From assembly GCA_019359435.1 (NCBI GenBank), contig JAHHHI010000090.1, forward strand, positions 1 to 64,000: a DNA stretch of 64,000 bases, in the 5' to 3' direction. The notes beneath the pieces are model-generated. The model had not been told where the DNA came from. It saw only the letters and a program-made list of their open reading frames with translations, and did not search any database. Below, piece by piece: positions 1 to 64,000 of the stretch (positions are counted from its first letter, which is position 1; the number at the start of each line of letters is the position of its first letter). A program made the translations under genes and the position numbers. Source of the DNA: Kaiparowitsia implicata GSE-PSE-MK54-09C (lineage in GTDB: Bacteria > Cyanobacteriota > Cyanobacteriia > Elainellales > Elainellaceae).

Positions 1-120
1 TCGCTTCATTGCAAACTGGATGTGAGCAGTTGACGCACAAAATGAATGGGTTCATCTGCCCACTGGTACGTCGGTTGAACTTACAATTGATCTTTTCATC
101 TGCTTAGAGTGATAGAAGAG

Positions 121-372
121 GGGTATATAAGTAGCACCAGTAGATGCTGGATAACCCCGGAAGCGAGAGTATTATCCAGCACATTCGACGGATAAGCACC
201 CCATTCTCCAGAATTAACCATCAGATCTGCCGGATAACACCCCGAAACTTTGGTCTTATCTAGCAAATATTCTATTTAATTCCTTAAAAACTGGGTATTA
301 TCCCGTAGATGCGCTGGATAATGCTGGAAAGGTAGGGTCTTATCTAGCAAATCTGACACTTAATACATAGTT
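121..372. repeat. Tandem array of ~42 bp imperfect palindromes (6 units)
   Basis: Six degenerate units start near 121, 164, 206, 248, 291 and 331, spaced 40-43 bp. The left arm resembles GGGTATTATCCAGCA and the right arm TGCYGGATAACACCCC, and the two arms are complementary, so each unit can fold into a hairpin of about 35 nt separated by A-rich spacers. No ORF crosses it. A related array lies at 15043-15285. It differs from CRISPR because there are no unique spacers and the units are degenerate. Confidence 0.7.
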
Positions 373-474
373 GGGCTGCTTAAGTTGTCTGTGAGGACGG
401 TACTTTCAGCTTTTTAGTGAGAGTTCAATTTCTCGTAACTGAAGAACAATCACAATATATAGTTTAAGAGCAAT

Positions 475-954
475 TTAAAGCGCATCCTCTATAGACATCT
501 GTCTTTCGATGCTGGGTAGCGGTCTAACATCAATGTAGTCTTGGGCAAACTTCTTAAGCCCTACATCCTCGCTATAAATGCACTTTGCGCCTCTTGCTAT
601 CGCTGTAGCAGCAATCATGAAATCAGCTTTCATTTCTGCTTTTGATATTCCACTCTCATCTTTAAGTTGCTTTTTGTTTCTCCACAGCTCTGCAAAATGA
701 AGAGCAGCTTGTGTATCAAAGGGTGGAACGATAAATCGGCGATGCATCAGTTCACTGAAAGCATTATGCAAACCTGGCTCTAAAGCACACAGAATTTCTG
801 CAACAACCATTGACGGAATCATAATATCAATTCCATCTTTTTCGCAAGTGCTGATTAAATATTTAGCTTTGTCTATGTTGTATTCCTGTCCAGGAGTTGC
901 TTGCCTTTTAATACCCCAAATAATTATCTGTGTATCAAAACAAACTAGATCCAT
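475..954 (-). CDS. PIN-domain ribonuclease, VapC-like toxin candidate
   Basis: A 159-residue protein with the PIN-domain acidic set: D7 in the first strand (VCFDT), E53 in VVAEIL, D111 in KADFMIAATA and D130 in IYSEDVGL. PIN proteins of this size are typically Mg2+-dependent RNases and many are toxins of type II toxin-antitoxin systems. Its start codon directly abuts the stop codon of the upstream gene (955-1740), so the two are almost certainly cotranscribed and that neighbour is the obvious partner. The toxin role is inferred from family and context; the partner is larger than a usual VapB antitoxin. Confidence 0.8.
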   Translation of the reverse strand: MDLVCFDTQIIIWGIKRQATPGQEYNIDKAKYLISTCEKDGIDIMIPSMVVAEILCALEPGLHNAFSELMHRRFIVPPFDTQAALHFAELWRNKKQLKDESGISKAEMKADFMIAATAIARGAKCIYSEDVGLKKFAQDYIDVRPLPSIERQMSIEDAL

Positions 955-1740
955 TTACGCCTCCGACAGTCCGTAGCGTATTTCGGAGACAAAACGATCC
1001 ACATCTTTTATGTTGTCAAATGAATCTCCAATTAAGTTAGCTAATTCTTCAAAAGCTTCTGATGGCGAAGTTTGCTCGTAATCAGAAATGTCGATTACGT
1101 GAAAGTTTTCAATTTCAAACGTTTCAGAATTCCATTCTGCAAGACCACGCAACTCTACATTTGTGTAAAGCTTAGCACCTGCTTTCTTAGCTATTGCCTT
1201 ACTTGTACTACAATAAATAATTTGACTGTCCAAAGTCTTAAATTGAATTTTAGGTTCTGCCCCACCCACACGAGTTATTTCTCCATGTATGGTTGTCTCC
1301 CCTGACAATGGATAAATATCAGGTATCTGAGTTTCAGGAGTAAGGACAGCTAATGATTCCGATCTGCCATTCTGGGTAAAGAACTCAGCATTACATTGGT
1401 AGCGTCGTGTAAAAGCAGATAGTTTCCTCAGAGAATTGATAGTACCACTTGGTAGTACACCAAAATCATTCTCTGCAATTGATTTTGTTATACGACGTGT
1501 GGCAGGCAGAGTTAACTCCGCCAAATTTGGGGAAAACTCTAAACCAATACTTCCTTGTCGAATACTCTTTAAGCCAATTACTATAGTCTCTTTCTTTAAC
1601 TCTGGGTGGTCACGAATCACCATAGAGGCTATCATATCTTCAACAGATTCGATGACTTCCGCGATCTCCTTAGATCGAATTTTGCCTGGTGACATACCTT
1701 CACCAGTCAGCAATATTTCTACTGTTACATCGTGAGCCAT
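955..1740 (-). CDS. Uncharacterised protein paired with the PIN protein
   Basis: I do not recognise a family for this ~261-residue protein. The start chosen is the ATG at 1740 (MAHDVTVEILL), with a purine-rich GGTGGTGAG just upstream; a longer frame to 1791 is less likely. The N-terminal half is mixed alpha/beta. The C-terminal third (residues about 160-230) looks like a small beta barrel, followed by an acidic helical tail. It is translationally coupled to the PIN gene: its TAA is immediately followed by the PIN ATG. It may be an antitoxin or substrate-recruiting partner; this rests only on the coupling. Confidence 0.7.
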   Translation of the reverse strand: MAHDVTVEILLTGEGMSPGKIRSKEIAEVIESVEDMIASMVIRDHPELKKETIVIGLKSIRQGSIGLEFSPNLAELTLPATRRITKSIAENDFGVLPSGTINSLRKLSAFTRRYQCNAEFFTQNGRSESLAVLTPETQIPDIYPLSGETTIHGEITRVGGAEPKIQFKTLDSQIIYCSTSKAIAKKAGAKLYTNVELRGLAEWNSETFEIENFHVIDISDYEQTSPSEAFEELANLIGDSFDNIKDVDRFVSEIRYGLSEA

Positions 1741-1865
1741 AAATGATCTCACCACCTTCGAGCATAAGAAGATCCTATAATTATATCGCAATTGAGAACG
1801 AAGATAGCTGCTATTTCAGTTTTTTTTCAACTAACTCGCACAAGTCATAGTGCTGTGAGTTTCTA

Positions 1866-1954
1866 ACAGCCCAACAATGCGTTGGTGCGGACGGAATGGA
1901 GATTGTTGGCAGGTAGCTTTTGATACCTGCCGCCGCACAACTTCACCGTTCTTG
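1866..1954 (+). other. attC-like hairpin site A1
   Basis: The left box GCCCAAC (about 1869) fits the integron R'' pattern RYYYAAC. The arm GTTGgTGCGGaCGG at 1881-1894 pairs with CCGCCGCACAAC at 1930-1941, leaving two unpaired bases (g and a) like the extrahelical bases of attC sites. The centre adds a perfect 8-bp stem, GGCAGGTA/TACCTGCC. The right box (CGTTCTTG) is degenerate. The fold is direct sequence evidence; the attC assignment is inference. Confidence 0.5.
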
Positions 1955-2058
1955 CTTCTTCCTGGATTGGGGCTATACAGAGAGATTATCGGTCAAGTGC
2001 GAATGTTAAACCTGCACCTGACACACTAGGAGAGCGATCGCTGTGACTTCTTATCAGG

Positions 2059-2241
2059 ATTGACCTTTCAGATAGCCAGTTTGAAAAGCTACAAAATTTG
2101 GCGGTAGTGCATGGAATTGCGCTCGAGGTTCTATTGAAGACAAGCTTAGAGGATTAGCTCAATTCCCAAAAGAGTGAGTTCGTTGATGCTGCCGATCATG
2201 TGTTGACAAAAAATGCTGAGTTGTATAAACGTCTAGCATGA
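2059..2241 (+). pseudogene. Antitoxin remnant of a Doc-type toxin-antitoxin pair
   Basis: The frame reads DSQFEKLQNLAVVHGIALEV and, after an in-frame TAG at 2155-2157, ends ...VLTKNAELYKRLA at a TGA (2239-2241). The AELYKRLA tail is typical of cyanobacterial antitoxins encoded just before death-on-curing toxins. No ATG precedes the conserved part; an ATT stands where a start would be expected. The stop overlaps the ATG of the following doc fragment, keeping the ancestral operon layout. Missing start plus internal stop indicate decay. Confidence 0.6.
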
Positions 2242-2342
2242 TGCGTTTTCTAACATTAATTGAGGTGTTAGAACTACATCGTAGAATCATTGAGCAATCT
2301 GGTGGAGCATTTGGCATCCGAGAGGTCGGGGTATTGGAGTGA
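2241..2342 (+). pseudogene. Truncated death-on-curing (Doc/Fic-fold) toxin
   Basis: A 33-codon frame starts MRFLTLIEVLELHRRIIEQS and continues GGAFGIREVGVLE before a TGA. This matches the N-terminus of Doc toxins, which are normally about 120-130 residues. The catalytic Fic motif (HxFx[DN]GN[KR]) is absent, so the product cannot be an active AMP-transferase or EF-Tu kinase. The end falls at a GCGATCGC palindrome and is followed by an unrelated NmrA fragment, suggesting a deletion or rearrangement junction. Confidence 0.65.
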
Positions 2343-2373
2343 GCGATCGCTCACATTATTTGAGAACAGTCCA

Positions 2374-2514
2374 ATGATTTTAGTGACTGGAGCAACGGGG
2401 AACAACGGTACAGAGGTTGTCAAGCGAGTCGTAGCGCAAAACGTGCCAGTCTGGGCAATGCTTCGCAATCGGGAGCGAGCCAGTGCGATCGCACAAACAA
2501 CAATTACGGCATAA
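2374..2514 (+). pseudogene. N-terminal fragment of an NmrA/SDR-type NAD(P)-binding protein
   Basis: The frame begins MILVTGATGNNGTEVVKRVV, a clear Rossmann-fold dinucleotide-binding motif (GATGxxG), and continues to WAMLRNRERA, typical of NmrA-like proteins of about 280-300 residues. Only 46 residues remain before a stop. The rest of the domain is missing and the sequence runs into the MazE-like gene, so this is a truncated relic. Confidence 0.6.
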
Positions 2515-2542
2515 AATTAAGGCATGGTTTCGTGCAACGGAT

Positions 2543-2746
2543 ATGCTAAAAACGCTTTGGGCTACGGTTCGGCAGGGAAAAATTGAACTATTGGAGTCAG
2601 CAGAACTACCAGAAGGGGTAAAGGTTCTGGTGACAGTTTTACCTGACAACGAGGCTGAGTTTTGGCTACAAGCCAGTCAAACGTCGCTTGATGCAGTTTG
2701 GGACAACGCTGAGGATGATATATATGCCCAGCTACTCCAAGCATGA
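2543..2746 (+). CDS. MazE/AF2212-like antitoxin
   Basis: A 67-residue acidic protein (MLKTLWATVRQGKIELLE...) of the type encoded next to MazF/PemK toxins in cyanobacteria. The N-terminal part (to about residue 37) forms the small beta segment with LPEGVKVLVTVLP; the C-terminal part, rich in D, E and W (AVWDNAEDDIYAQLLQA), is the likely toxin-binding tail. The start is the ATG at 2543, where homology begins, rather than the longer frame from 2483. It overlaps the toxin gene by 23 nt. Neutralisation of the MazF homologue is inferred. Confidence 0.75.
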   Translation: MLKTLWATVRQGKIELLESAELPEGVKVLVTVLPDNEAEFWLQASQTSLDAVWDNAEDDIYAQLLQA

Positions 2747-3053
2747 CGTTATTTTGGTGCGCTATCCCTTCTCAGATTTATCGAGCTCAAAGGTAAGACC
2801 TGCTGTTGTTGTGAGTACGTCGCACCCATCTCAAGATATTCTCATTACCCCTTTGACCAGCAAAACAGGTTCATTACTGGTAGGGGAGTTTGTGCTATCT
2901 GAGTGGGTAGCCGCCGGATTGAACGTAGCTACCGCAGTCAAAAGAGGTGTATATACAGTGCATGAAAGTTTAGTCATTAAAGTGATTGGTCAGTTGGTCA
3001 AGGTTGATGCCGAGCAACTTGAGCAATCTTTGCGAGGTTGGCTAGGTTTATAG
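2724..3053 (+). CDS. MazF/PemK-family endoribonuclease toxin
   Basis: A 109-residue protein starting MPSYSKHDVILVRYPFSD, followed by KVRPAVVVST and ILITPLTSKTG, the standard PemK/MazF core (SH3-like barrel with the RP.VV motif). Length is normal for the family and the frame is intact. MazF proteins cut RNA at short sequence motifs; this one should be held by the upstream overlapping antitoxin. The ATG at 2724 is chosen because MazF homology begins there. An attC-like site starts 15 nt after the stop codon, so the pair sits where a gene cassette would. Confidence 0.85.
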   Translation: MPSYSKHDVILVRYPFSDLSSSKVRPAVVVSTSHPSQDILITPLTSKTGSLLVGEFVLSEWVAAGLNVATAVKRGVYTVHESLVIKVIGQLVKVDAEQLEQSLRGWLGL

Positions 3054-3067
3054 AGTCAACAGCTACA

Positions 3068-3154
3068 GCCCAACACTGCGTTGGTGCGGACGGAACAGTG
3101 GCTATCTGTGAGAGTTGTCAGGTTATCTGCAGCCGCTCAACCGGAGCGTTAGCC
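3068..3154 (+). other. attC-like hairpin site A2 behind mazF
   Basis: Left box GCCCAAC (3068-3074) and right box GTTAGCC (3148-3154) are nearly complementary at the ends. Inside, GTTGgTGCGG (3080-3089) pairs with CCGCTCAAC (3133-3141), with one unpaired G and one mismatch. Length is 87 bp and it lies 15 nt after the mazF stop, as expected for an integron cassette. Confidence 0.6.
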
Positions 3155-3192
3155 TGTTCTAAAGCAGTTCTTTTTGCGCCGTTGTAGCCATG

Positions 3193-4221
3193 TCAAGCCA
3201 TTTGCCAAGTCATGTCTTGACCTGCTTGCAACGGTACCAGTGCAGATTCCACAAATGGAACTTCATTGGGAACGCGCCAGGTTGTTTTGGTCAACGTAAT
3301 GTGTTCAGTATTGCGTGGAAGTTGATAAAAATCCGGCCCATAGTAGCTGGCGAACGCTTCAAGTTTATCAAGGGCATCAACACTCTCAAACGCTTCTGCA
3401 TACAACTCCATCGCATGCAGAGCCGAATAGCAACCTGCGCAACCACAGGAACTTTCTTTGCTATTGCGAGGATGGGGGGCGCTATCGGTGCCTAGAAAAA
3501 ACTTAGGATTACCCGAGGTTGCTGCTTGCAACAGAGCGGAGCGATGCTCCTCTCGTTTCAAAATGGGCAGGCAATAAAAATGGGGAGAAATGCCACCCTG
3601 AAACAGGCTATTGCGATTAAATAACAAATGTTGTGGCGTGATGGTTGCAGCGATGTTGTTGGTAGATAGGACATACTGCACCGCCTCCAAGGTTGTAATG
3701 TGTTCAAAAACGACGCGCAAGCCGGGAAATCGTTGCTTGAGGGGAATCAAATGGCGCTCGATAAACACCTTCTCGCGATCGAACATATCAACACTGTGAT
3801 CGGTCACTTCGCCGTGCAAAAGTAACGGCAAGTCTTCCTGCTGCATCGCTTCAAAGGTGCGATCGCACTTGCGAAGTTCCGTCACCCCAAGGTCTGAATT
3901 GGTTGTGGCCCCGGCTGGATAGTACTTGACCGCTTTGACAAACTGAGAGGCTTTCGCCGCGATGATTTCTTCGGGGCTGGTGTTGTCGGTGAGGTAGAGC
4001 GTCATCAGTGGCTCGAACTGTTGACCCTCTGGAACTGCTGCCAGGATGCGATCGCGGTAGGCTGCTGCATCCGCGACCAAGCGTACTGGCGGCTTCAAAT
4101 TTGGCATGATAATCGCGCGGGCAAACTGACGCACCGTATGCGGCAGAACCGCTTTCAATGCCGCGCCATCCCGTAGATGGAGGTGCCAGTCATCCGGTCG
4201 GGTAATCGTGAGCGTTTGCAT
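3193..4221 (-). CDS. pyrC: Dihydroorotase, class II (pyrimidine synthesis)
   Basis: A 342-residue amidohydrolase that interconverts N-carbamoyl-L-aspartate and L-dihydroorotate, the third step of UMP synthesis. The metal ligands are visible: H13 and H15 (WHLHLRD), the lysine expected to be carboxylated, K99 ([13 protein letters not shown]), histidines in LLHGE and VFEHITT, and the aspartate of [10 protein letters not shown]. Length matches the E. coli-type enzyme. Both flanks carry attC-like sites oriented on the opposite strand, an odd setting for a housekeeping gene; nothing in the protein looks degraded. Confidence 0.95.
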
Positions 4222-4261
4222 GCTTCAATTATAAAATCGCTAGTGCTTTAGAAAAATACGC

Positions 4262-4352
4262 GCTAACAACGCCCACGCACACCGACCGCCGAAAGTTTGT
4301 CGGTTGTGGTGATGCAGAGGTTGTCTGCGGCGGGTGAACGGAAGCGTTATGC
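4262..4352 (+). other. attC-like hairpin site A3 upstream of pyrC
   Basis: Ends are GCTAAC (4262-4267) and GTTATGC (4346-4352). An inner arm CACC...CCGCCG at 4280-4291 pairs with CGGCGGGTG at 4328-4336, with a small bulge. Size (91 bp), orientation and layout match A1 and A2. It lies 40 bp upstream of the pyrC start, on the opposite strand. Confidence 0.5.
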
Positions 4353-4391
4353 TGCTGCATAAGTGTGCGACTGCAGACTTGTACCCAGTTT

Positions 4392-4576
4392 CCTAAAGGG
4401 CTACTAAGTACACATAAGCCATCTGAGACGTGATAACAGTGCTGATCTCCCCCTAGATCCGCCGATTCTGGGGAACTTTGAACTCCGGTCTCCCCCCAGA
4501 ATCGGGGGGGCAAAGGGGGGCAATACAGCATTGTGAGGTCTATTCCAAGATTATGTGTACTTGGTAGCCCTAAAGG
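4392..4576. mobile_element. MITE-like element with ~26-bp terminal inverted repeats
   Basis: The left end includes GGGCTACTAAGTACACATAA (4398-4417) and the right end is its near-perfect inverse, TTATGTGTACTTGGTAGCCC (4551-4570). The inverted similarity extends outward through CCTAAAGGG-like sequence. The 185-bp element encodes no protein; its centre holds G/C-rich runs. A non-autonomous transposon derivative is the simplest reading; the parent is not in the window. Confidence 0.6.
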
Positions 4577-4677
4577 GAGAGGGGTATTGTATTTTGCAGT
4601 GTGCTTGCCGCATATGCTGCAAAAAAGACTTGTAATGGCTGCTCCCACTCGCATCATGCAGACGAGCTGTCTAATGA

Positions 4678-5424
4678 TTAAGCCGCAACACCCAAGTTCT
4701 GCTGCAAGAACGTCATGATGTCTACCCAAGCCGCATCCGTTGCTGCAGAGTCATAGCGGTAGCCATCATCTCGCATAAAAGTATGGTTAGCGTCATAGAG
4801 CCGGGTTTCGTATTCAACGCCAGCCTGGCTTAGTGCCTGAAAAATCTTTTCCCGCCCGGCGGGCGGCACATGGGGGTCTAGCGTGCCAAAGACCATCAAC
4901 ACCTGAGCCGATAGTTCATCTAGCCGCTCGATCGTGTCGGCGATCCCCCGGCCTAGTTTGCCATCATGAATGCCAGTTGGGTAGCAGCACACTGCCACAT
5001 TCACACCCGATTGCAGGGCTGCTCGAAGGGCCAAATGTCCGCCAATACAAAATCCCATCGTGCCAACTTGGCCCGACGCCACGCGGCCATCTGCGTTTAG
5101 CCAGTCGAGAACAGCCACAGCATCTGCATCATAGGCGGCAATGTCAGTGCGGCGGGCATCATCATTGCCTCGCAATCGGCCTAGGTCATTGGGTTCAATC
5201 ACGGTGCCGATTGGTTCAAGGCGATGAAAAATTTCTGGGGCGGCCACCACATAGCCATAGCCTGCTAGTCGATCTGCCAGCAGGGTGATAGGTCTGCCGA
5301 GTTGATAGATGTCGGAATAAAACAAGATGCCCGGATATGTCCCGTCTGCGTCAGGCGCTGCGACATAGACTCGCATCAGACTGTCATCCACAATGAGTCC
5401 AACTGTTTGTCGTTTGATTTGCAC
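4678..5424 (-). CDS. Dienelactone hydrolase family protein
   Basis: An alpha/beta hydrolase of about 248 residues. The nucleophile elbow is GFCIGG, with cysteine as in dienelactone hydrolase rather than serine; the acid is in GTLDPHVPP and the histidine in DANHTFMRDDGYRYD, so the Cys-Asp-His triad is complete. The start is a GTG at 5424 because GGAGG lies six bases before it; an earlier in-frame GTG at 5439 has no such site. The enzyme is likely cytoplasmic and hydrolyses an ester or lactone; the substrate cannot be read from sequence. It has no obvious operon partner. Confidence 0.88.
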   Translation of the reverse strand: MQIKRQTVGLIVDDSLMRVYVAAPDADGTYPGILFYSDIYQLGRPITLLADRLAGYGYVVAAPEIFHRLEPIGTVIEPNDLGRLRGNDDARRTDIAAYDADAVAVLDWLNADGRVASGQVGTMGFCIGGHLALRAALQSGVNVAVCCYPTGIHDGKLGRGIADTIERLDELSAQVLMVFGTLDPHVPPAGREKIFQALSQAGVEYETRLYDANHTFMRDDGYRYDSAATDAAWVDIMTFLQQNLGVAA

Positions 5425-5581
5425 CCGGTGCCTCCACACGATGTAACAGTATGCAATAACGCCGATAATGCAACTATTCTTTGCGGTTTAGATTGTCTAA
5501 TAGGCCAACGCTGAATGGCAATCGGAACTCGATTCAAACAGTGGGGCGATCGCCCTTGTTACTTTGAACCACCAAAACGGC

Positions 5582-6073
5582 TTAGGCATGTTCAGCAAAT
5601 GCAGAGATATCTCCGTTCTGGGTAAACGAGAAGACCGTATACGGTTCAACATCGCTGCCCGATTCCATACCAGGAGAGCCAACCGGCATCCCTGGAACCG
5701 CAAGACCTGCCACATTGGGCCGTTCTGCAAGCAACCGCAGAACATCTACTGCTGGAACATGGCCTTCAATCACATAGCCCCCTACCATTGCCGTATGGCA
5801 TGACGTCAGATCATCTGGAATGCCATACTGCTGCTTAAGAATCGTCATCTCTTCCGTCACATTGTCTTGCACCTGAAATCCAGCAGCCTCTATATGTTCA
5901 ATCCACTGACCACAACAGCTACAGGTAGGGCTACGAAAAACCGTGAGTTCAGCGTTCATCGCGACTTGCCTAGCCCTCTCAGAATGATCGGCGAAGGAAC
6001 ACGCTGTCAGCACGCCACTGGTCGAAATCAGCCCGATCTTCAGCAATTGAGATATAAATAACCGACGATTCAT
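5582..6073 (-). CDS. DUF411 metal-binding lipoprotein
   Basis: About 163 residues. The N-terminus (MNRRLFISQLLKIGLISTSG) ends in the lipobox-like LTAC, so it is probably an exported lipoprotein. The DUF411 core follows: VFRSPTCSCCGQW with a CxCC motif, then TSCHTAMVGGYVIEGHVPA and GLAVPGMPVGSPGME. DUF411 proteins are linked to copper and other metals and are often encoded near cation transporters, but none is nearby here. The start at 6073 is preferred (GGTG upstream, signal peptide begins there). Confidence 0.88.
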   Translation of the reverse strand: MNRRLFISQLLKIGLISTSGVLTACSFADHSERARQVAMNAELTVFRSPTCSCCGQWIEHIEAAGFQVQDNVTEEMTILKQQYGIPDDLTSCHTAMVGGYVIEGHVPAVDVLRLLAERPNVAGLAVPGMPVGSPGMESGSDVEPYTVFSFTQNGDISAFAEHA

Positions 6074-6398
6074 ATACACCTTCACCGCAAAACGCCCCGT
6101 AAGTTCCTTACTCAAGGATAGTTTAACGACTCAGTCGAGCACAGAATGATTCAGTCGAGCATAGAACGATGGATAGGTAAGGCCGTACACCCCGACTCAA
6201 TGCGATTGCAGTTGAGGGGTTGATGAGGATACTTGCTGTTGTGAACCCCCTGTGCAAGGGTTCACAACAATAAGCATTCAAGGCAGCGCGTTAAGTGCTG
6301 TATCAATTGGGATTGTCGTGTCTTGTTAAGACGCTTGACGAAAAAATTGCTGAAGCTTAGAAAATATTTGAAAACAGGGAGATGAGGTATGGAAAGCG

Positions 6399-6840
6399 TC
6401 AAGCCAACCTCCGTAGCATGACCCGAATCATAGCGATGTAAATGAGCGCTTTGGAAGACTCCGGCAAGCATTCATGCTCGACAGTGAGACGGCGGCACCA
6501 ATGAAGCTAACCGTAGGTGCGTTCTGAGACCCACCGTCTTGGTAGTAGGCCAAATCCGGGTTTCTCTTGCGGACGCAGTACGACCTTTAGAATCAGCCCA
6601 AAGATGTCGATTGCCGAAAGTAATAGTAGATCGTGGAGCAAGGCGGAAAGTCCTCGGGCAATAAGGCCCAAGCACGCCCGCTCATCAATAAATAGAGAAT
6701 CGCATTAAATAGAGAATCACATTGACAACCTCATAGAGGTCTACGGTTCGGGGATGACCTGTGGCTTTGGCTCTTGGTAATAAAGATGAGAGAAGATCCC
6801 ACTGGTTACGAGTCAGGCGACTGGCATAGGCTGTGGTCAT
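6399..6840 (-). pseudogene. IS5-family transposase remnant
   Basis: Read on the minus strand, the start is MTTAYASRLTRNQWDLLSSL, then RTVDLYEVVNVILYL, then LLPEDFPP...TIYYYFRQ, which is the DUF4096 N-terminal domain. The frame then jumps to the C-terminal block RRWVSERTYG*LHWCRRL and LIYIAMIRVMLRRLA. Damage is plain: a duplicated GATTCTCTATTTA around 6690-6715 shifts the frame, the central catalytic part is deleted, and a TAG interrupts the C-terminal block. About 440 bp remain of a roughly 800-bp gene. Confidence 0.75.
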
Positions 6841-6901
6841 GGTTTCCTGAGGGCTACAGAGGTTACTGTTCTGAGCCTAATTTCCAGGGAGCTTTTCTTG
6901 T

Positions 6902-7000
6902 GGGCACCTCGAAAAATCCAGATTTTCCTGGGAGTGGCAACGTGTTTTCAGGGGTTTCAGCCCTCCAGAATCTCCGTAAGGGCAATTAATCGAGGCGTCC
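6902..7000. mobile_element. 99-bp MITE-like element, copy 1
   Basis: Begins GGGCACCTCGA and ends TCGAGGCGTCC. It is nearly identical over its whole length to 14759-14857, whose right end TCGAGGTGCCC is the exact inverse of this left end. No coding capacity. Two copies with inverted ends support a small non-autonomous mobile element. Confidence 0.6.
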
Positions 7001-7220
7001 TTGTATGGTTATCGCCTGAGGCCAATTGATACTTTTCAAATATCTTCTATGGCAGAGAGGGTAATGATCTAAATCGACGTTAGTTGGAAACCACCTTGCG
7101 GGATGAAAACCATTTTGCGTTTCTGCAAAATCGCTGAAAAAAACGAATTTAGGTTTAAAGAATTTTTTTAATAAGTTAGTTACCTGAAAATGAGCTTTTC
7201 AGCTCATCTTGAATTTATTT

Positions 7221-7259
7221 TTTAACCATTCTTTAACTTTTGAGGGAAAGCCTTAACTT
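7221..7259 (+). promoter_or_regulatory. Pho-box-like repeats upstream of the PhnD-type gene
   Basis: The cyanobacterial Pho box is built of PyTTAAPyPy(T/A) octamers at 11-bp spacing. Here TTTAACCA (7221-7228) and TTTAACTT (7232-7239) fit exactly with 3 bp between them. A further match, CTTAACTT, is at 7252-7259, two bases off the 11-bp register. The site is about 110 bp before the start codon at 7367. SphR/PhoB control is inferred. Confidence 0.5.
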
Positions 7260-7366
7260 TAGACATCCCATGAAGGTGATATCTGCAAGAACGAGTCGGG
7301 CACTTTAGAGTGAACGTCAAACGCAGCTTTTGAAGTCTACGCAAGTTTAAAGCAGGAATCACTGTC

Positions 7367-8245
7367 ATGAAACGTCGCAATTTTCTATGGTATTCGTCGC
7401 TGTTTCTAACGGGGTGTGCTACCGCAAGCACGCTTCCTAATCAGGCGTCTTCAACGCGAGAACTACCCGCCACATTGCGGTTTGCAGTGACGGATGTCTC
7501 AGGGCTTGAAGAGCTTGAAGAAGAGTATGGAGTTCTTCGCGCTGCCCTGGTCGAAGCCTTGCAGACCGAGGTAGAGTTTTTTCCTGTCGAAAACTACACC
7601 GCTGCCGCAATTGCCTTGAAGCAAGGCAATCTGGAACTAGTCCTGGCAGGCCCTTCAGAGTACGTCATCATTACATCTCGGACAAATGCAATTCCAATCG
7701 TTGCTGTAACCCGTCCCAATTACTACTCCATGATTGCGGTGCCGGCAGGCAGTCCTATAAAAACGGGAGCCGATTTGAAAGGCAAGGTGATTGCGATGGC
7801 TGAGATTGGCTCTACTAGCGGACACTTAGGTCCCACAAAGCTGCTGCTCGATGCGGGACTAGATCCCCAAACCGAGGTTGAAATTCGGATGTTGGGGGAT
7901 GAAGGCAGCATGGAGAGCTTTAAGCAGGGTGAGGTTGATGCTTGGGGTGGCTCCGCTCTCAATTACCAAGAATTTTTGCAAGATGCGGATAATTCTTTCC
8001 CGATCTTGATGGAAGGGCTACCGCTGCCGAGCGACGTGTTTATTGCTAGCAGTAGCCTAGACCCAGCGTTGATTGAGGTGATTCGGGAACGGCTATTGGC
8101 TAATGAAGATCTATTGGTTGACGCGATCGCCCAGAAGTTGAGTAAGTATCGAGGCTCTCAGGTAGTACTTGCTAAAGATGAGGATTACGACCCGATTCGA
8201 GACGTGTATCGCGCGATTGGGCAGGGAGACTTTGTTTTACAGTAA
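7367..8245 (+). CDS. PhnD-type phosphate/phosphonate-binding lipoprotein
   Basis: A 292-residue periplasmic binding protein of the PhnD/PtxB family. The N-terminus [17 protein letters not shown] ends in a lipobox cysteine, so the mature protein should be anchored in the membrane facing the periplasm. Family signatures include [10 protein letters not shown] near residue 37, [14 protein letters not shown], and [21 protein letters not shown], the loop that contacts phosphorus oxyanions. No ABC permease or ATPase gene follows. Instead a hybrid histidine kinase begins one base after the stop, so this protein probably serves as a sensor subunit. A Pho-box-like site lies upstream. Confidence 0.88.
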
Positions 8246-8246
8246 G

Positions 8247-10601
8247 ATGCCAACTTTTAACTTACATCGATGGCTGCCTAAGCGGCTTCATTCTCTGGTT
8301 TTTAACTTAGGCATTGCTCAAAAAATTGGCTATAGCTTTGCTCTTACACTGGGAGTTTCCATTCTCGGCACCTCTGTTGGACTGGTGATTGGAGAGGTTT
8401 ATGAGCAGCGAGCGTTGCAACAGTTAGCGTTGGCAGATACACAGCAACGCTTGCTGAATGAGCTGGAAAAAGATGTTTTGGAACTTCGGTCTCACCCTCA
8501 ACGGTTGAGTTCGGTACTAGGCAATTCGGTTTGGTTTCAATACGAAACGGTCAAATTTCAGGATGATGTGCAGCACATTCTGGATTTGGCGGCATCGCTA
8601 TCCACCTTTGCCGAGCAGAGCCAGACTGCTACGGTGAATCGCACTGCCCTTCAAGCACTGGCGAAGGAATACGAAACGATTACCGAGTCGTATCAGCAGT
8701 TAGTTCTCCAACTTTGGCAAGATCTCGACCCAGGGAATATTCCTGGAGCGGAGATTCAAACAGCACGACAGCGACTCGCACAACTTACCAATACGGGAGA
8801 CGCTGCTCAAACTGGCATTCGATTTGAGCGCTTGGCCGAGAGGCTCCAGCAAAGCATTGGAGCTGCAGATCAGCAGTATGAACAGGCCCAAGCTCAGTTC
8901 GCTGTGGTGCAGGCACTGCGACTGCAGATTATTGTGGGAGGGATTCTGCTCTCTACGGCGATCGCCGCACTGCTGGCCAGTATTACCAGTCGGGCGATCG
9001 CTCGTCCCCTGCAGAGTGTCACCCAAATCGCACAACAAGTGACCCAAGAGTCTAACTTTGACCTGCAGGCTCCCATTACCACTCGAGATGAAGTTGGAAC
9101 GCTGACCAGTTCGCTAAATCAACTGATTCAACGAGTAAAACAGCTGTTACAGGAACAAGCAGAACGGGCGATCGAGCTAGAACAGTCGAAGGAGGCGGCT
9201 GAAGTCGCCAACCAGGCGAAGAGTGAATTTCTCGCCAATATGAATCACGAGCTGCGGACTCCGCTCAACGGCATTCTTGGCTATGCCCAAATTCTCCAGC
9301 GCGATTCTGAAATCACAGACAAGCAGCTGAAGGGCGTCAACATCATTCATCAGTGCGGCTCCCATCTACTGACGTTGATCAACGATGTGCTTGACCTGGC
9401 CAAAATTGAAGCCCGCAAAGTGGAACTCTATCCTCAAGATTTCCACTTCCCAAATTTTCTAACGTCTACAGCGGAGATTTGCCGCATCAAAGCACAACAA
9501 AAGGGAATTGAGTTTATTTACGAAACATCAGACCATTTGCCGATCGCTGTGCATGCCGACGATAAGCGGCTGCGGCAGGTGCTGCTAAATCTGCTCAGCA
9601 ATGCATTGAAGTTTACCAAAATGGGCAGTGTGCTCTTTTACGTAGAAGCGATGCAGGTTTCGGAAACCTCACCCCTTCCCCGCATCCGCTTTTGGGTCAA
9701 AGACACTGGAGTTGGCATTCCTCCCGAAAAACTGGACAAGATTTTCCTGCCCTTTGAGCAAGCAGGTAGTCAGGAGCAAAATCAGGAAGGAACAGGTCTG
9801 GGATTAGCGATCAGCCAACAGATTATGCAATTGATGGGCGGTGAAATTCAGATTGAGAGTGTGTTGGGCCAGGGAAGCACCTTCTGGTTTGAGCTGGATT
9901 TACCCAGGGCACGGGAGTGGATAGAACCCAACCATTCTGCGATCGCTCCCAAGGTGATCGGGTATGAGGGCGATCGCCGCATAATTCTTGTAGTAGATGA
10001 CCATGAACAAAACCGATCTGTAGTGGTGAGCATGCTGGAACCCTTGGGCTTCCAAGTTATTGAAGCCTCCAACGGGCAAGCAGGACTGCACCAAACTCAA
10101 CAGCAGCATCCCGATCTTGTCATTACCGATGTGCTGATGCCAGAAATGGATGGCTTGGAGATGACGCGCCAATTGCGGCAGATGTCAGAGTTCGTGGATC
10201 TTCCCATCATTGCCTCACCGGCTAGCCTCTCCCATGTCGAACAGCAGGAGAGCCTGGATGCTGGGTGTAATAGCTTTTTCCCAAAACCGCTTGACTTTGA
10301 AGGACTGCTGCAAGAACTGCAAACGCAGTTAGGGTTGCAGTGGGTTTATGAGGCTCCATCCTCGGCGATTACACCCGAGACCCTGGCTACAACAGCAGAA
10401 GAGCTGGTTATTCCCCCTGCCCACGAGCTTGCTGCCCTGTATAAGGCTGCTCAAGCTGGTTTAATCCGCAATGTACAGCACGCTGCTAACGATTTGAAAT
10501 ATATAAATCCCTGCTATGCCCCATTCATTAACCAATTGCTGGAATTAGCGCAGAACTTTGAAATCGAAGCCATTCTGCAACTTATTGAACAATATGTCTA
10601 A
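8247..10601 (+). CDS. Membrane hybrid histidine kinase (HAMP-HisKA-HATPase-REC)
   Basis: About 784 residues. Two membrane helices (about 25-50 and 224-250) bracket a periplasmic helical region, followed by HAMP (about 250-302), HisKA with phosphoacceptor H334 in [12 protein letters not shown], and HATPase with N box [18 protein letters not shown] and [10 protein letters not shown] receiver follows from about 577 with D628 in [12 protein letters not shown], then an ~80-residue helical tail. Gene order suggests that the periplasmic part reads the state of the PhnD-type lipoprotein encoded just before it. The start at 8247 is chosen because it follows the previous stop by one base; a longer frame would run inside that gene. 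Confidence 0.9.
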
Positions 10602-10612
10602 AAGGCACGCTC

Positions 10613-11902
10613 ATGAATATGACAACTCAGCCATCATGCACCATTCTTGTCGTAGACGATAACCCAACCAACATTCAAGTTCTCTTTGATGTGCTGAGTG
10701 AGTCGGGTTATGACGTGGCGGTCGCGAAAAGTGGGGAAAGTGCGCTCAGTCGCCTTCAAAGCCATTTACCAGACTTAATTTTGCTGGATGTCATGATGCC
10801 CGGAATCGATGGTTTCGAAGCTTGTCGTCGTCTCAAGACAAACGAGCACACCAAAAACATTCCGGTCATCTTCATGACGGCTCTTTCTGACTCGGTTGAT
10901 AAAGTGCAGGGACTCTCATTAGGAGCCGTAGACTATATTACAAAACCAATTCAACATGAGGAGGTACTAGCTCGAATTCGGGTACATTTGCAGCTACGAA
11001 ACTTGAATCGAGCACTGGAGCACCAAGTGGCCGAACGGACATCGGAACTGAATCAGACCCTGAACTATCTCAAACAAAGTCAGGTGCAACTGGTGCAAAG
11101 CGAGAAGATGTCGATGTTGGGGCAGCTTGTGGCCGGGGTTGCTCATGAGATCAACAATCCAGTCAACTTTATCTATGGCAATCTCAACCCGGCGACAACC
11201 TATGTGCAAGATTTGATGGATTTGGTGAAACTGTTCTGCGAGGACTGTCCTAGCCTAACTCCAAGAATCAAAGACCACATAGCGGCGATCGATTTTGAAT
11301 TTATGAAGGGAGATCTCCCCCGACTGCTGGATTCGATGAAGGTGGGGGCTGACCGAATTCGGCAAATTGTCCTGTCGTTGCGAAGCTTTTCTCGGCTGGA
11401 CGAAGCAGATATGAAGCGGGTGGATTTGCATGAATGCATTGATAGCACCTTGATGATTTTGCAGCACCGCTTGAAAGCAAAGCCAGAGGATGCTGCCATT
11501 GAGCTTGTTAAAGAATATGGTCATTTGCCAATGGTCGAGTGCTATCCCAGCCAGCTAAATCAGGTATTTATGAACCTGTTATGTAATTCCATTGATGCTT
11601 TGGAGGAGGAAACTGCCACTCAAGAACCTTCCAAGGCTCATTTCCCCATGATTCGCATTCAAACCGGTTGCTTGGGGAGCGATCGCGTCTTTATCAAAAT
11701 TTCTGATAATGGTCCTGGAATGCCGGAGGACGTGCGCTCCAGAATATTTGATGCATTTTTTACGACTAAGCCTACTGGTAAGGGAACCGGGTTGGGGCTG
11801 TCTATTAGCCATCAAATCATTGTAGAAAAACATCAAGGACAACTGCTGTGTGATTCAGCCCCGGGCCGTGGGGCAGAGTTCACTATCGAAATTCCCTTGT
11901 AG
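10613..11902 (+). CDS. Soluble receiver-histidine kinase
   Basis: A 429-residue protein. An N-terminal receiver (about 9-125) has acidic pocket DD at 15-16 and phosphoacceptor D59 in LLDVMMPG. A coiled-coil linker (about 130-160) is followed by a HisKA-type domain with H178 in GVAHEINNP and a complete HATPase ([27 protein letters not shown]). No membrane segment. It starts 11 bases after the hybrid kinase, making a three-gene unit. It can plausibly accept phosphate from the upstream kinase and pass it on, but no DNA-binding regulator is in the cluster, so the output is unknown. Confidence 0.9.
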
Positions 11903-12013
11903 CTGCTTTCTTGATCAGGACTTATACATTGACTCGAACCACCTGAGTGATGGGGCGATGCAGCATGTTAAGTGATGTATCAATTGAGTTATCTAATCTT
12001 ACGTCAGTTCGGG

Positions 12014-12772
12014 TTAAGCAGAAACAGGCAAAGCGGTATCCATGAGCAGAGAAGGCTTCTTGGGTTGGTGGGAGTCGGCGATCAGTCGGCAGACTCAGTT
12101 GACCAAGCAGTTGAGCGGAGAACGATGACGCGAATGCTCAATCTGAGAACTGTTGTTGAGCTGGTCGATCACAGATTCAATCACCGCTCGTCGGCGCAGC
12201 AATAGCTTATCAGCCAGCCCCATCAGACGGGTCTTCCTGTTTCGTGTGAGCTTGGTGAACAGTGGGATGCCAGAGTTCTGCCAGAGCTGGAGGGCGAGTT
12301 TTTGGGAAACATAGCCTCGGTCGCCAAACACCTTCCCGAAGAGTCGTTGGAGGAGTTGAGGTCGAGGCTTACGGTCATCGGTATGACCGTCGGTATGACC
12401 GGGAGTCAACTGGACGTTGAGGAGTTCCCCTCGCTCATGGATGACCAAGTGCAACGTGAAGCCAAAGAACCAGTCTACGGAGGTGTTGCCTCGAGCCGCT
12501 AAGGGGTTGAATACTCTGTGGGAGGCAATCCGACGATTGTGGCAGACCTTGATGCGGGTCGCATCACTGAAGCTGAGACCCGTACACGTGCCAAAGCACT
12601 GCCGCAACTAGGCCCATACCGGGATGAGAGTCGCGGGTATCCATTCGACAACGCGGTTGTAGCTGACCAACCCTGAAAAGGCTTTACGCCAATAGCGACC
12701 AACCAATTGAGTATAAACCCACTTGAACTTGCGGTAGGCCGACTGATGGAAGGCAATCACAAGCGTCATCAT
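12014..12772 (-). pseudogene. IS982-family transposase, inactivated
   Basis: The minus-strand frame starts MMTLVIAFHQSAYRKFKWVY and runs through KVCHNRRIASHRVF, GFTLHLVIHERGELLNVQL, LFGKVFGDRGYVSQKLALQ and QIEHSRHRSPLNCLVN to HQPKKPSL, the IS982 pattern. It is broken by a TAG near 12605 and a TGA at 12092-12094, and carries a 12-bp tandem duplication giving PGHTDGHTDDRKP. The left end keeps ACGTCAGTTCGGGTTAAG (12001-12018), the IS end also seen in elements at 17507 and 51875. No matching right end is visible past 12772. Confidence 0.8.
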
Positions 12773-12854
12773 TTCGCTTCAGCACAGGCGACGCGACCGC
12801 GGCCGCATCTGTAGGCCGTCCCCTAACAGTGGCTGCAGAAGGGGTCTACCCCAG

Positions 12855-13025
12855 TTGATTGGGGATTGAAAGAAATGATGATTTCACCTGTCGATGTTGG
12901 GGATGAGTGAGTTTCAGTTGGTGCATTACGCTATGCCAACACATCCTACGAAAGCGGCGATCGCACTCAAATACGAGACTCAAAAGGTTTTCTGCGCCAC
13001 TCAAGGCTTGCTACAGCGGCTAACG
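12855..13025. repeat. ~170-bp repeat, copy A
   Basis: Nearly identical to 13841-14010 in the same orientation. Both copies run from TTGATTGGGGATTGAAAG to GCTACAGCGGCTAACG, and each ends inside the R' box of an attC-like site on the minus strand. Similarity may begin up to 25 bp further left. It includes a GCGATCGC site and a segment with partial inverted symmetry. No ORF. Confidence 0.8.
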
Positions 13026-13104
13026 TTCCGGTTGAGCGGCTACCAATAATCTCCGCCGCAACATTGACCAACCTTGCAAGTCCGCTCCAACCGGGTGGTT
13101 ATGC
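13018..13104 (-). other. attC-like hairpin site A4 behind the DUF4926 gene
   Basis: On the minus strand the left box is GCATAAC (13104-13098), three bases after the stop codon of the DUF4926 gene, and the right box is GTTAGCC (13024-13018). The inner arm GGTTGgAGCGGaCT pairs exactly with AGCCGCTCAACC except for two unpaired bases, g and a, matching the extrahelical-base layout of integron attC sites. This is the best-formed of the five. Confidence 0.65.
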
Positions 13105-13107
13105 CAC

Positions 13108-13350
13108 TTACACCGTGACTGCTTCAGGCGTTGTTTCCGGTGACGCTGGCTCAAACCGCAAAACCATGATTTGCTCTGGACGTAACCCCACAGATTCGTA
13201 AGTGCGTCCGTCACGATCACTGAATTCAACTTCAAATGCTGTGCCATTCGCCAACGTCTCAACCACTGTACCAACTTGTCCACGCCACAAATTGTATTGG
13301 GGAAGATCAACCGTCAAGGCTACAACATCCAGTAACTTAGCATTACTCAT
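13108..13350 (-). CDS. DUF4926 domain protein
   Basis: An 80-residue protein (MSNAKLLDVVALTVDLPQYN...) with the DUF4926 pattern GQVGTVVETL...FEVEFSDRDGRTYE, a small beta fold. Such proteins are common in cyanobacteria beside DUF6883 proteins and are suspected toxin-antitoxin partners; no activity is established here. GGAGG lies about ten bases before the ATG. It is the second gene of a pair, 21 bp after the DUF6883 gene, and its stop is followed by an attC-like site, so the pair looks like one cassette. Confidence 0.85.
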   Translation of the reverse strand: MSNAKLLDVVALTVDLPQYNLWRGQVGTVVETLANGTAFEVEFSDRDGRTYESVGLRPEQIMVLRFEPASPETTPEAVTV

Positions 13351-13371
13351 TCGCTCAATACCTCCACTGAA

Positions 13372-13704
13372 CTACAAAGGGTAGCAGGTCGTTAATCTTG
13401 GCGTCTCTGAATCATGCTCGATGATCCAACCACTCCGAAGGGTTGCACTTCTATTTTGCCATTCGATTATGAAGTCTAAGGTGTAGCGTTGCCCAAACTC
13501 ATCTTGTCTTCCTAACTGTGCTTCGTGAGTTTTGACGACTTCAAGCAGAATTTGGCGCAACTTCTCAGCATCGCTAGCTGCCATACCCAAAATTGATGAA
13601 AAGAGCCGAGCTTTATGCTTTCCGTCATCATGCTCTGGATTAAGACAGTAGTCTCGCAGTTTACGAATATCAACAACCGCTTGCTCAGCGTTTGGAACCA
13701 GCAT
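13372..13704 (-). CDS. DUF6883 domain protein
   Basis: A 110-residue protein beginning MLVPNAEQAVVDIRKLRDYC, followed by HKARLFSSILGM, matching DUF6883 proteins. The conserved features are the initial LVPNAE motif, the DYCLNPEHDDGKHKA segment and a C-terminal beta part (TLDFIIEW...LRSGWIIE). It is cotranscribed with the DUF4926 gene. The biochemical role is unknown; a toxin or immunity function is suggested only by its constant small neighbour and its placement among toxin-antitoxin genes. Confidence 0.8.
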   Translation of the reverse strand: MLVPNAEQAVVDIRKLRDYCLNPEHDDGKHKARLFSSILGMAASDAEKLRQILLEVVKTHEAQLGRQDEFGQRYTLDFIIEWQNRSATLRSGWIIEHDSETPRLTTCYPL

Positions 13705-13840
13705 TCAAAATTATTTCTCGTTAAAAACCAATATCTCAAAAATTAACTAAAAGGTCATTCAGATTACAGGAAGAAGAGTAGTACCAACCAAAATGCTACT
13801 ACTAGTTTTGGTCGGTATGTGGCAGAAAGGGTTTATCTGA

Positions 13841-14010
13841 TTGATTGGGGATTGAAAGAAATGATGATTTCACCTGTCGATGTTGGGGATGAGTGAGTTT
13901 CAGTTGATGCGTTAGCTGCGCTAACACATTCTACGAAAGCGGCGATCGCATTCAAATACGAGACTCAAAAGGTTTTCTGCGCCACTCAAGGCTTGCTACA
14001 GCGGCTAACG
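13841..14010. repeat. ~170-bp repeat, copy B
   Basis: Second copy of the sequence at 12855-13025. The most divergent stretch is near 13905-13930, where this copy reads TGCGTTAGCTGCGCTAAC, an inverted repeat that is degenerate in copy A. It ends in the R' box of attC-like site A5, so each attC-like site here is followed on the minus strand by the same sequence. Confidence 0.8.
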
Positions 14011-14090
14011 GTAAAGCTCAACGGACGCAAATAACTTTTACTACTTCAATAGCCAACCTGATACGTTCCGGTGCAGCATAATTGTTATGC
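14003..14090 (-). other. attC-like hairpin site A5
   Basis: Minus-strand left box GCATAAC (14090-14084) and right box GTTAGCC (14009-14003). The arm GCTgCACCGGaACG (14077-14064) pairs with CGTCCGTTGAGC (14027-14016), leaving two unpaired bases and one mismatch. It begins about 30 bases after the stop of the gene at 14121-14720. It also contains the palindrome GCAGCATAA/TTATGCTGC. Confidence 0.6.
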
Positions 14091-14120
14091 TGCTACAATT
14101 CACCTACTAATACAAGTAAG

Positions 14121-14720
14121 CTACCTTCCTAGCCAAATTTCAATATACCCAGGTTTAGCAGTAGAATCTTGATAAAAGTTAGCTCTGACAGCCTGGTTCA
14201 ACAATTGAGATTGTACAAATTCGGCAATTATTTCAGCTTGCTCCCTATCTGTTGAGTTGAAATATCTAACTTCAGGTTCGTTTGGTCGTTCTGGATCATC
14301 GAGTTGCCTTGAGCCAACTATATTGAAACCTGCTTTTATCAACTCGGAACTTAATTCATTAAATGCTCTGGTTCTCTCGTTTGTTCCTGCAAGTAGAAAG
14401 ATCCTAGCATTTTCAACAATTGGGCTTCTCAGTATGGGTAATTGTTCAGGATTCTCAGCTAGTCTACGTATCTTTGAGCTATCCAAACTCTGAAGAACAC
14501 CAGAATCAACTAGAAACAATAGTTGCTTTGCAGCTTCTTGGTTATCCGATGTTTCTAAAGCCTTTTGAATTAGCGCAAATTCAAACTTTTGCCTTTCTAG
14601 CTGAGAGCTCCAATAGCCTTGTAGACTTACTCCAATCCCTGTCCCAATTAAACCAGATATTATGGTTAAGACTCCTATTAGTAATGAAGCTTTTTTGCTT
14701 TCAGTGTTCTTTTGAACCAT
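14121..14720 (-). CDS. Membrane-anchored protein with LytR_C/SPOR-like end
   Basis: A 199-residue protein. One membrane helix (about residues 11-33, ASLLIGVLTIISGLIGTGIG) is followed by a charged coiled coil (QLERQKFEFALIQKALE) and a C-terminal alpha/beta domain from about 103 (ARIFLLAGTNERTRAFNELS...GFNIVGSRQLDDPE...AEIIAEFVQSQL...YIEIWLG) resembling the LytR_C fold. The resemblance is from pattern only. Codon use is more AT-rich than in the neighbouring core genes. The gene is followed by attC-like site A5, so it reads as a gene-cassette cargo of unknown function. Confidence 0.7.
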   Translation of the reverse strand: MVQKNTESKKASLLIGVLTIISGLIGTGIGVSLQGYWSSQLERQKFEFALIQKALETSDNQEAAKQLLFLVDSGVLQSLDSSKIRRLAENPEQLPILRSPIVENARIFLLAGTNERTRAFNELSSELIKAGFNIVGSRQLDDPERPNEPEVRYFNSTDREQAEIIAEFVQSQLLNQAVRANFYQDSTAKPGYIEIWLGR

Positions 14721-14758
14721 ACTTCTCGTACCTTGTCAAAAAATACTGCCTCAGCATA

Positions 14759-14857
14759 GGTCACCTCGAAAAATCCAGATTTTCCTAGGAGTGACAACGT
14801 GTTTTCAGGGGCTTCAGCCCTCCAGAATCTCCGCAAGGGCAATTAATCGAGGTGCCC
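14759..14857. mobile_element. 99-bp MITE-like element, copy 2
   Basis: Near-identical to 6902-7000. The right end TCGAGGTGCCC is an exact inverse of the GGGCACCTCGA left end of copy 1; here the left end has one change (GGTCACCTCGA). It lies just upstream of the membrane-protein gene at 14720, close enough to affect its promoter. Confidence 0.6.
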
Positions 14858-15042
14858 CATAGAAATAAATAATTCCAGCACTTGGCTGAGCATTTGTTTG
14901 GTGAGCACTTTTTATCCATCTCTCCTGCATCTCATCTCAAAGAGATTGGCATACTTAATGTCTTGACACGTCTCTATTATAAATTTGCAGCATAATTACT
15001 GTTTATGCTGACTCCCTTTCCTAAATTCCGTCTAACATCCCA

Positions 15043-15285
15043 CAGCAGGGTAGTTAGCCAGAATCAAAGTTTCATATCACCTCTTCTGGAGGGAGTTATA
15101 CCGAATACTATCCGCATAACCACCCAAATTGGAGTGTTATGCTGAACTCTGTCGGGCTATCTACCAGAATTCGGGTGTTATGCCGAACGAGATCGTGATA
15201 ATTACTCTCATAGAGGTGTTTAGCCGGATCTTGCTCTGTATAGTATGTCTACTGAGGGTTGCTATGCCGATAGCTTCAACAAATC
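15043..15285. repeat. Second tandem array of ~41 bp imperfect palindromes
   Basis: Units start near 15043, 15086, 15131, 15172, 15213 and 15254 at about 41-bp spacing. The left arm reads like GGGTGTTATGCCGAAC and the right arm is AT-rich with ATC/TAC near the end. The left arm resembles that of the array at 121-372 (GGGTRTTATSC), so they are probably one repeat family. The rest of the spacer 14858-15597 shows no convincing gene. Confidence 0.6.
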
Positions 15286-15597
15286 TTTATCTCTAGTGAA
15301 AATATAAGTATTTTCCTCTACAGAATGTAGAGGAAAATACTTGTTTTCTTTGATCGTTTGGTTTATTCTTTGCGATACCGGAATCTGATTTCGGTGATAA
15401 CTGACATGCGCGCTTGGGGTTTTGGGCGCTGATTAGGAGTGCTGGACACACTCACTAACCAGCTGACCTGACTCCTGAAGTGGGCAGGAGCCAGGCTTTG
15501 ATGATTATCAAGCGCCTCGCGAATGCTGACAAGTGGTTGGGTCAACCACGTCCCCAGGCGCGTTTCCTCTACAACACGCATTAGCGAGGCAAAACCC

Positions 15598-15813
15598 ATG
15601 AGTTCTGAGATTAAGGCGTTGGTGCGATCGCACCAGGGCGACAGCAATGCGCAAATTTGGATCATCGGCACGCGGGATCAGGTGATCCACTTAATGAACG
15701 AGCTGTATGTGAAAAAGGTAGCGACGGATCGAGCGCAGTTTACGCCGATTATCCCTGCGCCGTTTATCGACGGGCAGTATATGACGGTGTTGGTGCGATC
15801 GCCCCGCGCATAG
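15598..15813 (+). CDS. Small conserved-looking hypothetical protein
   Basis: A 71-residue frame beginning MSSEIKALVRSHQGDSNAQI and continuing IWIIGTRDQVIHLMNELYVKK, then FTPIIPAPFIDGQYMTVLVR. The composition and predicted alpha/beta pattern look like a real small soluble protein, and codon use matches the genome. I do not recognise the family. The start is the ATG at 15598, which stands at the end of a spacer; a longer frame to 15523 has no better support. No operon partner is apparent. Confidence 0.5.
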   Translation: MSSEIKALVRSHQGDSNAQIWIIGTRDQVIHLMNELYVKKVATDRAQFTPIIPAPFIDGQYMTVLVRSPRA

Positions 15814-15892
15814 TTCATCATTCAGCCAGAGCGGAGCATTGAGCGGGATATCGCGAAGGCGCACAACTCGTCTCAATGCTTTACCGCTGCCC

Positions 15893-17278
15893 TCAAACCC
15901 CCAACACCTTGCCCCGCAGCCCCGCAGGCAGGTCTAGACCTGCCCAGTTCAGCAGCGTTGGCAAAAAGTCGTAAATCTGTACATCTTCTAGCACTTGCCC
16001 CTGCTTGGGACGCTTTGGGTCATGAAAGATCATCAGCCCGTATTGGGCATGGTTGGCATCATCTGGCCCAGTGTCGTTATCCACAGTGTGCAGACCGCCG
16101 CCCACCGTCCCAACCGATCGCCAAGCCAGTTCATCAAAATACGCAATCAAGTCTGGCGCAATGCCGCGCACCTTTTTATACACCTGCTGGGGCGTATAGA
16201 CCTTGTTGTTGAGCGGTTTGCCCGCCGGGTCAGGAATCGCCTCCAACAGCTCAATCAGTTCCGCCCGCGTCTGCTCATACTCCCCCATCGGCACAATGCC
16301 CTGGGGTTCGCGTCCCTGCACATTCACAAACACGCGCCCATAGTAGCCGCCTGCGCCCCAGGCTTTGGTGCGGCTCCAGTCCACCTCCACCTCGTCGAGG
16401 GGTGTGGCCTCAGTGGGCGTCTCTTTCAGCGTTAACAGGCCGGCCTGCATCAGCCATTGGTTAATGCAGATGCCGCCGAGCAGCGGACGTGCCCCGTGGT
16501 CTGACACGACCAGCACCGCAGTCTCATCACTGCACTGCGCCAGCAACTCACCCACGCGCCCGTCCACATGGCAATAGTAATCGTGAATGGCGTTGGCAAA
16601 GGGCGACCCCGGTTCATGTTGAGGATGGCTCGGGTCCATCGGCTTCCAAAACGAGTGATGGATGCGATCCACACCCATATCGACCAGCATCAAAAAGTCG
16701 GGTGAGTCTTGGGCGATGATCTGTGCGGCTAAGGTAAACCGCTGGTCGCACAGGGTATAGATATTGTCTAGAATGCGGGCTTTGTCGTCAGAGCGAAAGT
16801 GGGGTACATCCAGCAAAAAGTCGGGCATCCACGCCTGAATTTGGGCGGCGAGTTCGGGGGGATGGGTGTAGGGCACGTCGGTGCTAGGCGTGAGAAAGCA
16901 GGACACCATTGAGCCGTTGACGGGACTGGGGGGAAAGGTGCCTGGTACGCTCAGCGCAGCAACCCGCCAGCCTGCATCGCCCAGATAGTCCCATAGGCGC
17001 GGAAAACGGACGGAACTGCTGTTGGCGATCGCCATCTGTTGATAGTCACGATTCACCCGATTGCGAAAGCCATAGATCCCCAACTCACCCGGGTCGCGCC
17101 CACTCATCATGCAGCTCCACGCTGGCACCGTAATCGCGGGAATACTGCTCTCCATTTTGCCGTAGCTGCCTTGCGCCATCAGCCGTGACAGATTGGGCAA
17201 ATCATCCCGCCAGCGGTTAAACACCAGCGATGGTTCCATGCAATCTAGCCCAATAATCACCAAGCGGGGAGAAGCCAT
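15893..17278 (-). CDS. Type I phosphodiesterase/nucleotide pyrophosphatase family protein
   Basis: A 461-residue member of the alkaline phosphatase superfamily. The N-terminal motif VIIGLDCMEPSLV gives the first metal-binding aspartate; the nucleophile segment is TVPAWSCMMSGRDPGELGIYG, with a threonine aligned to the family nucleophile. Later metal sites are DMGVDRIHHSFW and VVSDHGARPLLGG. No signal peptide, so it is probably cytoplasmic. The family hydrolyses phosphodiesters or pyrophosphates; the substrate here is unknown. Its gene is in the same orientation as lgt and the sulfatase-family gene, separated from lgt by a 311-bp spacer. Confidence 0.85.
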   Translation of the reverse strand: MASPRLVIIGLDCMEPSLVFNRWRDDLPNLSRLMAQGSYGKMESSIPAITVPAWSCMMSGRDPGELGIYGFRNRVNRDYQQMAIANSSSVRFPRLWDYLGDAGWRVAALSVPGTFPPSPVNGSMVSCFLTPSTDVPYTHPPELAAQIQAWMPDFLLDVPHFRSDDKARILDNIYTLCDQRFTLAAQIIAQDSPDFLMLVDMGVDRIHHSFWKPMDPSHPQHEPGSPFANAIHDYYCHVDGRVGELLAQCSDETAVLVVSDHGARPLLGGICINQWLMQAGLLTLKETPTEATPLDEVEVDWSRTKAWGAGGYYGRVFVNVQGREPQGIVPMGEYEQTRAELIELLEAIPDPAGKPLNNKVYTPQQVYKKVRGIAPDLIAYFDELAWRSVGTVGGGLHTVDNDTGPDDANHAQYGLMIFHDPKRPKQGQVLEDVQIYDFLPTLLNWAGLDLPAGLRGKVLGV

Positions 17279-17589
17279 AGGGGGGTGCTCATGCCGTCAC
17301 CCTGACTGTATCAGGTCTGCCGTCAGGTGCCATCGATCTAAGGTCAAGGTGGGTTCATTAGCGTTATTTCAGCTCTACGCTACGGGGCTGACGCAACGTA
17401 AACTCATTTTGCCCGCATTATAGGCAGAACGGGTTTATCTGTTTGTCAAACCCCTAAGAAACAAATCCATGCGCAAGGCGAAAGCCCTTGGTGGTCAGAC
17501 TTTTTTTAACGTCAGTTCGGGGTAAGAGGGTTTTGGGGCATCGTGCGTCGCGCGATGCCCCAAAACCCTCAACGTGCTGTATTTAGCCG
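17279..17589. other. Spacer with IS982-like end and long hairpin
   Basis: This 311-bp spacer holds the promoter region of the phosphodiesterase gene on its left and the IS982-end/hairpin element at 17507-17568 on its right. I see no gene in it. Confidence 0.5.
17507..17568. mobile_element. IS982-derived end followed by a 16-bp stem hairpin
   Basis: TTAACGTCAGTTCGGGGTAAG (first 20 bases from 17507) matches the end of the IS982 relic at 12001. It is followed by a perfect inverted repeat, GGGTTTTGGGGCATCG (17528) with CGATGCCCCAAAACCC (17553). The hairpin lies about 20 nt after the lgt stop and could end lgt transcription. A related, longer copy is at 51875-52003. Confidence 0.5.
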
Positions 17590-18471
17590 CTATGGAAGGA
17601 ACGCTGCCGATTTTTGATGACGACGATAGAGCAAAATGGAGGCGGTGATGACGGCGATCGCCCCCAGCACATGCACCACATTGAAGGGCGTACCGGGGAA
17701 AAACCACGAATCTGTACGCAGAAACTCAATAAAAAAGCGGCCAAAAGGATACCAGATCAAATACAGCAGCAGGATATCGCCGGGCTTGAGCTGCGCCTTA
17801 AATCGTCGCGAGATCCAAAAGATCAGCGCGAACCCGGCAACATTCCACAGCGATTCGTAGAGAAACAGGGGATGAAAGCGGGTGCTGTCAGGGTATTGCG
17901 TGAGGTCGTTATAGGGCGGGATGCGGTGTGGGGCGTCAATTCGCAAGCCCCAGGGCAGCGTGGTCGGCGGGCCATAGAGTTCCTGATTGATAAAATTGCC
18001 CCAGCGCCCAATGGCCTGCGCCAGCGGCAACCCCAGACAGACGGCATCTAAAAACTGGAGCATGGGCAGATGGCGGATGCGGCAGTAGAGCCAAAGGGCG
18101 ATCGCCCCAAACAAAAACCCGCCAAAGATGTGGATGCCACCCGTCCACACTTGCAAAATTTCGCCGGGGTTGCGGAGATAATAGCCAATCCCCCCTTCGG
18201 TACGCGGCGATTGGATGAACACGTACCACAGCCGCGCCCCAATAAAGCCGGGGATCAGCACCCAGATCAGCATGTCCCAAAAGTCGTCGGGGTCTTGCCC
18301 CTGTCGCGCTACCTGAGCGCTGGCAATTTGAGCCGCTGTAATGATGGCGATCGCCATCAGCAGCCCATACCACCGCAGCGCAAATGGCCCAATGTCTATA
18401 ATTGTGGGGCCAACGGGAGGATAAAGCGCTAGGCCACTGCCCAACACCCGTATTAGACCATCTGTCAGCAT
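17590..18471 (-). CDS. lgt: Prolipoprotein diacylglyceryl transferase
   Basis: An integral membrane enzyme of about 293 residues that transfers diacylglycerol from phosphatidylglycerol to the lipobox cysteine of prolipoproteins, the first step of lipoprotein maturation. The Lgt signature is present: QAIGRWGNFINQELYG, preceded by GGIHIFGGFLFG and followed by FHPLFLYESLWN and YPFGRFFIEFLRTD. Several hydrophobic segments span the protein. The ATG at 18471 is preferred (AGGTGG eleven bases upstream); ATG at 18480 is possible. Two lipoproteins it could modify are encoded nearby (5582-6073 and 7367-8245). Confidence 0.95.
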   Translation of the reverse strand: MLTDGLIRVLGSGLALYPPVGPTIIDIGPFALRWYGLLMAIAIITAAQIASAQVARQGQDPDDFWDMLIWVLIPGFIGARLWYVFIQSPRTEGGIGYYLRNPGEILQVWTGGIHIFGGFLFGAIALWLYCRIRHLPMLQFLDAVCLGLPLAQAIGRWGNFINQELYGPPTTLPWGLRIDAPHRIPPYNDLTQYPDSTRFHPLFLYESLWNVAGFALIFWISRRFKAQLKPGDILLLYLIWYPFGRFFIEFLRTDSWFFPGTPFNVVHVLGAIAVITASILLYRRHQKSAAFLP

Positions 18472-18662
18472 ACTCAGCATCACCACCTCATCGCTCAACC
18501 GCCTCTATCCTGACATGTTCGGTGCTAGGTGCATAGTTCGCAGATTGCCTTACGCAGCTTTCCGGCTGCATCGCTCAATAGCCATCCCGACTGGTCAGCA
18601 GACCCGTTTATACAGCCTTGAAAGTACAGCCTTGAAAAGCCGTGCGGAATTGACCATCTGCC

Positions 18663-20267
18663 CTAATCTTCCAAATAGCCCAAATCGCGCAGGCGACGCT
18701 GCACCTCCGGATCATCAAATCCAGGCGCGCGATGCTTGGCGTTGGCTCCAGACGTCATGTCTGTCGAGTTCAACGCAACGTTGCCCAACTGCTGGAGATA
18801 GTCCTGCAACACTTCCACGTTCTCTGGCAAAATATCGCACAGATTAAGCGCCTCACTGGGGTCGCTCGCGACATCGTATAGCTCTATGCGATCGCTCCCC
18901 GTTTCAATTAACTTGTGATTGCCCAGCCAGACGGCGCGGCGCGGCTGATCGCACGCATGAGCAGCCACCAGATCCGGCTTGCGCTTTTGCAGCAGGCTCA
19001 GCACATTCTGCGGCGGAATCGCTTCTGAAAACGCTTGATTTCGCTCATTGTCTGCCGTCGCAGGCTGCACCAAACTCAGCGCCGCTTCTCCCGCATCGGC
19101 CAACCCTGCCGCCGCCAATACAGTATGAAACAGCCGCCTCGTCGAGACCACATCCGACCGAACTGCACCCCGCTCAAACCCACCTTTAGGGTCGCGCACC
19201 AGCAGCGGCACCCGCACCAGCTCGTTATAGAGCGTAATGGAATGGCCCATAAACTGCTTTTCGCCCAAGTGCTCTCCGTGATCGGAGCAGATCACCACCA
19301 AGGTTCGGTCGAGCGCGCCCGAGTCTTGCAATCGCTGAAGAAACGCCCCCACCAACTCATCTTGATGCGCCACCTCGGCGTCATACATGCCGTCTAGGGT
19401 GGCTTTTTGATGCTCGTCTAACTCACCAGAGAGCGGGGCCAGCCAGCCATACACATCCCCATTAAACCGCCGCAGGTAATGCTGCGCCTCGCGATCCTGC
19501 AGCACATGGGGTGCAAAGCGCGCAATGTAGTCACGCGGGGGATGATAGGGCATGTGAGTCCCCATGAGGTTGATGAAGGCAAAGGCCGGTTGATGCGCCT
19601 GCAAGCCCCGACGGTGGATCAGCAGATTGGCTGCATCTTCCAATGATTTACGGGTATTGCCCTTGAAACTGAGCGCCGTTTGCCAGAGGGGCACCATGAG
19701 CGGTGTAAGCGACAACGCTAGCAGAGCTTCTGAGCGGGCAAAGGCATCTTGCACTTGGTTCAGGGCTCCTGCCACTTGCCGCTTAAACCATTGGCGATAG
19801 CGGTCTAAAAATTGGGGCGCCGTTCCGGCTTGGTTGGGGCGCGAGGTCAACAGCCCGCTATAGTTCAAAAAGCTGTGAAACCCTCGCCGCAGGCCATTGT
19901 TGATCACACCCACGAGCGGATTGTTGCAGAACCCGGCGGTGTAGTAGCCCCCCGCCTGGAGTCGCTCGGCCAAGGTGGGCATGTCCTCTGGCAGCACTGA
20001 ATAAGATTGCAGCACCCCATGGGCTGACGGATACAGCCCCGTGAACATCGAGGCATGGGAGGGCACGGTCCATTGGGCCGCGGCGATCGCCCGATCAAAC
20101 CGGGTGGCATCGGCAGCAAAGGCATCTAGATGGGGCGAGGTGGGCTGGTCGTAGCCATAACAAGAGAGGCGATCGCGCCGTTGAGTATCAAGCACTAGAA
20201 ACAGCACATCCGGCAGCACATTCAGTGAATCAGTCGGCGGTGAATCAGTCGGCGGTTGAAGAGACAT
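18663..20267 (-). CDS. Sulfatase-family hydrolase with threonine at the nucleophile position
   Basis: A 534-residue sulfatase/alkaline phosphatase-fold protein. It starts with the metal motif LFLVLDTQRRDRLSCYGY (D27, D32) and has SDHGEHLGEKQFMGHS later. In true sulfatases the active-site motif is (C/S)xPSR, with Cys or Ser converted to formylglycine. Here it is T67-V-P-S-H, so formylglycine cannot form, and a threonine nucleophile as in phosphoglycerol transferases or phosphatases is more likely. No signal peptide or membrane helices are evident. It is probably a phosphoryl-transfer enzyme rather than a sulfatase; the substrate is unknown. Confidence 0.85.
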   Translation of the reverse strand: MSLQPPTDSPPTDSLNVLPDVLFLVLDTQRRDRLSCYGYDQPTSPHLDAFAADATRFDRAIAAAQWTVPSHASMFTGLYPSAHGVLQSYSVLPEDMPTLAERLQAGGYYTAGFCNNPLVGVINNGLRRGFHSFLNYSGLLTSRPNQAGTAPQFLDRYRQWFKRQVAGALNQVQDAFARSEALLALSLTPLMVPLWQTALSFKGNTRKSLEDAANLLIHRRGLQAHQPAFAFINLMGTHMPYHPPRDYIARFAPHVLQDREAQHYLRRFNGDVYGWLAPLSGELDEHQKATLDGMYDAEVAHQDELVGAFLQRLQDSGALDRTLVVICSDHGEHLGEKQFMGHSITLYNELVRVPLLVRDPKGGFERGAVRSDVVSTRRLFHTVLAAAGLADAGEAALSLVQPATADNERNQAFSEAIPPQNVLSLLQKRKPDLVAAHACDQPRRAVWLGNHKLIETGSDRIELYDVASDPSEALNLCDILPENVEVLQDYLQQLGNVALNSTDMTSGANAKHRAPGFDDPEVQRRLRDLGYLED

Positions 20268-20578
20268 GGCAAGGTGGGTGAACGAGGGCTAAGGGCAAGG
20301 TTGTTTTCATTCTCCCTGACGAACCTGAGATTCGCATGAGCGACAGCATACTCTCCCCTAATTTCTGCCTAGAGTAGTAGAGAAATTAAGTTCGATCAGC
20401 AGCGTGGGCAATCCATAGAAAATTGAGATACTGCAAGGGTTTTGCGCCTCAAGCAAGGGTCGGATAACCGTACAAAACCAAAATCCTGTGATAGGATCAA
20501 GACACGCCAACGAGTTGTTGATAGGTTCAATTCTTGGGCTTATCTTCCTATCCATTTGAACCTAATGGGGTTTCCTGC
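20268..20578. other. Divergent spacer between sulfatase-family and RsbW-like genes
   Basis: 311 bp containing the promoters of two divergent genes. I see no gene, repeat or strong hairpin in it. Confidence 0.4.
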
Positions 20579-21028
20579 GTGACAGCAATCACTCCTCGGT
20601 CAGTGGGACGCAAGTGGGGCACCGTAAGTTTTGCTTCCACCTTGCATCTGGGTCCTGTGCTCGACCTTGTTATGGTCGATGTGCCCGCGCGCTGGCGGGC
20701 AGAAGTTCGACTGGGCTTACAAGAAGCATTGGTGAATGCAGCCAAGCACGGCAATGATTTAGACCCCCATAAAACGGTTGCGGTTGAGTTTTTTATTCTA
20801 GAAGACGAATACTGGTGGATCATTGCAGATCAAGGGTTGGGGTTTGAACCCAATGACTGCTGTGCCAATGATTGCTACAGCGCCTCCCTAGACCGTCAGG
20901 ATGACTGCGGACGAGGGCTGTACATTTTGCATCAGGTGTTTGACCAAGTGCATTGGAACGCTCAAGGAACTGAGCTGCGGCTTTGCAAGCATGTCAAAAA
21001 TCGAATGCGCCTCCCCTTAATTCGCTAA
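20579..21028 (+). CDS. RsbW-like ATP-binding protein (anti-sigma type HATPase)
   Basis: About 149 residues of a HATPase_c_2 domain. The N box is LGLQEALVNAAKHGNDLDP, the G1-type box is IADQGLGFEP, and a later GRGLYILHQVFDQV corresponds to the lid/G2 segment. This family includes RsbW/SpoIIAB, kinases that phosphorylate anti-anti-sigma proteins and bind sigma factors. No partner (STAS-domain or PP2C) gene is adjacent. The start is ambiguous: a GTG at 20579 is chosen near the beginning of homology, but an upstream TTG at 20534 is in frame. Confidence 0.82.
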   Translation: MTAITPRSVGRKWGTVSFASTLHLGPVLDLVMVDVPARWRAEVRLGLQEALVNAAKHGNDLDPHKTVAVEFFILEDEYWWIIADQGLGFEPNDCCANDCYSASLDRQDDCGRGLYILHQVFDQVHWNAQGTELRLCKHVKNRMRLPLIR

Positions 21029-21919
21029 CAGTTAATGGTCTTAATGTAAGGACAAGACAAGAAAGGACAAGCTCAGGATACTGAGTGGTGTGGGCTTTGA
21101 GTGCATCCCAGTTTTGCAAGTTTGCCCACCCCGAAGGAAGAGCATAGCTCTACATCCCCCAATCCCTTCTCCCATTTTGGGAGAAGGGGAGCCGGATTCA
21201 AAGTCCCACTCTCACCCTGGGAGTGGGATGCACCTTGGGCTTTGTTCCTATCGCTTAGCATACTTATTTGTTTAGGGTTACCCGATAACAGACCTGTTCT
21301 AATCGGGTGCCTAACTAATCGTCTAATTAATAGTTTGGTGAGTAATCGGTGCTGTGTTCTGGTGCTCGATAGTAGAGTCCATTCTCCATGTTCTGGATGG
21401 GACAGTACGACGTTGGCAAAACCGCCCACGCAATCCCCAGCTAATCCTGTCAATGCATCACCGATCGTGTTAGGAAATATGTAGAAATAGAGAATAAAGC
21501 CATTAGCCGGATAACAATGTTTCTATAGCACGACACTTCATTGAGTTCTATATGGCGAAGAGCGCGATGGAGCTCAAAATAGTGCGATCGCCCGTACAGA
21601 AGGGTCGCTCTCATCCTCGGTCAACTCCACTTCACAAAGACCGTTGAACGTATAGTTAAACTTCTGAAGGAGGGACACTCTACCAATGGCTTCAATTCAC
21701 TTGGCTTAATGACAGTAAGCGATGCCTAACCCTGCATCGCTCGGTCGGTTGCAAACTTCAAATCAACTACTCTCTTGATGTTCTGATCAGTCTAGATCAA
21801 GACATGATGTTGTGGAGAGTAAGTGCGGTTCTTGCTCCACCCAATCATTGTTTGACTATCTATCGATTTTCTTAACTTATGACATGAGTTTAGAACGCCG
21901 CAATTGCGGGAGGTGAGCC
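21029..21919. other. 890-bp spacer with two strong hairpins
   Basis: No convincing gene. At 21164-21189 a perfect stem CCCTTCTCCCA/TGGGAGAAGGG closes a short loop, and at 21208-21229 CCCACTC pairs with GAGTGGG. Such paired hairpins are common interspersed repeats in cyanobacteria and could also terminate the gene ending at 21028. The rest holds the upstream region of the oxidoreductase gene. Confidence 0.5.
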
Positions 21920-23485
21920 ATGAAAAGCTTTGACTATGTCATTTTGGGGGCTGGGCTGGGTGGGCTGTCTGCGGCGGCTTGCCTCGCGCGTCAGGGACAT
22001 GAGGTAGTCGTTTTAGAAAAACATTATTTGCCGGGGGGGTGTTGCCACACCTTTGATTATGGGGAGTATCGCTTCTGTGCCGATGTGCACTACATCTCAC
22101 AATGTGGGCCGGGGCAAACGATCGATCAATTCCTTCGCTATTTAGATTGCACGGTTTCATTTAACTCGTTAGATCCCGACTGTATCGATCGCGTGATTAC
22201 CCCCGAGGTAGACTTCAAGATTCCCTTAGGATGGGACACCTTGCGGGCTCGTCTGCTGATCACATTTCCCGATGAGCAGGTGGCTATTAACCGCTACTGT
22301 GATGAAATTCAGCAGTTGCATCAAGAGGTGCACAGCCTCACGCATGAGGTGCGGTGGTATGCCCAAAAGTGGACAGATTGGTTGAAGTTGCCTAAATATT
22401 GGAACTTATTCTCAAAGCGGAATTGGACATTACAAGACCTGTATAACCATGTGGGACTTTCACCCAAGTTGCAAAATCTATTGGCTGGGCAAAGTGGCGA
22501 TTATGCTCTGCCCCCTAACGAAATTGCGCTGCTGACGCATATGGCGCTCACCTGGGACTATTCAGAAGGAGCCTATTATCCAACTCATCACTTTAAACAT
22601 TTAGTGGATTCTATCGTTGAAGCCATCACATCTCGCGGTGGCGTTCTGCGGTTGTCGACCCCGGTGAATCATATTGAGGTGTGCGATCGCCAAGTGCAAC
22701 ATGTGGTCACCACCGACGGAGACATTTACCATGCGAAGCAGGCCTATATCAGCGACCTTGATCCAAAGCTCACGGCGCAATTGATGCACAGTTCCGATGC
22801 GCTGAGTCCCCAAGAGCATCAACGGCTGACGGGCTACGCCTACTCAGCGAGTGCCTTTAATATCTATCTGGGGTTGGATAGTCGATTTAAGCCAGACCGC
22901 TATGGGCTGGGCAATTGGAATGTTTGGTACTATCCGACTGGTGATCTAAACCGGGAATATCAGAAACAGCTCCAGGGCGATCTGAGCCATCCGTGGATCT
23001 TTATCTCTTGCCCCACGATGAAATCTCGCGAACCGGGAATGGCGCCTGACGGGCATCATGTGCTTGAGATTGCCACCGTCTGCCCCTATGAACCGTTTGA
23101 GCAGCTTCACACTACCGATCTCAAAGCCTATAAAGCCAAAAAGCGCGAGATCTATAAGCAACTCATGGTCAGCGTGCAGGATTTGATTCCCGATATCGAT
23201 GCCTATGTGCGCATGAAAGTGTATGGAACACCGACCACCAGCGAGTTTTACCTGGGGCAGCCCCAGGGCAATATCTACGGTGCGAAGCTCATTCCCGCGC
23301 AGGTCGGGCTGAATCGGTTAGGCTATTCCACTGAGTTATCTAATCTCTTCTTGGTTGGGGCTAGCGCAGGCTATCCCAGTGTTCCAGGTGTGATCGGCAA
23401 TGGCATGGATGTGGTGGAACTGCTGACCGGGCAATCGGTGCGGAAGGAACAGAATGTTGTAGCGCCGTTGGTGGCCGCACGATAG
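21920..23485 (+). CDS. CrtISO/RetSat-like FAD-dependent oxidoreductase
   Basis: A 521-residue flavoprotein. The N-terminal dinucleotide motif is YVILGAGLGGLSAAACLARQ, followed by VVVLEKHYLPGGCCHTF, as in carotene isomerases, phytoene desaturases and retinol saturases. The C-terminal flavin-binding motif is NLFLVGASAGYPSVPGVIGNGMD. A strong ribosome-binding site (GGAGGTGAG) precedes the ATG. The family isomerises or reduces polyene chains. Similarity is closest in feel to CrtISO/RetSat rather than CrtI, but no carotenoid gene is next to it, so the exact substrate is not assigned. Confidence 0.85.
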   Translation: MKSFDYVILGAGLGGLSAAACLARQGHEVVVLEKHYLPGGCCHTFDYGEYRFCADVHYISQCGPGQTIDQFLRYLDCTVSFNSLDPDCIDRVITPEVDFKIPLGWDTLRARLLITFPDEQVAINRYCDEIQQLHQEVHSLTHEVRWYAQKWTDWLKLPKYWNLFSKRNWTLQDLYNHVGLSPKLQNLLAGQSGDYALPPNEIALLTHMALTWDYSEGAYYPTHHFKHLVDSIVEAITSRGGVLRLSTPVNHIEVCDRQVQHVVTTDGDIYHAKQAYISDLDPKLTAQLMHSSDALSPQEHQRLTGYAYSASAFNIYLGLDSRFKPDRYGLGNWNVWYYPTGDLNREYQKQLQGDLSHPWIFISCPTMKSREPGMAPDGHHVLEIATVCPYEPFEQLHTTDLKAYKAKKREIYKQLMVSVQDLIPDIDAYVRMKVYGTPTTSEFYLGQPQGNIYGAKLIPAQVGLNRLGYSTELSNLFLVGASAGYPSVPGVIGNGMDVVELLTGQSVRKEQNVVAPLVAAR

Positions 23486-23613
23486 GTCTGGTGGCATTAT
23501 GCGGGCGATCGCCCCACCCGTGCCGCGATCTCAAACCCCTGTGGTGAAACTTGCACAAAGCAGCGGATTCACCACCGTGTTTCAATCAACCTATCGTCTA
23601 TGCAAACTGACTC

Positions 23614-24510
23614 CTATGCAAACTGGCTGTGGCGATGGGTTGCTCTAAACGCGGTGGGAGTGGTGCCAGTGAGTTGCCGAAACTGCTTGCTCAAGTGGCT
23701 ATGGCTATTGAACCCGCATTGAAACGCAATGTCCACAATGGATTGATCGGTGTGTGTGAGCAACTGTTTTGCCCGTTCTACGCGTTGCAGAAGCAAATAC
23801 TGATAGGGCGCTACGCCGGTTGATTGCTTAAACATGCGGCTGAAATGGAAGTGGCTAATGCCGAGCAGATGAGCTAAATCAGCGAGTTTAATCGCTTGAT
23901 CCAAATGCTCATGAATGTAGTCTAGAACGCGCAGGAGTTGACGCTGCGTCAGGCCGCCTGGGTGTGAAGACAGGCGGCGGGGGTGAGTTGAGGTGTATTG
24001 CCTGAGCAAATGCACCGCTAAGACGTTAGCGAGGGAGTCGATGTAGAGTTGGCTTCCGGTTTTGTCGCGGGTCAGTTCGTCTAACAGCAGCAGGCCGATA
24101 GCTTCAATCTGAGGATCGCGAATTTGAAATTCTGGAATGATCTCAAGTCGTTGGGGAACGTGATCGAAGGTTTCTTGTGCAACGTGTTGGAGAAACTGAG
24201 CCCCAATTTGAATTTGGACATAGTGATCCGCTTGATCCCAACGCGCAAACAACGGAATATCTGCCGGATTCAGTGAGATATCTCCTTTTCTGTATAGCCC
24301 GGTGTGGGTCTTGTTCTCTCGAAATTGCAGCATGCGGACGGGGCGTGGCGATAAGGAAAGGCAAAGAACGTGGCGATCGCCAAAGTGGCAAGTTCCCTCA
24401 CCAGCCGGATACTGGACTTGCTCGACTTCAATCGTGCGCCAACCCTTGCCCTGATCGGCGAAGGCGAGTTCGTGAGTCAACACAGTTTGAGAGGCGGAGA
24501 TTGTGTTCAT
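23614..24510 (-). CDS. AraC-family transcriptional regulator
   Basis: A 298-residue regulator. The C-terminal 100 residues hold two helix-turn-helix motifs: LADLAHLLGISHFHFSRMFKQ and DIAFQCGFNSHSHLSKQFRQLTGTTP, the AraC/XylS signature. The N-terminal part (about 1-180) is a cupin-like sensor region without an obvious ligand motif. It is encoded divergently from the azoreductase gene at 24892, with a 380-bp spacer, so it may control that gene; this is inference from orientation. Confidence 0.92.
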   Translation of the reverse strand: MNTISASQTVLTHELAFADQGKGWRTIEVEQVQYPAGEGTCHFGDRHVLCLSLSPRPVRMLQFRENKTHTGLYRKGDISLNPADIPLFARWDQADHYVQIQIGAQFLQHVAQETFDHVPQRLEIIPEFQIRDPQIEAIGLLLLDELTRDKTGSQLYIDSLANVLAVHLLRQYTSTHPRRLSSHPGGLTQRQLLRVLDYIHEHLDQAIKLADLAHLLGISHFHFSRMFKQSTGVAPYQYLLLQRVERAKQLLTHTDQSIVDIAFQCGFNSHSHLSKQFRQLTGTTPTAFRATHRHSQFA

Positions 24511-24891
24511 GCCGTAACCCTGAGATATCGCTGGCGGTGTTGCTGGATGGCGTGGCGTGGCAGATGTGCTGAGTCAGGGTGCCATGCCATTAGCTGTTTA
24601 GTGGTTTCAATTAACGCGACAGTTGAACGAGTCGTTCGTCTGAAGTGGTCTGAGTTCGATTGTAGGGTCGTGTTGTAGACATGTGGATGATAATTCTGAA
24701 TGCCCTAAGCCTTAGGCAGTTTAGCAACCCTGACCACAGGTCTAGAACATCACCGATTGTAGAAACTTTTGTAGAGACTTGACCCGGCTCCTGAATCATT
24801 AACCGCAAGATTTTAACAATGGGGCAGGAATCTGATAGCTGACCGCTTACCGCTTTCCTAAGCTGTCAGGGTGATGAATTTGGAACCACTT
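24511..24891. other. Divergent spacer holding a MITE insertion
   Basis: 381 bp between the AraC regulator and the azoreductase gene. It contains the 89-bp MITE at 24666-24754; the remainder should hold both promoters. I see no gene. Confidence 0.5.
24666..24754. mobile_element. 89-bp MITE with target-site duplication, copy 1
   Basis: The left end GGTCGTGTTGTAGACATGTGG (first 20 bases from 24666) and the inverse of the right end, GGTGATGTTCTAGACCTGTG, match over about 21 bp with four mismatches. The element is flanked by the direct repeat GATTGTAG (24658-24665 and 24755-24762), a target-site duplication. A second copy is at 63828-63917. Confidence 0.7.
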
Positions 24892-25524
24892 ATGGCTCAT
24901 CTATTGCACCTTGACTCTAGCCCCAGAGGAGAGCGATCGCACTCTCGCCGCATGACCCGCGAATTTGTCGAAGCCTGGAAACAGAATCATCCCCATGACA
25001 CCGTGACCTATCGCGATTTGGGTCGCAACCCTGTGCCCCATGTGGATGAGGCTTGGATTGCCGCCGCTTACACCGATCCAGAGCAGCACACCCCTGATCT
25101 GCAAGAAGCGCTAAAGGTGAGCGATCGCCTGATCGACGAAATCATCGCCGCAGATATCCTAATTGTCGGCGTCCCCATGTATAACTTCAGCGTGCCCAGC
25201 ACCTTCAAAGCCTATATCGACCAGATTGTGCGCATGGGCCGCACCTTCGCTATCGACCCTGCGGATGCCGAAGACCCCTACAAACCCCTGCTCCACGGCA
25301 AAAAAATGTTTGTGATCACGGCCCGAGGCGGCTCCGGCTTTGGCCCCGGCGAGCGTTACGGCCATATGAATCATCAAGATCCGTACTTACGGGTAGTTTT
25401 CGGATTCATTGGCATTACCAATATCACCTTCATTCATGTGGAAAATGAGGAGCACAGCAGCGAAAGTTTGGCCGCATCCATTGCGGCAGCCCAGACCCAG
25501 CTAGCCGAACTGGCTGCCGCGTGA
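24892..25524 (+). CDS. azoR: FMN-dependent NADH-azoreductase
   Basis: About 210 residues of the flavodoxin-like AzoR/AcpD family, which reduces azo compounds and quinones with NADH and FMN. The FMN-phosphate loop is LLHLDSSPRGERSHSRRM, followed by VPMYNFSVPSTFKAYIDQI and the ITARGGSGFGPGERYGHMNHQDPYL segment, all diagnostic. The start is the ATG at 24892 (MAHLLHLDSSP), where homology begins; GTG at 24871 and ATG at 24874 are alternatives. It lies divergent to an AraC regulator and opens the detoxification-type gene run. Confidence 0.92.
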   Translation: MAHLLHLDSSPRGERSHSRRMTREFVEAWKQNHPHDTVTYRDLGRNPVPHVDEAWIAAAYTDPEQHTPDLQEALKVSDRLIDEIIAADILIVGVPMYNFSVPSTFKAYIDQIVRMGRTFAIDPADAEDPYKPLLHGKKMFVITARGGSGFGPGERYGHMNHQDPYLRVVFGFIGITNITFIHVENEEHSSESLAASIAAAQTQLAELAAA

Positions 25525-25640
25525 TGTGAGCGTTGATAGAGAAGGGTGGGTGCGATGGGCACAACCCGTCGTTCAGGCGATCGCCCCACCCCTACGTTTC
25601 TACCTTTGCCCAACCTCTGCCCGACCTTTTAGGAGATAGC

Positions 25641-26123
25641 ATGCCCCTCACTGATACCGGGTTATTCGCCCTCAAACTCTGTACCGCCTTGGGCTGTGGG
25701 CTGGTTGCCGGAGTCTTCTTCGCTTTTTCCACGTTTGTGATGAAAGCCCTAGGCCAGCAACCCCCCGCTCAGGGCATCGCCGCCATGCAGTCGATCAACC
25801 TCACTGTGATCAACCCCTGGTTTATGGGCGTGCTGTTTGGCACGGCAGGGGCCTGTCTGGTGTGGGCGATCGCCGCTGGGGTCAATAGTCAGCAACCCGG
25901 TGCCCGGTGGATGCTGCTGGGCAGCCTGCTCTACCTACTCGGCTCTATTGGGGTCACCCTTGCGTTTAACGTGCCGCTCAACGACGCTCTAGCAACCGTC
26001 ACCCCAGACAGCCCCGCAGGCGTAACCCTCTGGGCTAAATACCTAACCCACTGGACACTATGGAACCACGTTCGTACCATTGCAGCCCTTGGTGCAGCAA
26101 CCCTGCTGACCCTCGCCCTCTAG
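25641..26123 (+). CDS. DUF1772 membrane protein
   Basis: A 160-residue protein with four predicted membrane segments: LCTALGCGLVAGVFFAFSTF, MGVLFGTAGACLVWAIAAGV, MLLGSLLYLLGSIGVTLAFN and VRTIAALGAATLLTLAL. The FAFSTFVMKAL and NVPLNDAL motifs are typical of DUF1772 proteins, distant relatives of anthrone oxygenases. The ATG at 25641 has AGGAGA just upstream; the longer frame is rejected. No catalytic role is established. Confidence 0.85.
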   Translation: MPLTDTGLFALKLCTALGCGLVAGVFFAFSTFVMKALGQQPPAQGIAAMQSINLTVINPWFMGVLFGTAGACLVWAIAAGVNSQQPGARWMLLGSLLYLLGSIGVTLAFNVPLNDALATVTPDSPAGVTLWAKYLTHWTLWNHVRTIAALGAATLLTLAL

Positions 26124-26197
26124 CCCCTCCACAGACTACAGACTACAGACGGCGATCACTTGAAATGTAAAGGTTTGTACAGAAAAATCCCACCCCA

Positions 26198-26251
26198 TTG
26201 ACATCCTCATTTAGTACATTTAACCTATAAGTTAATTAACTGCGCAGTTAA
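26198..26251 (+). promoter_or_regulatory. Promoter with 16-bp palindromic operator before arsR-type gene
   Basis: TTGACA at 26198-26203 is followed 17 bp later by TAACCT, a plausible -35/-10 pair. The perfect palindrome TTAACTGCGCAGTTAA at 26236-26251 lies just downstream and 10 bp before the start codon. Such a site fits autorepression by the ArsR-type protein encoded next; binding is inferred. Confidence 0.6.
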
Positions 26252-26261
26252 ATACAACCGA

Positions 26262-26630
26262 ATGCCCACCGACCAACTCAGCATCACGTTTGCAGCCCTG
26301 GCAGACCCTACCCGGCGTGCCATTTTGGCCCAACTCACCCAAGGCGAGGCCTCAGTCACTGAAATCGCTCAACCCTTTCACATGAGCCTGCCCGCTATCT
26401 CTAAGCACCTCAAAGTGCTAGAACGGGCCGGGCTGATTACCCGCAGTCGAGAAGCTCAGTGGCGACCCTGTCGCCTAGAGGCCGACCCGTTGAAGGATGC
26501 CGCCGGTTGGATCGATCACTATCGCCAGTTTTGGGAGGAGAACCTCGATCGCCTAGATGACTACCTGAACCAGCTTCAGGCCAACACCCACTCTCAGGAG
26601 AATCCCGATGACTCATGCAACACCCTCTGA
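26262..26630 (+). CDS. ArsR-family transcriptional repressor (SRPBCC-linked type)
   Basis: A 122-residue winged-helix protein. It starts MPTDQLSITFAALADPTRRA and has the recognition segment SLPAISKHLKVLERAGLITR, followed by the REAQWRPCRLEADPLKDAAGW motif found in ArsR proteins encoded with SRPBCC genes. The metal-binding CxC of arsenic-sensing ArsR is absent, so it probably senses something other than arsenite or acts through dimer state. It overlaps the next gene by 23 nt, and a perfect palindrome lies in its promoter. Confidence 0.92.
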   Translation: MPTDQLSITFAALADPTRRAILAQLTQGEASVTEIAQPFHMSLPAISKHLKVLERAGLITRSREAQWRPCRLEADPLKDAAGWIDHYRQFWEENLDRLDDYLNQLQANTHSQENPDDSCNTL

Positions 26631-27603
26631 CCTGGGCGATCGCGCCGATCGCACCCTGGTGATCACCCGCGTGTTCAACGCCCCCCGCGACTTGGTCTGG
26701 CAGGTGTGGACAGACCCAAATCACATTGCTCAGTGGTGGGGGCCAAGAGGCTTTACCACCCGTGTAGATGAGATGGATCTGCGCCCCGGCGGACAGTCAC
26801 GCTACGTCATGATTGGCCCCGACGGCACTGAATACCCCGCCAAAGGTGTATTCAAAGAGGTGGTGCCGCCTGAACGCATCGTCTCCACCGACGAGTTTGG
26901 CGAGGGCTACGACACTCTCATCGATGCCGATCTGCCTCAGGGCATGGTGATGACGACGCTGTTTGAAGATTTGGGTCACCAAACTAAACTCACCCTGGAA
27001 ATCCTGCACCCCACCGTGGAAGACCGCCGCAAGCACGAAGCCATGGGCGTGGTGGCCGGATGGCACTCCAGTCTCGACTGCATGACCGAGCATCTAGAGC
27101 GCCTGGGTGCCCAGCCAGGCCATGGGCTGGGGATGTCGCTGGTGGGCGATCGCGACCTCATTCTCACCCGCAGCTTCCGTGCCCCACGCCCCCAAGTGTG
27201 GAACGCCTGGACCCAGCCCCAGCATGTTCAGCGCTGGTTTGGCTGCGGCGACATGCCCATGACTGAGTGCACCATCGACCTGCGGGTGGGGGGCACCTGG
27301 CGCTACGTCTTGCAAAACCCTAGCGGCGATATGGCGCTATCTGGCGAATATTTGGAAGTTACTCCGTGCGATCGCCTAGTCGCCACTGAGCGTTATGAAT
27401 GGGTGCCCGACAGTGACCACATCAACACCCTCACCCTCACCGAGTGCGACGGCACCACCACCCTCCAGATTCTCGTTCAGTACGCTGCCGCCGCCCACCG
27501 CGACGCCGACCTTCAGCACGGCATGGAAACGGGCCTCAGAGACACCCTCAACCGTTTAGAAGCCCTGCTCATAGAAACCCCTGTGTTGACAGGCAACGCC
27601 TAG
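26608..27603 (+). CDS. Tandem SRPBCC (AHSA1-type) protein
   Basis: 331 residues containing two AHSA1/START-like domains: about 15-165 (TLVITRVFNAPRDLVWQVWT...WWGPRGF) and about 182-320 (LILTRSFRAPRPQVWNAWT...RWFG). Each is normally a separate protein of about 150 residues; here they are fused in one frame. The fold forms a hydrophobic pocket for small molecules. Translational overlap with the ArsR-type gene shows a single operon, so the repressor and this binding or modifying protein respond to the same unknown signal. Confidence 0.92.
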   Translation: MTHATPSDLGDRADRTLVITRVFNAPRDLVWQVWTDPNHIAQWWGPRGFTTRVDEMDLRPGGQSRYVMIGPDGTEYPAKGVFKEVVPPERIVSTDEFGEGYDTLIDADLPQGMVMTTLFEDLGHQTKLTLEILHPTVEDRRKHEAMGVVAGWHSSLDCMTEHLERLGAQPGHGLGMSLVGDRDLILTRSFRAPRPQVWNAWTQPQHVQRWFGCGDMPMTECTIDLRVGGTWRYVLQNPSGDMALSGEYLEVTPCDRLVATERYEWVPDSDHINTLTLTECDGTTTLQILVQYAAAAHRDADLQHGMETGLRDTLNRLEALLIETPVLTGNA

Positions 27604-27756
27604 ATCGTCCTACCAATTGGTCAAATAGCCTTTAACGGCCCAGAGTCTAGAGTCTGCGGTATACGGTTCAAGGCAGGCCGTAAACCTACACCCTATACCT
27701 TGCGACGTGAACTTTGGAGTCAATTCAGAACACTTACGTAATTGGGAGATCCTGCA

Positions 27757-28119
27757 ATGACCTACGTAGACGGGTTTGTATTAGCCGTACCTACCGCCAA
27801 CAAAGAGCGCTATCGGCAACACGCCGAGACGGTGGCGGCTGTTTTCAAAGAGCATGGTGCACTCAAACTGGTTGAATGCTGGGGCGACGATGTTCCCGAG
27901 GGCGACGTGACCTCGTTTCCCATGGCGGTCAAGCGCCAGGCCGATGAAACCGTCTGCTTCTCGTGGATTCTCTGGCCCTCCCGCCAAGTCAGAGATGACG
28001 GCATGAAGAAGGTCATGGCCGATCCACGCCTGCAACCGGAGAAAAATCCATCTGCTGCTATGCCCTTTGATGGCCACCGCCTAATCTATGGCGGCTTCGA
28101 AATGATCGTGGATGTTTAA
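27757..28119 (+). CDS. DUF1428 protein
   Basis: A 120-residue protein of the DUF1428 family (starting MTYVDGFVLAVPTANKERYR, with LVECWGDDVPEGDVTSF and FSWILWPSRQVRDDGMKKVM). The fold is a dimeric ferredoxin-like alpha/beta barrel, related to antibiotic-monooxygenase-type proteins; biochemical function is not known. GGGAGA lies eight bases before the ATG at 27757. Members often occur near SRPBCC and VOC proteins, as here. Confidence 0.9.
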   Translation: MTYVDGFVLAVPTANKERYRQHAETVAAVFKEHGALKLVECWGDDVPEGDVTSFPMAVKRQADETVCFSWILWPSRQVRDDGMKKVMADPRLQPEKNPSAAMPFDGHRLIYGGFEMIVDV

Positions 28120-28144
28120 CCGCCCCTCACTGCTAGAAGGAGAC

Positions 28145-28552
28145 ATGATGCCTGTTTCAGCTATGACGGTGCCCCTATGGGGGCTGGTCATTTTTATTCT
28201 GTGGACGATCGCCGTCGTCGTCCTGTTGCTAGCGGTCAGAATCCGTCACCTTTCGGCGGGTGGGTCACCCAAAGACTTTGGAACGCCCGACAATGCCAGT
28301 CTGCTGTGGCGACTCTACCGCGCTCAGGCAAACTTGGTGGAAAACCTGCCCCTATACCTGGGCGTCGTGTTTCTACTAACGGTGCGAGAAGCAGCTAGCC
28401 CAGTGATTAGCTGGCTTGTTGCGATATACATTGCAGCGCGGTTGGTGCATTCCGCTATTCATATTGCTGGGCTGAACCCGATGGGTCGGTTAATCAGCTT
28501 GGGAGTTCAATTCACTTGCCTGGTGGTATTGCTGGTTTTGGCGGTGACTTAG
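28145..28552 (+). CDS. MAPEG-family membrane protein
   Basis: A 135-residue protein with four hydrophobic segments, beginning near LWGLVIFILWTIAVVVLLLA. The MAPEG pattern RAQANLVENLPLYLGVVFLL (helix 2, with the conserved ExxP) is clear, as is AARLVHSAIHIAGLNPMGR. The family includes glutathione-dependent membrane enzymes that conjugate or reduce lipophilic electrophiles; bacterial members are mostly uncharacterised. AGAAGGAGA lies directly before the ATG at 28145, so translation should be strong. Confidence 0.88.
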   Translation: MMPVSAMTVPLWGLVIFILWTIAVVVLLLAVRIRHLSAGGSPKDFGTPDNASLLWRLYRAQANLVENLPLYLGVVFLLTVREAASPVISWLVAIYIAARLVHSAIHIAGLNPMGRLISLGVQFTCLVVLLVLAVT

Positions 28553-28581
28553 AGCAGCCGTAGAAGCTCCATGACAACACC

Positions 28582-28931
28582 ATGGCAACAATCTATTACA
28601 CAGCGACTAGCCTTGACGGCTTCATTGCCGATCAAAATCACTCCCTGAACTGGCTATTTCAGTTTGGTGAGCTAGAGCCAAATACGTTTGATCAGTTTCT
28701 AGACGGGGTGGGGATGATCTGGCAGGCCAGTTCTACGACTGTGGGCTACTCAATGAACTGGTGGTGCAGGTGGCCTCTGTCACCTTGGGCAGCGGCGCAC
28801 CGCTGTTCCCGAGCCAGATCGAGCCGCCGCTGAAGCTGTTATCAGCCAAACCCTACGGGCACAATTTTGTGGAATTGCACTATGAAGTTCTGCCCCCATT
28901 CTTGCACCCTAAAGAGCACCGTAAAGAATAA
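28582..28931 (+). pseudogene. Broken RibD/dihydrofolate-reductase-like gene
   Basis: The first part (MATIYYTATSLDGFIADQNH...) is the N-terminus of a RibD C-terminal-type reductase. After about 50 codons the homology continues in another frame as LYDCGLLNELVVQVASVTLG, then APLFPSQIEPPLKLLSAKPY, ending at a TAA at 28929-28931. Much of the middle, about 70 residues including part of the NADPH-binding region, is missing, and a frame shift separates the two ends. It is therefore an internal-deletion pseudogene. Confidence 0.75.
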
Positions 28932-29010
28932 TTTCGTCCTCGCAGATAATAGTATATACGTACTAAAATAGCCACGTTGCTGATTAGTGCTTATCACGCA
29001 GGTTATACCC

Positions 29011-29556
29011 ATGCCTGAGTTCAACGCGATATCGCTTCGGCCCGCTTCTCCCGCTGATGCCGCCCTGCTGCGAGGCTGGGAAAAGCAACCCCACATTATC
29101 GCTAGCCACGGTGCTGACGACTGGGAGTGGGAAGTGGAACTGCCCCGCGCCCCCACCTGGCGCGAGCAGCTAATCACTGAGCTTGAGGGTCGCCCCATTG
29201 GCTTTATTCAAATTATTGACCCGGCTCAAGAAGACAGCCACTACTGGGGCGAAGTGCCTGCCAATTTGCGGGCGATCGATATCTGGATTGGCGAACCCAC
29301 CGAACTAGGCAAAGGCTATGGCACTGCCATGATGCGGCTGGCCCTCGCCTGCTGCTTTGCCGACCCCCAAGTCACTGCGGTGCTGATTGACCCGCTAGAC
29401 AGCAACATCCGCGCCCACCGCTTTTATGAGCGCCTGGGGTTCAAATTTCTGGAGCATCGCCGCTTTGGCGATGACGATTGCGCGGTCTATCGCCTAGGTC
29501 GCACTGATTGGGCCAACGTGACATCAGTGGAAAGCACTGCCCATGTCCCTTCCTGA
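29011..29556 (+). CDS. GNAT N-acetyltransferase, AAC(6')-like
   Basis: A 181-residue acetyltransferase. The CoA-binding motif A is IGEPTELGKGYGTAMMRLAL, and motif B is DSNIRAHRFYERLGFKFLEH. The N-terminal LRPASPADAALLRGWEKQPH and WREQLITELEGRPIGFIQII segments match the subgroup containing AAC(6') aminoglycoside acetyltransferases. Aminoglycoside activity should not be assumed, since many chromosomal homologues act on other amines. It overlaps the following VOC gene by 14 nt. Confidence 0.85.
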   Translation: MPEFNAISLRPASPADAALLRGWEKQPHIIASHGADDWEWEVELPRAPTWREQLITELEGRPIGFIQIIDPAQEDSHYWGEVPANLRAIDIWIGEPTELGKGYGTAMMRLALACCFADPQVTAVLIDPLDSNIRAHRFYERLGFKFLEHRRFGDDDCAVYRLGRTDWANVTSVESTAHVPS

Positions 29557-29917
29557 ACAACGCGTTATTCCGGCGCTGCGTATTACCCAGTATGAGCGCA
29601 GCAAAGCGTTTTATCTCGACCAGCTTGGTTTTGAGCTGGAGTGGGAGCACCGCTTTGAACCGCATTTTCCGGTGTTTATGTCGGTGGTGTGCGATCGCAT
29701 GCGGCTTTACCTATCAGAGCACACAGGAGACTGCCAAGTTGGCGGCTTGGTTCATTTTGTCGTTCCAGAAGTAGAAACCTGGTATCAGGAATTCCTCGAA
29801 CGGGGTGTACCCATAACTGTTTCACCCAACAACGACCTAGGCTTTTGCCAAATGACCATTGCTGACCCCGACGGTAATCAACTGAGATTTATGGAGCCAG
29901 CCTACAACAGTACCTAA
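29543..29917 (+). CDS. VOC-family protein (glyoxalase/bleomycin-resistance type)
   Basis: A 124-residue protein with the VOC fold: IPALRITQYERSKAFYLDQL, RMRLYLSEHTGD, VHFVVPEVETWYQEF and MTIADPDGNQLRFMEP, the last motif carrying the usual glutamate region. Length and pattern resemble bleomycin-binding proteins, but members also include glyoxalases, dioxygenases and fosfomycin enzymes. It is translationally coupled to the GNAT gene. The ligand is unknown. Confidence 0.88.
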   Translation: MSLPEQRVIPALRITQYERSKAFYLDQLGFELEWEHRFEPHFPVFMSVVCDRMRLYLSEHTGDCQVGGLVHFVVPEVETWYQEFLERGVPITVSPNNDLGFCQMTIADPDGNQLRFMEPAYNST

Positions 29918-29978
29918 CCCTGTATCCGGCCGCCTCGTTTGATCGCTAAATAAGTCTCATTTAATGAGGTAACTAATT

Positions 29979-30422
29979 ATGACTAGCACGCCCAAAAAAA
30001 CGGGAGCAACCATTATTCCAACCCTGCGGTATGACGATGCGGCAGCGGCTATTGAGTGGCTATGCAAGGCTTTTGGCTTTGAGCAGCACCGAGTGGTGCC
30101 CGGCGAAAACAACACCATTGCCCATGCCGAACTCACCTTTGGCAACGGCATGGTCATGCTGGGTTCCGTCCGCGATGACCTGTTTGGTCAACTCCAGCAG
30201 CCGCCCAGCCGGGTTGGATCTGTGGTCTGCCAGAGTCCTTATATTCTGGTGGATAAGGTGGATCAGCACTATAACCGTGCGATCGCCGCTGGAGCCGAAA
30301 TCGTTATGGAGATCCAAGACCAAGACTACGGCGGGCGCGACTACTCTTGCCGCGACCCAGAGGGATATCTGTGGAATTTTGGCACCTACGACCCCTGGAG
30401 CAACGCACCCCCACAGGCGTAG
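29979..30422 (+). CDS. VOC-family protein, PhnB-like (second)
   Basis: A 147-residue VOC protein: ATIIPTLRYDDAAAAIEWLC, FGFEQHRVVPGENNTIAHAE, FGNGMVMLGSVRDD and DYSCRDPEGYLWNFGTYDPW. This is the PhnB/glyoxalase subgroup lacking a clear catalytic assignment. It is 61 bp after the previous VOC gene and oriented the same way. Function is likely small-molecule binding or detoxification, inferred from family. Confidence 0.88.
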   Translation: MTSTPKKTGATIIPTLRYDDAAAAIEWLCKAFGFEQHRVVPGENNTIAHAELTFGNGMVMLGSVRDDLFGQLQQPPSRVGSVVCQSPYILVDKVDQHYNRAIAAGAEIVMEIQDQDYGGRDYSCRDPEGYLWNFGTYDPWSNAPPQA

Positions 30423-30601
30423 GCAAAAGACACAAATTACCGCAAAACCATTAGCCTCCCTGTCGATTTCGCGCCCCCCCGTTCGACTAATGGGTAGAGC
30501 CAACAATGAACGTTAGCCCCGTTCACTCTAGAGACAGCCCAGGATTGTTCCCAAGTCGTTGCCCTTTGTTCGATGTAGTTCTTTTATTCACGGAGACCGT
30601 T

Positions 30602-31003
30602 ATGCAAGTTAATCCTTACCTGATGTTCGATGGCCAATGCGAAGCCGCCTTCAAGTTTTATCACCAGGTTTTAGGTGGGGAGCTAGGCGATATGATGACC
30701 TTCGCTGGTTCCCCCGCCGAGAGTGAAGTGCCCCCCGAGTTTGCCAACAAAATCATGCACACCCAGCTAACCCTAGGTGACTGGGCGATTATGGGGTCTG
30801 ACTGCCCCCCAGGGCAGTACGATGCGCCCAAAGGCTTTTCAGTTTCGCTGCAAATTCCTGACCGAGACAAAGCCGAGCACATTTTTCAGGCCCTAGCCGA
30901 AGGCGGCACCATTCAAATGCCCCTAGAGAAAACCTTTTGGGCGCAGCTATTTGGCATGGCAACCGATAAATTTGGCATTCCCTGGATGATCAACTGCGAA
31001 TAG
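30602..31003 (+). CDS. VOC-family protein, PhnB-like (third)
   Basis: A 133-residue member of the 3-demethylubiquinone-9 methyltransferase-like/PhnB group: MQVNPYLMFDGQCEAAFKFY, then GGELGDMMTFAGSPAE and FWAQLFGMATDKFGIPWMIN. The start is at 30602, preceded by GGAG; the longer frame from 30506 is spacer. It is the third VOC protein in 1.5 kb, and it is distinct from the other two rather than a recent duplicate. Confidence 0.9.
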   Translation: MQVNPYLMFDGQCEAAFKFYHQVLGGELGDMMTFAGSPAESEVPPEFANKIMHTQLTLGDWAIMGSDCPPGQYDAPKGFSVSLQIPDRDKAEHIFQALAEGGTIQMPLEKTFWAQLFGMATDKFGIPWMINCE

Positions 31004-31177
31004 ACCCAGATTGAGGAACCTGGATTAGGGCAGTGCCCACCTTGGGAGAAGCCGTTCTCCAAAAATCCCCTACACAGAACTTAGTTCTTCACAGCATTAA
31101 TCGGGCTTCTGTAGGTCATATCCAGCGATGACATGCAGCCATTAGCCCTCAAAAGCAATAACTCATGGAGAGATCTA

Positions 31178-31702
31178 ATGACTACTACACCTGACGCACA
31201 ACAAACCCAACCCGCCGTAGAACAGCCCCAAAAAGAACACCAGTGGCTTCAACAACTGTTGGGCGAGTGGACCTATGAGGTTGAAGGCATGACAGAACCC
31301 GATCAGCCTATGGAAACATCCACGGGCACAGAGAGCGTGAGATCTGTAGGTGGTCTCTGGGTGGTGGCCGAAGGCCAGGGCGAAATGTGTGGCACTCTGG
31401 CCACTACCATTATGACCCTCGGCTACAGCCCCCAAAAGCAGCGTTTTGTCGGCACCTGGATAGGGTCGATGATGACCCACCTCTGGATCTACGACGGTGA
31501 ACTCGACGCCGCTGAACGGGTGCTCACCCTGCATTCTGAAGGCCCTTCTATGGCTGGCGAAGGCAAAATGGGCCAGTACAAAGACGTGATCGAATTCAAG
31601 AGCCCTGATCACCGGGTACTGAACTCCTTTTGCATGGGTGATGACGGTCAGTGGCAGCAGTTTATGACGGCAAATTACCATTGCAAATCACCCAAAGCCT
31701 AA
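31178..31702 (+). CDS. DUF1579 protein
   Basis: A 174-residue protein of the DUF1579 family, with LGEWTYEVEGM, GGLWVVAEGQGEMCG, MTLGYSPQKQRFVGTWIGSM and a lipocalin-like beta pattern to the end. GGAGAG lies just before the ATG at 31178. Function is unknown; members are common in the same genomic company as PhnB-like and SRPBCC proteins. An 11-bp stem hairpin follows the stop, probably ending this transcription unit. Confidence 0.9.
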   Translation: MTTTPDAQQTQPAVEQPQKEHQWLQQLLGEWTYEVEGMTEPDQPMETSTGTESVRSVGGLWVVAEGQGEMCGTLATTIMTLGYSPQKQRFVGTWIGSMMTHLWIYDGELDAAERVLTLHSEGPSMAGEGKMGQYKDVIEFKSPDHRVLNSFCMGDDGQWQQFMTANYHCKSPKA

Positions 31703-31709
31703 GCGTGAT

Positions 31710-31763
31710 CCGTAGGGTGGAATGGCCCTGAATTAAGGCCGGTGGTCATTGCCCACCCTACGG
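31710..31763. terminator. Hairpin with 11-bp perfect stem after the DUF1579 gene
   Basis: CCGTAGGGTGG (31710-31720) pairs exactly with CCACCCTACGG (31753-31763), with an inner GGCC/GGCC stem. No U-tract follows, so it may be an interspersed repeat rather than a true terminator. A similar GTGGGCA/TGCCCAC sequence occurs at 40670-40686. Confidence 0.4.
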
Positions 31764-31849
31764 TTAGACCAAGGCTTTTGGCTGCGGGGTTGTCGTGCGC
31801 AATTGCGAGATAAAACACGATTAAAGCTGTGAAACCTAGGCGACAACCC

Positions 31850-32353
31850 ATGCTTTACATTTTCGGCGGTCTCCCAGGAACTGGAAAATCGTCTTTATCT
31901 TTTATCCTGGCTAATCAGAAAAGGGCCGTTTATCTACGCATTGATACGATTGAGCAGGCGATTAGAAAGGCCGATATGGACGATATCGGCCCGGAAGGCT
32001 ATGGGGTGGCCTACGGTATAGCGTTAGATAATCTGCGCTTGGGGCTCGATGTAGTGGCAGATTCTGTCAACCCTTTAGCCATTACGCGGGCAGCCTGGCG
32101 CGAAACTGCCGTTCTGGCCGACCACCCGTTTGTGGAGATCGAAATTATTTGTTCGAATGCTGAGGAGCACCAGGCCCGAGTTGAGTCTAGAACAACCGAC
32201 ATTGCTGGCTTAAAGCTCCCCACATGGAAGGATGTGCTCTGTCGTACCTATGAGCCGTGGCAAACAGCCTCGATTGTGGTTGACACCGCAGGTCGGTCAA
32301 TCGAGCAGAGCATGACTGAGATGCTTGAAGCGTTATGCCTTAAAGGGCACTGA
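31850..32353 (+). CDS. P-loop ATPase/kinase
   Basis: A 167-residue protein beginning MLYIFGGLPGTGKSSLSFIL, with Walker A GLPGTGKS. A catalytic-looking RIDTIEQAIRK follows, then DNLRLGLDVVADSVNP and an RxxxR-type lid (HQARVESRTTDIAGLKLP). It resembles predicted AAA-type kinases related to chloramphenicol phosphotransferase and zeta toxins; substrate unknown. The ATG at 31850 is chosen because homology starts there. Confidence 0.85.
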   Translation: MLYIFGGLPGTGKSSLSFILANQKRAVYLRIDTIEQAIRKADMDDIGPEGYGVAYGIALDNLRLGLDVVADSVNPLAITRAAWRETAVLADHPFVEIEIICSNAEEHQARVESRTTDIAGLKLPTWKDVLCRTYEPWQTASIVVDTAGRSIEQSMTEMLEALCLKGH

Positions 32354-32376
32354 TATTGAGCAACGGAGGTTTTACG

Positions 32377-32865
32377 GTGACGTTGAAAATCTGGCGCTTT
32401 GTGACGATTCTTCTCTCTGCTTTGGCGCTGGGGATGGCATTTTGCCACGCCTTGGAGTTGCCTGCCAAAATGCAGTATCCGGCAGAGCTATACATTACAG
32501 TGCAAAACAGTTTGTATAGGGCATTTGGCCCGCCTCATATTGGGGCATTCATTGAGGTTGCGACTCCGCTAGCGGCGATCGCCCTCGCGATATTAGTCCG
32601 CAAGCGCCGACCGGCTTTTCAATGGACGCTAATCGGTCTTGTCGCTGTGCTTTTAGCCTTTCCAATCCTCTTTTTTGCGTTTACAGAGCCTGTCAACACT
32701 GTGTTTAGAGAGGCTACACCAGAGTCTATTCCGCCCAACTGGGAGCAACTTCGTATTCAATGGGAATATTCACACTTGGCTCGGTTTTTCTGTCACCTCG
32801 TTGGCTTTAGCTCGTTGGTCATTGCGGTGATAGCAGAAACCTCGGATCACCTCCATTCGAGTTAG
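32377..32865 (+). CDS. DUF1772-like membrane protein
   Basis: About 162 residues with four membrane segments (FVTILLSALALGMAFCHALE, VATPLAAIALAILV, WTLIGLVAVLLAFPILFFAF, LVGFSSLVIAVIAE). The ALGMAFCHALELPAKM and EPVNTVF motifs resemble DUF1772/anthrone oxygenase-like proteins. The start is a GTG at 32377 with ACGGAGG eight bases upstream; a TTG at 32356 is also in frame. It begins shortly after the kinase gene and may share its transcript. Role unknown. Confidence 0.8.
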   Translation: MTLKIWRFVTILLSALALGMAFCHALELPAKMQYPAELYITVQNSLYRAFGPPHIGAFIEVATPLAAIALAILVRKRRPAFQWTLIGLVAVLLAFPILFFAFTEPVNTVFREATPESIPPNWEQLRIQWEYSHLARFFCHLVGFSSLVIAVIAETSDHLHSS

Positions 32866-33159
32866 GCAGTGTTTGAGCAGATCTCAAACTCATGTTTAGA
32901 TCCTGCAACTGTCGAGTGGACTAGGGCATGGGTTAAAGCTCGGTCAAACCCAGATTCCTTCGTATGCAAAATCAAGGTTTCAGGGGGTTCTAAAACGGAC
33001 TTGAGAACCATTGATGCTTTGAGGTCCACGCAGCACGAGGGTGCCAAAACACTTAATCCATTAACAGCGCTTCCAGCACTCTATCAAACCGTTTTGGGTG
33101 GGTACGCCGCTGTTGCTATACCATGTGGAAGCTGATAGATCTCGCTAAGAGAAAATCCA
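32866..33159. other. Spacer before the glycosyltransferase gene
   Basis: About 294 bp. An 88-codon frame crosses it, but its composition is unconvincing. The sequence GGTTCT...AGAACC near 32987-33010 can form a short hairpin. I see no reliable gene. Confidence 0.35.
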
Positions 33160-34434
33160 ATGACGCATTTTGGTGTGTTTTGTCCTGGAGCGATCGGCCA
33201 TCTCAACCCTATGGGTAATTTGAGTCGTGAGCTATTACGCCGAGGTCATCGAGTTACTTTATTTGGCGTGCCCGATGTGCGACTCAAAATGGCTCGATCT
33301 GGACTAGAGTTTTTTGAAATTGGAGCTGAGGAATTTCCCCCCGGCGCCCTTGAAGTGATCTACGCTCAACTAGGAACTATGGACGGACTAGCAGGGCTAA
33401 AATTTTCGATTCAATGTTTTCAACAAGAAGCAGAAATGCTATTTCAACGGGCACCTGCAGCGATTCAGTTAGCCGGAGTTGAAGCCTTGATCATAGATCA
33501 GGTGACAACGGCTATGGGTACTGTGGCCGATTATCTCAATCTACCCTTTGTCACCGTGTGCAATGCACTTTTAATCAATCGCGAGCCTGGGATTCCGCCT
33601 TATTTCACCCACTGGCGCTACCAAGATACCCGCTGGGCCAGGGTGCGGAACCGACTAGGAAACAGGCTGATTGCATATCTCACGCGTTCAATCTGGAGGA
33701 CTGTGGTGCAGCAGCGGCAACGGTGGCACCTCTCGCCTCACCGCTATCGGGAGGATGCCTATTCTCAGCTAGCACAAATCTGTCAACTTCCGGCTGGCTT
33801 TGATTTTCCCCGCAAGCAGTTGCCCGCCTGCTTTCACTATACGGGGCCATTGCTAGACCCCCAAAGTTCGGAGCCAGTCGCCTTTGATAGCTCTGCGTTT
33901 CCCTTTGAGCAGCTGACCTCAAAGCCCTTAATTTATGCCTCTTTAGGTACGCTACAAAACCGCAATTGGAAGCTTTTTGAAGCGATTGCAGACGCCTGTT
34001 TGGGTCTGGATGCTCAGCTGGTCATTTCTTTAGGTGATCCCAATCGAGAGGTCGCAACGCTGAAGTTACCTGGTTCACCGCTAGTAGTGGCCTATGCTCC
34101 TCACCAACAGCTGATTCGTCGATCATCGTTGGTCATTACCCATGCCGGGATGAATACTGTGATTGGCGCGTTGAGTTGTGGTGTGCCGTTGGTTGCCATT
34201 CCCATTACGAATGAACAGCCAGGAATTGCTGCTCGACTGGCCCAAACCGGAGCCGGAGAGGTTGTTCCCCTTGCAAAATTGACGGTGCCGAAGCTCCGTG
34301 CTGCTGTGGAGGCGGTGTTGGCCGAGCCGTCCTATCGTGAGCATGCCGCTCGGATGCAAGCTGAGATTCGGCAGTGTGGCGGTGTTATCGCTGCTGCAGA
34401 TGTGATCGAAGCGGCGATCGCCCCTACCCATTAG
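33160..34434 (+). CDS. UGT-type glycosyltransferase (GT1)
   Basis: A 424-residue enzyme with the GT-B two-domain layout. The acceptor domain starts THFGVFCPGAIGHLNPMGNL with the conserved catalytic histidine region GHLNP. The donor domain has LIYASLGTLQNR and the UGT/MGT signature VVAYAPHQQLIRRSSLVITHAGMNT, then GVPLVAIPITNEQPGIAARL. Related enzymes glycosylate macrolides, flavonoids, sterols and zeaxanthin (CrtX). Which lipophilic acceptor is used here cannot be told. It ends the run of small detoxification-type genes. Confidence 0.9.
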   Translation: MTHFGVFCPGAIGHLNPMGNLSRELLRRGHRVTLFGVPDVRLKMARSGLEFFEIGAEEFPPGALEVIYAQLGTMDGLAGLKFSIQCFQQEAEMLFQRAPAAIQLAGVEALIIDQVTTAMGTVADYLNLPFVTVCNALLINREPGIPPYFTHWRYQDTRWARVRNRLGNRLIAYLTRSIWRTVVQQRQRWHLSPHRYREDAYSQLAQICQLPAGFDFPRKQLPACFHYTGPLLDPQSSEPVAFDSSAFPFEQLTSKPLIYASLGTLQNRNWKLFEAIADACLGLDAQLVISLGDPNREVATLKLPGSPLVVAYAPHQQLIRRSSLVITHAGMNTVIGALSCGVPLVAIPITNEQPGIAARLAQTGAGEVVPLAKLTVPKLRAAVEAVLAEPSYREHAARMQAEIRQCGGVIAAADVIEAAIAPTH

Positions 34435-34499
34435 AACAACTAGGGCAGAGAGTCGTCTTTACGCATTTCTGCTACACCTTAGCGTTTATGGTTTTGGCA

Positions 34500-36092
34500 C
34501 TACGGCGAGACAACCTTGTGTTCTATCCCAAGCTGCTGTTGCCAAGTCTGAAGTGCATCGCGATGGATGGTGAGCCACGGTAACTGCGTGGCTTGGGCGA
34601 GCTGCGCGCAGTCGTCATATTCTGGATGCGCGTTGAGAAGTTCGCCGCTGTTGGGATGCCTCGCTACCTTGACCCGCACGGTGCCGTAGGGCAAGTGAAT
34701 GGACTGAATCGCCCGATCTAGGATGGTGCGCTGTTGGACGGAGCGGCGAATCCCCAGAGTGGTGGTTTCTTCAAACAAAATGCGCTCGCAGGTGTTGGCC
34801 TGATCAGGCAGGCAAATGACGGTGATGAGCGTGCCCAGCCGCGATTTTTTCATCGTGACGGGTTGGGTAAATACGTCGAGCGCGCCCTGGCTGAGCAGGG
34901 TGGCCGTGGCATAGGCGATCGCCTGGGGGGTGACATCATCAATCTGTGTTTCTAATACAATCACCGTTTGGGGTGCGGTTGCGGCTGTCTCTTTTGAGGC
35001 TGGGCTGGGGGTTGACCCTAAGTCCACATCTGATTCTGAGCTGGGATCTGGGATTGGGGTGTCTGGGAATGCGGTGTTAGAGCGATCGGTGGATTGCGGC
35101 TCTGGTGGGGTGGGGTGCGGATGGACATGCGGGTGCCGTGCTGTGTGGGGGCGATCGCCCCTCGGTTCATCAGATTCGCCAATCCATAGCCGCAAAATAT
35201 TGGGAATTTGCAGATCGCGCGAGCCTGCCCCCAAGCCAATGCCCTGGAGCCGCATGGGCGGGGGGGCTCCAAAGTCCTGCGCTAGTGTGGTGGCGATCGC
35301 CGCCCCCGTCGGGGTGACCAACTCCCGCTCAATGCCATTGCTATAAATCGGAACCTGGCGCATTTCAAACAGTTTCAGCACCGCCGGGGCCGGTACCGGA
35401 ATGCGCCCATGCGCCGCCCACAGGGTGCCACCGCCCACTGGCAAGGCCGAGCAGTAGATCGCCTCAATGCCCAGCCAGTCTAGCCCCAAGCAGGTGCCCA
35501 CCACATCCACTAGGGCATCTGTTGCGCCCACTTCGTGAAAGTGAATCTGATCTGCGGCTTTGCCATGCACTGTGCCCTCTGCCTCAGCAAGTTGCTGAAA
35601 AATGGCCAAACTCCAGGCCTCTACCTGGGCGGGCAGGTGGCCTGCGCGAATCAACGCTGCAATATCGGCGAGGGTGCGCGTGTGGGTATGAGCCGCCTCT
35701 GCGCCGTTAGAATGCGCGTGGGCGTGAGTATGGGAATGGGAGTGGGCGTGAGTGTGGGAATGGGCGATCGCCCCGGTTGTCGTGTGAGTCGATTCAGCCT
35801 GAGTCGCCGCATGGGATTGCTCATGCACAAAGGTATAGTGTGGGTCGACCCCCGCCTCCCAATTGGGCGGATCAACCATCCCTGCCGCTTTCAGCAACTC
35901 CACATGCACCTTCGTTGCCGCCTGCCCGTTTCGCAGCACCGATTCTACCCGCAGCTCAAACTCTTGCCCCACGCTCAACCGCCGCAGCTGTTGCACAATA
36001 TAGTCCAGCGGCACGCCAGCATGAACCAGTGCCCCCAGGCACATATCGCCCGCAAGACCCGTCGGGCAATCGAGATAGGCCAGTTTAGTCAT
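34500..36092 (-). CDS. larC: Nickel-pincer cofactor synthesis protein LarC (DUF111)
   Basis: About 530 residues. LarC inserts nickel into the pincer nucleotide cofactor of lactate racemase-type enzymes. It starts MTKLAYLDCPTGLAGDMCLG and has FHEVGATDALVDVVGTCLGL, the LarC core, and a C-terminal part (VVLETQIDDVTPQAIAYATA, FEETTTLGIRR). In Lactobacillus larC is made by frameshifting; here it is one frame. Two His-rich inserts are odd: AHSHTHAHSHSHTHAHAHS near residue 120 and HTARHPHVHPHP before the C-terminal part, both probably nickel-binding. The ATG at 36092 is chosen; 36098 is equally possible. larB and larE are not adjacent. Confidence 0.9.
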   Translation of the reverse strand: MTKLAYLDCPTGLAGDMCLGALVHAGVPLDYIVQQLRRLSVGQEFELRVESVLRNGQAATKVHVELLKAAGMVDPPNWEAGVDPHYTFVHEQSHAATQAESTHTTTGAIAHSHTHAHSHSHTHAHAHSNGAEAAHTHTRTLADIAALIRAGHLPAQVEAWSLAIFQQLAEAEGTVHGKAADQIHFHEVGATDALVDVVGTCLGLDWLGIEAIYCSALPVGGGTLWAAHGRIPVPAPAVLKLFEMRQVPIYSNGIERELVTPTGAAIATTLAQDFGAPPPMRLQGIGLGAGSRDLQIPNILRLWIGESDEPRGDRPHTARHPHVHPHPTPPEPQSTDRSNTAFPDTPIPDPSSESDVDLGSTPSPASKETAATAPQTVIVLETQIDDVTPQAIAYATATLLSQGALDVFTQPVTMKKSRLGTLITVICLPDQANTCERILFEETTTLGIRRSVQQRTILDRAIQSIHLPYGTVRVKVARHPNSGELLNAHPEYDDCAQLAQATQLPWLTIHRDALQTWQQQLGIEHKVVSP

Positions 36093-36313
36093 ACCCATAA
36101 ACCCTGTGTGTTGAGGGATAGTGAATCGCACCATCAAAGGCAAGGTGTAACCCCCCTGCCGCAGAATAGCAAGCGGCGATCGCCCATCCCAGTCTAAGAT
36201 CAGAGAACGTGCCAAGCGATACAGCCTCAAGCTATGCAAATCGAGGATGGCTTCGCATCTGCATGGCTTCGCGCTTACGCTTTTAATTGTAAGTTTCTTA
36301 TCTATTAAGTTCG

Positions 36314-36967
36314 ATGGCAAAGGTCTACAGCCTGCATCCCAAAGATCCACAAACGCGCAACGTCGATCAAATCTGCGCCGCATTGCGGCAGGGAGCCGTG
36401 ATGCTCTACCCCACGGATACGGTTTATGCCATCGGCTGCGACCTAAACTCTAAGCCCGCCATCGACCGCGTCCGCAGCATCAAGCGCCTAGCAAACGACA
36501 AACCCCTGACCTTCCTTTGCTCGTCGCTTTCTAACATTGCCAGCTACGCCTACGTCAGCGATCCGGCCTATCGGCTGCTCAAGCGGTTGATCCCCGGCCC
36601 CTACACCTTCTTGCTGCCCGCCACTAAACTTGTGCCCAAGCTGGTGATGGAACCCAAGCGGCGCACCACAGGCATTCGTGTGCCCGACCATGCGATTAGT
36701 CAGGCGCTGCTCAGCGCGCTCGATCGCCCCATCATCTCAACGTCAGCCGCCTCTAGCTTGGATACGGAGGAGCGCTACCTGTCAAAAGCAGAGCTATTTG
36801 ACGAGTTGGAAAACCGCGTCGATATTATCATTGATAACGATCTGCCGATGGAATGGCAGGTGTCTACCGTGCTTGATCTAACCGGAAATGAGCCCTGGGC
36901 TGTGCGTCGGGGGCTAGGCTGGGACGCAGTGGCCGACTGGGTATCGGAAGAAGAACCGATGTCGTAA
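36314..36967 (+). CDS. tsaC: L-threonylcarbamoyladenylate synthase (Sua5/YrdC type)
   Basis: A 217-residue enzyme that makes threonylcarbamoyl-AMP for t6A37 tRNA modification. The YrdC motifs are clear: GAVMLYPTDTVYAIGCDLNS, the KR/ATP-binding segment SIKRLANDKPLTFLC, the loop PGPYTFLLPATK and the end TGIRVPDHAISQ...STSAAS. No C-terminal Sua5 domain is present. It is divergent from larC and followed by hisH. Confidence 0.9.
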   Translation: MAKVYSLHPKDPQTRNVDQICAALRQGAVMLYPTDTVYAIGCDLNSKPAIDRVRSIKRLANDKPLTFLCSSLSNIASYAYVSDPAYRLLKRLIPGPYTFLLPATKLVPKLVMEPKRRTTGIRVPDHAISQALLSALDRPIISTSAASSLDTEERYLSKAELFDELENRVDIIIDNDLPMEWQVSTVLDLTGNEPWAVRRGLGWDAVADWVSEEEPMS

Positions 36968-37202
36968 GAGAGCGTTGGGGAGACAGAGTGAGGGGGAGGG
37001 TATACAGTTTCAGGTAAGGATTCAAAGGATAGGGTTTGAGGTTTACGGTGCAGGAGATACGGTTTACGGGATGCCTTCAACCTTGCATCTCATACTTTGC
37101 ACCTCACACCTTCTATCCTGCTTGGGGATTCATTTGGGACGGCCAGTAATGGCAAGACAAAACGATACAATAGTGGCTTCTAGGCGAGCACTGGAGAATA
37201 AC

Positions 37203-37856
37203 ATGGCACGCATTGCAGTCGTAGACTATGACATGGGCAACCTGCATTCCGCCTGCAAAGGGCTAGAGCAGGCTGGGGCATCTCCCATCGTGACGGATTC
37301 TGCAAACGAACTGCTGCATGCAGATGCGGTTGTGTTGCCGGGGGTCGGCGCGTTTGACCCTGCCATTCAGCATTTGCGATCGCGCGACCTCATCCAACCC
37401 TTGCGAGATGTGATCGCCAGCGGCACACCGTTTCTGGGCATTTGTCTAGGCTTGCAAATTTTATTAGACGGCAGCGAAGAAGGCCATGAGCTCGGCTTGG
37501 GCGTTGTGCCTGGCATGGTGCAGCGATTCCGTCCAGAACCCGGCATCACCATTCCCCACATGGGCTGGAATCAGTTGCAGATGACGCAGCCTGCTCTGGC
37601 GCTGTGGCGCAAGCTCCCCGTCGATCCCTGGATGTATTTTGTGCATTCATTTTATGCCGCGCCTGCAGATGCAGACATGAATGCCGCCACGATTACCCAC
37701 GGGAGCCAAACGGTGACAGCGGCGATCGCCCGCGATAACCTCATGGCCGTGCAGTTTCATCCTGAAAAATCTTCTACGGCGGGGCTGCAAATTCTGGCGA
37801 ATTTTGTGGCGCTGGTCAACGCTGCGCAACTGGCGTCTGCCACTGCAACCCGATGA
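37203..37856 (+). CDS. hisH: Imidazole glycerol phosphate synthase glutaminase subunit
   Basis: A 217-residue class I glutaminase supplying ammonia to HisF in histidine synthesis. It starts MARIAVVDYDMGNLHSACKG, has the nucleophile C81 in FLGICLGLQILLDGSEE, the oxyanion motif LPGVGAF, and the His/Glu pair in AVQFHPEKSS. GGAG precedes the ATG at 37203. The TGA overlaps the ATG of rsmD in ATGA, so the two are translationally coupled. hisF is not in the window. Confidence 0.95.
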   Translation: MARIAVVDYDMGNLHSACKGLEQAGASPIVTDSANELLHADAVVLPGVGAFDPAIQHLRSRDLIQPLRDVIASGTPFLGICLGLQILLDGSEEGHELGLGVVPGMVQRFRPEPGITIPHMGWNQLQMTQPALALWRKLPVDPWMYFVHSFYAAPADADMNAATITHGSQTVTAAIARDNLMAVQFHPEKSSTAGLQILANFVALVNAAQLASATATR

Positions 37857-38488
37857 GCCTTCGCATTTACGGCAACCGTCCCCTCAAGACCCTGCCGGGG
37901 CTCGCCACGCGCCCGACGCCATCGCGGGTGCGTGAGGCGTTGTTCAACATCTGGCAGGGGCGCGTGGCGGGCTGTCGTTGGCTTGATCTCTGCAGCGGCA
38001 GTGGCTCAATGGGAGCCGAAGCGCTGTGTCGTGGAGCGGCGGCAGTGGTGGGCATTGAGCAGTCGAGCCGCGCCTGTGGCGTGATTCGCGAAAATTGGAC
38101 GCGGCTGGCTACATCAGACCAATCGGTCACGCTGCTGCGAGGGGATGTGGTGCAGCGGCTATCGTCCTTGGCAGGCCAGCAGTTTGACCGCATCTATTTT
38201 GATCCACCCTATGCCAGCGGCCTCTATGAACCCGTGATCGGGGCGATCGCCCACCACCGCCTTCTTGCCTCCGGGGGAGAACTAGCGATGGAGCACAGCC
38301 CAGATCGCTGGGCGCAGGCAGACCTCGCCCACTGGCAGGCCCAGGTGCCCTCATTAGACGTTTGCCGCCAGAAGACCTACGGCAATACTGCATTAACGTT
38401 TTGGCACAGGGCGATCGCCCCGTCTAGCTCCCCCGCTGAAACCACCGAGTGGGAATCTCCTGATGCATCTCCCGATCAATCTTCCTAA
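37853..38488 (+). CDS. rsmD: 16S rRNA (guanine966-N2)-methyltransferase
   Basis: A 211-residue SAM-dependent methyltransferase. The N-terminal RIYGNRPLKTLPGLATRPTP and VREALFNIW are RsmD signatures; motif I is WLDLCSGSGSMGAEALCRGA, and the catalytic motif IV is IYFDPPYASG. It overlaps hisH by four bases and pgsA by 26 bases, showing a compact operon. A ~25-residue Ser/Pro/Glu-rich tail is longer than usual and may exist because the pgsA start lies inside it. Confidence 0.93.
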   Translation: MSLRIYGNRPLKTLPGLATRPTPSRVREALFNIWQGRVAGCRWLDLCSGSGSMGAEALCRGAAAVVGIEQSSRACGVIRENWTRLATSDQSVTLLRGDVVQRLSSLAGQQFDRIYFDPPYASGLYEPVIGAIAHHRLLASGGELAMEHSPDRWAQADLAHWQAQVPSLDVCRQKTYGNTALTFWHRAIAPSSSPAETTEWESPDASPDQSS

Positions 38489-39002
38489 CCTGATCACCCT
38501 ATCGCGACTGCTCGGCGTGCCATTCCTGCTATGGCTGCTGGTGCAGCCCACCGCCCAGCAGCGCTGGATCGCGCTAGGGGTTTTCTTAATTGCCGCAGGG
38601 ACTGATTGGCTGGATGGATATCTCGCACGGCGGCTCAACCAAATCACCGACTTGGGCAAATTTCTTGACCCGCTAGTGGATAAACTGCTGGTGTTTGCCC
38701 CATTTTTGTCATTGATTGAGCTGGGACAAGTACCCGCCTGGAGCGTCTTTTTGATTTTGGCCCGCGAGCTAACCATCGCCGGTTGGCGAGTCAACCAGCC
38801 CAAAATCTCGGGCGCAAACCTGTGGGGCAAGCTAAAAACTGTCAGCCAGATTGGGGCGATCGCCCTCCTGATTGCGCCCCCTACTGCCGAGAGTGCGATC
38901 GCCCAGATCGCCTATTGGAGCGCTGTTGTCCTGACCCTCATCTCAGGAGCCATCTACCTCGTCCCATCTCAGAGCAGTAATCAGAACAGCATCCAGGGGT
39001 AA
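38463..39002 (+). CDS. pgsA: CDP-diacylglycerol-glycerol-3-phosphate 3-phosphatidyltransferase
   Basis: A 179-residue membrane enzyme making phosphatidylglycerol phosphate, precursor of the PG needed by photosystems. The CDP-alcohol phosphotransferase motif DGx2ARx8Gx3Dx3D is intact: DWLDGYLARRLNQITDLGKF then LDPLVDK. It starts MHLPINLPNLITLSRLLGVP, with further membrane segments to the C-terminus. It overlaps rsmD by 26 nt, so it is probably coexpressed with hisH and rsmD. Confidence 0.95.
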   Translation: MHLPINLPNLITLSRLLGVPFLLWLLVQPTAQQRWIALGVFLIAAGTDWLDGYLARRLNQITDLGKFLDPLVDKLLVFAPFLSLIELGQVPAWSVFLILARELTIAGWRVNQPKISGANLWGKLKTVSQIGAIALLIAPPTAESAIAQIAYWSAVVLTLISGAIYLVPSQSSNQNSIQG

Positions 39003-39050
39003 CCAACTTCATCAGCACCCCAGCCACTCGTCGTAATTTTTAGAAAAAAA

Positions 39051-40145
39051 TTATGACTCAGCCGTCCAATTTACCCAATCTTGAGGCTTAAGAAACACCT
39101 CATACAGCTCTGCTTCAGGAGTGTCCGGCTCAGGTTGGTAGCTGTATTCCCAGCGCACCAGCGGCGGCAGCGACATTAAGATAGATTCGGTACGCCCGTT
39201 GGTTTGCAGCCCAAAGATGGTGCCCCGGTCATAGACCAGGTTGAACTCCACATAGCGGCCTCGGCGATAGAGCTGAAAATCGCGCTGGCGATCGCCATAC
39301 ACATCCTCCTTATGCTTCTCTGCAATGGGCACATAGGCTGGCAAAAAGGAGTTGCCGCAGTCCTGCACAAATGCAAACAGGTCGCCCCAATTGCGCCCGT
39401 CAACCTTGCCAGCTTGCTGGCTGTAGTTGGCCGCTGGCGTGTCGCTATGAGAGCCTGGATAAGACACCGGATACAGGATTCCCTGAGTGTCTTGATAGTC
39501 GAAGAAAATACCGCCTACACCGCGCGTCTCTTTGCGGTGCTTTAGGTAAAAATATTCGTCACACCATAGCTTAAACGCCGGGTAGTAATGCGGGTTGTGG
39601 CGATCGCACGCTGCTTTGATCGTGCGATGAAAATGCGCCGCATCATCTCTAAAGGGATAGTAAGGCGTTAGATCAATGCCGCCGCCAAACCACCACACCG
39701 AGCCAGCCTCAAAGTAGCGATAGTTGAGGTGCACCGTGGGAATGTAGGGGTTTCGGGGATGCAGCACCATCGACGTGCCCGTGGCGTAGAAGCCATGCCC
39801 CGCCGCCTCGGGACGCTGCACCAAAATCGAGGGGGGCAAATCCTTACCCCACACCTCAGAAAAGTTGACGCCGCCTTGCTCAAACACCTCGCCGCCCTTC
39901 ATGACGCGCGATCGCCCGCCACCCCCTTCGTCGCGCACCCAGCTATCTTCTTGAAATTGCCCACCGCCATCCAGCGTTTCCAGGCCATCACAGATGCTGT
40001 CCTGCAATTGCTTCAAGAAGGCACTCACCCGCTCGCGAGAATCAGAAGGAGGCAAGGCATTGCTGCCCTGAGGCGCACCCGCTGCATTCCCAGAGGCATT
40101 CGACGAAGATTGAAACGTCACGTCAGAGGTTGAAAAATTAGCCAT
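39051..40145 (-). CDS. hemF: Oxygen-dependent coproporphyrinogen III oxidase
   Basis: A ~364-residue enzyme that decarboxylates coproporphyrinogen III to protoporphyrinogen IX with O2, leading to heme and chlorophyll. Signatures are [60 protein letters not shown] and [15 protein letters not shown]. The first ~45 residues (polar, Ser/Asn/Ala-rich) precede the conserved region. The ATG at 40145 is preferred to 40163 (alternative). Confidence 0.96.
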
Positions 40146-40163
40146 AACCCAACAGCTGCTCAC

Positions 40164-40961
40164 AAGTCAGGATCTAGCCTAGCCCGGATTGCACCCCAAA
40201 CAGTCCCCACTCGCGGAATGTAAACAAGTTGCAACATGACCCCCACGATTCTTAACCGTATGCGCCATCCGTTCACCCACTCCCTGCGCTTCAGAGCGTG
40301 AATGCCGCTCAGGTTAAGGGCTTCTGGTAAATGAGTCCCGTTCGCAATTCTCAAACTTTCAGGAGACTCCGACGCCCCATTCACTCCACTACAATGGGGA
40401 CTTGGGAGAAGATTTGGGAACAGAATCTAGGTGTTCTCAAAATGCCACCTAAACCGAAACTGCGCGCCGCGCATCTTCATTCTGGGACGTGGGCAACCCG
40501 TCTGGACGCACAACCTAAAGCGGAGGCCCAAACGTTCTAGCACAAGAACGGAATGATCTCTCTTACCCAAACCCAGGCCAGAACCCCTTGCCTACCAACG
40601 ACTTCAGGCTGTGAGAAATGTAGTTAAGAAGTGCAGTGGACTATACAGGAATGACACTGGAATAAGGTTGGTGGGCAGTGCCCACCCTACGGCAGATCAA
40701 GGTTGTTGACGATTTGCGAAGGTTGTTTTCAGCTTATTTCAGTGGCATTTAACTATACAGTGCTCTGAGAACAGTGCTCTGAGAAACTTTCTAGAAGGTT
40801 AGGGTGTGGATGGGAATGCGTAAGGCGCAAAAAGGCGGATTGAGATGAAGGGGCGATCCCTAAGATAAGACGCTTTGTTCGATGCTGACGCCGAGAGGGC
40901 TATGAATGGTGCAGAGCAAGCGTTTCAGATTGGTGTGAGGCAATGCTGTAGGAGTGGAGTG
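40164..40961. other. ~800-bp spacer with small repeats
   Basis: No convincing gene. It contains GGTGGGCAGTGCCCACC (40670-40686), a 17-nt palindrome, and a direct repeat AGTGCTCTGAGAA twice around 40757-40785. The proximal part should hold the hemF promoter, and AGGAG at 40950-40954 serves the next gene. Confidence 0.4.
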
Positions 40962-41561
40962 ATGATAGGCTGCTGGTTCAAACAATCGCATCGGGCCGAG
41001 AACCGCTGGGTGCAACCATTAGTGGAAACCTACCACGCCGTGAGTACGGCGTCGGTTGATGAACTTTGGCTCAAAGTCACCAACCTGGCGGATATGTCCT
41101 GGCATCCGATTATCGCCAGCACAAATGTGCCGCAGGGTCTCATCCCCAAACCGGGATTGATCTATAAGGCATTTACGCGATTGCTGCCCATTTTCCCGGT
41201 GCAGATTTTTGTAGAGCGGGTGCTGCCCCGGCAGTTGCTCAGCATTCGGGTGCTGGCGCTACCGGGTGTAGAAGAGCACATCACCTACCGCGTTGAGTCT
41301 ACGCTATGTGGCACGCAGGTGTCTTATTCTGTGACGCTGCGGGGCTGGCTATCGCCGCTAGTATGGTCGCTCACTCGCCGCTATGCCGCTCGCGTGGCCG
41401 CAGAACTAGCCCAGGCTGCTGAAGAGGCAGACCCTAACTCAGTGCCCTCGCTGAAGCCCAGCACACGGCGATCTGCTTACCCAGACCTATTTGCGGCGAT
41501 CGCCCTATCACTGGGGTTGGGGACTCTGCTCTCCCAAATGCCACAATCCCCCATGTTCTAG
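40962..41561 (+). CDS. SRPBCC/polyketide-cyclase-like protein
   Basis: About 199 residues. The segment VETYHAVSTASVDELWLKVT with NLADMSWHPIIASTNVP matches the start of SRPBCC polyketide-cyclase-like domains, and ITYRVESTLCGTQVSYSVTL fits the later strands. A C-terminal hydrophobic stretch (LFAAIALSLGLGTLLSQ) may be a membrane anchor. The ATG at 40962 has AGGAG eight bases upstream, better than the upstream starts. Ligand unknown. Confidence 0.75.
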   Translation: MIGCWFKQSHRAENRWVQPLVETYHAVSTASVDELWLKVTNLADMSWHPIIASTNVPQGLIPKPGLIYKAFTRLLPIFPVQIFVERVLPRQLLSIRVLALPGVEEHITYRVESTLCGTQVSYSVTLRGWLSPLVWSLTRRYAARVAAELAQAAEEADPNSVPSLKPSTRRSAYPDLFAAIALSLGLGTLLSQMPQSPMF

Positions 41562-41660
41562 TGCTTCTGGTGCGCTAAATTGACAGATCGCGCCCTGATG
41601 ATGAACCGCTACCGACTCACTAAATCAATACACTAGCTAAGAGCAGCTAAATAAACACAC

Positions 41661-42104
41661 ATGGATGACTGGCAAGCAGATTGGGAACGACTAGTAGCAA
41701 CAGTATCGCGTGACCTTGGGCAGTGGGTGGATGAAGTTGCCCAAGGGGTAGATGACGCAGCGGAGGCTGTTGTCGACTTCTCTGACGATGTGTCTAAGCG
41801 ACTTGATGAGGCGATCGCCCCTCGCTTAGACGAGTTCGACCAGGAAATGCAGGGGTTTATGGAACCCTTGATAGATCCGCTGGTGGAGTGGTTGAGCACT
41901 GTTGAAGCCACATTAATGGGAGCTACAGCCCCCATCAATCAAACCGTTGACCCAATTCTAAACGAGCACTCGGCCTGTGTCGGCTGCCGCAACTATCATG
42001 GGCAAAGCTATAGCGGTCATATGCTGGTGTGTGCCATGCACCCCTATGGCTGGGATGATGACCAGTGTCCTGATTTTGAATCGACCTGGGGCGATCGCCC
42101 TTAA
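41661..42104 (+). CDS. Conserved-type cyanobacterial protein with C-terminal Cys cluster
   Basis: A 147-residue acidic protein. Residues 1-90 are helical and rich in D/E/V/A (VDEVAQGVDDAAEAVVDFSD), probably a coiled coil. The C-terminus has CVGCRNYHGQSYSGHML then VCAMHPYGWDDDQCPDFE, four cysteines plus histidines spaced like a metal-binding site. I recognise the type from cyanobacterial genomes but know no function. It stands alone, convergent with era. Confidence 0.75.
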   Translation: MDDWQADWERLVATVSRDLGQWVDEVAQGVDDAAEAVVDFSDDVSKRLDEAIAPRLDEFDQEMQGFMEPLIDPLVEWLSTVEATLMGATAPINQTVDPILNEHSACVGCRNYHGQSYSGHMLVCAMHPYGWDDDQCPDFESTWGDRP

Positions 42105-42197
42105 TTCTTCTCGCAGTCGCGTTCAGAGCACTGATGGATGGGCTTACCCTTGCTGTGCAGTGCGGGCACGCCGGGTTGACCGAGGCGGGCGATCGCC

Positions 42198-43160
42198 CTA
42201 CCCTTCTACTCGATAGCCCAGATCTGCCAAGCGCAGGCGCGACTGCCGCCACTTGGGCTGCACCTTCACAAATAGCTCTAGATACACTTTACCCATCACC
42301 ATCTTTTGAATTTGCATCCGGGCCTCGGTGCCAATTTGCTTTAGCATTGACCCACCTTTGCCGATGAGGATGCCCTTTTGGGAGGTGCGCTCTACATGCA
42401 CGGTGGCAGACACATGGGTGATATCGGGCTGTTCATCAACCCGCTCAATGGCGATCGCCACTGAATGGGGCACCTCGTCTCGGGTGAGCAGCAGCACCTG
42501 TTCCCGAATCAGCTCGGCCATGATGAAGCGCTCTGGCTGGTCGGTCACTAAATCCGGTGGATAGTAGTAGGGCCCTGGCTCTAGATACTGAATGAGCTGG
42601 GCTTGCAGGGCGTCTAATCCTGCCCCCGTTATCGCCGAAAACTTGAAGACTGGCCAGGAATGATCGCCCGTGAGAGCCTGGTAGCTCGGGTCAATATCTG
42701 GGCGATCGCCCGGCTGAGCATCAGCCTTATTGATGCCGAGGACGACCGGCGTAGTGATGTGGTCTAACAGAGCCGATACAAAGCGATCGCCCCCACCGGC
42801 TTCGACCGTTCCATCCACCACAAACAACACCACATCTACAGAGTCGATGGCAATGCGGGCGTTTTTCACCAGCACCTTGCCGAGCTCATGGTGGGGCTTG
42901 TGGATGCCGGGCGTATCAACCAAAATGAGCTGCGCCTCGGGAGTGGTGAGAACGCCCCGCAGCCGATTGCGCGTGGTTTGGGCAACCGGAGAGGTAATGG
43001 CTATTTTTTGTCCCACGAGCTGGTTCATGAGAGTCGATTTGCCCACATTGGGTCGCCCCACAATGCCCACAAACCCCGACCGAAACCCCGGAGGCGCAGT
43101 GGGAATCGAGACTAAATCGGGTAGCACAGCGGGTTGAGACGGACTTAAATGACTATCCAT
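42198..43160 (-). CDS. era: GTPase Era (16S rRNA/30S assembly)
   Basis: About 320 residues. G1 is GRPNVGKSTLMNQLV, G3 is LVDTPGIHKPHHELGK and G4 is GINKADA, followed by the C-terminal KH domain (KGILIGKGGSMLKQIGTEAR) that binds 16S rRNA near its 3' end. The start at 43160 (MDSHLSPSQP) is chosen because GTPase homology begins about 25 residues later; an upstream frame to 43262 is rejected. It is essential in most bacteria for 30S maturation. Confidence 0.95.
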   Translation of the reverse strand: MDSHLSPSQPAVLPDLVSIPTAPPGFRSGFVGIVGRPNVGKSTLMNQLVGQKIAITSPVAQTTRNRLRGVLTTPEAQLILVDTPGIHKPHHELGKVLVKNARIAIDSVDVVLFVVDGTVEAGGGDRFVSALLDHITTPVVLGINKADAQPGDRPDIDPSYQALTGDHSWPVFKFSAITGAGLDALQAQLIQYLEPGPYYYPPDLVTDQPERFIMAELIREQVLLLTRDEVPHSVAIAIERVDEQPDITHVSATVHVERTSQKGILIGKGGSMLKQIGTEARMQIQKMVMGKVYLELFVKVQPKWRQSRLRLADLGYRVEG

Positions 43161-43576
43161 AAATCGGCCAGACACCAACAAGTAAGGGATACGACGGGGA
43201 CAATTGGCCGCAAAGCAAGGGCAACGAACGTGGCACAATAACTTTATCAGCGATACCACCATGGTAGTGGTGTTGATGTCGGGATGTTTCGTTACAGCTA
43301 CGCTGGTGCTGCAAAACCATGAATTTCGAGGGCGACCTCTCCGTGTAATTGGATAATCGGATAATCGGAAGGTTAAATGTCGTTGATAGTCCGCGGGCCG
43401 GGTTGAGCTAGCGGTGTTGATTTAACGGTTGGATTTACCAGTTGATTTAGAGTGGAGATAGAAACGAAAGGTCTTGCCGGGACTGGCGCATCATGCAGGA
43501 TGGTGGCCTAGAGCAATCAGGGAGGCCGGGGAGCATTGCTACCGTTGAACTTGGCGCTGTTTTTGTCATATTGCAC
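43161..43576. other. Divergent spacer between era and the helical-repeat gene
   Basis: 416 bp. Contains ATTGGATAATCGGATAATCGG near 43350, a short direct repeat. The rest should hold both promoters. No gene seen. Confidence 0.35.
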
Positions 43577-44866
43577 ATGGCTATGTTTCTTCGTAAACCA
43601 ATGGCGGATGGAGGGCGATCGCCCCATTTGCTGCCCCCGTCAAATCCTTCATGGCTGCGTGGGCTAGGCTGGCTGAGTCTAGCGGCAGTGCTGCTAGTGC
43701 CGTTAGGGGCAGGCGCTTGGGCAGTGCGCAACTTAACTCAACTGCCAGATCTGCCCACGTGCTGGGCCACCTCGTTGGGCACGGCGCCCGCATCGACCCA
43801 GCTTTATTGTGCCGAGGGTCACGCTAAAAAAGGTGATGTAGAAGGCTATCGGCAGGCGATCGCCCTTGCCAGCCGGATTCCGCAGGATGATCCAATTCGG
43901 GCCAATGGCGATCGCCTAATGCAGTATTGGGCCGAGCAAATCCTGCGCCAAGCAGAAGCGGCCTTTCAGCAGGGTAACCTGACGCAAGCGGTGGATATTG
44001 CAAAGCAAATTCCCGCCAGCGCTCGCGTGCGCGCTGAAGCCGTAACCAAGATCGAGGAGTGGGAAACCACCTGGCAAACCGCAGAGTCTATCTATGACCG
44101 GGCCGTGTCGCTAATCGATGCAGAAAATTGGCATGGCACCCTGATGGCTGGGCGAGAGCTGCTGGGGCTCAACAATCAATACTGGGCCACCACCCGCTAT
44201 CAAAACCTGATGCAGCAGCTCCAGACCGCGCGCGACAGCGCTAAGCAAGCCAATGCAGAAAAAAAACCAGACACAACGGCTCCTCGCACGGTAGACGACA
44301 TGATTGCTCGCTGGGAGCAAGAGCAAGTTGCAGAAGACGACACCCGACTGCAGCAGGCCACTCAGCTAGCCGACAATGGCACGCCTGATGGGCTGCGAGC
44401 GGCCATTGCCGAAGCCCAGCAAATTCTTTATGGCACTGCCCGCTATGAGCAGGCGCAGCAGTTTATCACTCAGTGGCGACAACAGCTCGAAACTATAGAA
44501 GATAGCCCATACCTCGACCGCGCTGTGCAGTTGGCCGACGAGGGCAACTATCGAGACGCCATCAATGAAGCCAGCAATATTGGCTGGGGGCGATCGCTCT
44601 ATGACGAATCACGGCAGCGCATTGACACCTGGCGAGAGCAAGCCAATCAGCGTTCGACCACCGCACCCAATCCTGCCATCACGGTTCCTGCAGCGACTGA
44701 CCCTAGCCCCTATGCTCCCATCGTTGTTCCACCGTCTGCATCCAGTTCAGGTGAGGCGCTTGTGCTACCCATCGTCCCCGGTGCCGCCGCGGGAAGCGAG
44801 TCCCAGTCCCAAAGTGACGATGTGACGCCCGCACAGCCTGGCTCAGCGCCATCGTCTGAGAATTAG
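43577..44866 (+). CDS. Membrane-anchored helical-repeat protein of unknown function
   Basis: About 429 residues. A membrane segment near residues 27-50 (GWLSLAAVLLVPLGAGAWAV) is followed by an outward helical region with repeated blocks: AEAAFQQGNLTQAVDIAKQI, ATQLADNGTPDGLRAAIAEA and AVQLADEGNYRDAINEASNI. These resemble TPR-like or cyanobacterial repeat proteins. The last ~65 residues are Pro/Ser/Thr-rich and probably disordered. Two cysteines (CWATSLGT, LYCAEGHA) lie close to the membrane. Function unknown. The exact start is uncertain (43577 or 43583). Confidence 0.75.
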   Translation: MAMFLRKPMADGGRSPHLLPPSNPSWLRGLGWLSLAAVLLVPLGAGAWAVRNLTQLPDLPTCWATSLGTAPASTQLYCAEGHAKKGDVEGYRQAIALASRIPQDDPIRANGDRLMQYWAEQILRQAEAAFQQGNLTQAVDIAKQIPASARVRAEAVTKIEEWETTWQTAESIYDRAVSLIDAENWHGTLMAGRELLGLNNQYWATTRYQNLMQQLQTARDSAKQANAEKKPDTTAPRTVDDMIARWEQEQVAEDDTRLQQATQLADNGTPDGLRAAIAEAQQILYGTARYEQAQQFITQWRQQLETIEDSPYLDRAVQLADEGNYRDAINEASNIGWGRSLYDESRQRIDTWREQANQRSTTAPNPAITVPAATDPSPYAPIVVPPSASSSGEALVLPIVPGAAAGSESQSQSDDVTPAQPGSAPSSEN

Positions 44867-44975
44867 CATCCTCAACAATGGAAACAATGGACGAATGTAG
44901 CTAATCGAGCGAGCCTACGTTGGTTCACTCTTTACGCATCGGCTCAGACGCTGTGCGTGAAGAATGACACTGTTA

Positions 44976-45035
44976 AGTTCGGCAGATGCCAGTTCGGCAG
45001 ATGTCAGTTCGGAAACTGTCAGTTCGGCAAATGTC
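44976..45035. repeat. Four tandem 15-bp repeats
   Basis: Four consecutive units of the form AGTTCGGCAGATGTC with changes at a few positions (AGATGCC, AGATGTC, AAACTGTC, AAATGTC ends). A fifth partial AGT follows. Non-coding. Confidence 0.85.
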
Positions 45036-45044
45036 AGTATTTCA

Positions 45045-45134
45045 ACAGCGTCACCACGCCCGACCAAAATACAGGCTAGGGGCTGCAACCGCTGTTTTTT
45101 GGGCCATCATCAGCCAAGTGATGACAGCCTCTAG
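45045..45134 (+). repeat. ~90-bp interspersed repeat, copy 1
   Basis: Shares CGCCCGACCAAAATACAGG, GGGGCTGCAACCGCTG and TGATGACAGCCTCTAG with copies at 54781-54869 (+) and 51675-51763 (-). Mostly non-coding. Confidence 0.7.
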
Positions 45135-45709
45135 TGCAATTCCGTAGGCTAGTGCGTGGAGTGTTAAAAAACATACATCTAAAATTTTGGGAATACTGAC
45201 TATAGTGAATTGAGTCGCTTATATTGTCTGCTAGTCCGGGTGTTTAGTTGCGTCTTGGGCCCTTAGTCCCCATCTTTGACGGGTAGAACGAGTCCACCCG
45301 TTAGAATGCTTAAGTTTTAGCGATGCTTGATTGGGCTGAGTGGTGCGATCGCCCCCTCCACTGCCGTAACCATAGGATAAGCCCGACCGCATAGAAGCCC
45401 GTCTGTCCATAGCAGGTTCCTGCATCCGGAATCAAACAGTCATATACAGCCTAGCATCTCGGCCCTGCAACTGATATATATGCAGAATTAGGTAAGCTAC
45501 CCCTGGGGGAATGACGCTCCCGCCTTGCCACGAGTGCATCGTCTTTGTTTCTAGAGCTGGGTTCATCCGTTTCGCGTTCGTGCGATTTAAGTACTTTGCA
45601 GTTCAATCATTATTTGATGAGTTTTGATGAGTTTAGTCCTCATGCTTGCTATTCCTCAGATTCAAGCAAGTTGTTGTGCAACCTAGGCGGAGCAAGCAGT
45701 TAACCGACA

Positions 45710-48700
45710 ATGGCTGCAGAACCACGCGAACCAAATCTACCATCGGAGGCATCATCTCCTGGGCTATCGGGTGATGCCGCTTCTGCAACGCCGTTGGCAA
45801 ATCCATCGGCAGATCCATTGGCGCTGCCGTCTATTGAGCAGTGGTTTTCGGCATCGTCAGAGGCGATCGCCCTAGTAGATCTTGACTTACACATCCTCAA
45901 AGGGAATGCCGCGCTGGCACATTTGCTGGATGTGCCGCTGCCGACGGTGACTCAGCATCGATTGGATCAGTTTATTGAAGATCCTGGTGCCAGTCTGTGG
46001 GGCCAACTGCCAGCGGCCTCTATAGGCCAGCAGATTCAGGCAGAGGTGGAGTTGAGGCGGCCCAATGGGCAAGTGCGGCAGGTAGAAGGGGTGGCGATCG
46101 CCCACTGGCTTCCGCAGCAGCATCTGCTGCTGTTGCGCGATCGAACCGACCAGCACGCCGCCCATGCCAATGCGCGTCGCATGCAAGACGCCGTCGATCG
46201 GGAGCAACAGGCTCGAACTCGTGAGCAATTTATTGCCACCATCTCGCAAGCGATCCGGCAATCGCTGGAGGTCTGCCAAATTCTGAATACAACCGTGGAT
46301 CTGGTGCGCCAGTTCTTATCGGTCGATCGCGTCGTCATTTATCGCTTTCGAGCCGATTGGAGCGGTAGCGTAGTGGCCGAGTCCCTCAGTCACGCCAGCT
46401 TTTCTATCCGCGATCGCCCCATCGAAGACGCCTGCTTTCGGGGCGCCTTGCTGCATCCTTATCGCCAGGGTCGCATTCACCATGTCAACGATATTTTTGA
46501 AAGCAACCTCGATCCCTGCTATGTCAGCTTGCTGAGCAGCCTCAATGTGCGGGCAGTGCTAGTGATCCCCATTGTGGTGCATGAAGACCTATGGGGGCTG
46601 CTGGTGGCGCACCACTGCACTGCACCGCATCAGTGGGCCGAAGTTAACTGGCTGTCGCTGCAGCAAATTAGCACGCAGCTTGCGATTGGCATTCACCAGG
46701 CGCAGCTATATCAACAAGTGCAGCAGCAGGCGCAGCGCGAGCGGCTGCTAAATCGGCTCGGGCAGGCGATTCGCAGTCAGTTGAATCTCGAACGGTTATT
46801 TGAAACCGCTTCGACCGAAATTGGGCAACAGCTCAATCTGAACCGGGTTGAGATTGTGCGTTATCTGCCCCGAGAACAGGTGTGGATCAACATCGCTGGC
46901 TACCGCAGTTCCCCAATGCTGGTTGATGCGATGGGCTTGTCCATTCCCGATGAAGATAACCAGTTTGCGGATCGGCTACGCCAACTGGAGCCTGTGCAAA
47001 TTAACAGTTACGCTGCCGAGGCCGATACCAGTAATCAACCGTTTGTGACGCCATATCCTGGCGCTTGGCTGCTGGTGCCGCTGCTAGTCAGCAGCGAGGT
47101 GGGCGGGGTGCGATCGCCGACTGTGTGGGGCAGTCTGTCACTGAACCGACTAGAAGAACCCTATGATTGGCAACCATGGGAGGTAGAACTCGCCCAACGC
47201 ATCGCCACCCAACTCAGCACTGCCATTCAGCAATCACAACTCTATGAAGCCACCCAAACCCTCAACACCGCGTTGGAATATCAGGTTCAAATGCGGACAG
47301 AGCAGTTGCAACAATCCCTGGAGTTTGAAGCCCTGCTCAAGCGCATCACCGATAACGTGCGCGATAGCCTAGACGAGGCTGAAATTTTGCAGACGGTGGT
47401 GCAAGAGTTGGGGCAAGTGCTGGATATTGCCGGGTGTGATGTAGCCTTGCACTATCTCCAGCGGCAAGAATCCATCATTGTCTGTGAATACCTTGTCGAT
47501 CCTGGGCTTGCCTCTGTGGTGGGACGCACGACCCTGATGGAGCGCATCTCAGATCGCGCTCAGCAGTATGCCAGAAAGGTCGCGTTTCAGTTTTGCAGCA
47601 TTGCACCCGAGCCCACCCGCACCATTGAGCGTCGGTTTTCAGTGCTGGCTTGCCCCATTGTGGATGATCGGCAAATCTTGGGCGATCTCTGGCTGATGCG
47701 ACGACGAGAAGAATCGTTTAGCCCAGCAGAAATTCGCTTAGTAGAGCAGGCTGCAAACCAATGTGCGATCGCCCTACGACAGTCGCGGCTCTACCAAGCA
47801 GCTCAGGCTCAAGTGCAGCAGCTAGAGCGGCTCAATCGTCTCAAAGATGACTTTCTCAGCACCGTTTCTCATGAGTTGCGAACGCCCATCGCCAACATCA
47901 AAATGGCGACACAAATGCTAGAAATTATTCTCTACGAACCTGGTAACGATCAACGGCTCAACCAAACCCTAATTCAGTCAGCGTTGCAGCACACAGATCC
48001 CGACGCCAGTCGCGAAAGCCCCACCCAGCGGCTCAACCGCTACTTCCAGATCTTGCAGGACGAGTGCCGTCGCGAGATTCAACTAATCAACGACTTGTTG
48101 GATCTGTCGCGGCTCGATGCCGATGTAGAACCGTTGATGCTCACCAGTATCGATTTAGCAGCTTGGGCCGGACATGTGGTAGAACCCTTTCTCATCAGGG
48201 TTAAAGCCAATCACCAAACGTTGGCGATCGCCATTCCCGCCACACTTCCCCCGATCACCACCGATCTGTCCTACCTAGAACGCATTCTTAGCGAACTGCT
48301 AAACAACGCCTGCAAATATACCCCAGCACATGAAACCATCACACTCTCAGCCACGATGGCAACCCTAAAAAGAGAACTAGATGAGGATGCTAATTTGAAT
48401 GCGGCCAACACAAATTCAACTGTATTTCCTGATAAACCGTTGAATGCAGACGAAGCGTCTAATTTAAGCCCAAATCCCCTAGATTCAGATGCGTTAGATC
48501 TAGCCAATCAGGCAGGCATTGATTCAGACTGGGGGATAGTTTCAGAGGACGAACAGAAGTCAGCATTCGAAATTCGACTGTGCAATAGCGGCGTGGTCAT
48601 TCCTGAGCAGGAATGGGATTTGATCTTTGAAAAGTTCTATCGCATTCCCACCAACGATCCCTGGAAGCATGAGGGAACTGGACTAGGGTTAGCACTGGTG

Positions 48701-48805
48701 AAAAAACTGGTCGCGAATCTTCGCGGCACCATTAACGTTTGCAGTGATGATCACCAGACTTGCTTTGTTCTAACGTTGCCCAATCTGTCAGAACGCACCA
48801 ATTAA
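45710..48805 (+). CDS. PAS-GAF-GAF-GAF sensor histidine kinase, first GAF CBCR-like
   Basis: A 1031-residue soluble kinase. A PAS-type region (about 40-150) precedes three GAF domains (about 180-340, 355-510 and 545-690), HisKA with the histidine in LSTVSHELRTPIANIKM, and a HATPase. GAF1 (VIYRFRADWSGSVVAESL, DPCYVSLLSSLNVRAVLVIP, DLWGLLVAHHC) has the cysteine position used for bilin attachment in cyanobacteriochromes, but with CY instead of CH. Between N box (LSELLNNACKYTP) and G box is a ~70-residue acidic insert, and G1 reads CNSGVVIPE, a known cyanobacterial variant. Signal unknown; light or redox is possible. Confidence 0.88.
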   Translation: MAAEPREPNLPSEASSPGLSGDAASATPLANPSADPLALPSIEQWFSASSEAIALVDLDLHILKGNAALAHLLDVPLPTVTQHRLDQFIEDPGASLWGQLPAASIGQQIQAEVELRRPNGQVRQVEGVAIAHWLPQQHLLLLRDRTDQHAAHANARRMQDAVDREQQARTREQFIATISQAIRQSLEVCQILNTTVDLVRQFLSVDRVVIYRFRADWSGSVVAESLSHASFSIRDRPIEDACFRGALLHPYRQGRIHHVNDIFESNLDPCYVSLLSSLNVRAVLVIPIVVHEDLWGLLVAHHCTAPHQWAEVNWLSLQQISTQLAIGIHQAQLYQQVQQQAQRERLLNRLGQAIRSQLNLERLFETASTEIGQQLNLNRVEIVRYLPREQVWINIAGYRSSPMLVDAMGLSIPDEDNQFADRLRQLEPVQINSYAAEADTSNQPFVTPYPGAWLLVPLLVSSEVGGVRSPTVWGSLSLNRLEEPYDWQPWEVELAQRIATQLSTAIQQSQLYEATQTLNTALEYQVQMRTEQLQQSLEFEALLKRITDNVRDSLDEAEILQTVVQELGQVLDIAGCDVALHYLQRQESIIVCEYLVDPGLASVVGRTTLMERISDRAQQYARKVAFQFCSIAPEPTRTIERRFSVLACPIVDDRQILGDLWLMRRREESFSPAEIRLVEQAANQCAIALRQSRLYQAAQAQVQQLERLNRLKDDFLSTVSHELRTPIANIKMATQMLEIILYEPGNDQRLNQTLIQSALQHTDPDASRESPTQRLNRYFQILQDECRREIQLINDLLDLSRLDADVEPLMLTSIDLAAWAGHVVEPFLIRVKANHQTLAIAIPATLPPITTDLSYLERILSELLNNACKYTPAHETITLSATMATLKRELDEDANLNAANTNSTVFPDKPLNADEASNLSPNPLDSDALDLANQAGIDSDWGIVSEDEQKSAFEIRLCNSGVVIPEQEWDLIFEKFYRIPTNDPWKHEGTGLGLALVKKLVANLRGTINVCSDDHQTCFVLTLPNLSERTN

Positions 48806-49094
48806 AACTAGTTTTGCCACAATGCAAGATTGATAGCGTTATCTCGGAATTCGAGCTGGCGTTTATCACAGGCAACTCTGGTTATGTGAATCCCCGGCGG
48901 CTCAGGGCTGCAATTGCGACACAACCTAACGGCTCTGTCGCAATTGCGTTCTACCCTAGCGCGCATAGCGCTTAAAGCGCGGATTCATCGTTGCAGTTTT
49001 GTAGAGCCCCCACCAAGTCCTACTCCATCGGAGTTCTACAAAACTACTGGTCTCTATTCAGTTCACCCTCTGAGCACATGGCTCTACCAACAGT

Positions 49095-49262
49095 TCAGTT
49101 AGACCCAAATTTCTGCTTGGCTTGGTCGTAAACCTCAACTGTGATGTGTGATGCACCCATTTCTTGTGCCAACTTTTCGATTTTTTTGCGTGCTGCTGGC
49201 CGCACAAAAAACGGAATTTCTTTCAATCTTACTTCGGCTTCGGCAGTCCATTCAATACTCAT
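49095..49262 (-). CDS. PCP_red-domain mini-protein
   Basis: A 55-residue protein (MSIEWTAEAEVRLKEIPFFV, then ARKKIEKLAQEMGASHITVE) matching the short domain found at the C-terminus of light-independent protochlorophyllide reductase subunit ChlB. As a free small protein it is frequent in cyanobacteria; a DNA-, RNA- or protein-binding role has not been established. The start at 49262 is preferred over 49295 because homology begins there. Confidence 0.75.
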   Translation of the reverse strand: MSIEWTAEAEVRLKEIPFFVRPAARKKIEKLAQEMGASHITVEVYDQAKQKFGSN

Positions 49263-49488
49263 AACTGTAGTAAAACCCATGTCGTTAGTGGTCAACCGTT
49301 AGCGTGGGGGCAAGTTGCCATGACCACGCTGCTTCTTACTGTATCGCGGGTTCAAAAGCTGAGAGCAGAGCGGCTGCACAGGATAAGAGACGGTTTTCTC
49401 CGAGCTGCTAAAGCCAAACATCCAAGACTGCGGTAGCTAATTTTGTAACCATGGCGACCATCCTAACGGCAGCCGATAAGGTGAAGAC

Positions 49489-50664
49489 ATGAACCTATTT
49501 GTAAAAGCTGTGGTGGTAGGAGTAATGAATCATTGTATAGCTCAACTTAGTCGTTTATCTTCGGTGCGTAAGCGCGGGTCGTTTGTGCTGCTGAGTGGGC
49601 TGCTGCTGGGGGCGATCGCCCAACCCAGTATCGCCTTGCCCACGGCACCCCAGCTCAGCCCCCGTCCGGCAGAATCTGACCCGCCTCAGCGACCTGCCGC
49701 CGCGCCCTCCATCCCCCGTTCCATCATCTGGAGAATGCAGCGCGATGTGGTAGAACGCGAAAACCTCTCCCGGTGGGATCTGCAGGTGCATAGCCAAAGC
49801 CGTGGCGTGTGGCGTGACGGCTGTCTGGGCCTTGCGGCTGACAACGAATTTTGCACCCTGGCCCTAGTAGAAGGCTATCGAGTAGAACTCACCGACGGCA
49901 ACCAGATCTGGGCCTATCGGAGCGATCGCACCGGCCAAACGATTCGTCAAGAGCCAGAACTGGTGGCCGATCTTCCCAGTGGGGATAGCCGCTCACCCGA
50001 GATCGACACTCGCATACTGCAAACCATCGCTAACCAACTGGGCGAGGATGCTGCCACCCTGCGGATTGTAGAATCTCAACCCGCAACGTGGGACGGCTGT
50101 ATGGGAGTCTATGAACCTAACCAGGCCTGCACAATGATTGCTATCTTCGGCGCGCGCCTCATCGTAGCCAACGAAAGCCAGAATTGGGTCTACCACATTG
50201 ATCAGAATGGCTCGCGGATTGTGCAAAACGACACCGCCAGCGCAGGCCACCCTAGCGTCATGCCATCTTTCATTCCAGAAGGGAACGAGTTGCCCACCCC
50301 CGGCACAGAACCCGTGGTGTTCCGCTCCTCAATCAGCGGAGGCTTGGGCGGTGTTCGCATCGAGAAAACGCTGCTAGAGAGTGGCCTGCTGCGAACTCAA
50401 ACCTGGCGGATGGGCGAGCCAACAGATGCACCCATCGAAGAAACGCAGCTTTCACTGGCACAGGTGAATGCCTTTCGACAACTGCTCGATGAGCAGCGCT
50501 TTGGCAACTTCAACCGGATGCGCTACATCACAGAGGCCGCCTTCGCCGACTACCCCACCATCACCTTTGAAGGACTGGGGACAACAGTTGAATATATCGA
50601 CTTGATCCAGACCGAGTTGCCGCCAGCACTTCAAACTGTGATCGAAGCGTGGGAGCAACTATAG
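49489..50664 (+). CDS. Secreted protein with duplicated Cys-containing domain
   Basis: A 391-residue protein with a signal peptide near residues 32-50 (FVLLSGLLLGAIAQPSIALP) and a Pro-rich linker. Two similar domains follow: VWRDGCLGLAADNEFCTLAL with NQIWAYRSDRTGQTI, and TWDGCMGVYEPNQACTMIAI with QNWVYHIDQNGSRIV. The paired cysteines suggest a disulfide in each. The C-terminal ~130 residues (GGLGGVRIEKTLLESGLLRT...) form a separate domain. I know no function; an inhibitor or periplasmic binding role is conceivable. A start at 49525 is possible. Confidence 0.75.
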   Translation: MNLFVKAVVVGVMNHCIAQLSRLSSVRKRGSFVLLSGLLLGAIAQPSIALPTAPQLSPRPAESDPPQRPAAAPSIPRSIIWRMQRDVVERENLSRWDLQVHSQSRGVWRDGCLGLAADNEFCTLALVEGYRVELTDGNQIWAYRSDRTGQTIRQEPELVADLPSGDSRSPEIDTRILQTIANQLGEDAATLRIVESQPATWDGCMGVYEPNQACTMIAIFGARLIVANESQNWVYHIDQNGSRIVQNDTASAGHPSVMPSFIPEGNELPTPGTEPVVFRSSISGGLGGVRIEKTLLESGLLRTQTWRMGEPTDAPIEETQLSLAQVNAFRQLLDEQRFGNFNRMRYITEAAFADYPTITFEGLGTTVEYIDLIQTELPPALQTVIEAWEQL

Positions 50665-51160
50665 CCCTACGTTTATAGCGGCCAAGGCATTCATCAAACC
50701 TGTTTAAACACTCAGTCTTGTTATGAACCCTTGCAAAGCAACGGGTTCATAGCGCTAACTGTAGATGGGCGATCGCCCACCATCCACAACTCGCCTATCA
50801 CAACTCGCCTATCAGAAAAAGTGAACTGATACGCGGGTAAGTCGGTAGACGCAATGAAACCGAGAACCCTCACCCCCGTAACCCGGTTGAATGTGAGGGT
50901 CAACAGGGAACCTCTGACCATTAATTCCAACCAGCGACTCAGATCAGAACCTCCTAACCTCAACGCCAGCCTTCAACATAGACATCCTATGAAGCCCTAG
51001 CTTCTGTTAGTCGGGCTAAGATAGCGACTCATCGCATTCGAGACATCCACGCATAACCGTCACACACGACCAATAAATATCCCGCAAACCTGCTGTATAC
51101 AATCCACAGTCGGTAGTTTAATCTTATCTTTATATTTTTAGGAGATCGATAACTCATTCT
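50665..51160. other. 496-bp spacer upstream of the Rcp1-like regulator
   Basis: Holds a small direct repeat (CAACTCGCCTATCA, twice near 50787-50812) and the AT-rich promoter region of the response regulator. No gene seen; an 80-codon minus-strand frame is not convincing. Confidence 0.4.
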
Positions 51161-51604
51161 ATGAACATCCTGGAGTTGCCGCGAAAGATTTTAATTGCTG
51201 AGGATGATCCTAACGACTTGGAGCTAGTTCGTCTGGCGCTGGGGTTGGATCTAACCAGTCGCATGGATGTGGTTCACGACGGGGAGCAAACGCTGCATTA
51301 TCTCCTAGGGCAGCCGGGGCAAGCTCCAACACAACCGCTACCCCGACTACTGCTGCTCGACCTCAAACTTCCCAAAATCAATGGGATTCAGGTGCTCCAT
51401 GCGATTCGCAACCACCCTCGCACGCGGCAACTTGTCGTTGTCGTGATGACCTCGTCTCAAGAAGATCAGGATCTCAACGCCTGCTATGGGTTAGGGGTCA
51501 ATAGCTATGTGGTCAAGCCGCTCGAAGCTCAACAATTTGCGGCAGTCGCGCAACAGGTAGGTTTGTACTGGATGACGCTAAATCGGCCTCCCCTAGCAGT
51601 TTAG
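51161..51604 (+). CDS. Single-domain response regulator (Rcp1-like)
   Basis: A 147-residue receiver with no output domain. The acidic pocket is LIAEDDPND, the phosphoacceptor is in LLLLDLKLPKINGIQVLHAI, and the switch residues are VVMTSSQEDQD and the lysine of YVVKPLE. Rcp1-type regulators of this length serve cyanobacterial phytochromes and other hybrid-type kinases. It lies between two large sensor kinases, either of which may phosphorylate it. AGGAG is upstream, farther from the ATG than usual. Confidence 0.92.
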   Translation: MNILELPRKILIAEDDPNDLELVRLALGLDLTSRMDVVHDGEQTLHYLLGQPGQAPTQPLPRLLLLDLKLPKINGIQVLHAIRNHPRTRQLVVVVMTSSQEDQDLNACYGLGVNSYVVKPLEAQQFAAVAQQVGLYWMTLNRPPLAV

Positions 51605-51674
51605 AACCTCTGAGACGGTTTAGAGCCTAAGGAGCAGCGCCCAGTGTAAGACTCATAACCACACTATCTTGATA

Positions 51675-51763
51675 CTAGGGACTGCCATCAATTAGCCTCT
51701 GATATTCCAGAAATCAACCGTCACAGCCCCTAGCCTAGTTTTTGGATCGGGCATGGCAACGCT
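51675..51763 (-). repeat. ~90-bp interspersed repeat, copy 3 (minus)
   Basis: Read on the minus strand it gives GCCCGATCCAAAAACTAGGC, GGGGCTGTGACGGTTG and AATTGATGGCAGTCCCTAG, aligned to the other two copies with several substitutions. Confidence 0.6.
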
Positions 51764-51874
51764 CATAGCATGAGGCGTTTGGTTGAAATCGATGACACGC
51801 CCTAGAATCTTGTAAAAATTAGGCACAATTGATTTAGCGTTGACTATAGGCGACCTCACCCTAGTTATCCTAAG

Positions 51875-52003
51875 TTAACGTCAGTTCGGGTTAAGGGGGT
51901 TTTGGGGCACCGCGCGACGCGCGGTGCCCCAAAACCCTCAATGTGCCGTGCGCACCGCGCACGGCACATTGAGGGTTTGAGCTTATCCCGAACTCAGGTT
52001 AAG
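51875..52003. mobile_element. IS982-derived MITE with two hairpins
   Basis: Left end TTAACGTCAGTTCGGGTTAA and right end CTTATCCCGAACTCAGGTTA are inverted copies of the IS982-type end seen at 12001. Inside are two hairpins: GGGTTTTGGGGCACCGCG with its inverse, and CAATGTGCCGTGCG with CGCACGGCACATTG. No ORF. A solitary right-type end lies at 52103-52131. Confidence 0.65.
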
Positions 52004-52102
52004 TTACTGAATAGGCTAGACATTCAGTACACTATTAGACCTACGTTCAGGGGAAGATTAATGTTCTGTTTGCGTCGCGGATAGAATATATAGACATTAA
52101 AA

Positions 52103-52131
52103 GTTTGAGTTTATCCCGAACTTAGGTTATC
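52103..52131. mobile_element. Isolated IS982-like end
   Basis: GTTTGAGTTTATCCCGAACT (starting 52103) then TAGGTTATC, matching the right end of the MITE at 51875-52003. No paired left end lies nearby. Confidence 0.45.
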
Positions 52132-52475
52132 TAAATAATGAGTCAGCATAATTAGTTAGCAATGCTTCAAGGTCTAGGATGAGCTGAGCTAGCTCCCCGT
52201 CACAGACCATTTAAGGCTTGCTCAGGACTGATTGACGCTGGCTCTGGCTAGCTGCCACAGGGTAAAGCCAGTAATTATGGAATAGTGAACGCTGTTGTGA
52301 TGAGGCCTCTCTTGGCTATCCCGTTGAGGTTGGGTATGTGAGGTTGGGTATGTATAGACAGTGATGGAGAAACGGTGATGAACCATCACGCTGGGTAAAA
52401 TAGTTTATCAAGCGTAGAGAAACGCTCGAATTTTGGCGCTTACTGTGGATTTAGCCCGACCAGGATTTCTTGTCG

Positions 52476-54743
52476 ATGCCTGCACCTTCTCCAGAGCTAC
52501 ACGCAAGTGGGCCGCCCCTGCCGCCCTCGCTTCGCCTCTTGCTGGTCGAAGATTCTCAATTTGATGTGGATCTGGTCGTCTTGGCACTTGAGCAAGGCGC
52601 GGTGTCGTTTGCCTACGATGTTGCTACCAATTCAGCCGAATGTCAGCAGTTATTAGAGCAGCAGCGCTACGATGCCGTACTGTCTGATTTTCGGCTGTTG
52701 GGCTTCACGGCGCATGATACGCTGCGGTTGCTGCATGACTCGAATCAAGAGATTCCTCTAATTTTGGTAACAGGTAATTTGGAGGATGAAGCAGCGGTTG
52801 AATGCATCAAGGCGGGGATGACAGACTATGTCATGAAGGATCGGCTGTTTCGGTTGCCGATGGTGCTTCAGCGATCGCTCGATGAGTTTGCCTTACGACG
52901 GCAGCAGCGACAGGTCACGCTGCAATTGCAGCGGCAATTTAAGCGTGAGGCGATGATTAACCGCATTTTGCAGTCCATGCGGGAATCTCTCAAGATTGAC
53001 GACGTGATGCAGACTACGGCGGATATGCTGCATGAGGCGCTCCAGGTCGATCGCTGCTTGATTTGCTCACTTCAGCCGGATTACATCATGCTAGTGCGGC
53101 ATGTGAGTTCTCTGACTGTGGGAGCGGAGCGGCTGCAACACCAGCAGACGTACTGTCCGTTTTTGGTGCATTATGGCGATCGCTTTTATAACGGTCAGCC
53201 TGTGATTCACGTCCAGTCAACGGAACATTTGCCTGCTGACTGCTACGACTATATGCGATCGCTGAATATCCAGGCGATCGCCGTCTTTCCCCTGATGCAC
53301 CAGGGCACACTATTGGGGGCGATCGCCCTGCACCAGTGCGACCATGCCCGCGATTGGGACGCAGACGATATCAGCTTGGTCGAGGCAATTGCCAACCAGA
53401 CGGCGATCGCCATCCACCAGGCCCAGCTTTATGAGCACGCGCAACAGCAGGCGCAGCACGAGCGGCTGCTCAACCGCATCAGCCAGTCTCTCAACTCTAG
53501 CCTTGATCCCGACTTCATCCTCGAAGAAATTGTGACGTTGACGGGCGAAGTCTTTCAGGTCGATCGAGTGGTGCTGTTCAAACTTGACGGGGCCTATATC
53601 CAGGCCACCCAAGAATGGAAACGGGAGGCTACGCTACCCTCCATTGGCCGTGAAGTGATCCCTACGACCGACTGGTTCGACGCCCATCCAATCGCAGACA
53701 TTACCCCCGAGTGGACGTTTTACGTCGAAGACTACATCACGCTACCTCAGAACCCCTCTCGCCAGATTCTGACCTCTCAGTATGGGGTGCGATCGGTGCT
53801 ATGTGTGCCCATTTTTATTCGCGATTGCTTTTGGGGCGGCATTGATTTATGCACCACCCAAGGCGTTCGCACCTTTCGCCCGAGCGAGATTAGCCTGCTG
53901 CAACAGATTGCCAACCGCACGGCGATCGCTCTAGCAAATGCCCAAAGCTATGAGCACCTTGAACAGTTGGTGCAGGCCCGTACTCAAGAACTGGAACGCG
54001 AAAAATACCTGTCTGATGCAGCAAATCGAGCCAAAAGTGAGTTTTTGGCCCACATGAGCCACGAGTTGCGAACGCCCCTCACGGGCATCTTAGGATTCGC
54101 CCATGTCCTCAGCGATCACGTGGGTGACCCATCCAATGAGCCTCAACACCAGCAATATATCGAGAGCATCATTGCCTGCGGCCAACACTTGCTAGAGTTG
54201 ATCAACGATTTACTCGATCTATCCAAGATTGAAGCCGGGAGGGAAGAACTATTTCTGGAATCGGTCGTCATACAAGAGATTTGTGACGCTTGCATGAATA
54301 TGGTGCAAGAGAATGCTCGCAGCAAGAATCTGGCGCTGCGGGTTGAGATTGAGCCTGGGTTGACGCTTTGCACAGCGGATAAACGCCGCCTCAAACAAAT
54401 TTTGTCTAATCTGCTATCGAATGCTGTGAAGTTTACCCAGCGGGGCTCGGTGCAGCTAACAGTTTATGCGCAAGCAGATCAGCTCTATTTTGCAGTTCAG
54501 GATACAGGCATTGGCATTTCCAAAACCGACCAGGAGCGTTTGTTCCAGACCTTTACGCAACTCGATGGTGGGCTGAGTCGGCAGTATGAAGGCACGGGGC
54601 TGGGGCTAGTGCTGGCGCAGCGGCTGGCGCATCTACATGGCGGCGACATTACCGTAACCTCAGACGTGGGACAGGGCAGTTGCTTTACCCTCAGGTTACC
54701 GTTGACGCAGGTACCGCACCTGCGCGCAATTGACGCGCGCTAG
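52476..54743 (+). CDS. REC-GAF-GAF histidine kinase
   Basis: About 755 residues with an N-terminal receiver (LLLVEDSQFDVDLVVLALEQ; D in VLSDFRLLGF), two GAF domains (about 165-320 and 335-495), HisKA with histidine in HMSHELRTPLTGILGF, and a complete HATPase (LSNLLSNAVKFT, DTGIGIS, GTGLGLVLA). GAF1 has LPADCYDYMRSLNIQAIAVF, again with a cysteine at the position used by cyanobacteriochromes. No membrane segment. The ATG at 52476 is chosen; TTG at 52470 is also in frame. It is separated from the Rcp1-like gene by repeats, so a shared transcript is uncertain. Confidence 0.9.
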   Translation: MPAPSPELHASGPPLPPSLRLLLVEDSQFDVDLVVLALEQGAVSFAYDVATNSAECQQLLEQQRYDAVLSDFRLLGFTAHDTLRLLHDSNQEIPLILVTGNLEDEAAVECIKAGMTDYVMKDRLFRLPMVLQRSLDEFALRRQQRQVTLQLQRQFKREAMINRILQSMRESLKIDDVMQTTADMLHEALQVDRCLICSLQPDYIMLVRHVSSLTVGAERLQHQQTYCPFLVHYGDRFYNGQPVIHVQSTEHLPADCYDYMRSLNIQAIAVFPLMHQGTLLGAIALHQCDHARDWDADDISLVEAIANQTAIAIHQAQLYEHAQQQAQHERLLNRISQSLNSSLDPDFILEEIVTLTGEVFQVDRVVLFKLDGAYIQATQEWKREATLPSIGREVIPTTDWFDAHPIADITPEWTFYVEDYITLPQNPSRQILTSQYGVRSVLCVPIFIRDCFWGGIDLCTTQGVRTFRPSEISLLQQIANRTAIALANAQSYEHLEQLVQARTQELEREKYLSDAANRAKSEFLAHMSHELRTPLTGILGFAHVLSDHVGDPSNEPQHQQYIESIIACGQHLLELINDLLDLSKIEAGREELFLESVVIQEICDACMNMVQENARSKNLALRVEIEPGLTLCTADKRRLKQILSNLLSNAVKFTQRGSVQLTVYAQADQLYFAVQDTGIGISKTDQERLFQTFTQLDGGLSRQYEGTGLGLVLAQRLAHLHGGDITVTSDVGQGSCFTLRLPLTQVPHLRAIDAR

Positions 54744-54780
54744 GGCATGTCATTAATTCTGGCTAACATCCTTATTCCAT

Positions 54781-54869
54781 CAGCGTTATCACGCCCGATC
54801 AAAATACAGGTTGGGGGCTGTAACCGCTGATGGTTGGGTTATCAGCAGTCAATTGATGACAGCCTCTAG
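54781..54869 (+). repeat. ~90-bp interspersed repeat, copy 2
   Basis: CAGCGTTATCACGCCCGATC, then CAAAATACAGG...GGGGCTGTAACCGCTG and TGATGACAGCCTCTAG. Its end overlaps the stop codon (TAG at 54868-54866) of the kinase-WD40 gene on the minus strand, so the element may have provided or preserved that stop. Confidence 0.65.
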
Positions 54870-56854
54870 AGTTGCCACACCCGTACGGTATTATCGGAGC
54901 CCCCGCTGATCAGCACTTTGCCATCTGCGCTGAGGGCGATCGCATTCACGCTATCTGTATGGCCCAACAGCGTGTCAATCACCGTTCCAGTTGCCACATC
55001 CCACAGTTTGATAGACGCATCGCTACTCGCGCTGAAGATGGATTTGCCATCGGGGGTAAACAGTACGGCATTCACATCGCGTAAATGATCGGAATAGCTG
55101 CGCTCCATCATCTGGGTTTGCAGATTCCACAGTTTTAGGGTTTTGTCGCGGCTGCCGCTTGCCAGATAGCGCCCGTCGGGGCTATAGGCAAGGGCATTCA
55201 CTGCACTCATATGACCCGACAGCAGCCCACTTTGCTCAGCCGTTTGCCCATTCCACAGGCGCACCTTGTTATCTAGCCCGCCACTGGCAAAGCTTCTGCC
55301 GTCGGGGCTAGTGGCAATAGTTTTAATCATGCTCAACACGCCAGGGATCACGCGCAGACTGGCTCCGTTTGACACTTGCCAGAGCCGAATGGTTCGATCT
55401 TCGCCGCCACTGATCACCATACGTCCATCTGCTGTGAGGGCGATCGCATTCACATCACGAGCGTGTCCTGTGAGCGTGCGCACTAGCGCTCCCGTAGGTA
55501 AATACCAAACCTTAATGGTGCAGTCATCGCCGCCACTCACCAACACCTTGCCATCCGCACTGATAGCCACTGCATTCACATCGCGGGTATGCCCCACCAG
55601 GTTATAGACCAAGTCGCCTCGCAGGGGATTCCACACTTTGACGGTGTCGTCGAGGCTGCTGCTAGCCACCAGGTTGGCCCCTGAGTGAAAGGCGACACTC
55701 GTCACCCACGAGCTATGCTCGGTGAGGGTGTGGATGCACCGCCAGCCTGAGGATTGCACCACCGTGCGGGCGATCGCCGGACGCGGCGGCGCAGACGGTG
55801 GCTTAGACACCCGCACCGCTGGGGTGGGGGGCGTCACTCGGGGGGGCATGCCTGGGGGATGTGAGGGCGATCGCCCACCCGCAGGCACCGACCGCCGCGC
55901 GGTGTTCGCCGCCGAATTCACCCGCGCTGAGGATGAAGACGGCGATCGCCCCTTGGGCACAAAGTAATCGGCGTTTAAGTCTCGCATCACCTCGTCTGCC
56001 GACTGATAGCGCTCGCCTACCAAGTCTTTCAGCATCAAATCTAAAATATCCGCCAACTGGTCGCTCACCAGCACTTGGCGCTCCTGCAAAAACTCTCGCC
56101 AGATCCACCGCCCCTCTAGGGGATCGTATAAACTGTCGGGGCGAGACTGGGTCATCAGGTGAAGGCAGGTTGCTCCTAGACTGTAGAGATCACTGGACGG
56201 AAACGCCCGCCCCCCCCGAAACTGCTCAATGGGGGCATAGCCTTCGGTGCCAATGCGCGTGCCCGACTCCCCCGCCGACTCACTGATCTGCTTAGCCACC
56301 CCAAAGTCAATCAGCACCAAGCGGTCGTCCTGCTTGCGGCGCAAGATGTTGGATGGTGTAATGTCGCGATGAATGACGTTTTTGCTGTGGACAAACCGCA
56401 GTACTGGCAGCAGATCAGAGAGCACTTCTCGAATCCGGCGCTCGTTAAAGGCCCCGCTGTGGCGCATCTCTTGCAGCAGACTCTGCCCTTCTACAAACTG
56501 CTGCACCAAATATAGATAGTTATCTTGCTCAAAATAAGCCAGCAGTCGCGGGATCTGGGTATGTTCCCCCAGTTCATCCAGCCGCACCGCTTCCTGGGTA
56601 AAGAGGCTGATCGCCTTTTCCATGGATTTTGTGCCCTGCATTTGCGGTGAAAATTGCTTAATCACGCATTGCGTGCCCAGGCGATCTTCATCTGAGGCAA
56701 GATACGTCCGCCCAAAGCCCCCCTGCCCAATGGGTTGAACGGGACGATAGCGCCCCCGCAGGCGCGGAACCAGCATTGCGCCACAATTGCTGCAAACAGT
56801 TTCCCCATCAGGGTTGATCGGCTTGTTGCACTTTGGATTGAGACAGCAAATCAT
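54866..56854 (-). CDS. Zinc-ribbon Ser/Thr kinase fused to a seven-blade WD40 propeller
   Basis: About 662 residues. A short four-cysteine zinc ribbon (CLNPKCNKPINPDGETVCSN) opens the protein. A complete Hanks-type kinase follows (GQGGFGRTYLA, VIKQF, HRDITPSNIL, LIDFGVAKQ). After a Pro/Ser linker (about 295-370) there are seven WD40 repeats: six open with an xH motif (four of them GH) and all end in VW or LW, enough for one propeller. The start at 56854 is chosen (MICCLNPKC). This architecture is common in cyanobacteria; targets unknown. The stop overlaps an interspersed repeat. Confidence 0.92.
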   Translation of the reverse strand: MICCLNPKCNKPINPDGETVCSNCGAMLVPRLRGRYRPVQPIGQGGFGRTYLASDEDRLGTQCVIKQFSPQMQGTKSMEKAISLFTQEAVRLDELGEHTQIPRLLAYFEQDNYLYLVQQFVEGQSLLQEMRHSGAFNERRIREVLSDLLPVLRFVHSKNVIHRDITPSNILRRKQDDRLVLIDFGVAKQISESAGESGTRIGTEGYAPIEQFRGGRAFPSSDLYSLGATCLHLMTQSRPDSLYDPLEGRWIWREFLQERQVLVSDQLADILDLMLKDLVGERYQSADEVMRDLNADYFVPKGRSPSSSSARVNSAANTARRSVPAGGRSPSHPPGMPPRVTPPTPAVRVSKPPSAPPRPAIARTVVQSSGWRCIHTLTEHSSWVTSVAFHSGANLVASSSLDDTVKVWNPLRGDLVYNLVGHTRDVNAVAISADGKVLVSGGDDCTIKVWYLPTGALVRTLTGHARDVNAIALTADGRMVISGGEDRTIRLWQVSNGASLRVIPGVLSMIKTIATSPDGRSFASGGLDNKVRLWNGQTAEQSGLLSGHMSAVNALAYSPDGRYLASGSRDKTLKLWNLQTQMMERSYSDHLRDVNAVLFTPDGKSIFSASSDASIKLWDVATGTVIDTLLGHTDSVNAIALSADGKVLISGGSDNTVRVWQL

Positions 56855-57477
56855 GGTGGTAGCGCACTCGGGCAATGATAATTTAATTTTCCCGGTTTAT
56901 CGGGCGATCGCAATCATACGCGGCAGCTTTAGTACTTGATCCGAGCAATGGCAGGCATCCAGCTCTCCTGCCTGATCCCAGCTCACGAACCTAATTCAGC
57001 GATGGCGTTTTCCATATCTCCATGCCATATCTCCATGCCACATCCCGTACCCAATTCAAGAAGTTATGATTCCTGAGGCGCTCACCTGTTGCGGCGTCTT
57101 ATCCAATCCCTTAATCATCCATGGAGTATTCGTAGAGTTGGCAATCGCAACGATAGTAGACCGAGCTGCTGCTGTAATGCCAGCCGCTCGGATCTGAGCC
57201 GCTTCCTCGTGATGGAAACTCTTGCTCCACGATAGGTAAACCACAGGCGTTTATCTTCTAGCTGCAGCTGTCTCTATCTGAGCATAGCAACCGCTAAGAC
57301 ATTTATATTACAGTCGATCTAAGCTGGATGCCACTTTTTGACAACCAAGCAACCGAATCGGCGCTATCGCATCTCTGCGATAGCGCCGATTAAGCTGGGC
57401 TGATACCCTTTATTTTTTGAGTGGCAGGATTCTGCTCTGACTAAATTTGCAGGATGCTGGCCGCTGAAGCGTGATGT
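56855..57477. other. Spacer with a strong hairpin
   Basis: About 620 bp containing a repeated CCATATCTCCATG near 57010-57040 and the hairpin at 57356-57391. A 62-codon minus-strand frame (57056-57244) is possible but unsupported. No reliable gene. Confidence 0.4.
57356..57391. terminator. Perfect 16-bp stem hairpin
   Basis: AATCGGCGCTATCGCA and TGCGATAGCGCCGATT flank a four-base loop TCTC. It lies about 90 nt downstream of the Mo-nitro_C gene stop (minus strand) and could end its transcript; there is no U-tract directly after it. Confidence 0.5.
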
Positions 57478-57780
57478 CTAGATGTAAGCGCTAATGTCTT
57501 CGCCACACTCATCTGCTAGGTAGCAAAGGGAGCGAAACCGCAGGCCTACAAACTCGTCATAAAAGGGATTGAGCTTGCACAAGGGCGGAATGTGGGCGAT
57601 GGAATGACCGAATAATTTGACGTCTCGTTCGAATGGGCATTGGGCGGGAATCAAGCTAGCAATGGTATGAGCGGTGCTGCGATCGCACACATTCATCTGG
57701 TTTAACCAGTAGCGCATTGGTTGTAGCAAGTCCGGGCAGGTTCGAGTTCTCTGATGCAGTGACGATGAGAGCTTACTCAT
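57478..57780 (-). CDS. Mo-dependent nitrogenase C-terminal domain (Mo-nitro_C) protein
   Basis: A 100-residue protein with the Mo-nitro_C signature: PMRYWLNQMNVCDRSTAHTI, ASLIPAQCPFERDVKLFGHS, HIPPLCKLNPFYDEFVGLRF and RSLCYLADECGEDISAYI. Several conserved cysteines (QCPFERD, PPLCKLNP, SLCYLADEC) suggest metal or redox binding. Despite its name the domain is widespread in cyanobacteria and often not near nif genes, as here. Function is not settled. Confidence 0.88.
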   Translation of the reverse strand: MSKLSSSLHQRTRTCPDLLQPMRYWLNQMNVCDRSTAHTIASLIPAQCPFERDVKLFGHSIAHIPPLCKLNPFYDEFVGLRFRSLCYLADECGEDISAYI

Positions 57781-57848
57781 GATTTAGCTTGGGGCGATGA
57801 TAAATCGCCGGACGAATGAACTAATGCTTGCTCCAAGATAACGGCTTG

Positions 57849-58553
57849 TTATGAACGATTGATTAAAGGATGAACAAAAGCGCTGAACTTTGGTTGAAGC
57901 TGTTGTGAATTTATCGAGCGTCGCCAACCCCGTTGGCGAGGTTGATTATGGCTGATATACACGCTCAAGGTGAGGGCAATATCGCCCCGGGTCATCAACT
58001 GCTGAGGCTCAATGCGATTGGTGTTGTCGGTGTTGATGAGGCCGTGGGAGAGGGCGATCGCCATGGTTTGTTTAGCCCAGTCGGGTACAGCTTCTGCATC
58101 GGGATGCCGCCGCAAAATCTCCGCAATTTGCTTTTGATTTGGCTGGGGGAGTTGAGACGCCTGAGCGATCGCCGCAAACCCTTCCACCCGACTTACCGGT
58201 TGGTTAGGCAAGAAGCGATCGCCCGAAAAAGCAGTCATAAGTCCAGTATGCAACACCATTTGAATATCGGAGTAGGCCCAGTGGGTGACGGGCACATCCA
58301 TCATCGGGATCGGGTGTGAAGGCACCACCATTAGGTCAGAACGATGATTTAATTCAAAGGTTTTGACCAAGATGCGCGCTAGCTCAGCTCGGCTCACAGT
58401 GGCCTCTGCATAGAACTGCCCATCATCTGCTGGACTCATTAATCCCGCATCCACAACGCGCTGAATTGGATTGATCAGCGGTTGCACCTGCGCGAGCGTT
58501 GGGATACACGCCAATAATATCGTTAGCACAATGGCTTCCGTTAATCGTTGCAT
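57849..58553 (-). CDS. S-layer homology (SLH) domain protein
   Basis: A 234-residue exported protein. The N-terminus MQRLTEAIVLTILLACIPTL is a signal peptide. SLH-type segments follow: VVDAGLMSPADDGQFYAEAT with VSRAELARILVKTF, VPVTHWAYSDIQMVLHTGLM with VSRVEGFAAIAQA, and a third, weaker one (MAIALSHGLI...LMTRGDIALTLSVY). SLH domains bind cell-wall or outer-membrane polymers. No porin region follows, so it is a small SLH-only protein. Confidence 0.85.
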   Translation of the reverse strand: MQRLTEAIVLTILLACIPTLAQVQPLINPIQRVVDAGLMSPADDGQFYAEATVSRAELARILVKTFELNHRSDLMVVPSHPIPMMDVPVTHWAYSDIQMVLHTGLMTAFSGDRFLPNQPVSRVEGFAAIAQASQLPQPNQKQIAEILRRHPDAEAVPDWAKQTMAIALSHGLINTDNTNRIEPQQLMTRGDIALTLSVYISHNQPRQRGWRRSINSQQLQPKFSAFVHPLINRS

Positions 58554-58957
58554 AAACCCGCATCCCTCGAAGCTAACCTAGACTGCTCAGCTAAAGAGGA
58601 GCTTCAATCGTCCACTGGCTGAGCCCACACGGTTGATTAAGACTGATTCAGTCTGCTTAGGTTCCCCAAATTTCTCACTGTTATAGAGGATGATGGGAAA
58701 TGGCAATTGAGAGGATTGATTAAATCCCTCGTCTTACAACCAGTCTGATCGTTTGACTACCTCTATTAGTGTGGTTGGGGCTAAAAAACGCGGGTCTCTA
58801 TAGGATGCTTCTTGGACTGTCCACTGGCACCAATTCCTTGCCATGCCAAGGAAGCCTGCGACCATCGCGACCTTGCACGCGCTGCACAGGTGAGTAGGTG
58901 AGTTTGAGATACGCTCAAACCCACTCAACCCGATCTGAGGTCTAAGCACCAACTAGG
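58554..58957. other. 404-bp spacer between the SLH gene and mfd
   Basis: No gene that I can support. It should contain the SLH-gene promoter and, near 58950, the mfd end. Confidence 0.35.
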
Positions 58958-61900
58958 CTAGGTTTGGGCGATCGCCGCCTCTGGGATCGCCCCGCGCATT
59001 CGCCCTAACCAGTCAATTAGGTTATCAAGCTGCAGGTCGGCACTGAGGATGCCTAACCCCCGCACCGTGACTTTACCTGGCGTGTAGACAAACCGCGTTT
59101 GCAAATGAGTCGGCAGTTTTTCGCGCATGAGATTCCACGCAGGCTCTTCCATCGGCGTTTCGAGCACCACATGCTGCTTGCCTTCAGTTTTGATGCGAGC
59201 AAAGCCCAGCTTGCGGGCCACCTGCTTCAGTTCCATCACGCGAATCAGTTGCAGCGATGCCACGGGAATGGTGCCATAGCGATCGCTCCAGTCTGCGGCT
59301 ATTTCAGTCAGCTCTTGCTTGCTCTGGGCGGTGGCCACCGCCCGGTAGGCACTCATCTTCTGATCTAAGTCAGGGATATAGTCCGCCGGAATAAACGCCG
59401 TTACATTCAGGTCGATCTGAGTATCGTCTACCTGAGGAATTTCCTGCCCGCGAATTTCCTGAATCGACTCTTCTAGCATTTGCATATAAAGGTCAAACCC
59501 AATGGCATCCATCTGGCCAGACTGCTCAGCCCCCAGCAAATTGCCCACCCCCCGAATCTCCATATCTCGCATCGCAAGCTGGTAGCCTGATCCCAGCTGA
59601 GTAAACTCCTGGATGGCTCGCAGTCGCCGCCGGGCCACATCGGTCAACTGCGTTTGCTTGGGATAAAACAGCCAGGCATGTGCCTGAATGCCCGCGCGCC
59701 CCACTCGCCCCCGCAGCTGGTATAGCTGGGACAATCCAAATTTCTGCGCATCTTCAATCACGATCGTGTTGACGCGGGGAATATCTAGCCCTGACTCAAT
59801 GATGGTGGTACACACCAAAATCTCTGCATCGCCATTATTAAAGGTGAGCATGGTGGATTCCAACTCGCCTTCCTGCATCTGTCCGTGGGCGATCGCAATC
59901 CGCGCCGTCGGGATCATCTCCCGCAGCCGCGCCGAAATCTCCTCAATCCCCTCGACCCGTGGCACCACATAAAACACCTGCCCTCCACGATCAAGCTCCT
60001 GGCGAATCGCCGTACGCATCATCTCGGGATCGTACGGCGCTAGGTGAGTTTTAATCGGACGGCGGGAGGGCGGCGGCGTCGTAATTAGGCTCATTTCGCG
60101 CACCCCAGAGAGGGCCATATAGAGCGTGCGGGGAATGGGCGTAGCGCTCAGGGTCAGCACGTCAACCTGAGTTCTGAGGGATTTGATCTTCTCCTTCTGA
60201 TTGACGCCAAAGCGCTGCTCCTCATCCACCACCAGCAGCCCTAAATCTTTGAACTGCACGCCTTTTCCTAAAAGCTGGTGCGTCCCTACCACCACATCCA
60301 GCTCGCCCGTTTGCAGCCGCTTGAGAATATCCTGCTTTTCCGTTGGCGTGCGAAAGCGGTTGAGCAGGCCCACTTGAATGGGATAGGGTGCAAATCGCTC
60401 CCGCAAGGTGTGATAGTGCTGCTGAGTCAGAATCGTGGTAGGGGCCAATAGCGCGACCTGCTTGCCTGCCGTAATCGCCTTAAACACAGCCCTAATTGCC
60501 ACTTCAGTTTTGCCAAAGCCGACATCGCCGCACACCAGCCGATCCATCGGGCGCGGATTTTCCATGTCGCGCTTTACGTCCTGAATCGCTTTGAGCTGAT
60601 CGGTTGTGGGCTGGTACGGAAAGGAGTCTTCCATTTCCTCCTGCCAGGGCGTATCGATGGGGTAGGTGAAGCCCTGCTGCTGAGACCGCTGAGCATAGAG
60701 TTGCAGCAGATCAAACGCAACTTTTTTAACCGCTTTGCGGACTTTGCTCTTGGTTCGCTCCCACGCGTTGCCCGTCATCTTATTCAGTTGAGGCTTGGCA
60801 TCGCCCACACCGCGAAAGCGCGACAGAGAATTGAGCTGATCTGCCGCCACCCGCAGCAGCCCATCCGCATACTGAATCGCCAGATACTCTCGGGTCTCAC
60901 CGTTCAGCACGAGGCTTTCGAGTTTGACAAACTTGCCAACGCCGTGGTTCTTATGAACGACGAAATCTCCCGGCTGCAGCTTGTTGGGATCAACCTGTTT
61001 AGAGGCAGCGCGGCGGCGTTTGCGAACATAGCTGGGGGTCGTCAGCGTATGCTGCCCAAAGAATTCGCGGTCGGTGATCACCACCAGCCGGAAGGTCGGC
61101 AGGATGAAGCCTTCTAGCTCTGCCAGACCGCTGTACTTCAGCGCTGTGGGAATTTTTTGAGATTGCAGCCGCTCAATAGCAGGATAGTCATGGGGATTGG
61201 GCACAAACTGGGCGGCGCAGTCGTGCTCTTGCAGCAGCGAGACAGAGCGAGACGGCTGAGCCGAGACTAGCCACACGGCAAAATTGCGATCGCGCTCAGC
61301 TCGAATCGTTTCAGCTAGATTGCCAAACTGGTGCGGTGTCGCAGGAACGGGACGACTGGAGAGATTGAGACCATTGTTTTCTTCGGCCAGCTCTGATAGC
61401 AAAACTTGCTCAAAGGCTTCTACAGCCCGGAGCGAATCGGCAAAAGACCGATGGGTGGCTGGAATGGGAGGAGCTTGGGTCGCGGCCACTTCGTGCCAAT
61501 GCTCTTCGGCATGCTCACACCAGCGATCGCCGTGGGCCTGACATTGGCTGGGTTCGTCAATGGCAACAAGGGTATCAGCTGGCAAATAGTCCAACAGCGA
61601 GGCAGGTTGCGGAAACGCCAGTCCTAAAAACCGACGCATGCCGTCGGGAAGAATGCCCTCGCCCAGCCGCTCTTGTTCGTCGTCTGACAGGTACGGCAAG
61701 AGCGACTCGGGGGGCGCTTGAGACGCCGCATCTGCCGCTGGCGCGCCCGCTAGGCCCCGCCACACCATCGGCCCAAAGCCTGTGGCGGTGAGCACGAGTT
61801 GGGAAATCGTATCGAGCGATCGCTGGCTCGCAGGGTCAAACTCACGGATGCGCTCTAGCTCATCCCCAAACAGCTCGACCCGCACCGGCAGCTCTGCCGA

Positions 61901-62521
61901 CACCGGAAAGACATCAATAATGTCGCCTCGGCGACTCCATTGCCCTTCTGTTTCTACGAGCGACACCCGCTCATAGCCTAAGTTGGCGAGCTGCCGGCCA
62001 AACCGCTCCAAGTCCAGATCCATGCCCCGCTTCAGCGTCAGGCAGTAGTCTCGCAGCACCTGTACTGGAGGCAGATGCGGTTGCAGGGCTCGCTCTGTGG
62101 TGACAATGGCGATCGCCGCTGAGGATGGCAGCAGCGACGATCGGATCTCGTCAGCCTTGGCCTCTGCCACGTCTGCCTGCGCCTGCTTGACTAGATCTGC
62201 CAGCACCTGCAATTGCCCCCAGGTCATCTCGGCCTCAGGGTCAAAGGGTTCGTAGGGCGAGGCTTCAGATGTGGGATAAAAGTGGACGGTGTGCCAGCCC
62301 ATGGCATCAAGCTGTGCCGTCCAACGGCCAGCCTCTTCAAGGGTGGCCGTCACCACCAGCAGCGGACGCTCCTGGGTTTGCGCCAGGGCTGATGCGACTA
62401 ATCCTTTGGGAATGCGGGCGATGCCGTTGAGGTGGAGCGATCGCCGTTGGGCTAGCTTAGTCTGCAAATCTTGCGTTAAGGGCGATCGCCCCATCGCCCG
62501 CACAATCGAAGAAAACGCCAT
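58958..62521 (-). CDS. mfd: Transcription-repair coupling factor
   Basis: About 1187 residues. Mfd removes stalled RNA polymerase and recruits UvrA. A UvrB-like N-terminal part is followed by the RNA-polymerase-interacting domain ([20 protein letters not shown]) and a RecG-like helicase: Walker [28 protein letters not shown] box, [15 protein letters not shown], and [20 protein letters not shown]. The C-terminal TRCF domain ([12 protein letters not shown]-type) ends it. Intact length. The ATG at 62521 is chosen; an earlier TTG at 62530 is in frame. Divergent from rpsA. Confidence 0.96.
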
Positions 62522-62812
62522 AGGTGCCAATCGGCCCGGTGCCGCCGTGGAAAGCCGTAGAAATAACTCGAAACAATTCGTACTGTACCGTGAATTTTGG
62601 GATCACGGCGGATGCCTGCCCGGATGCGCTATCGTCACCGGGAGAAGATGAGTTATGATATTCCTTCCGGGGGTCTGTGTGACAAAAATCGAAATCTCGT
62701 AGAATTGAGAAGCACTGGAGTAGCCGCGCCGCTTACTCCGCCGATTACATGTGCACGAATTCAGGAGAATCAATACCTAACTCAACCAAAGGACAGTAGG
62801 ACACAACTAGTT

Positions 62813-63790
62813 ATGGTCAATCAGGAAAAAGAGAAAGTAGACATTGGTTTTACCCATGAGGATTTTGCCGCCCTCTTAGACGATTACGATTATCACTTCA
62901 ATCCTGGCGATGTGGTAGCCGGGACGGTGTTCAGTATCGAGCCAAGGGGCGCCCTGATTGACATTGGTGCAAAAACAGCAGCTTATATTCCGATTCAGGA
63001 AATGTCCATCAATCGCATTGATGGCCCCGAAGAGGTGCTGCAATCCAACGAAACTCGTGAGTTTTATATCCTTTCTGACGAAAATGAGGAAGGTCAGCTC
63101 ACTCTCTCCATTCGGCGGATTGAGTACATGCGGGCCTGGGAACGGGTGCGCCAGCTCCAAACTGAAGACGCCACCGTGCGTTCTGCCGTATTTGCGACGA
63201 ACCGAGGCGGAGCGTTGGTGCGGATTGAAGGGCTGCGTGGATTCATCCCCGGCTCGCACATCAGCACCCGCAAGCCGAAAGAAGATTTGGTTGGGGAAGA
63301 GCTGCCTCTGAAGTTCCTCGAAGTGGACGAAGACCGCAACCGTCTGGTGCTGAGCCACCGCCGCGCCCTGGTTGAGCGCAAGATGAACCGTTTGGAAGTG
63401 GGCGAAGTGGTGATCGGAACCGTGCGCGGCCTCAAGCCCTACGGTGCCTTTATCGACATCGGCGGCGTCAGCGGTCTGCTGCACATCTCTGAGATCTCTC
63501 ACGAGCACATTGACATGCCCAACAGCGTGTTCAACGTGAATGACGAAGTGAAGGTCATGATTATTGACCTAGATGCTGACCGTGGCCGGATTTCTCTCTC
63601 CACTAAACAGCTTGAGCCAGAGCCGGGTGACATGGTTCGCAACCCGCAGATTGTCTACGACAAAGCGGATGAAATGGCAGAGAAGTATCGTGAGCGCGTG
63701 CTTCAGCCTCAGCAACCCGTCGAAGAGGTTGCACCTCCCGCCTCTGAAGAGGAGGTGTACGAAGAGGAGCCCGTTGGAGCTGCTGAATAG
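62813..63790 (+). CDS. rpsA: 30S ribosomal protein S1
   Basis: About 325 residues with three S1 RNA-binding domains (about 30-100, 115-180 and 195-265): GDVVAGTVFSIEPRGALIDI, AVFATNRGGALVRIEGLRGF and GEVVIGTVRGLKPYGAFIDI. Cyanobacterial S1 has three domains, shorter than the six of E. coli, and helps recruit mRNA to the 30S. The start is the ATG at 62813 (MVNQEKEKVDIGFTHEDFAA), although the frame is open to 62597; homology begins there. The acidic tail (EEEVYEEEP) is usual. Confidence 0.95.
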   Translation: MVNQEKEKVDIGFTHEDFAALLDDYDYHFNPGDVVAGTVFSIEPRGALIDIGAKTAAYIPIQEMSINRIDGPEEVLQSNETREFYILSDENEEGQLTLSIRRIEYMRAWERVRQLQTEDATVRSAVFATNRGGALVRIEGLRGFIPGSHISTRKPKEDLVGEELPLKFLEVDEDRNRLVLSHRRALVERKMNRLEVGEVVIGTVRGLKPYGAFIDIGGVSGLLHISEISHEHIDMPNSVFNVNDEVKVMIIDLDADRGRISLSTKQLEPEPGDMVRNPQIVYDKADEMAEKYRERVLQPQQPVEEVAPPASEEEVYEEEPVGAAE

Positions 63791-63827
63791 CGCGTCCTGT
63801 AGGTTCATTCAGGATAATGCCTTGTGA

Positions 63828-63917
63828 GGTCATGTTGTAGACCTGTGGACGATAATTCTGAATGCCCCAAGCATTGAACAGTTTTAGTAACCCTGACCAC
63901 AGGTCTAGAACCTCACC
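63828..63917. mobile_element. 90-bp MITE with target-site duplication, copy 2
   Basis: Same family as 24666-24754. The left end GGTCATGTTGTAGACCTGTG and inverse right end GGTGAGGTTCTAGACCTGTG match with three mismatches. Flanked by the 9-bp direct repeat GCCTTGTGA (63819-63827 and 63918-63926). It lies 38 bp after the rpsA stop. Confidence 0.7.
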
Positions 63918-64000
63918 GCCTTGTGAGATGGGTGAGATGAGGGTTTTAGCCAGGAGAGTCCTTCTTGCTCTGATCTCAGCGCTCTATTAAGTGGGGTCAG

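Follow-up and report, generated by a model that had tools for sequence, protein, structure and literature searches.

Two minus-strand sites in the window, by which we mean the whole 64,000-nucleotide stretch of DNA analysed, almost certainly belong, as attC sites, to a chromosomal integron from which the integrase is gone. The window opens contig C97 of a 6.72-Mb draft genome in 109 contigs (estimated completeness 99.92%, contamination 4.41%), which was compared with 59 relatives in a set of 60 genomes, 36 of them belonging to the window's family. Positions 13018-14720 of the minus strand hold three genes and the two sites: A5 (14003-14090) lies 30 bases beyond an open reading frame (14121-14720), and the DUF6883 and DUF4926 genes are followed by A4 (13018-13104), which begins 3 bases after the end of the DUF4926 frame (13108-13350, stop included). 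Each site is thereby on the strand of its gene and directly downstream of it, at the distances given in an earlier, sequence-only reading of this DNA. The array comprises cassette 1 (about 14009-14996; a LytR_C-like gene and A5) and cassette 2 (13024-14008; a leader, DUF6883, DUF4926 and A4), and it sits to the left of an attI region, on the strand opposite to the former intI side. Measured against a complete integron, attI is present at the array head and a functional intI is absent. The claim of two minus-strand attC cassettes stood as regards the attC identity of the sites and recurrence elsewhere; it needed correcting on two points, the folding energy of A5, which lends no support, and the cassette of A4, which is not clean: it includes an extra leader, and this leader comes again after A4.

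The recognition of A4 and A5 relied on R1, a covariance model built from 16 attC-like sites of the same genome, all at loci carrying an element that we call E and none from the window. In the 64-kb window R1 produced five matches at E <= 10, of which A4 and A5 were the best two and the only ones on the minus strand: A4 scored 61.0 bits (E 2e-14) and A5 60.7 bits (E 2.5e-14), both held out from the model, with E-values that are rough, the seeds coming from the same genome as the window. Both sites have the attC hallmarks, namely R'' and R' boxes ending AAC...GTT and L'' and L' arms with extrahelical bases, and crossover is expected on the minus strand between 13024 and 13023 in A4 (G^TTAGCC) and between 14009 and 14008 in A5. 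The arms of A4 pair over 7 + 5 bp with two extrahelical bases, just as the sequence-only reading had it (12 bp, perfect save for two bases), and 2 of the 21 model pairs are non-standard. Its judgement that A5 pairs nearly as well was too generous, for 5 of the 21 model pairs there are non-standard and the minimum-energy fold differs from that of an attC. On folding, the proposal that the two hairpins would be hard to obtain by chance came through in part: the predicted DNA fold of A4 is the attC fold with a mildly unusual energy (z -1.49, 16 of 200 shuffles as stable), while the energy of A5 is unexceptional (z +0.34, 127 of 200). Folding alone is insufficient to reveal either site as attC, and what lifts both beyond chance is their fit to a model of sequence plus structure, at a rough E of about 2e-14. 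The support for A5 is its sequence-plus-structure similarity, its position and its junction, and folding energy contributes none of it. The stem interiors of the two sites differ, and what they have in common is the R' side and the 186-188 bp beyond it, which are 93% identical; that they differ except near the R' box had been correctly noticed, and the shared stretch beyond is an addition to it.

The seeds of R1 are themselves a varied family, with a mean column identity of 64% across the 16 sites and with compensated pairs. They were chosen for stem complementarity, and therefore pairing itself is no test, so it was to the pattern of changes that we looked. Doubly changed cells in the attC stem numbered 68, against 25.0 in shuffles and 11-19 when the partner was slid, and a covariation score also stood out from its controls; two others of the five measures of covariation were ordinary, in that 14 pairs carried a double change, against 12.0 (matched by 52 of 500 shuffles), and there were 31 further pair types, against 27.9 (matched by 77 of 500). 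All 16 seeds are found upstream of E and on the strand opposite to it; this concordance is not wholly independent, because orientation was set by a conserved internal motif with the position of E in view. Across the whole of its own genome R1 found at least 75 matches at E <= 1 and at least 70 at E <= 1.1e-5, on 29 contigs, counts that are lower bounds because 150 of 1877 first-look candidates were scored. Matches at E <= 1e-4 were present in 57 of the 60 genomes, with at most 74 candidates scored per genome, and none was found among the candidates so scored in G036, G045 and G049. The choice of a covariance model followed from the shortcomings of a home-made attC finder, which missed A4 when it required 6 of 7 R''/R' matches and, when loosened, ranked A4 top with a score of 25 (ten shuffles reached at most 23), gave 23-24 to palindromes that are not attC, and missed A5. 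Rfam had nothing in the window at gathering thresholds, and a relaxed search of 12800-15900 returned seven sub-threshold matches only.

Evidence that these arrays were assembled from circles was obtained from the cassette ends. Closure of a cassette circle at G^TT predicts that the outer arm of its attC resembles the start of that cassette and not the start of the neighbour. Of 109 R1 rows, 106, from 31 loci in two genomes, yielded 58 testable pairs, i.e., sites on the same strand, less than 4 kb apart and with AAC and GTT cores present. Scored over eight nucleotides, agreement was 6.0 with the cassette's own start, 3.79 with the neighbour's and 3.91 with shuffled starts; the own start was the better in 47 pairs and the neighbour's in 3, with 8 ties (p 1.9e-11). 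As a group, then, the 58 pairs fit circular cassettes, as predicted. Read by eye, the outer arm of A5 matches the cassette start at the attI junction in 7 of 8 bases, and at the left end of the window, where a second array lies, A1 reaches the same 7 of 8 (also by eye) against the start that adjoins the left attI, and A3 reaches 5 of 8. A2 (3 of 8) is absent from the 58 pairs because the site preceding it has a degenerate core, and the outer arm of A4 matches the present start of its cassette in 2 of 8 bases because an extra leader precedes its genes.

The attI region at the head of the minus-strand array (14993-15290, type 1), into whose left end, near 14996, the cassettes were inserted, has four further copies in the same genome, at 89-91% identity, and four in a complete genome, G002, at 81-84% identity, these last beside intI remnants. 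The copies agree up to AAACAGTAG and then abruptly diverge into different cassettes; the base at the crossover is A in the window and G in the four other copies. At locus L105 of G002 an intI remnant comes after the type-1 region, and in the window E follows directly, from which we infer that intI has been lost; all five type-1 copies in the window's genome join E without intI. Established integron biology supplies the rest of a plausible history: IntI would have bound the folded single strand of attC and cut it at G^TT, and would have inserted circular cassettes at attI, after which the intI gene between attI and E would have been deleted and an IS would have truncated the far end of the array, leaving the cassettes stranded unless IntI were supplied in trans. 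Altogether the genome has about 15 attI-like platforms, with four checked types. Type 1 has five copies, like the G002 regions; type 2 has four copies in addition to the left end of the window, with 72-78% similarity to DNA that in G011 lies 52 bases ahead of an intact intI; type 3 has three copies, one placed by eye, of which two are 75-80% similar to DNA immediately ahead of an intact intI in G013; and type 4 has two copies, beside intI fragments. A fifth group upstream of E, with three copies, is a candidate attI, and four E copies are without such a region. Platforms were sought upstream of E, so those without E would be missed by this count. As for the integrase itself, a family cut-off of 265 bits was exceeded in 26 of the 60 genomes, so that relatives carry apparently complete integrases.

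A rival reading is that these sites are simply dispersed palindromic repeats of the REP or MITE-like kind that follow genes by coincidence. The window does contain such repeats, a palindrome of 75 bp (at 17506 and 51875) and a repeat of 99 bp (at 6902 and 14759), and the unremarkable folding energy of A5 would suit one. We find the idea scarcely credible, however, for the sites score as attC, follow genes and vary with compensated changes at 64% mean column identity where a dispersed repeat would be present as near-identical copies, and the arrays begin at attI regions and have outer arms that, as a group, match their own cassette starts. The sequence-only reading had named just this outcome, no attC score and identical copies of one repeat, as the one that would sink it, and the data went the other way. 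It is also very improbable that the sites are free-standing attC sites inserted at secondary positions, in other words a CALIN (cluster of attC lacking integron integrase) with no attI at any time in its past. CALINs are common (PMC9668308), and there is no intI here; against this stand the five copies of the same attI type in the genome and their 81-84% homologues beside the intI remnants of G002.

That the array might still be active, with an intact IntI hidden in unassembled or collapsed repeats, gains something from the draft state of the genome, its 109 contigs and the several platforms at contig ends. We nonetheless regard it as improbable, since no intact intI was found in 6.72 Mb estimated to be 99.92% complete (integron integrase fragments at three loci, on C85, C7 and C104, are all under the family cut-off, the best at 156.8 bits), which makes present activity unlikely, and since the direct joining of type-1 attI to E holds in five copies out of five. 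An integron without its integrase stays by far the preferred explanation of A4 and A5; the points that speak against it are the folding energy of A5, the poor match of A4's outer arm, the A at the attI crossover, the lack of an intact intI in the genome, the foreign DUF6883 loci with a weak attC match or none, and the two ordinary covariation measures.

Cassette 2 provides a view of the same cargo in other genera. Its genes encode an 80-aa DUF4926 protein (13108-13350, minus strand; Pfam PF16277, E 5.9e-28) and a 110-aa DUF6883 protein (13372-13704, minus strand; PF21814, E 3.5e-29), and the pair may be toxin-antitoxin-like or a similar two-gene cargo, a predicted role. DUF6883 is present in 29 of the 60 genomes, and close copies (78-86% identical) occur at seven loci in six other genomes, with an eighth locus, L143, split in two. 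By R1, an attC lies 270-276 bp after DUF6883 in L164 (63.9 bits), L143 (54.5), L141 (33.7) and, weakly, L137 (19.4), and no R1 attC was found there in L136, L138, L139 and L140, so that the eight close foreign loci divide into three with a downstream attC above 30 bits, one weak and four with none. In an alignment of nine loci the homology spans the start of DUF6883 to the stop of DUF4926, no homology is evident upstream of DUF6883, and BLAST matches also begin at the gene start. At L164, in another genus, the same gene pair is accompanied by an attC homologous to A4, and the similarity stops at GTTAGC, the R' crossover. The search for the same cassettes at other loci, suggested by the sequence-only reading, was thus rewarded in the case of the DUF6883-DUF4926 pair, with unrelated DNA upstream of it and an attC in L164.

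The leader that complicates this cassette is the stretch common to the two sites. Copy 1 (13824-14009, minus strand) comes directly after the A5 crossover and is 93% identical to copy 2 (12837-13024, minus strand), which comes directly after the A4 crossover and ends at the IS. There is no other full-length copy in the genome, and none beyond the window's two in 40 genomes with at most 20 first-look candidates scored in each. The leader would be a gene-poor or truncated cassette present twice, copy 1 having been fused before the DUF6883 genes and copy 2 cut by the IS. Parts of it, 47-71 bp long, occur at 11 places in G043 (including C1:1303499-1303569), one of them 17 bases from an attC. The IS (12001-12836, minus strand) has a putative transposase, with a DDE_Tnp_1_3 match (PF13612) in the frame 12095-12607, and an 836-bp copy of it, 98.7% identical, is on contig C1. 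That copy, at locus L133 (383-1218), is 8 bases from an attC (290-374), and both copies of the IS that were found adjoin cassette DNA.

The gene of cassette 1 (14121-14720, minus strand; 199 aa) encodes a protein with an N-terminal hydrophobic helix, as judged by eye; the LytR_C label attached to it is weak, its Pfam match (E 0.072) reaching 14.5 bits against a cut-off of 22.2. An AlphaFold model was of low confidence (pLDDT 67.9), a fold search of the PDB with this model had no match at E <= 0.001, and sequence searches of the PDB with this protein and with the E protein returned matches only at E >= 0.2. Among the 59 other genomes the gene had one weak match (29% identity), so recurrence elsewhere was not found for this cassette. 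Within cassette 1 there is also a 99-bp repeat (14759-14857), 93% identical to 6902-7000, whose ends are roughly inverted (GGGCACCTCGA at the left of the copy at 6902-7000, TCGAGGTGCCC at the right of that at 14759-14857).

Beyond the attI region lies the element E, which is about 0.5 kb long (about 15330-15813, plus strand) and is present in 22 copies on 22 contigs of the genome. It has a leader (15330-15597, boundaries approximate) with a putative promoter, predicted structure and two hypervariable hairpin loops, the -35 and -10 boxes and the leader pairing having been read by eye, and an ORF of 71 aa (15598-15813) from a family of 66-71 aa. The leader is nearly invariant save mainly for the two loops, the 22 copies having 16 different sequences in one loop and 19 in the other, and 21 different pairs; the 14 copies of G002, of which two were read with a looser pattern, have 7 and 9 distinct sequences. 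A GCGAGG before the start codon is predicted, again from reading, to be able to pair with a CCTCGC earlier in the leader. In 18 of the genome's copies of the ORF, pairwise single-change codon differences were 1404 synonymous to 161 non-synonymous, in pairs that are not independent. The protein had no match in Pfam, NCBIfam or PHROGs, its AlphaFold model was of low confidence (pLDDT 66.8), and E had no plasmid match. The protein is encoded in 23 of the 60 genomes, all within the 36 of the window's family, with up to 61 copies in one.

E is often found just downstream of intI, an intI remnant or attI. In G002, 6 of the 14 E copies have an attC array within 9 kb upstream on the opposite strand (random mean 0.24, reached in 0 of 5000 runs), one has a same-strand attC upstream and none has any attC downstream. 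In the window's genome 11 of the 22 copies have such an opposite-strand array within 9 kb upstream, 5 have none and the 6 others have less than 3 kb of contig upstream; seen from the attC side, 27 of 70 sites are on the opposite strand within 9 kb upstream of E and 43 are elsewhere, one of these within 9 kb downstream. Of 18 intI loci examined in relatives, 8 carry E, six in G002, one in G009 and one in G030; E is missing from 10 of the 12 intI loci taken from the integrase search of the 60 genomes, some of these 10 being from E-less genomes or having short flanks. G001 has 57 attC matches and no E, and G030 has 61 copies of E and 28 attC matches. The link between E and integrons is, therefore, not obligatory. 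It is conceivable, and we consider it a long shot, that E is part of the reason why platforms are dispersed in many copies in this cyanobacterial family: E might be a separate RNA-plus-miniprotein unit, with its own promoter, two hypervariable loops of 6-8 nt and a Shine-Dalgarno sequence that can be paired away, that regulates or mobilises attI-intI platforms, its loops serving as addresses for a trans-acting partner. If true, E would be a new companion of integrons. The loops were also considered as insertion guides and discarded as such, the 200- and 500-nt flanks of a copy's own locus and those of other copies differing little and in no consistent direction.

Integrons are on record in Cyanobacteria (PMC8352920, PMC8618304, PMC9668308 and PMC2426708), a cyanobacterial attC model exists (PMC8352920), CALINs are described as mobilisable by IntI in trans (PMC9668308 and PMC12444791), and more than one intI per genome, as well as intI pseudogenes, have been reported (PMC2426708); the intI-less integron of the window is therefore of a known kind. 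It resembles the sedentary chromosomal integrons of cyanobacteria in its attC plan, its cassettes of short genes and an attI that in relatives has a divergent intI, and differs from them in that intI has been lost and the genome holds many attI-like platforms. With CALINs, as described in PMC9668308 and PMC12444791, it shares attC arrays without intI, but its own array still has a recognisable attI at the head. Several platforms and broken integrases in one genome are likewise familiar from PMC2426708, which names genomes with two intI genes; the present genome has some 15 attI-like sites, of four checked types, and fragments of intI at three loci. What is unusual is the number of dispersed platforms and their tie to E. 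A search of the open-access literature produced no description of a cyanobacterial genome with many integron platforms, nor was E found in it, an element that has no name to search by. The analysis shows that sites picked out by eye are true attC sites, and that own-start matches together with attI junctions can establish the identity of cassettes where there is no integrase. With its many relics of integron platforms the genome is a dense fossil record, in which one may ask how platforms multiply when integrons themselves are described as immobile (PMC12444791), and E, which is multi-copy, linked to these platforms and without a family-library match, may merit separate study.

The second array occupies the left end of the window (1-4352) in the opposite, plus, orientation. 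It begins at a type-2 attI (127-345) that faces right and is 86-90% identical to those of L042, L053 and L054 and 78% identical to that of L041, and it contains three attC sites, A1 (1869-1955; 43.1 bits), A2 (3068-3154; 43.8 bits) and A3 (4261-4352; 48.8 bits), a PIN-domain gene and a MazF/PemK-like gene. Between A2 and A3, in reverse orientation, is a dihydroorotase gene (pyrC, TIGR00856; 3193-4221, minus strand), which is normally a housekeeping gene. The two copies of the 75-bp palindromic repeat (17506-17580 and 51875-51949) are 89% identical, and similar copies are present in L039 and L053. In G002, a complete genome, a pair of attC arrays run towards each other, head to head, at C1:5198735-5213089, and the nearest E found is about 40 kb away.
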